35,478 nucleotides of DNA from a virus, in the IMG/VR virus record IMGVR_UViG_3300046665_000187, positions 1 through 35,478 of that record. One strand, 5' to 3'. Below the pieces are notes generated by a model. That model saw only the letters and a list, made by a program, of their open reading frames with translations. It searched no databases and had not been told where the DNA came from. The position numbers and the translations under genes were made by a program. Below, one piece after another: positions 1-35,478 of this stretch; within the stretch, counting starts at the first letter, position 1, and each line of letters opens with the position of its first letter.

Positions 1-99
1 CCAACGATGCAAATCTATAACGGCGATGGCGTGTTGGTCGGGACGAAGATTGGCGCTGTCACGAAAGCAATTATTGAGGAATGGATTAAGAATGTTTAG
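1..99 (+). CDS. C-terminal fragment of a hypothetical protein
   Basis: Frame 1 is open from the window edge to a TAG stop at 97-99 and encodes the last 32 residues of a protein that begins upstream. The visible part ends in AIIEEWIKNV and contains a GDGVLVGTKIG stretch. No family is recognised from so short a piece. It overlaps the next gene by 8 nt, which is typical of tightly packed phage genes and supports it as a real coding end. Confidence 0.6.
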   Translation, partial: PTMQIYNGDGVLVGTKIGAVTKAIIEEWIKNV

Positions 100-397
100 C
101 AGTTATAAATTGAGAACACCTGAATATAGCGCCGCGAAGTTTTATGTCAAAGATGCCGATTCATTCATTGCAGCCAGTAAATTTATTGTTGGCGCATCGC
201 GCAATCAAGGTCACGATGTAAAGGCCTCACTTGACTTTGACACGAGAATTTTAACGCTGACCCTCACCAAACAAGAAAACGTTGGCACGGTGTGGACCAT
301 CGCAGAAGGTCAATATCTTGTGCGCGATCCTGACGGAGAAGTAAGCGTGATGGACAGTTACACATTTCAAGGAACATTTGTGGAATATAAAGCATGA
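92..397 (+). CDS. Small phage protein with a GQYLV-type C-terminal motif
   Basis: A 101-residue protein starting at ATG 92 (MFSSYKLRTP); an upstream in-frame ATG at 26 lies inside the preceding gene and is less likely. The C-terminal half contains a GQYLVRDPDGEV...FQGTFVEY pattern. It resembles the small phage domain with a 'GDW(I/V)...G......F...Y' signature, whose function is unknown. The TGA stop overlaps the next start as ATGA, so the two genes are probably translationally coupled. The next gene ends with a similar GDYVI...F...Y pattern, suggesting a tandem paralogue. Hypothetical function. Confidence 0.7.
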   Translation: MFSSYKLRTPEYSAAKFYVKDADSFIAASKFIVGASRNQGHDVKASLDFDTRILTLTLTKQENVGTVWTIAEGQYLVRDPDGEVSVMDSYTFQGTFVEYKA

Positions 398-693
398 TTA
401 AGACTTACACCAAAATTTCTCAAAATGTAGACGCGGCTCAATTTAATTTCACAAACGCACTTTCCATTATTGAAAAACTGCATTATGATTGTGGCTGCGT
501 TGATTTTCAAATTCATTTCCCTACCGAGAATTATTCAGTGCTGTCAAATGAAAAAGTCTTTGTTTCATTTACTTGTGGAGACGCATCAGCTGAAACGGTA
601 AAAGTAGGGGATTACGTAATTTTCGCCCCCGATAACATCTTCGAAATCGTTCCTGAAAAAGATTTTAATAAAAATTACAAAATTAATGCTTGA
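394..693 (+). CDS. Small hypothetical phage protein, GDYVI motif
   Basis: A 99-residue protein whose ATG overlaps the stop of the preceding gene by 4 nt. It carries VKVGDYVIFAPDNIFEIV near residues 71-88, matching the GQYLV region of its upstream neighbour, and two Cys residues in a CGC motif near residue 34. Function is unknown. Its TGA stop (691-693) lies inside the -35 box of the promoter that follows, so this gene closes one transcription unit exactly where the tRNA unit begins. Confidence 0.7.
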   Translation: MIKTYTKISQNVDAAQFNFTNALSIIEKLHYDCGCVDFQIHFPTENYSVLSNEKVFVSFTCGDASAETVKVGDYVIFAPDNIFEIVPEKDFNKNYKINA

Positions 694-718
694 CAAAACG
701 AAAAACCTGTGTTATAGT
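690..718 (+). promoter_or_regulatory. Sigma70-type promoter for the tRNA region
   Basis: TTGACA at 690-695, a 17-bp spacer and TATAGT at 713-718. This is close to consensus and sits 26 bp upstream of the first tRNA, so it probably drives the start of the tRNA array. Confidence 0.75.
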
Positions 719-744
719 TCGTGCATTAAATGATTACAAAGTTT

Positions 745-820
745 TGCGGGTTGGAGGAGTCAGGTTCCTTGCTAGGCTCATAACCTTGAGACGCCAGTTC
801 AAATCTGGCACCCGCAACCA
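745..820 (+). tRNA. tRNA with CAT anticodon (elongator Met or Ile2)
   Basis: Acceptor stem TGCGGGT/ACCCGCA, T-arm GCCAG/CTGGC with loop TTCAAAT, discriminator A and encoded CCA. The anticodon loop is CTCATAA, giving CAT. The initiator C1xA72 mismatch is absent (T1-A72) and the anticodon stem lacks the GGG/CCC of initiators. It is therefore an elongator Met or a lysidine-modified Ile2; sequence alone does not decide. One mismatch is seen in the anticodon stem. Confidence 0.85.
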
Positions 821-835
821 AATAACGAGACTGTA

Positions 836-1039
836 ATGAATCTTTATATTAAATCTGAGCCGACCGAACCAGATGAAGTGAAAACTTTTAATGTTATTTT
901 AGACGGCAAGAGAGTTAATGTGAGGGACATTAATATCGAAAGAGAATATGTAGATGGAGATGATGGTTATCCCTACCCGACTGGAAGAACCATTATTCTC
1001 CTGAAATTTTATGGAGAAATCGAACGTGGTAACGACTAA
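836..1039 (+). CDS. Small hypothetical protein (ILDGKRV-type)
   Basis: A 67-residue acidic protein starting at ATG 836, with GAGACTG upstream as a weak ribosome site. Residues 18-29 read FNVILDGKRVNV, resembling the V-F-I-N-G-x-x-V core of the two small proteins at 1026-1130 and 2557-2727. The three may form a small paralogous family spread through the tRNA region. It overlaps the next gene by 14 nt. No known function is recognised. Confidence 0.6.
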   Translation: MNLYIKSEPTEPDEVKTFNVILDGKRVNVRDINIEREYVDGDDGYPYPTGRTIILLKFYGEIERGND

Positions 1040-1130
1040 AGAAATTAAAGATCCAGATGGTACTAAGTACGTAGCTGTTTTTATTAATGGCGTAGAAGTT
1101 AGACCATCTAAGACTTCTGAAACTAAGTAA
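1026..1130 (+). CDS. 34-residue FING-type mini-protein
   Basis: A very short gene starting at GTG 1026, 9 nt after a GGAGAAA ribosome site that lies in the end of the previous gene. An in-frame ATG at 1011 has no such site. The core KYVAVFINGVEVRPSKT closely matches PVSVFINGKQVSGPPLK of the protein at 2557-2727. The shared core argues that this is a real gene and not a chance frame. Function unknown. Confidence 0.5.
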   Translation: MVTTKEIKDPDGTKYVAVFINGVEVRPSKTSETK

Positions 1131-1335
1131 TTTAACAATACGGCACCTCCTGAAACCAAGATCAAAAGTCGATAAGTTAGGGAACAAGGTGCTGTTTTTA
1201 GACTTCACATTCGGCACGTCAGTTAAAAAATGAACGGATAATCCGGGATTAATAGCGGTGTCAGCTGATCGGACGCGACAGCGGCGAAACATACTAGTTA
1301 AGAAAGCTAGAGTGTGTGGTCTAAAAACAGAAATA
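1131..1335 (+). other. Non-coding stretch with pairing potential
   Basis: No convincing gene. CGGCACCT (1141-1148) can pair with AGGTGCTG (1187-1194), giving an 8-bp stem with one G-U, and the palindrome CGGATAATCCG lies further on. An antisense frame covering this stretch has no family resemblance and is discounted. Confidence 0.3.
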
Positions 1336-1400
1336 TTGAAGGGTGTTGTCGCGTACTGTCCGCCACACTTAAATAAGGTTAGTCATAAACCTTCCTTCAA
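1336..1400 (+). ncRNA. Candidate structured RNA upstream of tRNA-Ile
   Basis: TTGAAGG (1336-1342) pairs with CCTTCAA (1394-1400). Inside are a GTGT/ACAC stem and AAGGTT/AACCTT (1375-1380/1388-1393) with a 7-nt loop, so a three-way junction can be drawn. It ends 9 nt before the tRNA. No RNA family is recognised. The call rests on pairing and position only. Confidence 0.4.
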
Positions 1401-1409
1401 GCATATTAA

Positions 1410-1486
1410 GTCAGTGTAGCTCAATTGGTTAGAGCACTCCCTTGATAAGGGAGAGGTTATTGGTTCAAATCCAGTCACTGATACCA
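1410..1486 (+). tRNA. tRNA-Ile (GAT)
   Basis: Regular cloverleaf: acceptor GTCAGTG/CACTGAT (first pair G-T), D-stem GCTC/GAGC, anticodon stem CTCCC/GGGAG with loop TTGATAA (anticodon GAT). The T-loop is TTCAAAT, the discriminator is A and CCA is encoded. Confidence 0.95.
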
Positions 1487-1871
1487 GTTTCACCATAGCT
1501 GTAAGCCGTTACGTTGTACGACGTTTCGAACCACAGCAATAAGGGCTCTTGAGGGATTGATTGGCGTACACCGATCTAGACAAAACAGACCTTGGCTAGT
1601 AGCGAGGAAGCTCTTCGCAAAAACCAGCATCGTATGTGGATCGTCCCGCTCCACTCTGTAAACACCTTTCTTTACAGATAGTTTAATATGCCTTTGGTGA
1701 TTTAATTTGCAGTTGCCGTTGAAGGAAAACGTTCGGCTGATAGGTGCGTGGGAGCGCTGATTACTAGTTTCAGTGTCCGTAACCGTCGAATACAAAGCGT
1801 GCCCTGACAGCCGGGAAAGATTCCGGCACTTATAAGTGGAGGAGAAAACTAGAACATTAGAAGGATATGAC
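1487..1871 (+). other. 385-nt gene-free, structure-rich spacer
   Basis: No plus-strand gene is visible. Strong local pairings are present: GCGAGGA/TCTTCGC near 1603-1619, an 8-bp TCTGTAAA/TTTACAGA hairpin (1655-1662/1671-1678), CTAGTTT/AAACTAG (1764-1770/1846-1852) enclosing a GCCGG/CCGGC hairpin, and an ACTTATAAGT palindrome. The last block ends just before the DUF1127 ribosome site, so it could be an mRNA leader. A 127-codon minus-strand frame spans it but has no family resemblance and no partner genes. Confidence 0.4.
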
Positions 1872-2009
1872 ATGTTCGAATTTTTCTCAAAGTGGAAGAA
1901 GCAGCGTCAGACGATTCGCGAACTTGAGCGTTTGACAAATAGGGAACTTGCCGATCTTGGTATCTCGCGTTGTGATATCAAGGAAATTGCTAGGCAGAAC
2001 GGGTTCTAA
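1872..2009 (+). CDS. DUF1127 family mini-protein
   Basis: A 45-residue basic protein starting at ATG 1872, with AGAAGGA 7-8 nt upstream. It carries the DUF1127 (YjiS-like) pattern: W-K-K-Q-R, then TIRELERLTNRELADLGISR and CDIKEIARQ. DUF1127 proteins are small, Arg-rich and numerous in alphaproteobacteria. Some are reported to act in RNA turnover and in carbon or phosphate responses; a phage role is not established. The gene sits alone between non-coding spacers inside the tRNA region and was probably taken from a host. Family assignment is from the motif and is strong for such a short protein. Confidence 0.8.
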   Translation: MFEFFSKWKKQRQTIRELERLTNRELADLGISRCDIKEIARQNGF

Positions 2010-2081
2010 AAAATGAATGGGCGGCTAGGCGTCCTTAGAATGATGAAACGAGCGCGCTTCGCTTTGTCATTCACCTAGAAC

Positions 2082-2179
2082 ATTCTTTTATTGGGTGGCA
2101 CTCAGGGTGCAAACTTAACCTTCAACTCGCTGCATCCGAGTCGATTTTGTTAAGTACTGGTGCCCCACAATAAAAGAAT
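2082..2179 (+). ncRNA. Candidate structured RNA, 20-bp closing stem
   Basis: Arms 2082-2101 and 2160-2179 match at 18 of 20 positions, the first 12 without a mismatch. Nested inside are ACTTAAC/GTTAAGT (2113-2119/2149-2155) and ACTCG/CGAGT (2125-2129/2137-2141). The 98-nt element ends 2 nt before tRNA-Pro, and no frame in it codes for a credible protein. It is not a tRNA and has no T-run, so it is not a simple terminator. Confidence 0.6.
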
Positions 2180-2181
2180 AA

Positions 2182-2256
2182 CAGGGTGTAGCTCAATGGT
2201 GGAGTGCTGGCTTTGGAAGCTAGAGGTTAAGTGTTCGAGTCACTTCACCCTGACCA
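2182..2256 (+). tRNA. tRNA-Pro (TGG)
   Basis: Perfect acceptor CAGGGTG/CACCCTG, D-stem GCTC/GAGT, anticodon stem CTGGC/GCTAG with loop TTTGGAA (anticodon TGG). T-loop TTCGAGT, discriminator A and encoded CCA. Confidence 0.92.
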
Positions 2257-2265
2257 ATTAACAAA

Positions 2266-2383
2266 TTCGGGAAGAAATCGGCTACTGTACATTCGGTTGA
2301 CAGATGTCGCTGGTAATCGGAGCGGGTCTTAGGCTAGCTCGTTATGCTAGTCCAGCAAGCCTCGCGCCTACGAGGTTCCCGAA
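2266..2383 (+). ncRNA. Candidate structured RNA, 8-bp closing stem
   Basis: TTCGGGAA (2266-2273) pairs perfectly with TTCCCGAA (2376-2383). Inside is a long hairpin at 2322-2365: GCGGGTCTT/AAGCCTCGC (8 of 9 pairs) stacked on GGCTAGC/GCTAGTC with a 7-nt loop TCGTTAT. The whole is 118 nt and ends 14 nt before the next tRNA-like gene. No coding frame or known RNA family is recognised. Confidence 0.5.
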
Positions 2384-2397
2384 CTTAATTTTACGAC

Positions 2398-2476
2398 TTG
2401 GGTGTAGCTCAGCGGGTTAGAGCGTCCTCACCACATGAAGAGGAAGGTCGCAGGTTCAAATCCTGCCACTCAGACC
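2398..2476 (+). tRNA. tRNA-like gene with a 10-nt anticodon loop
   Basis: Acceptor TTGGGTG/CACTCAG, D-arm GCTC/GAGC, a textbook variable region AGGTC and T-arm GCAGG/CCTGC with loop TTCAAAT. The anticodon stem TCCTC/GAGGA is perfect but encloses ten bases, ACCACATGAA, where seven are normal, so no anticodon can be assigned. The 3' end is A-CC-T, so CCA is not fully encoded. It may be a decayed tRNA, a decoy or a frameshifting tRNA. Confidence 0.65.
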
Positions 2477-2556
2477 TAATTTACGGTCGGCATTATCGAT
2501 GGGCCAAGCAATCGACAGCGGAGTGAGAAGCTTCGACCAAAGTTTAAGGGGATGTT

Positions 2557-2727
2557 ATGGACGATAACGACAATATTGATTGGCCTAAAGTTACAATAGC
2601 TCCATTTCATATCAAAGCCGTTGATAAGCCAGTTAGCGTATTTATAAACGGCAAGCAAGTTTCTGGCCCGCCACTCAAAGGTGGAGCTTTGAAAGAGTAC
2701 ATAGAAAGTTTAAAGAATCGGGTCTGA
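2557..2727 (+). CDS. FING-type small protein
   Basis: A 56-residue protein starting at ATG 2557, a few bases after AAGGGGA. Residues 30-40 (PVSVFINGKQV) match the core of the mini-protein at 1026-1130, and both lie directly between tRNA elements. Upstream, 2485-2540 contains GGTCG/CGACC and other short pairings and may be a structured leader. No known domain is recognised. Confidence 0.65.
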   Translation: MDDNDNIDWPKVTIAPFHIKAVDKPVSVFINGKQVSGPPLKGGALKEYIESLKNRV

Positions 2728-2842
2728 ACCACAGCACATATTATGTGTCAGATCGTCCCCGAAGCGTTGTTGGGCGGGTCGCGCCCGTTACAGGCGTATA
2801 CAAAAGATGGGTCGGAGACAGGCCGGAAAGTACGGTCACAAA
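2728..2842 (+). other. Non-coding spacer with several short hairpins
   Basis: No gene seen. Hairpins include CACATA/TGTG near 2736-2748, GGGCG/CGCCC near 2773-2787 and CGCC/GGCG with a 7-nt loop beside it. The composition resembles the other spacers that precede tRNAs, but no single long closing stem was found. Confidence 0.3.
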
Positions 2843-2916
2843 GGGATTATAGCTCAATGGCAGAGCAGGGAATTCTAAACTCTTTTACCTCGGTTCGATT
2901 CCGGGTAATCCCACCA
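2843..2916 (+). tRNA. tRNA, Arg (TCT) or suppressor-like CTA
   Basis: Perfect acceptor GGGATTA/TAATCCC, D-stem GCTC/GAGC, T-arm CTCGG/CCGGG, discriminator A and encoded CCA. The anticodon register is ambiguous. Stem AGGGA/ACTCT (one mismatch) gives loop ATTCTAA and anticodon TCT (Arg) but leaves no base 26. The standard register keeps base 26, has the weaker stem GGGAA/CTCTT, and reads CTA, which would decode UAG. Pairing favours TCT. Confidence 0.75.
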
Positions 2917-3054
2917 AACTACCCATATAAAGGATTTAAAATGGGCGATAATACGTAGCTTGAAAAAACATTAATACTTTCCATTAGAGCGCCGCCCTAA
3001 ATCGTCAAATAATCACTTGACAACGGCAATAAAATAATCTAATGGAGAATACAA

Positions 3055-3381
3055 ATGAGCATCGAACTTAAAGTTAAATCTAAGCACCTCACTGAAGAAG
3101 CAAAAATTATCCGTTTCGAAGAGAGGAAGCAAAAAGCAAAAAATAAGCCCGCGTTCTGGTCCCTGAGACAACACAGAACATGGGAAGTTAGAAATGAAAA
3201 TCGAGCCACTTTCTTAGCTCGCGCGTTTCTAGACGGCAGGGCTTACAAGTCTGTCGAGGTAAAAATCCACAGCAGCAATAAGCTAGTGGTTATTATTGTA
3301 CCTCGCGTCCTTGCCATGGTTAATAAGTACGGTGATAAGCAAATCACTAGGGAAGAATTGTTTAAGTGGATCGACGCGTAA
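3055..3381 (+). CDS. Hypothetical phage protein, HRT-x-E-V-R motif
   Basis: A 108-residue basic protein starting at ATG 3055 with GGAGA 7-8 nt upstream. The order LTEEAKIIRFEERKQ, then RQHRTWEVRNENRATFLARAF, then GRAYKSVE resembles a small conserved protein found in several large phages, where it has no assigned function. That resemblance is from memory of the pattern and not from a search. It lies alone between two tRNAs and is probably co-transcribed with them. Confidence 0.75.
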   Translation: MSIELKVKSKHLTEEAKIIRFEERKQKAKNKPAFWSLRQHRTWEVRNENRATFLARAFLDGRAYKSVEVKIHSSNKLVVIIVPRVLAMVNKYGDKQITREELFKWIDA

Positions 3382-3394
3382 GCGTCTTTCCTAC

Positions 3395-3470
<76 letters not shown>

Positions 3471-3479
3471 TATCTTTTG

Positions 3480-3590
3480 TAGAACTATTGGTACGATATG
3501 CTTCGAAGTCTTTAAGAATAGCGCGAACTATTCTGCTTTACGGAAAGATTAGCTATTACCGCCGTAACGGTCCAGAGGCCAATAGTTCTA
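3480..3590 (+). ncRNA. Candidate structured RNA, perfect 12-bp closing stem
   Basis: TAGAACTATTGG (3480-3491) and CCAATAGTTCTA (3579-3590) are exact reverse complements. Two internal hairpins follow: AGAATAG/CTATTCT (3515-3521/3528-3534, loop CGCGAA) and TTACGG/CCGTAA (3538-3543/3562-3567). This gives a three-way junction of 111 nt between tRNA-Thr (9 nt upstream) and tRNA-Gly (10 nt downstream). No credible protein frame and no known RNA family. Confidence 0.6.
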
Positions 3591-3600
3591 TTAAATATAT

Positions 3601-3675
3601 GCTGGTGTGGTCTAGACGGATGGGCCTTAGTTTTCCAAACTAAAGAGGATGGCTCGATACCATTCACCCGCTCCA
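3601..3675 (+). tRNA. tRNA-Gly (TCC)
   Basis: Anticodon stem TTAGT/ACTAA with loop TTTCCAA (anticodon TCC). The 3' end CACCCGC-T-CCA is typical of bacterial tRNA-Gly. The 5' strand is GCTGGTG, so base pair 3-70 is a T-C mismatch where tRNA-Gly normally has G-C, and the T-loop is CTCGATA instead of TTCGATN. Confidence 0.88.
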
Positions 3676-3688
3676 AATTAAAGTAGAA

Positions 3689-3780
3689 AGAAGGCCTCTC
3701 TGTCCTGTAATGGTCTTGGACATGCGCCCCTTTCCTGCTACGAAGGCAACGCGAATGGATTGACCACCATTTGACCTTCT
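3689..3780 (+). other. Possible structured RNA, 6-bp closing stem
   Basis: AGAAGG (3689-3694) can pair with CCTTCT (3775-3780). TGTCC/GGACA and CCTT/AAGG pairings lie inside. The support is weaker than for the other spacers, and it precedes a protein gene and not a tRNA. No coding frame seen. Confidence 0.25.
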
Positions 3781-3838
3781 AGTAGTTTCGCAGCTTAAGC
3801 TAATCTAGTGAAAGCGCTTGTCTGAAGAATAAGAGAGC

Positions 3839-4141
3839 TTGGGGCGGAACCAAGAAGCTGCACCAATTATAAAAGTAGAAAGTATTAAAGTGTTAACAGG
3901 CAAAGAAATTTTAGAGCTTCCATTAAATGCAGAAGAGAATGATGCTGGTGCATCCACGGTTCGTGAGTATCTTGTAACTCTTCTATCTGTGTTATGGGAC
4001 GAAGGTGAAAGCTTTAGCGGCAAGCGCCCATTAGGCAATAGTGGATGGGAATATGAACTTCTTGATCCATTAGAAGAATATGCAAATTCAAAGCAGAGCG
4101 CGGATCAAATGGTTCACGATGCCATTGAAGCACTACTCTAA
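3839..4141 (+). CDS. Hypothetical phage protein, GKRPLGNSGWE motif
   Basis: A protein of 100 residues from TTG 3839, which has AAGAGAG just upstream; a GTG at 3889 is an alternative start. The segment EGESFSGKRPLGNSGWEYELLDPL (about residues 56-79) recalls a short conserved motif, GKRPFGNSGWE.DLY, in hypothetical proteins of phages and bacteria. No function is known to me. It lies between a structured spacer and tRNA-Trp, 8 nt before the latter. Confidence 0.7.
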   Translation: MGRNQEAAPIIKVESIKVLTGKEILELPLNAEENDAGASTVREYLVTLLSVLWDEGESFSGKRPLGNSGWEYELLDPLEEYANSKQSADQMVHDAIEALL

Positions 4142-4149
4142 AACTCTTT

Positions 4150-4225
4150 GCGGCGGTAGTTTATAAGGTAAAACCTCAGTCTCCAAAACTGAAGAAGGCG
4201 GTTCGAGTTCCGCAACGTCGTGCCA
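4150..4225 (+). tRNA. tRNA-Trp (CCA)
   Basis: Anticodon stem TCAGT/ACTGA with loop CTCCAAA (anticodon CCA), discriminator G and encoded CCA, as in bacterial tRNA-Trp. The acceptor GCGGCGG/ACGTCGT has two G-T pairs and a G7-A66 mismatch. The T-arm GCGG/CCGC has only four pairs around an 8-base loop. The gene is recognisable but relaxed compared with its neighbours. Confidence 0.8.
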
Positions 4226-4253
4226 AGTAGAAAATATAAAAAGGAAATTTATT

Positions 4254-4523
4254 TTGGAATCAACTACGCCATCAGCACTTACTCCTGCTGTAACAGAAAT
4301 GACCCTCACGACTGAACGCCGCATCGAAGCCAAGCTAAAGGGCTACAAGGTCCACCCGTTGGATCAACTCGTAGAAGGCCGCTTGGTCAAGGGTGAGTTT
4401 GTTGCTTATGCCAAGCCTCGCTACGAACGTTACGAGCCTTATCTAAATCTAGGCAAGACCTACCCTTTCGGCTCTAAGCGCCAAGGTTTTATTGAAGAAG
4501 TCGAGAATGTCGAAGCCGCTTAA
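4254..4523 (+). CDS. Hypothetical protein with TTG start
   Basis: An 89-residue protein read from TTG 4254, preceded by AAGGAAA at a suitable distance. The next in-frame ATG would remove about 19 residues and has no ribosome site. Residues 26-80 are basic and aromatic (AKLKGYKVHPLDQLVEGRLVKG...KPRYERYEPY). No known domain is recognised. The 3' end overlaps the next gene by 17 nt in another frame. Confidence 0.65.
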   Translation: MESTTPSALTPAVTEMTLTTERRIEAKLKGYKVHPLDQLVEGRLVKGEFVAYAKPRYERYEPYLNLGKTYPFGSKRQGFIEEVENVEAA

Positions 4524-4857
4524 GTTTGGCATTATTTTAGAAGATTATCAAAGAGCCAATGAGCAATTTGAAGATTATTTAATTGATGTGATAGGCCTAA
4601 CCGATTGGTCCAATATCCATTACAATGACTATCTTTGTCAATATTATATCAATGATGTAGACGATGATAACAGAATTACACCAGAAGGTTTAGAGAAATT
4701 AAAGACCGATCACGCAATTCATTATCTAAAACTAAGACATAAGAACGGCATTGAAACTTCTTATCCCGGTGGATTTAGAAAGAAATACGATCCCGTTAAT
4801 CAAAAATGGATCACTAACCAACCAGTTTCTTGGGCCGAGTGCAAGGAAGATTTATAA
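4507..4857 (+). CDS. Hypothetical acidic protein
   Basis: A 116-residue protein from ATG 4507 (MSKPLKFGIILEDY); an in-frame TTG 15 nt upstream is less likely. It is rich in Tyr and Asp, with NIHYNDYLCQYYINDVDDDN near residues 39-58, and is predicted soluble. No family is recognised. Its TAA overlaps the next ATG as TAATG, so it is probably coupled with the SpeD-like gene, although no functional link can be shown. Confidence 0.7.
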   Translation: MSKPLKFGIILEDYQRANEQFEDYLIDVIGLTDWSNIHYNDYLCQYYINDVDDDNRITPEGLEKLKTDHAIHYLKLRHKNGIETSYPGGFRKKYDPVNQKWITNQPVSWAECKEDL

Positions 4858-5231
4858 TGAACTATTGGGGCAAGCATATCGTTATCGACGCCAGAGCCGG
4901 TTCTATTCCTGCCGTAACGTCTAAGGAACACATCGCTAAGTTCGTGGATGAGCTTGTCGAAAAGATTGATATGGTCAAATACGGCCCGATTTGGATCGAA
5001 CGTTTCGCAACGCATGATCCGATCAAAGCTGGCATTTCCTTTATCCAAATGATTGAAACGTCAAATATTACAGGTCACTTTGTCGATTGTGACGGAGATT
5101 TTTATCTTGACATTTTTAGCTGTAAGGATTATGATGAAGATGTAGTGATTGAACTTGTTAATGAGTATTTTTCACCACAAGAAATAGATACACTTACCCT
5201 TCTTAGAGACGCAAAGAGAATTGGTGAGTAA
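4857..5231 (+). CDS. speD: S-adenosylmethionine decarboxylase-like protein
   Basis: A 124-residue protein starting at ATG 4857 after AAGGAAG. It has the length and plan of prokaryotic class 1B AdoMet decarboxylases: GKHIVIDARAG at residues 5-15, GISFIQMIE, SNITGHF at 69-75 aligned with the family's S-H-(L/V)-(S/T)-x-H-T, and LDIFSCKD aligned with VD(I/V)FTC. The pyruvoyl-forming Ser69, His74 and Cys89 are all retained. An extra Thr separates the Glu and the Ser of the usual E-S self-cleavage site, which may alter processing. The family makes decarboxylated AdoMet for spermidine synthesis, but some phage members have other decarboxylase activities. No spermidine synthase is seen here. Confidence 0.78.
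   Translation: MNYWGKHIVIDARAGSIPAVTSKEHIAKFVDELVEKIDMVKYGPIWIERFATHDPIKAGISFIQMIETSNITGHFVDCDGDFYLDIFSCKDYDEDVVIELVNEYFSPQEIDTLTLLRDAKRIGE
5107..5135 (+). promoter_or_regulatory. Possible internal promoter within the speD-like gene
   Basis: TTGACA at 5107-5112, a 17-bp spacer starting TTTTTA, and TATGAT at 5130-5135. It could drive the Arg-like tRNA and the secreted protein downstream. It lies within coding sequence, so chance is possible. Confidence 0.4.
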
Positions 5232-5234
5232 ACT

Positions 5235-5316
5235 GCACTCCTATGCCGCAGCGCTACGAACGCTGACTAAGCTAACTGGAACGAAAATGCGAGTTCGAGT
5301 CTCGCGGAGTGCTCCA
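5235..5316 (+). tRNA. Aberrant tRNA-Arg (ACG)-like gene
   Basis: Acceptor GCACTCC/GGAGTGC is perfect, T-arm GCGAG/CTCGC has loop TTCGAGT, and the 3' end is T-CCA. The anticodon arm CAGCG/CGCTG with loop CTACGAA (ACG) comes only 7 nt after the acceptor stem, leaving no room for a D-arm. A D-arm-like stretch, TAAGCTAACTGGAACGA, lies instead between the anticodon and T arms. It is either a rearranged or decaying tRNA or a non-canonical one. Confidence 0.6.
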
Positions 5317-5319
5317 ACT

Positions 5320-5346
5320 ATAAGTTACGAACGGTTCATAACTTAT
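5320..5346 (+). other. Inverted repeat upstream of the secreted protein gene
   Basis: ATAAGTTA (5320-5327) pairs with TAACTTAT (5339-5346), continued by GA/TC after one mismatch. It lies 29 nt upstream of the ATG at 5375. It could be an operator or an mRNA hairpin; no T-run follows. Confidence 0.4.
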
Positions 5347-5374
5347 TAAACAAAACAAAACGGAGTTAATAAAC

Positions 5375-5608
5375 ATGACAAAGACTATTTCTATTCTATT
5401 CGCCGCCGCTCTCGCTCTTTCTGCCGGTTCAGCACTTGCTGGTTCTGGTTGGGGTCAGCGCTCCACCTGTGAAGCTCCACGCAATCAGCTAGAGACAGAA
5501 CGTGGTGTCTGTAAGTTTGACCGTGGCGTTACCGCTGAAGCCGAAGCTAAGTCGGTTCAGGAAGGCATTGACAGGACTATGGCTGAACGTGCCGCCAGAG
5601 GTAAGTAA
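5375..5608 (+). CDS. Small secreted protein with Sec signal peptide
   Basis: A 77-residue protein from ATG 5375 with CGGAG upstream. Residues 1-22 are a standard Sec signal: Lys at position 3, a hydrophobic core SILFAAALALSAGSA, and cleavage predicted after ALA22. The mature 55 residues are hydrophilic with two Cys (32 and 46) that could form one disulfide in the periplasm. No family is recognised. It stands alone between a tRNA-like gene and a terminator-like hairpin, so it is probably an independent unit. A role at the host envelope is an inference from the signal peptide only. Confidence 0.75.
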   Translation: MTKTISILFAAALALSAGSALAGSGWGQRSTCEAPRNQLETERGVCKFDRGVTAEAEAKSVQEGIDRTMAERAARGK

Positions 5609-5617
5609 TTAAAAAGG

Positions 5618-5648
5618 AATTAGAGAGTTTTTAACTCTCTAATTTTTA
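5618..5648 (+). terminator. Terminator-like hairpin before tRNA-Ser
   Basis: AATTAGAGAGTT and AACTCTCTAATT form a perfect 12-bp stem with loop TTT, followed by TTT. It ends 2-5 nt before tRNA-Ser, so it could terminate the secreted protein transcript or act as a processing site. Confidence 0.6.
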
Positions 5649-5649
5649 T

Positions 5650-5741
5650 GGAAGGGTGGCAGAGTCTGGCCGAATGCGTCGGTCTTGAAAACCGAAGGAC
5701 CCGAAAGGGTTCCGTGGGTTCGAATCCCACCCCTTCCGCCA
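5650..5741 (+). tRNA. tRNA-Ser (TGA)
   Basis: Acceptor GGAAGGG/CCCTTCC, anticodon stem TCGGT/ACCGA with loop CTTGAAA (anticodon TGA), long variable arm with GACCC/GGGTT pairing, T-loop TTCGAAT, discriminator G and encoded CCA. Confidence 0.95.
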
Positions 5742-5761
5742 ATTACACAGAAAGAACTAAA

Positions 5762-6385
5762 TTGAAGATTTATATTCTTATCGACCGCTCCGGTTCTATG
5801 TCCGCTAACTGGACCGAAACCATTGGCGCGGTAAATGCTTACGCCGCCGCACTAAGTGAAAATGGTGTTAAGAAGGGCGATATCACAGTTGCCGTTTTTG
5901 ACAATCAGGAACCTTTTAAAGTTATTCGTTCCGAAGTGAAGATCAAGGAATGGACTCCGATTGCTGCTAATGAAGTTCTGCCACGCGGGATGACACCTTT
6001 GTTCGACGCTATTGGCACTCTGGCTCAGACCATCTATCTGAAGGCTCCTAAGAAGGCTTCTATCGTTGTTGTAACTGACGGCCTTGAAAATGCGAGCCGC
6101 GAAATTACTATGGAAAATGCCAAAAAGTCTATTGACGATTTCAAGGCAAAGAATTATGACGTTGTCTTTATCGGCGCTGATTTTGACGCGTTCGGTCAGA
6201 GTGGCGGTCTAGGTGTATTGAGCGGTTCAACTCTCAATATGACTAAGGGCAATTACGGCAAAGCATTTAAGTCAGTAGCAAACCGTAGTGCTTTGTATGC
6301 TTCAGCTGATAGCGGCTTGATGTGGGCTTCGGAATTCAGTGATGAAGATCGTGCTAAAGCTGCTGGCGGCGCTGGCGTAATTTAA
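5762..6385 (+). CDS. von Willebrand factor A (vWA) domain protein
   Basis: A 207-residue protein read from TTG 5762; upstream codons in this frame run through tRNA-Ser and cannot be coding. The vWA fold begins at once: KIYILIDRSGSMS carries the MIDAS D-x-S-x-S (Asp8, Ser10, Ser12), Thr78 lies in RGMTPLFDAI, and Asp106 in IVVVTDGLEN. All metal-site residues are therefore present. There is no signal peptide or membrane segment, so it should be cytoplasmic. vWA proteins mediate metal-dependent protein contacts, often with AAA ATPases, but no partner gene is adjacent. It is isolated between tRNA-Ser and tRNA-Cys, 7 nt before the latter. Confidence 0.85.
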   Translation: MKIYILIDRSGSMSANWTETIGAVNAYAAALSENGVKKGDITVAVFDNQEPFKVIRSEVKIKEWTPIAANEVLPRGMTPLFDAIGTLAQTIYLKAPKKASIVVVTDGLENASREITMENAKKSIDDFKAKNYDVVFIGADFDAFGQSGGLGVLSGSTLNMTKGNYGKAFKSVANRSALYASADSGLMWASEFSDEDRAKAAGGAGVI

Positions 6386-6392
6386 CTAAGAC

Positions 6393-6468
6393 GACGGGAA
6401 GGCTGAATGGTTTAGGCGTTGGACTGCAAATCCGATAATCGCCAGTTCGATTCTGGCTCTCGTCTCCA
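6393..6468 (+). tRNA. tRNA-Cys (GCA)
   Basis: Acceptor GACGGGA/TCTCGTC, anticodon stem TTGGA/TCCGA with loop CTGCAAA (anticodon GCA), T-arm GCCAG/CTGGC with loop TTCGATT, discriminator T as usual for Cys, encoded CCA. Confidence 0.93.
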
Positions 6469-6473
6469 AATTT

Positions 6474-6565
6474 AGAGGGTTGGGTGAGTGGCTTAAACCG
6501 TCTCCCTGCTAAGGAGATTACCGTGGAAACGCGGTACGAGGGTTCGAATCCCTTGCCCTCTGCCA
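6474..6565 (+). tRNA. tRNA-Ser (GCT)
   Basis: Acceptor AGAGGGT/GCCCTCT, anticodon stem TCTCC/GGAGA with loop CTGCTAA (anticodon GCT), long variable arm with ACCGT/GCGGT pairing, T-loop TTCGAAT, discriminator G and encoded CCA. It is the second Ser tRNA of the array and lies 5 nt after tRNA-Cys. Confidence 0.95.
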
Positions 6566-6823
6566 GAATACCAGTTAAGGAAGTTGGCCTAGAAGCAGCC
6601 ATCTTTTAAAGAGTTTCGAGTTGAATACGTCAGTTCTGGTCCACAGTCTGAATAGGTCAACAGGGGAAGGAATTAGCGCAGTTTGCGTGGTACGTTCGTC
6701 GGGCGAAGCCTTCGAATTAATTTGGGGAGGGTATGGACAAGAATCCCCTTAGATGCTACGTAAGACCCTCAGAGAATTTGGCGTAACAGCACACTTTCTG
6801 GTTAAATTTTGAAGGAGAAACTA
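6566..6823 (+). other. 258-nt gene-free spacer with hairpins
   Basis: No credible gene. GAAGG/CCTTC near 6668-6712 encloses TTCG/CGAA, and GGGGA/TCCCC lies near 6724-6749. The stretch ends in the GAAGGAGA ribosome site of the next gene, so it may contain a structured leader. Confidence 0.3.
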
Positions 6824-6943
6824 ATGTTTAGAGCAATGCCTAACGATGGCGGTTTAAAGAAACCAGTCCGTAAATTCGAAGACACGTTCAGCGCAGAAAC
6901 ATTAGTGTTGGAAAAGTTCTTCAAAACGACCACGGAGACTTGA
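6824..6943 (+). CDS. 39-residue hypothetical mini-protein
   Basis: A 39-residue basic protein from ATG 6824, with a strong GAAGGAGA ribosome site 5-6 nt upstream; that site is the main evidence that it is real. It reads MFRAMPNDGGLKKPVRKF and ends in a Thr-rich tail. No family is recognised. Its TGA stop lies inside the -35 box of a promoter candidate at 6940-6968, and the next start follows after one base. Confidence 0.55.
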   Translation: MFRAMPNDGGLKKPVRKFEDTFSAETLVLEKFFKTTTET

Positions 6944-6968
6944 CATGGATGACGAAACAGTTTATAAG
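6940..6968 (+). promoter_or_regulatory. Sigma70-type promoter candidate
   Basis: TTGACA at 6940-6945, a 17-bp spacer and TATAAG at 6963-6968. It would restart transcription ahead of tRNA-Asn and the dense tRNA block at 7591-8016. It overlaps the start of the 42-residue gene, whose ATG lies in the -35 region, so that gene would need transcription from further upstream. Confidence 0.5.
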
Positions 6969-7073
6969 AGCGAGTTCTGTGTAGCTTTGACCAAAGCGGT
7001 TAAAGTCGCTATCGAAGAAATCGGCATAGAAAAACTAAAGAAACTTTCTTGGTTTATGTCGAATCGCAAATGA
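6945..7073 (+). CDS. 42-residue hypothetical mini-protein
   Basis: A short protein from ATG 6945 with CGGAG about 8 nt upstream. The sequence is amphipathic and mostly helical in character (ALTKAVKVAIEEIGIEKLKKL, residues 14-34), with one Cys at 12. One base separates it from the previous stop, so the two are probably co-translated. It ends 6 nt before the inverted repeat that brackets tRNA-Asn. No family is recognised. Confidence 0.5.
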   Translation: MDDETVYKSEFCVALTKAVKVAIEEIGIEKLKKLSWFMSNRK

Positions 7074-7079
7074 GAAGTT

Positions 7080-7176
7080 GAAGTAGATAGCTTGGGTCAA
7101 GCCAACTCGGTGGAGGCGTCTCACTGTTAATGAGATTATGGCAGGTTCGAATCCTGCGGCCCAAGCTATCTACTTC
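7080..7176 (+). repeat. 12-bp inverted repeat bracketing tRNA-Asn
   Basis: GAAGTAGATAGC (7080-7091) and GCTATCTACTTC (7165-7176) are exact reverse complements placed flush against the tRNA. They extend its 7-bp acceptor stem to about 19 bp. The 3' arm covers the positions of the discriminator and CCA. Confidence 0.85.
7092..7168 (+). tRNA. tRNA-Asn (GTT) with extended acceptor helix
   Basis: Acceptor TTGGGTC/GGCCCAA, anticodon stem TCTCA/TGAGA with loop CTGTTAA (anticodon GTT), T-arm GCAGG/CCTGC with loop TTCGAAT, discriminator G as expected for Asn. The 3' end reads G-CTA where other genes here have CCA, and base 8 is A instead of T. The CTA is forced by pairing with the bracketing repeat. 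Confidence 0.85.
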
Positions 7177-7196
7177 TAAATTATAAGGAGGTTATC

Positions 7197-7583
7197 GTGG
7201 TAAAAGTTAAACTGTTCACGTATATAAATGTCTTCATTGATGATTACTATGATAATCAAGTTTTGACCCAAGGTATCTCTGATTGGGAAGAAATTACTGA
7301 AGAAGATTTTGAATACATTAAAAATAATCTACACATTCTTCAGGAAGCTAATAAGCATTCTCAGCAATACGTTTTGGTGCGTGAGCCTGAAGGTGGCGCG
7401 CTACAAGCAATCAAATCCATTAAGGATGAGGTTGAGCGAGCCGCGAAGGCGGAACTGGAACGCAAAGCTGAAGCTAAACGTAAAAATCAAGCAGCGGCGC
7501 AGAAGAAAGCCGATAAGGCTAGGAATAAAGAATTAGAACAACTGAAGAAGCTTAAGGAAAAGTATTCCGACGTTGAAGTTTAA
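7197..7583 (+). CDS. Hypothetical coiled-coil protein
   Basis: A 128-residue protein from GTG 7197, preceded by a perfect AAGGAGG ribosome site. Residues 1-75 form an acidic, aromatic domain of unknown type (FIDDYYDNQVLTQGISDW). Residues 76-125 are a long Ala/Lys/Glu-rich helix with heptad-like spacing, predicted to be a coiled coil. No enzymatic motif is visible. It lies between tRNA-Asn and tRNA-Tyr and ends 7 nt before the latter, so protein and tRNAs must share a transcript. Confidence 0.8.
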   Translation: MVKVKLFTYINVFIDDYYDNQVLTQGISDWEEITEEDFEYIKNNLHILQEANKHSQQYVLVREPEGGALQAIKSIKDEVERAAKAELERKAEAKRKNQAAAQKKADKARNKELEQLKKLKEKYSDVEV

Positions 7584-7590
7584 ATAATTT

Positions 7591-7673
7591 GGACGTATTG
7601 GGCATTGGCAGGCCCGCCGGATTGTAGCTCCGGTCCTTAAGGCTTGGTGGTTCAACTCCATCTACGTCCACCA
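7591..7673 (+). tRNA. tRNA-Tyr (GTA)
   Basis: Acceptor GGACGTA/TACGTCC, D-stem GGGC/GCCC, anticodon stem CCGGA/TCCGG with loop TTGTAGC (anticodon GTA), enlarged variable arm as in bacterial Tyr, T-arm GGTGG/CCATC, discriminator A and encoded CCA. Confidence 0.93.
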
Positions 7674-7679
7674 TAACTA

Positions 7680-7753
7680 TCAGGATTCGTCTAATGGCAA
7701 GGCGCGAGTTTTTGGTACTCGTTATGGTGGTTCGAATCCATCATCCTGAACCA
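7680..7753 (+). tRNA. tRNA-Gln (TTG)
   Basis: Acceptor TCAGGAT/ATCCTGA, D-stem CGTC/GGCG, anticodon stem CGAGT/ACTCG with loop TTTTGGT (anticodon TTG), T-loop TTCGAAT, discriminator A and encoded CCA. Confidence 0.93.
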
Positions 7754-7759
7754 AATCAA

Positions 7760-7835
7760 CCGTCTTTAGCTCAATTGGTTAGAGCGCGCGATTGTGGATC
7801 GCGATACCCTTGTTCAACTCAAGGAAGACGGTCCA
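7760..7835 (+). tRNA. tRNA-His (GTG) lacking G-1
   Basis: Acceptor CCGTCTT/AAGACGG, D-stem GCTC/GAGC, anticodon stem CGCGA/TCGCG with loop TTGTGGA (anticodon GTG), T-arm CCTTG/CAAGG. The base before position 1 is A, and position 73 is T, followed by CCA. The G-1:C73 pair of most bacterial tRNA-His is therefore absent. Confidence 0.92.
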
Positions 7836-7854
7836 AACATTTAAAATTTAATAC

Positions 7855-7930
7855 GGCTCCTTCGCCAAGCGGTTAAGGCATCAGGTTTACATCCTGACAT
7901 GCGCTAGTTCGATCCTAGCAGGAGCTACCA
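7855..7930 (+). tRNA. tRNA-Val (TAC)
   Basis: Acceptor GGCTCCT/AGGAGCT with G1-T72, anticodon stem TCAGG/CCTGA with loop TTTACAT (anticodon TAC), T-arm GCTAG/CTAGC with loop TTCGATC, discriminator A and encoded CCA. Confidence 0.92.
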
Positions 7931-7933
7931 TAT

Positions 7934-8016
7934 GCGGGTATGGTGGAATTGGCAGACACACCAGATTTAGGTTCTGGCGCGCAAGCGTGGGGGTTCAAGT
8001 CCCTCTACCCGTACCA
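7934..8016 (+). tRNA. tRNA-Leu (TAG)
   Basis: Acceptor GCGGGTA/TACCCGT with G1-T72, anticodon stem CCAGA/TCTGG with loop TTTAGGT (anticodon TAG), long variable arm, T-loop TTCAAGT, discriminator A and encoded CCA. It is the last tRNA of the array in this window. Confidence 0.94.
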
Positions 8017-8037
8017 AATTTCAAAGGAATTAATTTA

Positions 8038-8244
8038 ATGGATGGAATAAAATTCCTTCGTGCCGGAAATGAGTTAGCCAATAAGGTAAAAGAAGTAAAG
8101 TTAGACGGCAATGTTCTTAAAGAAGCCGTTCATTACGCAGACATAGAATTTGGGTATGTTGTAGTATGGGACTGGCATACAGCAGGCAGGGATACTTTTC
8201 TCGTCCTGCATGGCGTAGTAGAAATCGTTTGGAAAGAAGATTAA
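8038..8244 (+). CDS. Hypothetical protein, last gene of the tRNA unit
   Basis: A 68-residue protein from ATG 8038 with AAAGGAA 8 nt upstream; reading further upstream would enter tRNA-Leu. The sequence has an alternating strand-like C-terminal half, YADIEFGYVVVWDWHTAGR then TFLVLHGVVEIVW, suggesting a small beta domain. No family is recognised. The gene is followed by an AT-rich stretch and the promoter of the structural module, which marks the end of the tRNA region. Confidence 0.7.
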   Translation: MDGIKFLRAGNELANKVKEVKLDGNVLKEAVHYADIEFGYVVVWDWHTAGRDTFLVLHGVVEIVWKED

Positions 8245-8284
8245 TTTTTTCCTTCTGAATTTTTGTACTTTTTTAATTTTTAGC

Positions 8285-8313
8285 TTGACATTTTAATTTT
8301 TGTATGATATAGT
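8285..8313 (+). promoter_or_regulatory. Promoter of the head module
   Basis: TTGACA (8285-8290), a 17-bp spacer TTTTAATTTTT..., and TATAGT (8308-8313). It lies 32 bp before the portal start and belongs to the T/A-spacer promoter set. Confidence 0.8.
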
Positions 8314-8345
8314 CAATGTAATAATAAATAATAAAGTTTAATACA

Positions 8346-9965
8346 TTGGCAATTAACGATAAAAACCTACAAGTTGTTACGGCTGTCGGCCAAGAAAGTG
8401 TTCAGGTTCACCCTGAATACAACTATTGGCGTTCCAAGTGGGAAACCATGAGGGACACGCTTCTTGGTGAAATCGCCGTTAAAGAGAAGGGTACTTTGTA
8501 TCTTCCGAGAATGGAAGCGCAAGACCCAAGTGAATATGCCGCATTCTTGGATCGCGCATATTTTTATAATATGACATCTCGCACGTCGAATGGCCTAGTC
8601 GGCACAATTTTCAGACGCGAACCAAAAGTAAAAAACCTTCCCCCACAATTTGAAAAATCCGTTAAAACCATCGCTAAAGATGGCACGTCACTAAACACGT
8701 TTATTCGTGACACAGCTAATCAAATCTTTGATGTGGGCCGCGTCGGCGTTCTTCTTGACATGGATAAGGCTGGTGCAGGAACACCTTTCTTTGTTAATTA
8801 CATTGCAGAGAATATTCTGGACTGGTCCGTCGTAGAAAAGAATGGCCGTTACGTCCTCAAGGAAGTCCTGCTACGCGAGATCGAAGAAGACAGAGAATCC
8901 TCTGCATCTCAGCTTCGTACCACCACGCTCCGCTACAAAGCCGTTTACCGCAAGCTAAGTCTTGATGATGACGGCGTGTACCGTCAGTACGTCTACAGAA
9001 CTAAGTTCTTTAATCTGGCATTGGTCACAGAAGAAGAACCTGAAGTCATTGAGCCAAAGCGTCTCGGTGTCCCATTTGATTTTATTCCGTTTGTATTTTT
9101 CGGAACGCTTTCCAATAATCCCCAAGTAGAAAAGCCACCCCTCCTCGATATTGGTTTAATGAACTTAAGCCACTACCGTTCCGTTGCTCAATTAGAGCAT
9201 GGCCGCTTCTACACCGCGATTCCAATTTATCACGTCCAAGTAAAGAACGCAAATGATAAGGGTGGCGATTATGTCGTCGGCCCCAATGTCGTTTGGGAGT
9301 ACGAAGGCGATAAGGCTCCCGGCATTGCAGAATACAATGGCCAAGGTCTTATTTATCTTGAAAAAGCTTTAGACGAGAAAGAATCTAATATCTCTGCCAT
9401 GGGTGGCAGAATGCTTGGCACCAAGTCAACTGCTGTCGCAGAATCTGACAACCTTGTCAAAGTAAAAGAGAAGAACGAAATGTCTCTTCTCTTAAACGTA
9501 ACAACCGTTCTAAATGAGGGTTTTACAAAATTACTTTCTTGGTGGATGTATTGGCAGAACGAAGACCTAGACACATTAGAAACTAAGGTCGAAGTTAACC
9601 GCGACTTCCTATTCGCTCAGATTGATGCTCGCGAGTTTAGAGCATTCACAATGATGTATCAAGATAACATCATCCCTATCGATGTTCTTTTCGACATTCT
9701 GCAAAAGACCGACATTATTCCAGACGGCCTCGACGTAGAAGAATTTAAGAGCATGCTTGAGAATTCAGAACAGTTCCCGAACGATCCAGACTTCGAAGCA
9801 CGTCAGGAAGGCTATCCAGACGCAGCAACTAAGATTGAGGTAGAAGAGAATGCCAAGGACCGCAGCGCGGCTCAATCCCAACTACAGATGACGCAAAGTT
9901 TCACGGCTCAACAGAATAAAGTAAATAAGAATAGTACCAATGGCCAGAAAACCAAGCAAATTTGA
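8346..9965 (+). CDS. Portal protein (DUF4055 type)
   Basis: A 539-residue protein read from TTG 8346; the first in-frame ATG would remove a conserved N-terminus (HPEYNYWRSKWETMRDTLLG). The early segment KEKGTLYLPRM, AFLDRAYFYNMTSRTSNGLVGTIFRREPK is characteristic of DUF4055 phage proteins, which form the dodecameric portal at the head vertex through which DNA passes. Length fits that family. The last 60 residues are acidic and Gln/Asn-rich. It opens the head module directly behind a strong promoter, and its 3' end overlaps the next gene by 26 nt. No terminase gene precedes it here, which is unusual. Confidence 0.82.
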   Translation: MAINDKNLQVVTAVGQESVQVHPEYNYWRSKWETMRDTLLGEIAVKEKGTLYLPRMEAQDPSEYAAFLDRAYFYNMTSRTSNGLVGTIFRREPKVKNLPPQFEKSVKTIAKDGTSLNTFIRDTANQIFDVGRVGVLLDMDKAGAGTPFFVNYIAENILDWSVVEKNGRYVLKEVLLREIEEDRESSASQLRTTTLRYKAVYRKLSLDDDGVYRQYVYRTKFFNLALVTEEEPEVIEPKRLGVPFDFIPFVFFGTLSNNPQVEKPPLLDIGLMNLSHYRSVAQLEHGRFYTAIPIYHVQVKNANDKGGDYVVGPNVVWEYEGDKAPGIAEYNGQGLIYLEKALDEKESNISAMGGRMLGTKSTAVAESDNLVKVKEKNEMSLLLNVTTVLNEGFTKLLSWWMYWQNEDLDTLETKVEVNRDFLFAQIDAREFRAFTMMYQDNIIPIDVLFDILQKTDIIPDGLDVEEFKSMLENSEQFPNDPDFEARQEGYPDAATKIEVEENAKDRSAAQSQLQMTQSFTAQQNKVNKNSTNGQKTKQI

Positions 9966-10125
9966 CACAGACTTTGAGGACGTGGACGACATTGAGTCCC
10001 TCCTCAAAGAATTTGAACTATCAATGCCAGATGAGGATGATGCTTTCTTTGGCATCGAACTTGAAAGTTTAGAAGAATACTTAGAAAAAGTAAAAATAAA
10101 AACAAATAAAAAATGGACCAAATAG
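9940..10125 (+). CDS. Small acidic hypothetical protein
   Basis: A 61-residue protein from ATG 9940, overlapping the portal C-terminus in another frame. The middle is strongly acidic (FEDVDDIESLLKEFELSMPDEDDAFFGIELESLEEY), and the last 14 residues are Lys-rich. The charge split suggests a binding protein for a basic partner, but that is only an inference. The ribosome site is weak, consistent with coupling to portal translation. It stops 8 nt before the next promoter. Confidence 0.65.
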   Translation: MARKPSKFDTDFEDVDDIESLLKEFELSMPDEDDAFFGIELESLEEYLEKVKIKTNKKWTK

Positions 10126-10132
10126 GTTTTTC

Positions 10133-10161
10133 TTGACTTTTTTAATTTTTTAGTATATAAT
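10133..10161 (+). promoter_or_regulatory. Promoter ahead of the scaffold gene
   Basis: TTGACT (10133-10138), a 17-bp spacer TTTTTAATTTTTT..., and TATAAT (10156-10161). The -10 box is consensus and the spacer matches the other structural promoters. A transcript starting about 7 nt downstream would leave the next gene with a leader of only about 6 nt. Confidence 0.82.
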
Positions 10162-10173
10162 GAGAAACATAAA

Positions 10174-10317
10174 ATGAAACAAAGTGGTTTAGCTGAAGTA
10201 CAGACTGATCCCGATACACAAGAGTCCTATATCGTAGTTCGAGTTGGGCCTTTTAAAGATCGAAGAGCAGCACAGCGAAAATTAACTGAATTAGTGAACG
10301 AACCCGAAAAGGCGTAA
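10174..10317 (+). CDS. 47-residue SPOR-like mini-protein
   Basis: A short protein from ATG 10174. Residues 19-40 read SYIVVRVGPFKDRRAAQRKL and so on, which resembles the first strand, turn and helix of SPOR domains (Y-x-V-x-x-G-P-F...A...L), the peptidoglycan-binding module of division proteins. It is too short for a full SPOR domain and has no signal peptide or membrane segment, so it may be only half of the fold. No ribosome site is obvious, and the promoter start site lies a few bases upstream, so it may be leaderless. Confidence 0.55.
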   Translation: MKQSGLAEVQTDPDTQESYIVVRVGPFKDRRAAQRKLTELVNEPEKA

Positions 10318-10335
10318 TTCTACGCCAATCGAAAT

Positions 10336-10354
10336 CCTAATCAAGGTGATTAGG
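10336..10354 (+). other. Hairpin between SPOR-like and scaffold genes
   Basis: CCTAATC/GATTAGG with a 5-nt loop AAGGT. No T-run follows, so it is more likely an mRNA hairpin in the scaffold leader than a terminator. Confidence 0.5.
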
Positions 10355-10412
10355 TAAGAGTTGCAGAGCGACCTTCTATTTTAAATACTTATACTACATC
10401 GGAGATGTACCA

Positions 10413-11189
10413 ATGCCAGAATTTCTTTTCGACTTACTTGATCAGGTTCCAGAGGAACTACACACAGAAGCAAAGAAGCGCGACGACGGTAAATATGTTC
10501 TTAATCTAGTTCCCAAGACGAAGATTGATGAATTCAGGGAGAGAAACATTACTCTCGCCAAGGAACATGAAACAGCCGCTGCTCAGCTTGCTAAACTTTC
10601 TAAAGTAGTTGGAGATGACCCTGATAAGTTCGTAACAGAGCTACAAGAGCTTCGTAAGACAAAGCAGCGTGTAGATGATGGAACGCTTTCCGAATCAGGG
10701 AAGATTGAAGAAGTCCTGACAGAACGTACAAAGAAAATGCGTGAAGCCCATGAAGAAGAACTCCGTCGTCTAGCGACTGAAGGTTCAACATGGAAGAACC
10801 AGTACGAAACGGTAACAGATCAGCTTAAGGGCGTCCAGATCGATAATTATATTCGATCAGCCATTCATGATCCTAAGTCCGGTGCTCGTGCCGAAGCTGA
10901 ATCACACATCCTTCTTGAAGCTCGCAAAGTGTTTAAAATAGATGGTGAGAAAATCATTCCGAAGAATGGCGACTCCACAATTTACGGTCAAGACGGCGCT
11001 ACGCCAATGTCTCCCGTAGAGTGGATGAAGACACTTCAGAAGACTATGCCTTACCTCTTTAAGGATTCCAATGGTGGCGGTGCTAACGGCGGTAATCAGT
11101 CTGGTTACGGTATGACTAAGGAAGAACTTAATAAGCTTTCTCCGATGCAGCGCCTAGCGCTCGCTAACAAGAAGCTTGGTACTAAGTAA
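10413..11189 (+). CDS. Head scaffolding protein
   Basis: A 258-residue protein from ATG 10413 (CGGAG upstream). Residues 30-140 are a long charged helix (KIDEFRERNITLAKEHETAAAQL through MREAHEEELRRLA), then a hinge, and a Gly/Asn-rich segment (NGGGANGGNQSGYG, near 219-232) before a short basic C-terminal helix. This matches tailed-phage scaffolds: coiled-coil rods with a basic C-terminus that contacts the capsid protein. Position just before the major capsid gene supports the call. No protease motif is seen, so it is not an obvious protease-scaffold fusion. Confidence 0.8.
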   Translation: MPEFLFDLLDQVPEELHTEAKKRDDGKYVLNLVPKTKIDEFRERNITLAKEHETAAAQLAKLSKVVGDDPDKFVTELQELRKTKQRVDDGTLSESGKIEEVLTERTKKMREAHEEELRRLATEGSTWKNQYETVTDQLKGVQIDNYIRSAIHDPKSGARAEAESHILLEARKVFKIDGEKIIPKNGDSTIYGQDGATPMSPVEWMKTLQKTMPYLFKDSNGGGANGGNQSGYGMTKEELNKLSPMQRLALANKKLGTK

Positions 11190-11233
11190 TTCTCTTTGAA
11201 GTCCTTTTCTAGGCAAAACAAACTCCTCGTAAC

Positions 11234-11290
11234 GGCTGTGTACGGGGAAAATCTTTAGGGAAGTTCCCCAAGTTTTAAAAAACTACAGCC
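11234..11290 (+). promoter_or_regulatory. Nested hairpin in the major capsid leader
   Basis: GGCTGT (11234-11239) pairs with ACAGCC (11285-11290), and GGGGAA (11244-11249) with TTCCCC (11264-11269). AGTTTT/AAAACT lies between. The 57-nt element is 51 nt upstream of the capsid ATG and could stabilise the mRNA or act as a processing site; no T-run marks it as a terminator. Confidence 0.5.
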
Positions 11291-11341
11291 CAAAACTGAA
11301 TTTTTAAAAAATAACAAAATGGCCTAGCAAGGAGAATTCCC

Positions 11342-12274
11342 ATGGCACTTACGCTTCTAGAAGCAAATAAAATTAATGATGGCGACGTAAAGCGTTCAGC
11401 TATTGTTGAAATGTTCGCAATGAACGCCGACCTTCTTCGCGTTCTTCCTTTCGAAAACATTCCGGGTGGTTCATACACCTACTCTGAAGAGCATGCTCTT
11501 CCGGGTGTTGGTTTCCGTGGCGTCAACAGCGCTTACACAGAATCAACGGGCATTATCAATCAGCGCACCGAAGCTCTTCGTATCGCTGGTGGTGATCTTG
11601 ATGTCGATAAGTTCCTTATCGCTACTCGCGGTAATGACGTTCGCACCGAACAGGAATCAATGAAGGTTAAGGCACTTTCACTTTCAATCATGAACAAGAT
11701 GATTAACGGTGACTCTGAACTTAACTCAGAACTAGAATTTGACGGTCTCCGCAAGCGTATCACTGGTGATCAGCTTGTTCCTTCAAACCTCACCGCTCCT
11801 TCAGCTAACTCACCGCTTTCACTTGAAGCGCTTGACGAAGCTATTGACCGCGTTGATGCTCCTACCCACCTTCTAATGTCAAAGACAATGCGCAACAAGC
11901 TTACAACAGCTGTTCGTGCAGGTATCGGCGGCGACATTCAGTTCGAACTTGACGAATTTGGTACACGCGTTGCTTACTACAACGGTCTTCCAGTTCTCAT
12001 TGCCGACTACGATGAATCTGGCGCTCGTATGATCCAGTTCAACGAAGCTGGTCCCGGTGGTGCAGCTACTTCTAGCTCTATCTACGTCCTCTCAATCGGT
12101 CCCGGCAAGATCAAGGGTATCCAGAACGGCTTTATTGACGTTCAAGACCTTGGCCAGCTTCAGACTGCACCTGTATATCGTACACGTGTTGAATGGTATG
12201 TCGGTATGGTTGTCGAGCACGGTCGCGCTGCTGCCCGCGTTTGGGGTATCACGAACGCTAACGTAACTCTCTAA
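11342..12274 (+). CDS. Major capsid protein (HK97 fold)
   Basis: A 310-residue protein from ATG 11342 with AAGGAGA upstream. The pattern MALTLLEANKI...VVEMF-like N-terminus, then an E-loop-like stretch, LGLRKRIT-type segment, APTHLLMSKTMRNKLTTAVRA and GLPVLIADYDE, and a C-terminal GMVVEHGRAAARVWGITNA is typical of short HK97-fold capsid proteins found beside DUF4055 portals. Codons are highly regular (many GCT, GGT, CTT), as in strongly expressed phage genes. It is flanked by a structured leader and a perfect palindrome, which fits separate control of the most abundant virion protein. Confidence 0.85.
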   Translation: MALTLLEANKINDGDVKRSAIVEMFAMNADLLRVLPFENIPGGSYTYSEEHALPGVGFRGVNSAYTESTGIINQRTEALRIAGGDLDVDKFLIATRGNDVRTEQESMKVKALSLSIMNKMINGDSELNSELEFDGLRKRITGDQLVPSNLTAPSANSPLSLEALDEAIDRVDAPTHLLMSKTMRNKLTTAVRAGIGGDIQFELDEFGTRVAYYNGLPVLIADYDESGARMIQFNEAGPGGAATSSSIYVLSIGPGKIKGIQNGFIDVQDLGQLQTAPVYRTRVEWYVGMVVEHGRAAARVWGITNANVTL

Positions 12275-12294
12275 TATCAACTAGAGACAATTTA

Positions 12295-12322
12295 GTCAAG
12301 TCAGAATTAATTCTGACTTGAC
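12295..12322 (+). terminator. 28-nt perfect palindrome after the capsid gene
   Basis: Positions 12295-12308 and 12309-12322 are exact reverse complements around AATT, extended by TTTA/TAAA with one bulge. No plus-strand T-run follows. It may be a partial terminator or an mRNA 3'-end stabiliser. Confidence 0.55.
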
Positions 12323-12350
12323 TTAAATAAAACCATTTAGGAGAATTAAA

Positions 12351-12791
12351 ATGGCTAACATGAATTCTAAAGTAAAGTTTCTAGTTGACAAGGCTGCTCA
12401 GGTAACACTTCGTGCTACTTCAGCTGCTCAGATTACGGCGTCAACTGCTGAAACTGGTATTACTCTAAACAACGGCGCTGCTTACTGGAACTCAGGTAAC
12501 ACACCTTATCAGGTTCTTGCAGTAAACATCCTCGTCAAGACAATCGACCGCACAACGGGCGATGAAACCTACACCTTCACTGTTGAAGTTTCCAACCTAG
12601 TTGGCGGTTCATACACAGTTGTTGGCACGCTTTCTGGCGTAACCGCAGTTGGTGCTTACACCATCTTGCTTGATATGGACACAATTAAGAAGCTCGTTTC
12701 TAACGCTGCCTTCATCCGTATCAATACCACACTTGCTGGTACAACCCCAATCCTCGACTACGACGCATATCTTGCTCCTATCGTTGGTTAA
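12351..12791 (+). CDS. Capsid cement or decoration protein (probable)
   Basis: A 146-residue protein from ATG 12351 with AGGAGA upstream. It is Thr/Val/Ala-rich and beta-strand-like throughout, with no charged helices: ETYTFTVEVSNLVGGSYTVVGTL, then AFIRINTTLAGTTP near the end. Size, composition and position right after the major capsid gene fit a capsid cement protein such as the Bbp16-type. Homology is not proven by any single motif. Codon use matches the capsid gene, suggesting high expression. A 12-bp hairpin follows it. Confidence 0.65.
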   Translation: MANMNSKVKFLVDKAAQVTLRATSAAQITASTAETGITLNNGAAYWNSGNTPYQVLAVNILVKTIDRTTGDETYTFTVEVSNLVGGSYTVVGTLSGVTAVGAYTILLDMDTIKKLVSNAAFIRINTTLAGTTPILDYDAYLAPIVG

Positions 12792-12793
12792 TT

Positions 12794-12823
12794 ATTAAAG
12801 TCTCAATAAAATGAGACTTTAAT
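12794..12823 (+). terminator. 12-bp hairpin after the cement gene
   Basis: ATTAAAGTCTCA (12794-12805) pairs perfectly with TGAGACTTTAAT (12812-12823) around loop ATAAAA. A long T-run is missing, so termination may be partial. Confidence 0.55.
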
Positions 12824-12849
12824 CTTCCAAACCCTGAAAGAAGAGAGAA

Positions 12850-13200
12850 ATGTCTGAATTGGTAAAAGTTTACGCACCTTCTGGCGAAATGTTCGAGAAT
12901 TCACCTGTTAACGCACGTGACCTCGTAGTTAATGCCGGTTGGAGTTACGACAAACCACGCACTGACACAGCTATCTTCGCTGTTGAAGTTCAAGAGCCCA
13001 TCGTAATTTCGGAACCAGTAATTGAGGCCGAACCAGAAGTGGTCGCCCCAATCGAAGAAGTTAAAGAAGAAATTTCAGAAGTCGTTCCAGACGAAGTAGT
13101 ATCTGAAGTTGAAGAAGTTTCTAAAGTCGAAGAAACCGAAGAAGTCAAGGAAGTAGTTGCACCTACTCCGGCTGTTCGTGGTCGCAAGAAAAAGTCATAA
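12850..13200 (+). CDS. Acidic Glu/Val-repeat protein, head-associated
   Basis: A 116-residue protein from ATG 12850. Residues 1-40 form a conserved-looking domain (LVKVYAPSGEMFENSPVNARDLVVNAGW). Residues 52-105 are a low-complexity run rich in Glu, Val and Pro (EVKEEISEVVPDEVVSEVEE), and the last seven are basic (RGRKKKS). Similar small head-module proteins with a GEMFE...NARDLV...GW start and a variable tail are known in siphoviruses, with no defined role. It precedes a strong terminator and so closes the head unit. Confidence 0.65.
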   Translation: MSELVKVYAPSGEMFENSPVNARDLVVNAGWSYDKPRTDTAIFAVEVQEPIVISEPVIEAEPEVVAPIEEVKEEISEVVPDEVVSEVEEVSKVEETEEVKEVVAPTPAVRGRKKKS

Positions 13201-13254
13201 TAAAAATAAAAATAACAATTTATTTTTACCATGAAATATCGTGGTGAACAACTC

Positions 13255-13285
13255 AGAGCCACATTGTATGTGGCTCTTTTTATTT
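13255..13285 (+). terminator. Rho-independent terminator
   Basis: AGAGCCACA (13255-13263) pairs with TGTGGCTCT (13269-13277) around TTGTA, followed by TTTTATTT. This is the clearest intrinsic terminator in the head module. Confidence 0.9.
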
Positions 13286-13306
13286 CAAAGGGGTTAACTG
13301 TTTGCC

Positions 13307-13525
13307 ATGTCAGACGAAAATAACGATCTATATAAAGATGAAGAATTAATTGTCGTTAAGATGCGAGCGAAAGATTATCGCAGAATGATGACAATGATTG
13401 AGCGCGACGAAGCCATGAATGTGGTTATGCGTTATGTTAAGGCTATCCTATTAAGTGCTGCCGCCGTTGTAGCAGCTTGGTTTTACTTATGGGATTTTGT
13501 TAAGGATAAAATAATTGGTTCATAA
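13307..13525 (+). CDS. Small single-span membrane protein
   Basis: A 72-residue protein from ATG 13307 with AAAGGGG about 13 nt upstream. Residues 1-43 are charged and cytoplasmic-like (DENNDLYKDEELIVVKMRAKDYRRMM). Residues 45-65 form one hydrophobic helix (YVKAILLSAAAVVAAWFYLW), and a short charged tail follows. It could be a membrane-anchored regulator or a holin-like protein, but it is far from the lysis genes and one span is not diagnostic. Function unknown. Confidence 0.7.
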   Translation: MSDENNDLYKDEELIVVKMRAKDYRRMMTMIERDEAMNVVMRYVKAILLSAAAVVAAWFYLWDFVKDKIIGS

Positions 13526-13585
13526 TTGAAATTTCGGGTACTACCAAACTAAAAATAATAATAATGTAAATAAGGTAATCCCCTA

Positions 13586-14314
13586 GTGGTTCAAGATCAT
13601 TCCGCTTCACTAACCAAATCTGAAAAACGTCGTGTCCGTAGGGATGCGAAAGACAATAGAACGGAACAAAAAATAAAAAGGCCCTTAACGCCTAAGACTG
13701 AAACCCAAAAATTTTATCTTGAATGCCTAAATACTGAGACACAAGTTTTCGCCATTGGCGGCGCAGGTACTGGTAAGACCTATCTAGCCTCTCGATTTGC
13801 TATTAGAAAACTTGTCGAAAATAAATACGAAAAACTAATTATTGCAAGACCTACAGTGGCTCAGAAGAGACACGAGCTAGGCTTTCTACCGGGAAATCTA
13901 GAAGCCAAATTAAGACCATGGCTTGTTCCTATCCTATCTTCATTTAATGATGAAGTCTCTCCCGCCGATGTTGATAAACTAAAAAATCTAGGACGTATTG
14001 AATTCCTAAGTTTTGAACACATGCGAGGCAGAACTTTTAATGATGCTATCATTATTTTGGATGAAGCTCAGAACTGCACCTATTCAGACTTAAAACTATT
14101 TTTAACTCGTATTGGTGAAAATAGCTTGACGGTTGTCAACGGCGATATTGATCAGATTGATATCCCCGATAGTGGTTTAGAAAAAATTATAGATATCATC
14201 TATGAACACGATCTAAGCCCTGCCGTAGTCGAATTCACAGAAGAAGACGTTGTCCGTTCTGCTAATGCAAAAGAATGGGTCGGCGCTTTCAATAAAGAAA
14301 AACAAAAGGGATGA
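13586..14314 (+). CDS. phoH: PhoH-like ATPase
   Basis: A 242-residue protein from GTG 13586 with AAGGTAA upstream. After a basic N-terminus (KSEKRRVRRDAKDNR) it has Walker A GGAGTGKT (residues 58-65), LIIARPTV and ELGFLPGNLEAKLRPW, and Walker B IIILDEAQN with Asp159/Glu160. This series is diagnostic of the PhoH family, an RNA/DNA helicase-like P-loop group common in phages, proposed to act in RNA metabolism or phosphate stress. Its place between capsid and connector genes is unusual. The stop is 4 nt before the connector start, so it is co-transcribed with virion genes. Confidence 0.93.
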   Translation: MVQDHSASLTKSEKRRVRRDAKDNRTEQKIKRPLTPKTETQKFYLECLNTETQVFAIGGAGTGKTYLASRFAIRKLVENKYEKLIIARPTVAQKRHELGFLPGNLEAKLRPWLVPILSSFNDEVSPADVDKLKNLGRIEFLSFEHMRGRTFNDAIIILDEAQNCTYSDLKLFLTRIGENSLTVVNGDIDQIDIPDSGLEKIIDIIYEHDLSPAVVEFTEEDVVRSANAKEWVGAFNKEKQKG

Positions 14315-14318
14315 AATC

Positions 14319-14834
14319 ATGGCGTTCGCGTTCGTTGTTGAGGATGGCACCGGATTACCGAATGCCACTTCCTATGTTTCGTTATCCGAGGCTAACGATA
14401 TTCTTGTTACTAACATCCATAATTCTGCTTGGGAAGCTCTGAGCGATACGAATAAAGAATATCTCCTCGCGTGGGCCACAAGTCTTTTAGACACCAAAGC
14501 AGATTGGGATGGGCAGAAAGCCTATCCCTCTTCTGCATTGAGATGGCCTAGAAAATATACCGTTGATAGGGATAACGTTACGATCCCTTCTAACGTCGTG
14601 CCAAAGCAGCTTAAGCAAGCCACGGCGCAATATGCGAGATTCTTGATCGAGAATGACAGAACCGTTGAGCAAGAAACCGATGGCTTGACTAAAATCGTCG
14701 TAGACGTAATTGAACTTGAATTTGATAAAAGTTACAGGCTGGCCGAAGTACCTAGTTATATCAATGATCTCATTACAGGCATTGGAAGAATAAAGGGCGG
14801 CTCAACTACAGTAGCTAAAATCAGAAGGAGTTAA
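14319..14834 (+). CDS. Head-tail connector (DnaT-like/gp6-type)
   Basis: A 171-residue protein from ATG 14319 with AAAAGGGATG upstream. The pattern DGTGLPNATSYVSLSEANDIL, then AWEALSDTNKEYLLAWATSLLD and ALRWPRKYT...IPSNVVPKQLKQATAQYA matches the phage family annotated 'DnaT-like ssDNA-binding', which structurally corresponds to gp6/gp15-type adaptors that sit under the portal. The all-helical core and order before stopper and tail genes support a connector role and not DNA replication. Confidence 0.8.
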   Translation: MAFAFVVEDGTGLPNATSYVSLSEANDILVTNIHNSAWEALSDTNKEYLLAWATSLLDTKADWDGQKAYPSSALRWPRKYTVDRDNVTIPSNVVPKQLKQATAQYARFLIENDRTVEQETDGLTKIVVDVIELEFDKSYRLAEVPSYINDLITGIGRIKGGSTTVAKIRRS

Positions 14835-14839
14835 GAGTC

Positions 14840-15211
14840 ATGGCCTTAAAAGGTTCACTAAATAATCTTGTTTCTTCAGCAATTAAAATTCTCGGAGATA
14901 TACCCATCCAAATCACTTATGTTTCAAAAGGTTTGGATGTAACATATGATCCGGTTAATGATACGGAAATCAGCACTGACACACAGACAGTTGTTAAAGC
15001 AGTAAAGGCCCGATATAAGGCCGAAGAAATTAATGATTCCATTATCGTTGATAAAGACGCAAAATTTATTATTGCGAATAAAGATTTGAATGGCGTTGAG
15101 CCAAAAGAGAATGATTATTTTTTAGATGATAAAGACCACCGTTGGACCGTCAGGATTGTGAAAAGCGTTCCGGGTGACAGCGTCTGGATTCTTCAGTGTA
15201 GAAAAGCTTAA
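14840..15211 (+). CDS. Head-closure (stopper) protein
   Basis: A 123-residue protein from ATG 14840. It is mostly beta (QITYVSKGLDVTYDP, AKFIIANKDLNG, YFLDDKDHRWTVRIVKSVPGDSVWILQCRK), as expected for head-tail stopper or joining proteins such as the gp16-type. The assignment relies on fold-like composition, size and order between connector and neck genes. It overlaps the next ATG by one base (TAATG), so the neck genes are translationally coupled. Confidence 0.65.
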   Translation: MALKGSLNNLVSSAIKILGDIPIQITYVSKGLDVTYDPVNDTEISTDTQTVVKAVKARYKAEEINDSIIVDKDAKFIIANKDLNGVEPKENDYFLDDKDHRWTVRIVKSVPGDSVWILQCRKA

Positions 15212-15693
15212 TGTTCAAATCAAATATCCCCCAATTTCAAAGTCAGCTAAATGCCTATTTTCCTAAGTGGAAAAAGGACTTCGCTAAGCGATTGGATCGG
15301 ATAGCACGATACTCGCATAAAACTTTAATGTCAAGAACACCGGTTCATGAGGGCACCACGGTTAGAAATTATATTCTGACTTTGAATACACCCTCATCCA
15401 CGGTGTATAGCCCTATAGAATCTGGACCAACGGGGCAGACAAATAATCTCCCATTAGGCGTAGAACCTAGGAGACCAGCAAACGAGAAAGCGGCGGAAAC
15501 GTCACTTTCGAATTTGACTATTAATCCAGAAAAACCATTCATTAAAATTTACATCAGCAACAACGCAGATAGTGTCTCTGGCCTTGAAGCAGGCCTATTA
15601 CCGGGGGATCCATTTGTATCTCGTAGTCCCAACGGCATGTTCGGAATCACCATGGAACAGGTTCTGGCCCGACTAGAAGCAGGGAGTTTATAA
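15211..15693 (+). CDS. Neck/tail completion protein (HK97 gp10-like)
   Basis: A 160-residue protein from ATG 15211. The start is helical (FPKWKKDFAKRLDRIARYSHKTLMSRTPVHEGTTVRNY), followed by strand-rich segments with KPFIKIYISNNAD and ending in an FGITMEQVLARLE helix. The layout 'helix, R-T-P-V-x-x-G-x-x-R-x, then strands' fits the family of neck and tail-completion proteins related to HK97 gp10. It lies directly before the tail terminator and overlaps it by one base. Confidence 0.65.
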   Translation: MFKSNIPQFQSQLNAYFPKWKKDFAKRLDRIARYSHKTLMSRTPVHEGTTVRNYILTLNTPSSTVYSPIESGPTGQTNNLPLGVEPRRPANEKAAETSLSNLTINPEKPFIKIYISNNADSVSGLEAGLLPGDPFVSRSPNGMFGITMEQVLARLEAGSL

Positions 15694-16124
15694 TGTCAGC
15701 TTTAGATGAAGTTCGTAAAGCTATTACGCAAAAATTAATTTCTTCTGGATTTACCACAGCTTTTCCAGATGTGCCGATCCAATATCCAAATCAAGCCTTT
15801 GAAACTCCAATCGATAAGACGTACATCCGTCTCTCTATCATTCATGGGGATTCTATTCAAGCTCAGTTAACCAACACTCGACAAGTCGATAGGCACGTTG
15901 GCATATTGCAGTTTGATGTAGTAACGCCTCTTGATATTGGAACAAAAAAGCAAAATGATGTAGCAGATTTTATCGGAAAAGTTTACCGAAGAACGAATAT
16001 TCCCACAGTAAGCGCTGGCACGTTAGTATTTAAAACAGCAAGTAATCTAGTGGTTGGTCAGGAACGTGGGGCAGACAGAGTAGTTGTTCGCATTCCGTTT
16101 AGGCGCGACGAAGAAATTACTTGA
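15693..16124 (+). CDS. Tail terminator protein (DUF4128-like)
   Basis: A 143-residue protein from ATG 15693, overlapping the previous stop as TAATG. The pattern VPIQYPNQAFETP...TYIRLSIIHGDS, GILQFDVVTPLDIGTKKQNDVADFI, and a C-terminal VVVRIPFRRDE agrees with small tail-terminator proteins (DUF4128, lambda gpU analogues), which form the hexamer that ends the tail tube. Its TGA stop (16122-16124) lies inside the -35 box of the promoter for the beta-helix gene. Confidence 0.78.
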   Translation: MSALDEVRKAITQKLISSGFTTAFPDVPIQYPNQAFETPIDKTYIRLSIIHGDSIQAQLTNTRQVDRHVGILQFDVVTPLDIGTKKQNDVADFIGKVYRRTNIPTVSAGTLVFKTASNLVVGQERGADRVVVRIPFRRDEEIT

Positions 16125-16149
16125 CTTTTTTAAAAATTTATGTTAGTTT
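16121..16149 (+). promoter_or_regulatory. Promoter of the beta-helix gene
   Basis: TTGACT (16121-16126), a 17-bp spacer TTTTTAAAAATTTATGT, and TAGTTT (16144-16149). The spacer matches the other promoters of the set; the -10 box is weak. Confidence 0.65.
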
Positions 16150-16177
16150 AATAAACTTTAATTTTTATTTTAGAAAG

Positions 16178-17890
16178 ATGACCATGCCCCTAGGTCGAAA
16201 GAAAACAAAAAACGTTATTACTTCTAGCGCACCTGTTGCGAAAAAGGGCGTCTCTCAGCCCGTAGCTATTTATTATGTTGACCCTAACGGGTCGGATTCA
16301 AATAGCGGACTGTCGCCTGCCACACCTTGGCAAACTCTTTCCAAAGTGAATGGAGCGACTATTCCGGCAGGAGCTTGGGTGCTCTTTAAAGGTGGAGCTA
16401 CTTTCTCAGGCGCTCTTACGCTTGTCGAAGGCCAGCACTATGGAGTTAGTGGAGCGGTAACGGTATTCGGTTCTTATGGCACTGGCAAAGCGACTATTCA
16501 AGCTTCAGGCAACAGTGACAGCGGAGCTTATTTACTTAATCCGCATCACGTCACTGTTCAAGATTTAATTTTTGTAGGCACTGGAACCACTGTTAGCACG
16601 GCTACTGGTATTCGCTGTGTCAACGACCTACTCAGCAATTCTAAATTAAAAGGCCTTACACTCCTCAGACTAGATGTTTCTAGCTATGGGGTTGATGGTA
16701 TTTCTCTTTATACTGGCGATACAGCGTATGCCGCTAATTCTTCTTCGGGTTGGGACGCTCCCCTAATAGATAGTTGCGTTGTACATGATTGCACCGGTAA
16801 CTGTGGCGATTATACCGGCAATGGTCTTACAATTCAAGGACTATACGGCCTAGTAGCTAATGCTGCAAGTCACACAAATCCAGTGGTCAGAAATTGTAAA
16901 GTATATAACTGCACCGGTAAGACTGGTATAACAGTTTCTCACTGTGGCAACGGTATTATTTTAGGTCAGTGTAACAACGCATTAATTGAATTCTGCGAAG
17001 CATATAACAACGGCGCAAACAATACCTTCGCGTCTGGTCCGGTAGGGATTTGGTTCTACGAGTGCACAAACTCCGTTATTCAGTATTGCGAAAGTCACCA
17101 CAATAAAACGGGCGTTGGAACGTCTGACGGTGGAGGCTTTGATATCGACGGCGGGTGCCAGAACTGCATTGTCCAGTTTTGTTACAGCCACGACAATTAT
17201 GGCTCAGGCTACCAGCTTTATCAGTTCAACGATTCAACTGTATTGGCGTTGAGTGGTAATACGATTCGATTCAATATTTCTGAGAATGATGGCACACAAG
17301 CTCCTACCGCAAAGGGAGGCATCCTCATCGGTACAGCGGAAGCATCAAGAGCCGCACCGGGAAATTCTATTTATAATAATACGATCTACAGCAGTGTTGC
17401 TTCGATTAATGGTGTTTACGTCTACTCCAATCCAGATAAATTTACAACAACGTATTTCTGTAACAACATTTTTTATCTAACTGGCGCAACGACAAAACTC
17501 ATCAACTCATCCACAAGCTTAACGCCTGCTATTAGGTTTATAGGAAATCTTTATAGCACTGTCGCTTCTGTATCTATTAAATGGGGAGCTTCTACTTACA
17601 CCTCAATCGGTGCGTGGCGTGGCGCTTTCTCTACACAAGAAACTATCACAAGCACTAACGTATCAGTAAGCGGTGATCCATTATTGCAAGGTACTGTTCC
17701 AGTTGGGAATACCAACGGCTTTAGTATTGCAGCACTAGCTCCATATAAATTACAGTCTTCTTCTCCTGCCAAGAATGCGGGACAGAATATTAACTCACTA
17801 TTTAGTATTAATCTAGGTTCGATTGATTTGTTTGGCAACGCATTATCTGCTGGCGGTACAGCCAATATTGGATGTTACGAAGCCTCTTAA
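16178..17890 (+). CDS. Right-handed beta-helix virion protein
   Basis: A 570-residue protein from ATG 16178 (GAAAG upstream); a TTG at 16121 lies inside the promoter and is rejected. After a basic N-terminus, IYYVDPNGSDSNSGLSPATPWQTLSKVNG (about 31-59) is the standard opening of pectate-lyase-like parallel beta-helix proteins. Repeated N-x-x-x-x-C-x-x-x-x-N-G coils with many Cys and Asn follow (residues 180-360). Such proteins act as tailspikes, polysaccharide depolymerases or fibre domains. It sits between tail terminator and tail tube genes instead of the usual distal fibre position and has its own promoter, so it looks like an inserted accessory gene. Catalytic residues cannot be assigned. 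Confidence 0.82.
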   Translation: MTMPLGRKKTKNVITSSAPVAKKGVSQPVAIYYVDPNGSDSNSGLSPATPWQTLSKVNGATIPAGAWVLFKGGATFSGALTLVEGQHYGVSGAVTVFGSYGTGKATIQASGNSDSGAYLLNPHHVTVQDLIFVGTGTTVSTATGIRCVNDLLSNSKLKGLTLLRLDVSSYGVDGISLYTGDTAYAANSSSGWDAPLIDSCVVHDCTGNCGDYTGNGLTIQGLYGLVANAASHTNPVVRNCKVYNCTGKTGITVSHCGNGIILGQCNNALIEFCEAYNNGANNTFASGPVGIWFYECTNSVIQYCESHHNKTGVGTSDGGGFDIDGGCQNCIVQFCYSHDNYGSGYQLYQFNDSTVLALSGNTIRFNISENDGTQAPTAKGGILIGTAEASRAAPGNSIYNNTIYSSVASINGVYVYSNPDKFTTTYFCNNIFYLTGATTKLINSSTSLTPAIRFIGNLYSTVASVSIKWGASTYTSIGAWRGAFSTQETITSTNVSVSGDPLLQGTVPVGNTNGFSIAALAPYKLQSSSPAKNAGQNINSLFSINLGSIDLFGNALSAGGTANIGCYEAS

Positions 17891-17920
17891 TATTTAAAAT
17901 TTGGATTAAATCACTTTATC

Positions 17921-17948
17921 TTGACTTTTTAAAAAATTATGGTATAAT
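17921..17948 (+). promoter_or_regulatory. Promoter ahead of the 66-residue gene
   Basis: TTGACT (17921-17926), a 16-bp spacer TTTTAAAAAATTATGG, and consensus TATAAT (17943-17948). Confidence 0.82.
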
Positions 17949-17981
17949 GAAATCAATAAATTATAAACTGGATTATATATC

Positions 17982-18182
17982 ATGGGCACGCCTAAAAACA
18001 TCAGGTATAATCCGGCGAATAAACGAATTGTATTCACGGATCAAATATCTACAGAACCCTTTAGAGAAGTTTCTCCGAAGAAAAATAACAAAAAATCAGG
18101 ACGGAAGCCGCTTACACCTGTGGTTAACCCTCCAGAAACTTTAGGTACGCCAATTGGCCTACTTTTAATCTTAACGAGGTAA
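17982..18182 (+). CDS. Basic 66-residue protein ending in a GLLLxLT motif
   Basis: A 66-residue protein from ATG 17982. The N-terminal half is basic (NIRYNPANKRIVFTD, KKNNKKSGRK), then a Pro-rich linker leads to a hydrophobic end, LGTPIGLLLILTR. The end matches GTSGSPLGLLLSLTND, which is encoded in the +1 frame directly after the tail tube gene at 21084-21165. The shared motif suggests a common attachment or display peptide on two virion proteins. It is separated from the next gene by 7 nt and driven by its own promoter. No database family is recognised. Confidence 0.65.
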   Translation: MGTPKNIRYNPANKRIVFTDQISTEPFREVSPKKNNKKSGRKPLTPVVNPPETLGTPIGLLLILTR

Positions 18183-18189
18183 TTTAAAA

Positions 18190-19047
18190 ATGGCTGATAA
18201 TATCACAGTAACTCCCGGAACAGGCGTTACCATCGGTGCCGATGACGTAGGCGGCGTACTTATTCAACGTGTCAAACTTACTGTAGGTCCAGACGGTACT
18301 GCTACCGATCTAGCTCCGGGTCAGGGCAACAAAGCGGCTTCGCTTCCCGTCACCATCGCCAGCGATGACGACGTTCAGGCTAAGCTTGGCATTGTAACCG
18401 AAACCGCACCAGCTTCAGATACCGCTTCTAGCGGCTTGAACGGTCGTCTACAGCGCGTAGCTCAGCGTCTAACTTCACTTATTGCTTTGCTTCCAGCTTC
18501 CCTTGGTGCCAAGACAAGCGCAGCTTCATTGGCTGTAGTTCTTGCTTCTGACCAAGCAACTGTTCCAATTAACCAAGTAACTTCAGCCTTTGACGTAGCT
18601 GTTTCTGCGACTCGTCCTGCTGATACCACAGCTTATACTGCGAATGACGTTGTTGGCCCAACAGCCGCTGCCCTAACCTTCGCATCTGTAGGTGTTTCTG
18701 GCGCTGCTACTCTGATCACTTGTGCTCAGCTGGAAATTGATGTTTCTGCCATCCCATCTGGTATGACAAACTTCAGACTTTATCTTTATAATGTCACTCC
18801 TCCTTCTGCCCTAGCCGATAACGCTGCTTGGGACTTGCCATCTGGTGACAGGTCTTCATTCCTTGGTTATATCGATCTTGGCACGCCAGCCGATCTAGGT
18901 TCCACTCTGTATTGTGAAGTTACAAACATCAATAAGCAGATTAAATTAGCTTCGGCTAACGTGTACGGCTATCTCGTTACGAACGGCGCTTACACTCCTA
19001 ACTCTGCTTCAGTTTACACCGTTACGCTGCACACCGTATCAGTTTAA
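18190..19047 (+). CDS. Virion structural protein (fibre or decoration-like)
   Basis: A 285-residue protein from ATG 18190. It is rich in Ala, Ser, Thr and Val. It contains LPVTIASDDDV, SGLNGRLQRVAQRLTSLIALLP and LAVVLASDQATVPI, a strand-helix-strand pattern repeated in many phage virion proteins in which L-P-V-x-x-A-S-D-Q motifs mark repeats. The C-terminal 140 residues are a beta domain (FRLYLYNVTPPSALADNAAWDLPSGDR). It is likely a displayed decoration or fibre protein; the exact site is unknown. A strong terminator follows, which closes this accessory cassette. Confidence 0.65.
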   Translation: MADNITVTPGTGVTIGADDVGGVLIQRVKLTVGPDGTATDLAPGQGNKAASLPVTIASDDDVQAKLGIVTETAPASDTASSGLNGRLQRVAQRLTSLIALLPASLGAKTSAASLAVVLASDQATVPINQVTSAFDVAVSATRPADTTAYTANDVVGPTAAALTFASVGVSGAATLITCAQLEIDVSAIPSGMTNFRLYLYNVTPPSALADNAAWDLPSGDRSSFLGYIDLGTPADLGSTLYCEVTNINKQIKLASANVYGYLVTNGAYTPNSASVYTVTLHTVSV

Positions 19048-19075
19048 TATCTTAAACTTTTACAAAAATAAAATG

Positions 19076-19111
19076 TTAAACCCACTAAGTAATTTAGTGG
19101 GTTTAATTTTC
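19076..19111 (+). terminator. Rho-independent terminator
   Basis: TTAAACCCACTAA (19076-19088) and TTAGTGGGTTTAA (19094-19106) form a perfect 13-bp stem with a 5-nt loop, followed by TTTTCT. Confidence 0.9.
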
Positions 19112-19130
19112 TGTACAAAGAAGATTTTTC

Positions 19131-19159
19131 TTGACTTTTTTTAAAAATTGTAGTATCAT
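19131..19159 (+). promoter_or_regulatory. Promoter of the tail module
   Basis: TTGACT (19131-19136), a 17-bp spacer TTTTTTAAAAATTGTAG, and TATCAT (19154-19159), directly after a strong terminator. The leader to the GTG start is about 70 nt and holds a GGGC/GCCC hairpin. Confidence 0.82.
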
Positions 19160-19235
19160 GCAGTTCAAATTTAGAAAAAGTTTGGGCCACTAAAAGCCCC
19201 ATCTAATAACAATAACAAAATATTTGGAGACAATA

Positions 19236-21083
19236 GTGGCCAACTTTGCTGATAGCAACCGCGATAGCATTCGCATCATTCAAGAAAACAATCTTACTTG
19301 GGGCACGACGCCCGCTTCTGGTAAGACTCGTGAAATTCGTATCACTTCACACTCTCTAGCAGCTGCTAAAGAAACTGTTGTTTCTGACGAACTTCGTGCC
19401 GACCGTATGGTTAGCTCGGTTGTTGAAGTTTCTGCTTCTACAAGCGGTGACATTAACTACGAATTCAGCGCGGGCTCCCACGACATTCTTATGCAAGCTT
19501 TCGTGCTCGGCCTTTGGAGCCGCCCAATGGAGTTTGACTTCTTCAAGGGTGTTGGTGTTTCTTGGACTGCTAATAACATTCTCACGATTGCTGGTGGCGA
19601 TTTCCGTGATTACTTTACTGTTGGCCGTCGCCTAAAGACCTCTGGTTTCTTGAACCCGCTAAACAACAAGTACGTAGAAATTTCTGCTCTTGGTTTCTCA
19701 GGCGGTTCAACTCAAATTACTGTGACTACAACGACTGCGGTTGTTGAAGCCGGTACAGCGTTCACGAAGGTTCAAGATGCTAACGATGTCATTATTCTTA
19801 ACAATACCGCTATTCGTTTCGGAACTAGCGGCGCTTCTACTATCGACTCAAATGGTACAAATGCTTTCGCCGCTGCAATTACAGCTGGCAACCTTGTCGC
19901 CGGTCAGAACATCTATGTAGATAACGCTTCAGGCCGCGAGTCAGGTACGATCAACTTCACGACTAATGCTTCTAACCACGACACATTCACTGTGTACGAC
20001 GGTCTGAACCAAGTTATTTTCGAAGTATCTTCAGATGGCGGCGCAACAGCCGGTAACCAGATTGTAACGCTCGGTGGTTCCGGTTCTGTAACTGCTACTA
20101 ACATCGCTGCTGCTATCAACCAAGCTCGCGTAGACGGTCGTCTTCAGGCTAAAGCTACTGTATCAACTGCCACAGTTACTGTAACCAATCTTCGTAGAAC
20201 TGGCGGCACACTTGCTGACGTTTCTACCAATGCTGTTACAACTAACTTCAGCGGTGGTCTAGCTTCTGGAGGTTTCTTCAAAATCCTAGCCGTTGCTGAT
20301 GACGTTCTAACTGTTTTCCCTGCACCAGCTACAGACGCTAACGGCGGTACTGTTGGTGTAACTATTAAAGGTTCAATGCTTCGTAACCCTGACGGGACCG
20401 GATCACTGCCTCACCAGCAAATCGTAGCTCAAAGCTTCTCTGCTGAATCAGCCTACAACGACGTTAACCAGTTCTTCGTTCACAACGGTCTACGTGTTGG
20501 TTCGTTCTCAATGGACGTAAGCTCTGGTGCCATCGTTACCGGTACTTACTCATTCGAAGGTAAGGAAACTAAGCGTCAGATCACCAACGTTTCTAAGTTG
20601 GCTCTTTCTCCTTATACTCCACTTCGTTCGACTGGTACGGAAGTTATGAACGCTACGACTAACGTTGGCTCGATTGAAAAAGATGGTGTTGAACTTTCTT
20701 CAGCCCTTCAGTCAATTGCTCTTCAGGGCGATGCTACACTGCGTCAGCAGCCCGCCGTTGGTTCTAAGTTCGCTCGTGGTATCGGTACAGGCCGTTTCAA
20801 CCTAACCGGAACTGTTACGGCTTACTTTGAAGCTGGTAGCCCATTCTACGACGACTTCATTAACCACGAAACGTCTTCATTGGCTTTCAAGTTTACTGAC
20901 GTTGACGGTAACACCTACAAGTACACCCTACCAGCTGTTAAGTTCTCAAGCGATAACATTGCGGCTCAGGGTATTGACCAAGACGTTGTTGAACCTCTTG
21001 AATTCGTTGCTTTCCGTGATGCTTCGACCGGAACTATGTTCCAGATCGATAGATGGAGCGACGTGAGTAACGTCTGCTCCTGA
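19236..21083 (+). CDS. Major tail tube protein
   Basis: A 615-residue protein from GTG 19236 with TTTGGAGA upstream; a TTG 12 nt earlier overlaps that ribosome site. The start LTWGTTPASGKTREIRITS...SDELRADRMVSSVVEVSASTSGDINYEFSAG is typical of the siphovirus tail tube family (Phage_tube_2-like). It is twice the usual length: residues about 185-385 hold an inserted beta region with a GTINFTTNASNHDTFTVYDG segment, and the tube fold resumes with VNQFFVHNGLRVGSFSMDVS. The frame ends at TGA 21081-21083, but the +1 frame continues for 27 codons, so a longer form may exist. Confidence 0.85.
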   Translation: MANFADSNRDSIRIIQENNLTWGTTPASGKTREIRITSHSLAAAKETVVSDELRADRMVSSVVEVSASTSGDINYEFSAGSHDILMQAFVLGLWSRPMEFDFFKGVGVSWTANNILTIAGGDFRDYFTVGRRLKTSGFLNPLNNKYVEISALGFSGGSTQITVTTTTAVVEAGTAFTKVQDANDVIILNNTAIRFGTSGASTIDSNGTNAFAAAITAGNLVAGQNIYVDNASGRESGTINFTTNASNHDTFTVYDGLNQVIFEVSSDGGATAGNQIVTLGGSGSVTATNIAAAINQARVDGRLQAKATVSTATVTVTNLRRTGGTLADVSTNAVTTNFSGGLASGGFFKILAVADDVLTVFPAPATDANGGTVGVTIKGSMLRNPDGTGSLPHQQIVAQSFSAESAYNDVNQFFVHNGLRVGSFSMDVSSGAIVTGTYSFEGKETKRQITNVSKLALSPYTPLRSTGTEVMNATTNVGSIEKDGVELSSALQSIALQGDATLRQQPAVGSKFARGIGTGRFNLTGTVTAYFEAGSPFYDDFINHETSSLAFKFTDVDGNTYKYTLPAVKFSSDNIAAQGIDQDVVEPLEFVAFRDASTGTMFQIDRWSDVSNVCS

Positions 21084-21165
21084 TGCGGTCTCGCCTCCTA
21101 CAGGCGGGGGCGGCGGGACTAGTGGGTCGCCTCTCGGACTACTTCTCAGTCTGACCAATGATTAA
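21064..21165 (+). other. Possible +1 frameshift extension of the tail tube protein
   Basis: The +1 frame opens after a TGA at 21064-21066 and runs to TAA 21163-21165 with no start codon of its own. Joined at TCC-TGA-T (21078-21084) it adds DAVSPPTGGGGGTSGSPL and GLLLSLTND: a Pro/Gly linker, then a motif shared with the protein at 17982-18182. +1 shifting at CCC-UGA occurs at the end of structural genes of Listeria phage PSA. The composition suggests selection for coding, but expression is unproven. Confidence 0.5.
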
Positions 21166-21191
21166 AAATTTAAGCCAAGAGGCTTAATAGG

Positions 21192-21227
21192 AAATGGCGG
21201 GGGTTGTCGGGTGCCGCCGCCATTTTT
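21192..21227 (+). terminator. Terminator after the tail tube gene
   Basis: AAATGGCGG (21192-21200) pairs with CCGCCATTT (21217-21225), followed by TT. The long G/C-rich loop can pair further. It probably reduces read-through into the chaperone genes. Confidence 0.75.
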
Positions 21228-21275
21228 GTCTCAATTAATAACCCGAAATTTTAATATAATAGGAAACCCGAAAAC

Positions 21276-21677
21276 ATGAAATTCTCTACATTTGCTACCG
21301 ACGTTGAATCTGAAGAAACTGGTAAGTGGTTCGAACTTGGCGAAAAGGCTCGCATTAAGCTCCGTTCTTTCCAGAGCAAGCGCTCACAGGAAGTCCGTGA
21401 AGCTCTTGAAGCCCCTTACCTAGCCATGAAGCGTTCCGGTAAAGGTATCCCACAGGGCGAACAGGAAGGCCTACTTATCCGCCAGATGGCTCAGGCCATT
21501 GTCGTTGATTGGGAAGGTTTTACAGAAGAAGATGAAGAAACTGATCTTCCTTTCAGCATCAAGACCGCCGAAGAGCAGCTAACTAAGTACCGCGAATTCC
21601 GCAACCTAATTGCCAAGCTCGTAACTGATGATGACGCGTTCAAAGTGCAGAACAAGGCAGAAGCAGAAAAAAACTAA
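21276..21677 (+). CDS. Tail assembly chaperone, G-type
   Basis: A 133-residue protein from ATG 21276 with AGGAAA upstream. The content (KWFELGEKARIKLRSFQSKRSQEVREALE, IVVDWEGFTEEDE, SIKTAEEQLTKYREFRNLI) matches small helical tail chaperones that coat the tape measure protein, where a 'V-x-D-W-E/x-G-(F/V)' segment is common. The gene ends with GCA GAA AAA AAC TAA, placing a slippery heptamer right before the stop. By analogy to lambda G it should be made in excess over the frameshifted GT form. Confidence 0.85.
   Translation: MKFSTFATDVESEETGKWFELGEKARIKLRSFQSKRSQEVREALEAPYLAMKRSGKGIPQGEQEGLLIRQMAQAIVVDWEGFTEEDEETDLPFSIKTAEEQLTKYREFRNLIAKLVTDDDAFKVQNKAEAEKN
21668..21674 (+). promoter_or_regulatory. 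-1 ribosomal frameshift site (A_AAA_AAC)
   Basis: A canonical X_XXY_YYZ heptamer one codon before the G stop. A -1 shift enters a frame open to 22078 whose product is rich in tail-chaperone-like sequence. Confidence 0.88.
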
Positions 21678-22078
21678 CAGAATACCTTAACTATTCACTA
21701 TCCAAAGTCAATCATAAAATCTCCAAAAAAGATAATGAATGGATAGCTAAGGTACGAAGAGAAAAAGGACTTCCTGTAGAAGTACAGGAAGTCAAAGAAG
21801 AAGGGCCTACACTTTTTGAGGATTTGATTTGGGTTTGGGAAGGATTTTTAATTCTTTCTGCTTCCAGACCTGCCGGAATGGCTGGCCCGATGCACATTTC
21901 TTTTTCCGAAATCAACAATTATTGTCAACTCTATGGCATAGATGATTACAGGAAAAAAATAGATTTTGCCGACTTTGTAAAACTTTTGGATAGTCTTTGG
22001 ATAGAGGATTATTACGAAAAGGATAAAAAGAAAAGGTTGGCTGATGAAACTGCTAATAAAATAAAGAAGAATAAATAA
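21674..22078 (+). CDS. T part of the GT tail chaperone (after -1 frameshift)
   Basis: The -1 frame continues from the slippery site for 134 residues (LTEYLNYSLSKVNHK, then LFEDLIWVWEGFLILSASRPAG, then KIDFADFVKLLDSLWIEDYY) and ends in Lys-rich KIKKNK. With the G part it makes a fusion of about 267 residues. There is no good start codon at the beginning of this segment, as expected if it is expressed only by shifting. T domains recruit tail tube subunits during assembly. Its stop overlaps the tape measure ATG as TAATG. Confidence 0.85.
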   Translation, partial: LTEYLNYSLSKVNHKISKKDNEWIAKVRREKGLPVEVQEVKEEGPTLFEDLIWVWEGFLILSASRPAGMAGPMHISFSEINNYCQLYGIDDYRKKIDFADFVKLLDSLWIEDYYEKDKKKRLADETANKIKKNK

Positions 22079-25000
22079 TGGCCGACACATTTTCCTTACG
22101 CTTCGAAATTGACGCCTCTCGCGCCGAAGCGGGGGCGAAAAAGTTTGTTTCGGCCATTTCTTCTATTAATAAAGGTTTAGACAACCTAGACGCCAAGGCC
22201 CAAGCCGCTTTCTCCAAACTGATGGCGGGTGGTGCCTCTGGCGGCGACTTTACTAAGCTCGCTAAAGACTTAGGCAAACTCAACAACATCAATATCAATC
22301 CAGCTGCTGTTAAGAGCATTAACAGCATTGGCAACGCTTTTAAAAATTTAAAAGCGCCTAGCCCTGCTGCATTAAAAAACATTAATACTTTTGCCACATC
22401 TATTCCGGCCCTGCTAAACAGCTTCAATGTTAGCGGGAACTTTGCTGAATCCGTTAATAAGATCAGCGCCTCACTGGCTGGATTCAAAGTCCCAAGCGCA
22501 TCAAAGATTGATGCTTTAAAAACATTTGGTACTTCTCTTTCGGAAGTCGCTCCCCTTCTTCGTATCTCTGGAAATTTCGCTGGCATCACTAAACTAGGTG
22601 ACGCTCTAGGCGGTTTCCGCGCGCCTTCTGAGAAGGCTGTGTCTAACATGAAAGCTTTCTTCAGTGCGTTAAACAACAGCGGCGCTAAGGCTAACGTAAG
22701 TGGCTCACTAATTACAGGCATCATTAATTTAAGCAGTGCTGTCGGCGGTATGAAGGCTCCTAGCTCTACAAGCGTTAAGAATCTTCGTGACCTATTTTCT
22801 GCCCTATCGACCTTCAGGCCGATTAGCGGCACAAGCTCTATTTCAGCGATTACGCAAGCCTTTTCTAATTTCAAAGGCCCTACACCGTCTCAGATTAAGA
22901 ACGTAGAATCATTCGTTAAGATGTTGGGGAATTTAAAAGTTCCAGTCAACGCGCCACAGATCGCGGCTTATATCGAAAAGATCGGATTGGCAGCTGGAAC
23001 AGCTAATAAATTTTTAAATAACTTCAGAACCAATCTCGGCAACATTGGTGGGGGTAAGTTCTCAAATCAAACCTCTGGTATGACAACGAACCTTCGTGGC
23101 TTAGAGAACGCCTTCAGCGGCACGTTCCAAGCCGCGTCGGTATTCCGTACCCTTATTGGTTCTATCACGCTCGGCACATTATCTAAGTCCATTTACGATG
23201 TCAACACGAGCTTCACAGCTTTCAAGAGCACACTGCTCGCTGTTAACGAAGGTAACTTACAAGCTACCGGCGAAGAAATGCGTTATACCGAAGATATGGC
23301 GAAGCGACTTGGCCAGCGTATCGATGACATTCAGGAATCGTTTGGTTCCTTCTCAGTATCATCTAAATTGGCTGGTGTCTCAACTGAGCAGACAAGACAA
23401 ATTTTCGAGTCCACAATTACGGCTATGACCGTTCTACACCGTTCAAGCGATAGAACTAAATTAGCACTACTTGCACTTGAACAGATGATGTCGAAAGGAA
23501 CCGTGAGTAGTGAAGAACTCCGTAGACAGCTAGGCGAGCAACTCCCAGGTAGCGTAAACTTGATGGCTCGCGCATTAGGTGTAAATACTGCCAAGCTTCA
23601 AGACATGCTTAAGGCTGGTAATATTCTTTCATCTGAAGCCCTCCCTAAGTTTGCTGCGGAAGTACAAAAGACTTATGGAGGCTCGCTACAGTTCGCTCTT
23701 AAAGGTGCGGTGGCTCAGTTCAACTTGCTTTATGATGCTGTCTATGATCTACAAGTGATTATCGGTCAGAGCGGAGCTATGGAAGCTCTCGGTGCTGCTT
23801 TTGCCAAAGTTAGAGACGCCATTTCTGCGCCCGAATTTCTAAGTTTTGCTTCTCAGTTCGGAGAAAGAACTGGCAAGGCTGTAGAGGCTTTAGGTTCTGT
23901 CTTAGCCTTCCTGATTAAAAATATCGATTACGTGATTGATGGACTGAAGATCTTACTAGCCGTAAATATTGCCAGATATTTCCAATCGTTTGCTGTTTCT
24001 ACTCTTGAAGCTATCGCGAAAATGAAAGGTATGAGCTTTGGTCTGAAAGATTTAATTAGTGCATTTGCTAATTTTTCTGCCGCTTCCAATACTGCAACAT
24101 TAGCTGCCCGAACGTTTGGCTTTGCTGCGGCTGCGGCTGAAGCTCTTTCTGGACCTATCGGTATTGTCATTGGCCTGCTTGGGGTTGTAGGAACTTATTG
24201 GTTAACTTCAAGTGAGAGCGCAGAAAAATTCACTACAGTTGTAGATATGTCTACCGCCTCTCTGGATCGATATAGAGATTCAGTGGCTATGTACACTGGT
24301 GCGCAGCTTATTAGCGAGCAGCAAAAAGTTAAGCAAGCCCTTTTAGATAGTCAAAAAGCTGCCAATGATGCTGGCGTTGCGTTACAACAACTTGTTGCTG
24401 GTCAAGGTAGAGCGGGAGGTGGTGCTGAATTTAACGGACTGCTGAAGCAATTTAGAGATGTACAGGCAGTCATTAAAGAGACTGGCGGTAACATGGACGA
24501 TTTTGCTATGAAGATAGCAAATACCGAATGGAAGTCCGAGAATGCTCAAGCGTTGTCTGCTGCAATTCTAAACTACAACAACGCCGTATCTATCGCTGGC
24601 AAAGAGAGTGAATATGCCAACGAGAAGTTGAAAATTATTCAAGATACGTTTGGTAGCATGAATTCCAGTAATGCAGTAGGCCAAATGAATGCTGTCGCGA
24701 CTGCGGCTTCTGGTATGGCCGATGCTGTAGCTTCAGCCGCCTCTAGAGCTAACAAAGCAATCGCTGAATTAAACCGCTCTAAAGCGGCTGCTAAATTTTC
24801 ACAGGATTTCGATGCAGCTGAAGAGTCATACGCCAACACTGTAAAAACTATTAACGCAACCGCCAAAACTGATCCTGCTGGTGCAATTCAAGCCTTGGCG
24901 CAAGCTGGTCAAGCATATAAGAAATCACTTGACGGAATTGGTAATTCTGTCAAAGCGGTTGAACGCGCCCAAACACAAAGTGATGCAGGCGATAAGATCA

Positions 25001-26352
25001 AGAAGGACTTGGAAGAGTATGGCGATGCAGCTGATACTTCATCTAAGAAGATCAACGACCTTAGAGACAGAATTGCGGCTATCAATAAGTCTAGCTACGG
25101 TACTGCGGATAGCAGAAATAATGCTATTGCTAACTTACAGAAGCAACTAAAAGAAGCTGAAAAAGCGGCTGCTGGTGGAGGAAAGCCAAAAGTAGATCAC
25201 ACCGGAGGCGCAGCTTCTTCGTATCTGGATGACGCGACAAAAAAGACGGTCCAATACAATAAAGCCCAAGAAGCTCTTGAGAAAATGCTCAAGAAGGGGC
25301 AGATGACTCAGTCTGAGTATAACACCGCGTTGGAAAAATTAAAAGCCCAATATGGTGATGTAGCCGCAGGCACGAGTCAGTTCCAATCTGACTTTGAGAA
25401 GCTTCGCAGCGAGCTTATGCCTTCAACCACTGCCCTTGATGAATTTACCAAGAAAAAGCAGCTTCTTGATCAAGAATTTGCCAATACTGGTAACCTTCAG
25501 GAGTACACTGAGCTATTGACAAGGCTGAAGAAGCAATATTCTGAAGCGGCTTCAGCTGGTAGTTCCCCATGGATTGCCGGTATCAATAAAGGTTTGACCG
25601 ATCTAACCAAAACATCCGAGGATTTCACCAACGATGTTGCGGGTGCTGTATCAAATGCTTTCGGCGGACTTGAAGACGCTTTAACCGATTGGGTCACAAC
25701 TGGTAAAATGGATTTCAAATCCTTAGCTCAAAGCATCTTAGGTGATATCGCAAGAATTGTCATTCGTTACACTGTAATTCAGCCAATCATTCAAGCATTA
25801 TCTGGTATAATGGGTGGGATGTTTGGAGGCGGAAGTTCATTCGGAGGATTTAATCTCGGAAGCGGTGCGACTGCTATTTCCACGCCAATGACTTACGCCA
25901 AAGGTGGAGCATTTAATTCAGGAAATGTCATTCCTTTTGCTAATGGGGGCTTGACAAACGGTTCAAACAATGGTATAGTTACTTCACCTACCATGTTTGA
26001 AATGTCAGGAAATAAAACTGGCTTAATGGGCGAGGCTGGACCTGAAGCGATTATACCTCTGAAAAGAGCGGCTGATGGTTCATTAGGTGTTCAAGCTAGT
26101 GGTGCGGTTCAGGCTTCATCTTCATCTGTTTTTGTTCAGCCTAAAGTTAATATAAGCATTGTAAATAATGGAACTAATGCTACCGCGACCACATCAACTA
26201 AGCAGAACTCAGACGGTTCTCTAGATGTGAATGTTCTTCTTGAACAAATCAAAGATAGCGTAGCGAAAGATATTTCCAAGGGCGGAACAGGCCTAAACAA
26301 AGCAATTGAAAGCCGTTACGGCTCATCAGCTGCCGCAGGCAATAAGAGATAA
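22078..26352 (+). CDS. Tail tape measure protein
   Basis: A 1424-residue protein from ATG 22078. Residues 92-290 hold five imperfect repeats of about 40-45 residues, each starting with K/R-x-P-(S/T) and often carrying S-G-N-F. A tape measure core follows at about 340-560 (SKSIYDVNTSFTAFKSTLLAVNEG, SKGTVSSEELRRQLGEQLPG), then hydrophobic helices at 615-720 and a long coiled-coil middle. The C-terminal lambda-type region has DFTNDVAGAVSNAFGGLEDAL, a Gly-rich stretch and MGEAGPEAIIPLKR, ending in KDISKGGTGLNKAIESRYG. It sets tail length; at about 1.5 A per residue roughly 200 nm is expected. Position after G/GT confirms the call. Confidence 0.95.
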   Translation: MADTFSLRFEIDASRAEAGAKKFVSAISSINKGLDNLDAKAQAAFSKLMAGGASGGDFTKLAKDLGKLNNININPAAVKSINSIGNAFKNLKAPSPAALKNINTFATSIPALLNSFNVSGNFAESVNKISASLAGFKVPSASKIDALKTFGTSLSEVAPLLRISGNFAGITKLGDALGGFRAPSEKAVSNMKAFFSALNNSGAKANVSGSLITGIINLSSAVGGMKAPSSTSVKNLRDLFSALSTFRPISGTSSISAITQAFSNFKGPTPSQIKNVESFVKMLGNLKVPVNAPQIAAYIEKIGLAAGTANKFLNNFRTNLGNIGGGKFSNQTSGMTTNLRGLENAFSGTFQAASVFRTLIGSITLGTLSKSIYDVNTSFTAFKSTLLAVNEGNLQATGEEMRYTEDMAKRLGQRIDDIQESFGSFSVSSKLAGVSTEQTRQIFESTITAMTVLHRSSDRTKLALLALEQMMSKGTVSSEELRRQLGEQLPGSVNLMARALGVNTAKLQDMLKAGNILSSEALPKFAAEVQKTYGGSLQFALKGAVAQFNLLYDAVYDLQVIIGQSGAMEALGAAFAKVRDAISAPEFLSFASQFGERTGKAVEALGSVLAFLIKNIDYVIDGLKILLAVNIARYFQSFAVSTLEAIAKMKGMSFGLKDLISAFANFSAASNTATLAARTFGFAAAAAEALSGPIGIVIGLLGVVGTYWLTSSESAEKFTTVVDMSTASLDRYRDSVAMYTGAQLISEQQKVKQALLDSQKAANDAGVALQQLVAGQGRAGGGAEFNGLLKQFRDVQAVIKETGGNMDDFAMKIANTEWKSENAQALSAAILNYNNAVSIAGKESEYANEKLKIIQDTFGSMNSSNAVGQMNAVATAASGMADAVASAASRANKAIAELNRSKAAAKFSQDFDAAEESYANTVKTINATAKTDPAGAIQALAQAGQAYKKSLDGIGNSVKAVERAQTQSDAGDKIKKDLEEYGDAADTSSKKINDLRDRIAAINKSSYGTADSRNNAIANLQKQLKEAEKAAAGGGKPKVDHTGGAASSYLDDATKKTVQYNKAQEALEKMLKKGQMTQSEYNTALEKLKAQYGDVAAGTSQFQSDFEKLRSELMPSTTALDEFTKKKQLLDQEFANTGNLQEYTELLTRLKKQYSEAASAGSSPWIAGINKGLTDLTKTSEDFTNDVAGAVSNAFGGLEDALTDWVTTGKMDFKSLAQSILGDIARIVIRYTVIQPIIQALSGIMGGMFGGGSSFGGFNLGSGATAISTPMTYAKGGAFNSGNVIPFANGGLTNGSNNGIVTSPTMFEMSGNKTGLMGEAGPEAIIPLKRAADGSLGVQASGAVQASSSSVFVQPKVNISIVNNGTNATATTSTKQNSDGSLDVNVLLEQIKDSVAKDISKGGTGLNKAIESRYGSSAAAGNKR

Positions 26353-26355
26353 TTT

Positions 26356-26838
26356 ATGGAACAGTGGCCACCAAATCTTAATTATTTATTAGATAGAGGA
26401 TCGTTCTCTCTTGAAGAGAGAGAGCCCTCTAGAACTGATTTTGATGACGGCCCGCAATTGGTCAGGGTTAGATTTAATAACCCTCCTTTGCTTTATAATG
26501 GAACGCTCACTCTAACGAATGACGAATTTCTTGTATTTAGAAGTTTTTATTTTAATTCTTTAAATCAAGGAAGCCGTTGGTTTAACTTCCCCGTTTGGGA
26601 AGGATTGAGTTATAATCCAAAGAAAGCTCGTTTCGCAGAAAAATATCAAGTTAAAGACGAAGGGTGGAATCAGTACACCGTAACGATTAAACTAGATGTA
26701 AGAGATTATTTCTACTACGACGCGTTTGCCACATATTTGATTAGTTTGTACGGAACTAACTTCGCTATAAGTTTATCTGACCAACTTCAAGTTATAGTAA
26801 ATGAAACTTATCCGGCAATTATGGTTGATTACGATTAA
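26356..26838 (+). CDS. Distal tail protein (gpM/BR0599-like)
   Basis: A 160-residue protein from ATG 26356, 3 nt after the tape measure stop. It begins WPPNLNYLLDRGSFSLEE and contains RVRFNNPPLLYNGTLTLTNDEFLVFRSFYFNSLNQGSRWFNFPVW, typical of the small distal tail proteins between tape measure and DUF1833/NlpC genes in many siphoviruses. It probably belongs to the ring connecting tube and tip. It overlaps the next start by one base, in a run of coupled genes. Confidence 0.75.
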   Translation: MEQWPPNLNYLLDRGSFSLEEREPSRTDFDDGPQLVRVRFNNPPLLYNGTLTLTNDEFLVFRSFYFNSLNQGSRWFNFPVWEGLSYNPKKARFAEKYQVKDEGWNQYTVTIKLDVRDYFYYDAFATYLISLYGTNFAISLSDQLQVIVNETYPAIMVDYD

Positions 26839-27413
26839 TGACTACATCCGATGAAATTTGGAGCTTGGCGCTCCAAGAAGCTTACGCTTCAGCGCCGAGC
26901 GACGTAATTATTTTATATACCTTGGAACTTCGTCATCCATCTTTTGTGGACACTCAAGGAAATCTTTCTCCGATTAGATTGGTAAGAGATTTTGGTGTTC
27001 TTCTTGAAGAAGGCGATCCAGATATTTATGGATATGAGCTAACATTAGAAGGCGATGCCCCGGCGAATGCTGGACAAACTGTTAAATTTGTATCTTGCAT
27101 GTTTGACTTTGAATTGCCCTCGCAGCAAGAAGGCAGCTTACCAACAATTGAAATTATTATAGATAACGTCACCAAAGAAGTAGGCAAGTATCTGGACTCA
27201 GTTGTTGAATTAGATTCCAACATTGAAATTACATATAGAGAATATATAATAAACGATTTGGAAGTCCCGCAATTTATCCTAAATGGTATGTCGATCCAAT
27301 CTATTGATTCTACAGTAACTCGCGTCACAGCCACTGCTAGTTTTGCTGATCTAATCAACAGAAATTTCCCCGGAAAACTATATAGACCCGAAGAATTCCG
27401 AGGATTGATTTAA
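26838..27413 (+). CDS. DUF1833 tail tip protein
   Basis: A 191-residue protein from ATG 26838 (TAATG overlap). Diagnostic features are the N-terminal LYTLELRHPSF, then IRLVRDF, a central FELPSQQEGSLPTIEIIIDNV, and an ending like ATASFADLINRNFPGKLYR..., all in DUF1833 order. The family is always found in the tail tip region of lambda-like siphoviruses and probably corresponds to gpL-type tip components. Its stop overlaps the next ATG. Confidence 0.85.
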   Translation: MTTSDEIWSLALQEAYASAPSDVIILYTLELRHPSFVDTQGNLSPIRLVRDFGVLLEEGDPDIYGYELTLEGDAPANAGQTVKFVSCMFDFELPSQQEGSLPTIEIIIDNVTKEVGKYLDSVVELDSNIEITYREYIINDLEVPQFILNGMSIQSIDSTVTRVTATASFADLINRNFPGKLYRPEEFRGLI

Positions 27414-27829
27414 TGGATGAAAAAGAATTAATTGATTTAGTATATGCCGTATTAGGCACGAAATATGAATCTGGTGCAATGGGTCCAGAGACATTCGATT
27501 GTTGGGGATTGGTCCGCTATGTTCAGAACGAGGCTTTTGGCCGCGAACTTCAGATCATCGAACCACCTTCGGATAAAGTTCGAGATTTAATAAAATTTAT
27601 TAAATCACATCCAGAACATCAAAATTGGACTAAAGTTGACGAGCCGGTTCACGGTGGCGTTGTTGAACTTTCTAATTCCTACCACCCCAATCACGTCGGA
27701 GTTTATCTCGATATTGATGGCGGTGGTATTCTCCATTGCTCAGTTGCTGGCGTAACCTTTGACCCACTGGTTATTTTAAAAGCTTCTGGCTGGCGCAGAT
27801 TTAACTTTTATAAGTATAAAAATGATTGA
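27413..27829 (+). CDS. NlpC/P60-type tail peptidase
   Basis: A 138-residue protein from ATG 27413. Catalytic Cys30 lies in TFDCWGLVRY, His94 in HPNHVGVYL, and a second His108 in ILHCS, in the order and spacing of NlpC/P60 cysteine peptidases. As in lambda gpK it sits at the tail tip and probably cuts peptide cross-links of peptidoglycan during DNA entry or assists tip assembly. Length equals a bare catalytic domain with no extra Mov34-type part. It overlaps the next gene by 8 nt. Confidence 0.9.
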   Translation: MDEKELIDLVYAVLGTKYESGAMGPETFDCWGLVRYVQNEAFGRELQIIEPPSDKVRDLIKFIKSHPEHQNWTKVDEPVHGGVVELSNSYHPNHVGVYLDIDGGGILHCSVAGVTFDPLVILKASGWRRFNFYKYKND

Positions 27830-30800
27830 ATATAGTACACCATTTTCAAAATTAAAAATAGACAACTATGTTTGCTCCGATACCTATTACGATATCGCGA
27901 ACAAACTAGGTGTGCCTTATAAAAATGAACCTGTAATTTGTGTTAGAAATGGTGAACCTGTTTTCCGAAAGGATTGGGGTAACGTCGTCGGCATGAAAGA
28001 GGATGAGATCAGGTTCATCATCGTACCTCGCGGCCAAACATTTAAAAATATTCTAAGAACAATTGCCGTTATTGCTTTAGGCATTCTCGCTGGTCCTATC
28101 GCTACAGTTTTAGGATTCGCTGCGGGTACGATTGGCTTTGCGCTTGTTTCAGCTGCTATTGTCATTGGCGGCACTTTCTTAATTAACGCTTTTCTTGGTC
28201 CTAACGCTCAAAAGAGCAAGGCTCAGCAAACGACTGAAGCGGCCAGCCCTACGTATAACTTGGAGGCTCAAGGGAACAGAGCGCGCCTCCTAGAGCCTAT
28301 CCCTAGGCTTTATGGCAGGCATATCATATATCCAGACTTTGCGTCACAGCCTTACCAGAATTTCGAAAATAACGATCAATATCTGTATGAATTGCTCTGC
28401 CTAGGGGTTGGGGAATATGTAGTTGAAAAAATCAACATTGGCGAAACAGAACTGTGGAATAACGTTTCTGGCTATAGTGACACGTTCTCGAATGTCCAGA
28501 TTGAGATCATTCCTCCCGGTGGACGTATAACTCTGTTCCCATCTAATGTCAATACTTCGTCAGAAGTAAATGGACAGGAAATGGTAAACACTTCTGATTG
28601 GGTCGGTCCTTATGTGGCTAACCCTAATAACCAAGCTACGGACCACCTTCAGATAGATATCGTTCTACCTCGTGGATTGTATTACGCCAACGATTCTGGT
28701 GGTCTAAGCAATGCGTCAGTAAGCTACACGGTTCAAGTTAGGGCTATTGATAATTTAGGCGATCCGTTAGGCGGGTTTGTCACTGTATTAAATGAGACGT
28801 TTACTCTAGCCGATTCAACTCAGCGCCGCTATACCCGCGATATTTATGTCAGCCTTGGTAGATATGAGGTACAGGTCAGAAGAACTAGCACGAAGCAAAC
28901 AGATGCCCGTTATGGCAATGATATTGTTTGGCAAGCGCTTCGTGCGTTCATTCCAGATGACAATATCTATCAAGATATTACATTACTTGCAATTAAAATC
29001 AGAGCTTCGAATCAGCTGACGAATCAAAGCTCTACCCAAGTTAATGTTGTTCAAGTAAGTAAAATTCCTGTTTGGGATGGTGCTTGGTCTGGTAACGCTC
29101 CTTGCGACAATCCGGCTTGGGTTGCTACTGATATTCTTCGAAACACTGTTTATGGAGCCGCAATTCCTGATAGCCGTATTGATTTGGAGAAATTGAGAGA
29201 TTTGGCGGCTGTCTACACTGCTAGAGGCGATGCATTCAATGGGATTTTCGACACGTCGAAAACTCTATGGGATGCTCTGACTTCCGTTCTCTCTGTTGTT
29301 AGAACTCAGCCTATCCTAGTTGCTGGCATGGTAACGTTTGTTAGAGATCAGCAACGATCTTTGGCCCGCACAGTTATCACACCTCAGTCAATTTTGAAAA
29401 ACACTTTCAAATCGACCCATATTGCAAAGGGCGAAGATAGTGCAGATGACGTAATTGTCGAGTTTATGGATAGCACGACATGGGAGAATTCGGAAGTTCA
29501 ATGCACATTGCCGGGTTCTGCGTCAACAAAGCCTGCTAGAATTCAAATTTTTGGAATTACAGATAGGTCTCAGGCTTGGCGTGAGGGCATGTATCGTGCC
29601 GCCTCTAACTCCTACAGAAGAATTTTTGCTTCGGTATCAACGGAAGCTGATGGAAGACTCTTGCTTAAAGGCGATCCAGTCATTGTCAGCCATGACGTTC
29701 CGGGATGGTCGCAGAATGGTCTGGTAGTGGATTATTTGCCAACCGATAAGATTCTAATTTTCGATAGAAACGTAAGCTTAAGTAGTTCACAAACTAACTA
29801 CATCTCCTTAAGAAGACGTGATGGCAAAGAGTTTGGCCCTATTCAAGTTACAGCCACGGAATTTGCCAACGAAGTGTCTTTAGAATCTGGTTCATTACAG
29901 GCTCTCGAACTTTCGCAGGGCATGGAAATCGAAGAAGTCCTCTCTCTTGACGGAGAAGCCAAAGACACTGCCTTCGTTCTAGGCTCGACAACAGAATACA
30001 AGAAAAGATTTATAGTTGTCGGTTCCACGATGCGCGGCGTTGACAAAGTAGATCTAGACCTAGTCATTGACGATCCTAGAGTTTATGCCGCTGATGCTGG
30101 CACACCACCTCCCGGTGTTAGCTATTATGGTCCCGGCGTTATTGCAGACGGTCCAGTAGTGGACAGCTTGCACATTTCACAGGACCCATTGAGTGGTAGT
30201 GATCCGGTATTGATAAACGCTATTTGGTCCGGTGCTATTGGGGCTGTAAGTTATATTCTTCAAATTTCTTACGACGGTATTAACTGGATTACTGTTTATA
30301 GTGGCACCAGAACTAATTTCCAAATTACTGCCAACGCTGGTGACATTTATGTAAGAGTAGCAGCTGTTAATACTATTATCGGGCCATGGAAGTATATCGA
30401 TCCTAATCCTCAAAACTTCGGAACACCTTCGCTACTTCCGGGTCTTGTTAGCAATCTTGACGCCGCAGCAGACGTGAATGCTGGAACGATTCAGGCTACA
30501 TTTAATGCTGCCCCTCGCGCCACGTCATATAGAGGTACAGTATTAATTGAAAGCTCTCCCGGAAGTGGAACGTTCAATACAGTTAAACTTACAAAGACGG
30601 TAAGTTCTCCATTCCTTGCTTGGACTTCTTCAGAAGTAACAGCGGTAGGAGGACCTTGGTCACGAATTCAGGTTAATGTTTATTCCATTAATGATTATGG
30701 TGAATCTGCGCCAGTTGTAGATCAAATCCTAGGCATTACACTTGGTGCGGTAACGGGCTTATCTCTTACCAATCCATATACTGGTGTGGAATCTAACATC

Positions 30801-31313
30801 CAGTGGAATTCCGTAGCAAACGCCGCGTTATATAGAGTTAAGATTTTTAATAACGTTGGCACGCAAGTAAAGAACACGACTGTTACAACTAACTCATACT
30901 TCTACAGTAACTCACAACTGATAGCAGATGGCGGTCCTTGGCGCTCTTTCTCAGTAAGAGTTAGCGCTGAAAATGCAAGTTTGACCGGCCCTGAGACTAC
31001 GTTGAATATAGCGGATAACGCACCAGCTGCGCCAACAACTATCTCTTCAACCAGTCCGTCAGCTGGAAGAATTGATATTACATGGAGCGCCGTATCTGGA
31101 TCGGATATCACTAAATATCAAGTATTCATGAGCACTGTAAATGGATTTGCGCCAGCCACGTCAAACAGAGTATTCGATGCAAACGCCCTAGGTTGCTCAA
31201 TTACTGGTTTGGCTTCAGGTACGACTTATTATTACAGAGTTAGTACCATCGATAGCTATGCTGGTGGCAATGGTTATCTTTATTCGACACAATTTAGTAG
31301 GACAGCAGCATAA
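27822..31313 (+). CDS. TipJ-like tail hub/host specificity protein with gpI-like N-terminus
   Basis: A 1163-residue protein from ATG 27822. Residues 1-75 form a ubiquitin-like region (VICVRNGEPVFRKDWGNVV, IRFIIVPRG), followed by two hydrophobic segments at about 82-128, the arrangement of lambda gpI. Then comes NLEAQGNRARLLEPIPRLYGRHIIYPDF, the start of the J-type hub. The middle has VPGWSQNGLVVDYL and similar hub motifs. Several fibronectin type III-like domains lie at 770-1163 (DGINWITVYSGT, SGTTYYYRVSTIDSY). It should form the trimeric tip that contacts the receptor. The I-J fusion is known in TipJ families. It abuts the endolysin gene by one base. Confidence 0.87.
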   Translation: MIEYSTPFSKLKIDNYVCSDTYYDIANKLGVPYKNEPVICVRNGEPVFRKDWGNVVGMKEDEIRFIIVPRGQTFKNILRTIAVIALGILAGPIATVLGFAAGTIGFALVSAAIVIGGTFLINAFLGPNAQKSKAQQTTEAASPTYNLEAQGNRARLLEPIPRLYGRHIIYPDFASQPYQNFENNDQYLYELLCLGVGEYVVEKINIGETELWNNVSGYSDTFSNVQIEIIPPGGRITLFPSNVNTSSEVNGQEMVNTSDWVGPYVANPNNQATDHLQIDIVLPRGLYYANDSGGLSNASVSYTVQVRAIDNLGDPLGGFVTVLNETFTLADSTQRRYTRDIYVSLGRYEVQVRRTSTKQTDARYGNDIVWQALRAFIPDDNIYQDITLLAIKIRASNQLTNQSSTQVNVVQVSKIPVWDGAWSGNAPCDNPAWVATDILRNTVYGAAIPDSRIDLEKLRDLAAVYTARGDAFNGIFDTSKTLWDALTSVLSVVRTQPILVAGMVTFVRDQQRSLARTVITPQSILKNTFKSTHIAKGEDSADDVIVEFMDSTTWENSEVQCTLPGSASTKPARIQIFGITDRSQAWREGMYRAASNSYRRIFASVSTEADGRLLLKGDPVIVSHDVPGWSQNGLVVDYLPTDKILIFDRNVSLSSSQTNYISLRRRDGKEFGPIQVTATEFANEVSLESGSLQALELSQGMEIEEVLSLDGEAKDTAFVLGSTTEYKKRFIVVGSTMRGVDKVDLDLVIDDPRVYAADAGTPPPGVSYYGPGVIADGPVVDSLHISQDPLSGSDPVLINAIWSGAIGAVSYILQISYDGINWITVYSGTRTNFQITANAGDIYVRVAAVNTIIGPWKYIDPNPQNFGTPSLLPGLVSNLDAAADVNAGTIQATFNAAPRATSYRGTVLIESSPGSGTFNTVKLTKTVSSPFLAWTSSEVTAVGGPWSRIQVNVYSINDYGESAPVVDQILGITLGAVTGLSLTNPYTGVESNIQWNSVANAALYRVKIFNNVGTQVKNTTVTTNSYFYSNSQLIADGGPWRSFSVRVSAENASLTGPETTLNIADNAPAAPTTISSTSPSAGRIDITWSAVSGSDITKYQVFMSTVNGFAPATSNRVFDANALGCSITGLASGTTYYYRVSTIDSYAGGNGYLYSTQFSRTAA

Positions 31314-32389
31314 TGACAAGATTTTATTACGGAACGGGCAGAAAAATTAGCGCTGCTGATTTTGCCGCTCTAGCAAAGAAATACAACATCGCAGAATCGC
31401 GCCTGAGAGCCGTTGCAGAAGTAGAAGCACGCGGAACGGGTTACGACAGCCTGAACCGCCTAATCGCTCTGTACGAGCCGCATATCGCTTATAAATACAC
31501 CAAGGGTGTGGTAAGAGACAAGCTCGTTAAGGCCGGTATTGCTTATAAGGATTGGGTAAGAAATTATCCTAAAACTTCTTATGACAGGATCGATCTTTGC
31601 GCCTCTATCGCGGGCGAAGAGATCGCCGCAATGTCAACTTCGTTTGGCATGGGCCAGTGCATGGGCTTTAACCACGGCATGCTCGGTTTCCCAACCGCGC
31701 TTTCCATGGTTCAGTGGCTTGCATTGAGCGAAGCAAATCAGCTTGAAGGCATCGTGAAATTTGCTCAAGCCAAAGGTATTTTTGAAGCTCTTAAAAATGG
31801 TAAGTGGGAAGTTTTTGCCGCTGGTTATAATGGCAAAGCGTACAAAGCTAACAACTATCATATCAAGCTTTTAAATGCGGATCGCAAGTGGCAAGCCAAA
31901 CTCAATAGCTCTAAGTTCACACCTGTTTCTTATAGCAATCCAACTGTTGATATTGGCACAAAGGGTGCAGATGTTGAAGCGGTGCAGAGCGCGCTACAAA
32001 CCGCTGGATATGATGTTGATGCTGATGGTGATTTCGGTGGCCACACTCAAGAAGTCGTGATGCAGTTCCAAGAAGCTAATGGCCTCGTGCCAGATGGCGA
32101 AGTTGGAGCATTGACAAAACAAAAGCTTGCTGAAGTTGTCGAGGAACAGGGGCAAGACCCAAGTGCAGTTCTTGGCCAACCACCAGCTATTCAAGCCGGT
32201 TTCTTCAGCCGCTTCGGTTATTGGTTCTCATCTATCCCGTTCGCGGGTGGACTCGCTTGGTTTCAGGACTGGCGAATTCTTGTTGCCATCTTCTTGAGCC
32301 TTATCGTTCTAGCTGTCCTAGGCATTCTGGCCCAAGATAAAATCATCAAGGCTTACACAAACTATAAAAAAGCGTTTGAGGATAAATAA
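31313..32389 (+). CDS. Endolysin: N-acetylmuramidase, PG-binding domain and C-terminal membrane anchor
   Basis: A 358-residue protein from ATG 31313. Residues 1-200 fit the DUF3380 N-acetylmuramidase family (VAEVEARGTGYD with Glu38 as probable acid, RLIALYEPHIAYK, STSFGMGQCMGFNHGMLG, WEVFAAGYNG). Residues 207-275 are a PG_binding_1 domain (GTKGADVEAVQSALQTAGYDVDADG, FQEANGLVPDG). Residues about 320-342 are a strong transmembrane helix (WRILVAIFLSLIVLAVLGILA) followed by a basic tail. There is no N-terminal signal. A C-terminal anchor on an endolysin is uncommon, and no holin is recognised next to it. The spanin genes follow immediately. Confidence 0.88.
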   Translation: MTRFYYGTGRKISAADFAALAKKYNIAESRLRAVAEVEARGTGYDSLNRLIALYEPHIAYKYTKGVVRDKLVKAGIAYKDWVRNYPKTSYDRIDLCASIAGEEIAAMSTSFGMGQCMGFNHGMLGFPTALSMVQWLALSEANQLEGIVKFAQAKGIFEALKNGKWEVFAAGYNGKAYKANNYHIKLLNADRKWQAKLNSSKFTPVSYSNPTVDIGTKGADVEAVQSALQTAGYDVDADGDFGGHTQEVVMQFQEANGLVPDGEVGALTKQKLAEVVEEQGQDPSAVLGQPPAIQAGFFSRFGYWFSSIPFAGGLAWFQDWRILVAIFLSLIVLAVLGILAQDKIIKAYTNYKKAFEDK

Positions 32390-32725
32390 ATGTTTAATCA
32401 AATTGGCGCATATCTGATCATTGGTCTCTTGGCATTTGGAGCGCTCAGTTCGCTCTATGCCGCGAACCAACATTTAAAAAATGAAGTTCTACAAGTCAGT
32501 ATCGAAAGGGACAATGCGAAAGCTGCGTTCCAATCTAAAAAATTAGAAGCTGATAATTCTAAAGCGGCTCAGACTTCTCTAGAAAACTTACTGACACAAC
32601 AGAACGAAGCAACAAAACAATTAGAACAAGACTTGGAGAATTTAAGAAATGAACCTGAAAGCGATAATGGGGCTGTGTCTCCTCTCTTGCAGCGTGGCAT
32701 TAGCGGGCTGCGCGGCGACGACTAA
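32390..32725 (+). CDS. Inner membrane spanin (Rz-like)
   Basis: A 111-residue protein from ATG 32390, directly adjacent to the endolysin stop. One N-terminal membrane helix (AYLIIGLLAFGALSSLYAA, residues 7-25) is followed by a periplasmic coiled coil rich in Lys, Glu, Gln and Asn (residues 30-90). This is the plan of i-spanins, which bridge to an outer membrane lipoprotein to disrupt the outer membrane in the last lysis step. The overlapping lipoprotein gene in another frame is the classic Rz/Rz1 arrangement and confirms the call. Confidence 0.87.
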   Translation: MFNQIGAYLIIGLLAFGALSSLYAANQHLKNEVLQVSIERDNAKAAFQSKKLEADNSKAAQTSLENLLTQQNEATKQLEQDLENLRNEPESDNGAVSPLLQRGISGLRGDD

Positions 32726-32954
32726 ATACGGACCTTTAATTTATACGGTTGAAATCCCTGCCGCACTTCGTACCTGTGCTGGCCTCCCCACGAGGCCTTC
32801 GGGAGTTTACACAGAGCGTGAAGTAGCTGAATTTATTATTAAATTAAACGCGGCCCGACGTGACTGCAAACTCAAGCTCAAAGAGATCGTCAACCTGATC
32901 GATAAGCAGAACGAAAACGCGCTCAAGCTCAAAGAAGAGTGGGGCCAGAAGTAA
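32649..32954 (+). CDS. Outer membrane spanin lipoprotein (Rz1-like)
   Basis: A 101-residue protein from ATG 32649, starting inside the Rz-like gene in another frame with a 77-nt overlap. The signal MNLKAIMGLCLLSCSVALAGC ends in lipobox LAGC with lipid-attachment Cys21. The mature part has Pro-containing segments (IPAALRTCAGLPTRPSG) and a Lys/Glu helix at the end. It is longer than lambda Rz1 but within the range of o-spanins. Its TAA overlaps the next ATG. Confidence 0.88.
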   Translation: MNLKAIMGLCLLSCSVALAGCAATTKYGPLIYTVEIPAALRTCAGLPTRPSGVYTEREVAEFIIKLNAARRDCKLKLKEIVNLIDKQNENALKLKEEWGQK

Positions 32955-33220
32955 TGTTTATAACCCGAACAAAAGAAGAAATTGTAATAGACATTACGGC
33001 AGAGGAGTTTGCAAAAATCGGCTCTGACGTAGTTCTTAAATTTCTAAATATCGGTAGTTTTAGCGATGCGGTAGAAATTAAAGAAAATGTCTTCGATAAT
33101 TCTGTTGAGCTATCTATAAAAGAATCTGTTGCACAAGACATTGCAAAAGGAGCTACTGCTTTAAATAAAGCGATAGAAGGCCGATACGGACTAAGTTCCG
33201 CTTACGGCTTCCGAGGATAA
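32954..33220 (+). CDS. Small protein with a tape-measure-type C-terminus
   Basis: An 88-residue protein from ATG 32954 (TAATG overlap with the o-spanin). Residues 1-45 are unique (TRTKEEIVIDITAEEFAKIGSDVV). The last 40 (VELSIKESVAQDIAKGATALNKAIEGRYG) closely match the end of the tape measure protein (VAKDISKGGTGLNKAIESRYG). That C-terminal segment is widespread in lambda-type tape measure proteins, yet here it forms a separate gene beyond the lysis genes. It may be a second copy acting in tail assembly or DNA ejection, or a duplicated remnant. The call is from internal similarity only. Confidence 0.7.
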   Translation: MFITRTKEEIVIDITAEEFAKIGSDVVLKFLNIGSFSDAVEIKENVFDNSVELSIKESVAQDIAKGATALNKAIEGRYGLSSAYGFRG

Positions 33221-33224
33221 AGAA

Positions 33225-33252
33225 AAACCCCGCTTTTGCGGGGTTTCTTTTT
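33225..33252. terminator. Bidirectional terminator between convergent units
   Basis: AAACCCCGC and GCGGGGTTT form a 9-bp stem with loop TTTT, flanked by A-rich sequence on the left and CTTTTT on the right. It can stop both the lysis transcript and the opposing RNR operon, and overlaps the last codon of the minus-strand gene. Confidence 0.9.
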
Positions 33253-33496
33253 AATCATCAAAGGCGCTGTCTGTCGTGCCGCGCTCTTTGTACCAAGCTT
33301 CAAGCTTATCGAATCCGCCAATCAATTCATCATTAAAATAAATCTGAGGAACTTGCCTGAAGCCGCGAGCTTTAAAACTTTGCAATTTTTCTTCCGTGTC
33401 GAGAATTTCTTTCCTGTAAGCCGCGCCTTTCAGGTCCAGCAAGGCGTAGGCCTTGACACAAAATCCGCAATTATCTTTACTGTAAACTGTGAACAT
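33251..33496 (-). CDS. nrdH: Glutaredoxin-like NrdH
   Basis: An 81-residue thioredoxin-fold protein beginning MFTVYSKDNCGFCVKAYALL, with redox motif C-G-F-C at residues 10-13, QVPQIYFND (cis-Pro loop, about 48-56) and GGFDKLEAWY. It would reduce the ribonucleotide reductase encoded upstream in the same operon. The motif CGFC differs from CMQC/CVQC of classical NrdH, so it may be a monothiol-like or dithiol glutaredoxin. One base separates it from the nrdF stop. nrdH placed last is unlike the host order nrdHIEF. Confidence 0.87.
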   Translation of the reverse strand: MFTVYSKDNCGFCVKAYALLDLKGAAYRKEILDTEEKLQSFKARGFRQVPQIYFNDELIGGFDKLEAWYKERGTTDSAFDD

Positions 33497-33497
33497 T

Positions 33498-34445
33498 TTA
33501 AAAATCCCAATCTGAATCGTCTGTATCTACTGCTTTACCCATGACGTAGTTTGAACCTGCGCCTGAGAAGAAGTCGTGGTTATCGTCTGAAGTTAGTGCG
33601 GCAATGACAGAAGGATCGGCTTGAGTCTCACTGAAGTCAAACATTTCGTCATAGCCTAAATTCATCAGAGCTTTGTTTGCATTGTAATTTAGGAACGGAA
33701 TTACTTCTTCGTACCAACCTATATCTTTATAAATTTCATAGGCATATGCCGTTTCTACGGCGTAAAGTGAGTTGAGAAGGATTTTAACTTTTTGCTCCAA
33801 CTCGTCTCGCTCTGGCTGAGAAAGCTTGCGGGCAGCTACTTGGAATTTATATCCAATGTAATATCCATGTACCGCTTCGTCTGCAATAATTAATTTAATA
33901 ATATCCGCAGTATTAGTAAGTTTTTTCCTTGCCGACAGTTTAAGAGGCAAGTAAAAACCTGAGTAAAACATAAAGCTTTCTAGGAATACCGAAGCCGCTT
34001 TCTTCATAAGAGGATCATTGCCAGAATAATACTTATTTACTATTTCATATTTCTGTTGAAGATGCTTATTGTTTTTTGCCCATTCAAACGCTTCTGCGAT
34101 TTCAGAAGAGCTACACAGCGTGGCAAACACTGAAGAATAAGATCGGGCATGAATTGCCTCCATAGCACTAATGAAAGCTAGATTAGCTTCTTCGTGCTGC
34201 GTCACAGCATCTACCATGAGAGAAGGGGCACCGGCTGAACTTTGTAAGTGGTCAAGATATGTAAGACCGGTAAAGACTTTCACCGTTGTACCTTGTTCTA
34301 TTTCACTCATCGTGGACCATGACACAATATCGTTTGATATTGCGATTTTTTCGGGGAGCCAGAAGTTGGAAGTCATACGATTCCAGACTTCCAAATCCGT
34401 GTTATCTTCTAATTTATTCCAATTAATAGCGCCAGAGAAATTCAT
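33498..34445 (-). CDS. nrdF: Ribonucleotide reductase class Ib beta subunit
   Basis: A 315-residue protein. The start at 34445 gives [12 protein letters not shown], the usual NrdF beginning, and overlaps the nrdE stop as ATGA; an ATG 18 nt upstream is less likely. Metal ligands are seen at Asp65 (LTYLDHLQ), Glu96 and His99 (EAIHARSYS), Glu156 ([10 protein letters not shown]), Glu190 and His193 (ADEAVHGYY), and the radical Tyr is Tyr103. The subunit carries the metal-tyrosyl radical for dNTP synthesis. No nrdI is seen within the window; class Ib enzymes with Mn normally need NrdI, which could be host-supplied. Confidence 0.94.
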
Positions 34446-35478
34446 AGTACACAGCTTTCGCAAGAGTCTTCAGTTACTTGAATTGTTTTTGCTTCTAAAG
34501 CCTTTTTGCGAATTCTAATATAATAAATTGTCTTGATACCTTTCTTCCACGCATAAATTTGAGCCTTGTTGATATCTTTGGTCGTCGCCGTGTCAGGGAA
34601 GAACAGTGTCAGTGACAAGCCTTGATCCACATGCTGAGTAGCGGCGGCGTAGATATCGATAATTTTTTCTGGCCCGATTTCGTAAGCATCAGCGAAATAT
34701 TCCGCATTATCGTTTGTGAGATGAGGTGCGGGATAATAGACGCGACCAATCTTGCCTTCTTTACGAGCTTCGATCTTTTCGACAATTGGGTGAATTGACG
34801 AGGTGGCGTTATTGATATACGAGATCGAACCTGTAGGAGGGACGGCCTGAAGGTTTTGATTATACAGTCCATCAATCACAATGGCTTGAGCTAGATCGAC
34901 CCAATCACCCTGTGTCGGGATAAACTTGCCGCCGAAAAGTTCTTTGACGCGTTCTGTCTTAGGTTCCCATTTTTGATTAATGTATTTATCAAAAAATGAA
35001 CCATCAGCATAAGCACTCTTTTCGAAACCGTCGAATGATTTGCCACGGAGCTTAGCCAGTTCGTTAGAAGCTTTCAGCGCGTGATATAAAACTGTATAAA
35101 AGTAAATATTCGTAAAGTCAATAGATTCTTCCGAGCCGTAATGAATTTTTTCACTGGCGAGATAGCCGTGAAGATTCATTTGCCCCAAGCCGATGGCGTG
35201 GCTCTTAGCATTTCCCTCGCGAATCGAAGGCACGCTGTCTAGGGACGACATTTCCGATACAGTGTTTAAGGCAAGGATAGAAGTTCTAACGAGCCTGCCA
35301 AGATCATCAGACTTCATCGCGTTGTAAATGTTAAGCGAGCCGAGGTTACAAGAAATGTCTTTACCAATAACCTTATATCCGAGATCGTCTTCGTAAACAG
35401 AAGGAGTGTTTACCTGTAGGATTTCTGAGCAAAGATTAGACATGTTGATAACGCCGTCAATCGGATTTAACTTATTGA
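34442..35478 (-). CDS. nrdE: Ribonucleotide reductase class Ib alpha subunit (partial)
   Basis: The last 345 residues of NrdE; the frame remains open at the window end ([19 protein letters not shown]...), so the N-terminus lies outside. Visible catalytic elements are N-L-C-S-E (Asn, Cys and Glu of the active site), [40 protein letters not shown], and the C-terminal redox pair in CESCVL. With NrdF it reduces ribonucleoside diphosphates to supply dNTPs for phage replication. It is transcribed against the structural genes and ends the window. Confidence 0.95.

Follow-up and report, generated by a model that had tools for sequence, protein, structure and literature searches.

The window analysed here is the whole of a 35,478-base virus record (IMGVR_UViG_3300046665_000187), a tailed-phage fragment whose genes include those for the portal, tape measure, central tail fibre and ribonucleotide reductase. 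Between positions 690 and 8016 it carries a same-strand array of 17 tRNAs called by ARAGORN, interspersed with small open reading frames (ORFs) and preceded by a near-perfect sigma-70-type site at 690–718 (Table 1). A search with the portal protein identified relatives L122–L127, with best-segment identities of 77–91%, as well as more distant ones; L125 is identical to L124 across the array, and the two are counted as one lineage. The portals of six cultured Rhodobacterales phages, DSS3_MAL1, RcXuper, DSS3P8, RpAliso, MD18 and V10, are 41–44% identical to that of the window, and all six share the layout of the window, with the tRNA array immediately 5′ of the portal gene. Aligning the portal to GTDB genomes brought up no relative. 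Judged by its relatives, the window phage is alphaproteobacterial.

The arrays of this group hold several unusual tRNA-related genes. At 2843–2916 lies a tRNA with a CUA anticodon, of the amber suppressor type, as is also found in L124 and L143; the counterpart anticodon is UCA in L123 and UUA in L144 and L159. TAG is the stop codon of none of the 29 long ORFs of the window, and most of its major genes become no longer when TAG is read as sense. The gene at 5236–5317 resembles tRNA-Arg(ACG), with acceptor, anticodon and T arms, a D arm replaced by 8–9 nt and a long variable region; missed by both ARAGORN and Rfam, it is kept in L123 and L124 with compensatory changes in 4 of 20 pairs. A tRNA-Phe(GAA)-like gene at 3790–3862 was detected only by a permissive Rfam search. 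Two distant relatives carry permuted alphaproteobacterial tmRNA genes (L128:14506–14890 and L143:12315–12726, matching RF01849 and RF04321) with the tags VNDNQVDIALAA and ANDNFAPVAYALAA; the same two models have no match in the window. Finally, DSS3_MAL1 (L163:5450–5612) and MD18 (L168:4069–4227) have an unannotated spacer of 159–163 nt between tRNA-Gly and tRNA-Ile that is strongly folded, at about −65 to −69 kcal/mol, and matches no Rfam family.

Scored in fixed 100-nt segments, the array has a mean folding z of −0.48 versus −0.49 for the rest of the window. The array is therefore no more folded than the remainder, and only specific elements stand out. Element P, directly 5′ of tRNA-Pro, is the focus of what follows.

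Table 1. Features of the tRNA array discussed in the text (window coordinates).
Feature	Position	Strand	Remarks
Likely sigma-70 promoter of the array	690–718	+	TTGACA-17-TATAGT; consensus match only
Element B, multibranched closed RNA of 143 nt, 5′ of tRNA-Ile	1190–1332	+	z = −5.6; not listed in the initial annotation
Element C, conserved non-coding region after tRNA-Ile	1490–1700	+	80–86% identity; probably closed by UCACCA/UGGUGA
Element Q, short stretch with structure, 5′ of P	2019–2078	+	Invariant GGCGGCUAGGCGUC and a covarying hairpin; weak
Element P, closed RNA domain with putative pseudoknot, 98 nt	2082–2179	+	z = −5.5; homologues L123:1934–2031 and L124:4325–4421
P1 helix, 5′ strand	2082–2105	+	22 pairs, interrupted by bulges; no mismatch in the distal 12 bp
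Putative pseudoknot strand GGUGCA	2106–2111	+	Partner 2131–2136; G–U in two phages, A–U in L124
P2, 5′ strand	2113–2119	+	2 compensatory pairs, one G–U
P3 hairpin, 8 pairs, invariant 7-nt loop CUGCAUC (2130–2136)	2122–2144	+	2 compensatory pairs
P2, 3′ strand	2149–2155	+	Three-phage structure alignment
P1 helix, 3′ strand	2157–2179	+	Inverted-repeat arm and three-phage structure
tRNA-Pro(UGG)	2182–2256	+	Directly 3′ of P; exchanged, or diverged separately from P
Closed spacer from tRNA-Thr to tRNA-Gly	3469–3601	+	Helix 17/20; no homologue

The 98-nt sequence of P folds at −36.4 kcal/mol, compared with a mean of −19.6 kcal/mol for shuffled sequences, and none of 200 shuffles folds as well. An initial annotation of this DNA had described P as an undescribed, non-coding structured RNA, distinct from a tRNA, in which a closing stem with 18 of 20 positions matched encloses two nested stems of 7 and 5 bp and ends 2 nt before tRNA-Pro. 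Our analysis bears this description out: the arms at 2082–2101 and 2160–2179 match at 18 of 20 positions, the inner stems are of 7 and 5–8 bp, tRNA-Pro begins at 2182, and no ORF of at least 40 aa on either strand overlaps 2010–2181. P receives no ARAGORN call, and the RF00005 matches at E ≤ 2 across 600–8300 are the listed tRNAs only. Over the same interval and threshold no Rfam family matches P, and blastn of 2000–2181 against 50,697 phage records and 72,556 plasmid records found no match. What the earlier description lacked is a probable 6-bp pseudoknot between 2106–2111 and 2131–2136. Two sites in the window, 2082 and 7077, have a pair of 20-nt arms that match at 18 or more positions within 100 nt; 40 dinucleotide-shuffled windows contain no such site. 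At 2125–2141, inside P, a consensus scan also picked up a weak hairpin that resembles a terminator but has a broken T-run; such hits are common by chance, and this one carries no weight.

Homologues of P lie upstream of tRNA-Pro in L123 and in L124 (with its identical array in L125), with 94% and 87% identity, respectively, to the window. We scored the structure in these three distinct sequences as 43 pairs, comprising 22 in P1, 7 in P2, 8 in P3 and 6 in the pseudoknot. Standard pairs occupy 127 of the 129 cells (98.4%), and four pairs have changed on both sides in a compensatory way, two of them in P2 and two in P3. In a control in which the partners were slid, pairing was 34–45%, with at most one compensatory pair. 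Ten of 500 shuffles reached the observed covariation, a comparison that has small power with three sequences. The check proposed with the initial annotation, compensatory changes in homologues, thus came out in favour of a structure, through four pairs in only three sequences. Among the wobble pairs, five show G–U on the + strand versus one on the − strand, an excess that marks the + strand as the RNA. On this comparative evidence, we consider it highly probable that P has real structure at the RNA level.

The remaining two helices behave differently from P2 and P3 in these alignments. The distal 28 columns of P1 are invariant in the three phages (hypergeometric P = 0.003) and form the most conserved part of P. 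With so little variation, P1 is out of reach of a covariation test, and the constraint on its sequence seems to go beyond pairing. The pseudoknot helix has a single one-sided change among the three phages, and the P3 loop is unchanged while the P3 stem varies, which fits a pseudoknot; we adopt this pairing as a reasonably favoured working hypothesis.

These patterns also bear on the possibility that P is a feature of the DNA whose RNA fold is incidental. It might then be a promoter of the sigma-54 type (GGCAC-N-TGCA in 2098–2111) or else a small element, mobile or palindromic. Its perfect terminal inverted repeat, its invariant distal arms and its presence or absence in comparison with L127 would all suit such an element, and the sequence in 2098–2111 resembles the −24/−12 consensus of sigma-54. 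By contrast, a DNA element would not account for the compensatory changes in the interior or for wobble pairs that are strand-specific. P is also single copy in the window record, and patterns for its core, run against IMG/VR and GTDB genomes, hit no contigs beyond those already known to carry it except in unrelated coding sequence. For the promoter variant, the −24/−12 spacing is one base shorter in L124, a shortening that sigma-54 is not known to tolerate. We regard a DNA-level origin of the pattern as improbable.

Given that spacers in Rhodobacterales phages hold tRNA-like genes uncalled by ARAGORN, that the window has two missed tRNA-like genes of its own (3790–3862 and 5236–5317) and that L128 and L143 carry permuted tmRNAs, P could in principle be a decayed or aberrant piece of a tRNA or tmRNA. 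Set against this are the lack of a match at E ≤ 2, the 22-pair outer helix with its coaxial inner stems, and a conserved fold of its own that has no cloverleaf, T arm or CCA, which together make such an origin very improbable. Two further candidates were rejected: a T-box, whose GGGUGG is present in the window and reads GGGAGG in L124, with no match in Rfam either, and a hammerhead ribozyme, whose core pattern matches nothing within the non-coding elements of the array.

The tRNA next to P has a history different from that of P. The tRNA-Pro of the window is only 53–56% identical to those of L123 and L124, compared with the 94% and 87% identity of P in the same phages; the tRNA-Pro closest to that of the window, at 80% identity, belongs to L127, a phage without P. 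In all three phages with P, its junction with the tRNA falls 1–2 nt before the mature tRNA 5′ end. With differing tRNA-Pro genes beside a conserved P, P is not tied to one tRNA-Pro; at the level of these alignments, the two are shown to evolve separately, P being inherited independently of the adjacent tRNA. In L124, tRNA-Pro is directly followed by an HNH-type endonuclease gene (L124:4505–4867), with a Pfam HNH match just under the cut-off; this gene might mediate the exchange of tRNAs within the array.

The distribution of P is narrow. In L127, a DUF1127 gene is followed by a short AT-rich spacer and then tRNA-Pro, an arrangement which indicates that P and the preceding stretch Q were gained or lost. 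A covariance model of P has no match in the whole 185-kb contig of L127 or in L128, L134, L142–L144 and L159–L162. This absence from L127 and all other relatives examined indicates that P is dispensable for the group. A degenerate 15-mer for the P1 arm hit 120 unrelated contigs in IMG/VR, the pattern being too loose. The best reading of these comparisons is that P is a narrowly distributed, lineage-specific structured RNA domain.

The initial annotation had gone further, grouping P with closed elements at 1336–1400, 2266–2383 and 3480–3590 in one class of non-coding RNAs that are co-transcribed with the tRNAs. As a class, the four elements do not hold together: they have no common sequence or fold, two are near chance and no companion is kept in both relatives. 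The fold at 1336–1400 has a z of −1.2, with 28 of 200 shuffles as good, and those at 2266–2383 and 3480–3590 have z values of −1.9 and −2.9. By local alignment the first is retained in L124 and not in L123, and the other two have no conserved counterpart in L123 or L124; the covariance model of P detects none of the three. Co-transcription, the other part of that proposal, fares better, and from the promoter-like site at 690–718 we consider it likely that P would be transcribed together with the array.

Element B, upstream of tRNA-Ile, is stronger than all of these companions. Across the three phages, 13 of its 45 pairs show compensatory changes and 6 have a break, and its closing helix covaries extensively; patterns for its core, searched elsewhere, led back only to the same contigs or to coding sequence that is unrelated. 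Element C has a moderate fold (z = −2.0), with 8 of 64 pairs compensatory and 9 with a break. A single long-range, GOLLD-like RNA made of B, tRNA-Ile and C was considered and rejected: B and C each appear to be self-closed, and pairing across the tRNA is unneeded.

Long helices recur at tRNA ends in these arrays. Across ten loci, strong inverted repeats number 11 in 70 kb of array versus 3 in 136 kb outside, an enrichment that was computed after the finding was seen and over loci related by descent rather than independent. The four strong inverted repeats of the window itself all lie inside its array. Several long near-perfect helices flank or enclose a tRNA, and these provide the main support for a processing role. 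At 7077–7179, for example, the leader and trailer of a tRNA-Asn without an encoded CCA continue its acceptor helix, giving a perfect inverted repeat of 17 bp; similar leader–trailer helices occur at tRNA-Asn and tRNA-Gln of L127 and at tRNA-His of L160, and tRNA-Asn of L123 and L124 has none. Long helices flush with a mature RNA end are also known as the stalks at which RNase III processes rRNA-type precursors. P1 shares this geometry, with the differences that it encloses a spacer rather than the mature RNA and that cleavage at P1 is putative.

The closest rival to a small-RNA reading is that P is purely a processing or insulation spacer, in which P1 would act in cis to separate tRNA-Pro from the upstream RNA and be cut and discarded, and the interior would have no function of its own. 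That long helices flush with tRNAs recur around unrelated interiors (3469–3601, tRNA-Asn of the window and L127, tRNA-Gln of L127 and tRNA-His of L160) and that distal P1 is the most conserved portion of P are both in keeping with this possibility. The interior of P, however, is itself conserved, and its compensatory changes and invariant, pseudoknot-capable loop go beyond the needs of a spacer; further, the same tRNA-Pro in L127 manages without P. We therefore treat the spacer as a serious alternative of lesser probability.

The reading that we prefer, with a probability of roughly 0.5 as a whole, is that P is a co-transcribed RNA domain that is cut out at P1 and whose core may persist as a small RNA. 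The + strand RNA would form a compact domain in which the outer P1 encloses stacked P2 and P3 and the P3 loop pairs with the strand just 5′ of P2. Transcribed with the tRNA array from the promoter at 690–718, P would be excised from the precursor during maturation. P1, about two helical turns long and flush with the 5′ end of tRNA-Pro, would be the stem at which an RNase III-type enzyme acts, and RNase P would then finish the tRNA-Pro 5′ end. The conserved pseudoknotted core would persist as a small stable phage RNA, similar to RNAC and RNAD of phage T4. Not all steps are equally secure: that P is released as a distinct stable RNA is a finely balanced proposition leaning slightly to the doubtful side, and a role of P1 as the processing site is more tentative still. 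Lying 1–2 nt from the RNase P site, a helix might even obstruct the maturation of the tRNA instead of aiding it.

RNAC and RNAD sit in the T4 tRNA cluster, on its transcript, and they are the RNAs that P would most resemble in the way it works. P lies on the same strand as the array, with a promoter-like site upstream and no ORF, and would share the array's transcript. Both T4 RNAs are small, non-coding and of unknown function (PMC9697503), and like P they come from a phage with its own tRNAs. They differ in having been seen as transcripts, whereas P is known here from sequence alone, and in their host group. The blastn search of phage records described above gave no match, so P ‘works like’ them rather than being a member of their family.

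Two other groups of phage RNAs invite comparison. Structured and pseudoknotted phage RNAs, GOLLD and ROOL often lie near tRNA islands, and the GOLLD linker sometimes holds tRNAs (PMC12286853); many GOLLD RNAs exceed 800 nt. With P they share a tRNA neighbourhood and, if ours is correct, a pseudoknot, and they differ in being ornate folds of several hundred nucleotides, compared with a closed domain of 98 nt; their Rfam models have no match in the window, L123 or L124. Theta ribozymes are small HDV-like pseudoknotted RNAs beside phage tRNAs, often suppressor tRNAs, and have been proposed to act in tRNA maturation by processing the 3′ trailer, with a cleavage site adjoining the tRNA (PMC10879173). 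P, also a small and putatively pseudoknotted RNA adjoining a phage tRNA, instead lies on the 5′ side of tRNA-Pro, 2 nt away, has one pseudoknot in a different topology rather than a nested double one, and has no HDV-family Rfam match at E ≤ 2. By these sequence and model searches, P belongs to no named family tested.

With T4 RNAC and RNAD, GOLLD and ROOL as precedents, a class of phage non-coding RNAs co-transcribed with tRNAs is not new; P and B are new small examples of the folded RNAs already known from phage tRNA clusters. A more speculative extension, which we think unlikely as things stand, is that P and B are founding members of a set of separate small phage RNAs that ride the tRNA transcript, are freed as it matures and have targets in trans, such as ribosomes, tRNAs or host regulators, making the array a hub for fast-evolving RNA genes.

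The structured RNAs in phage tRNA clusters, from T4 RNAC and RNAD to GOLLD and ROOL, have roles that are mostly unknown, and this locus adds to them small, covariation-supported structured RNAs from alphaproteobacterial phages. As P illustrates, an element of this kind can be retained even when the adjacent tRNA is exchanged at its mature end. Because cultured relatives with the same layout (DSS3_MAL1, MD18 and DSS3P8) infect hosts that grow in the laboratory, whether the spacers of tRNA arrays yield stable RNAs or mere processing stems is directly testable.
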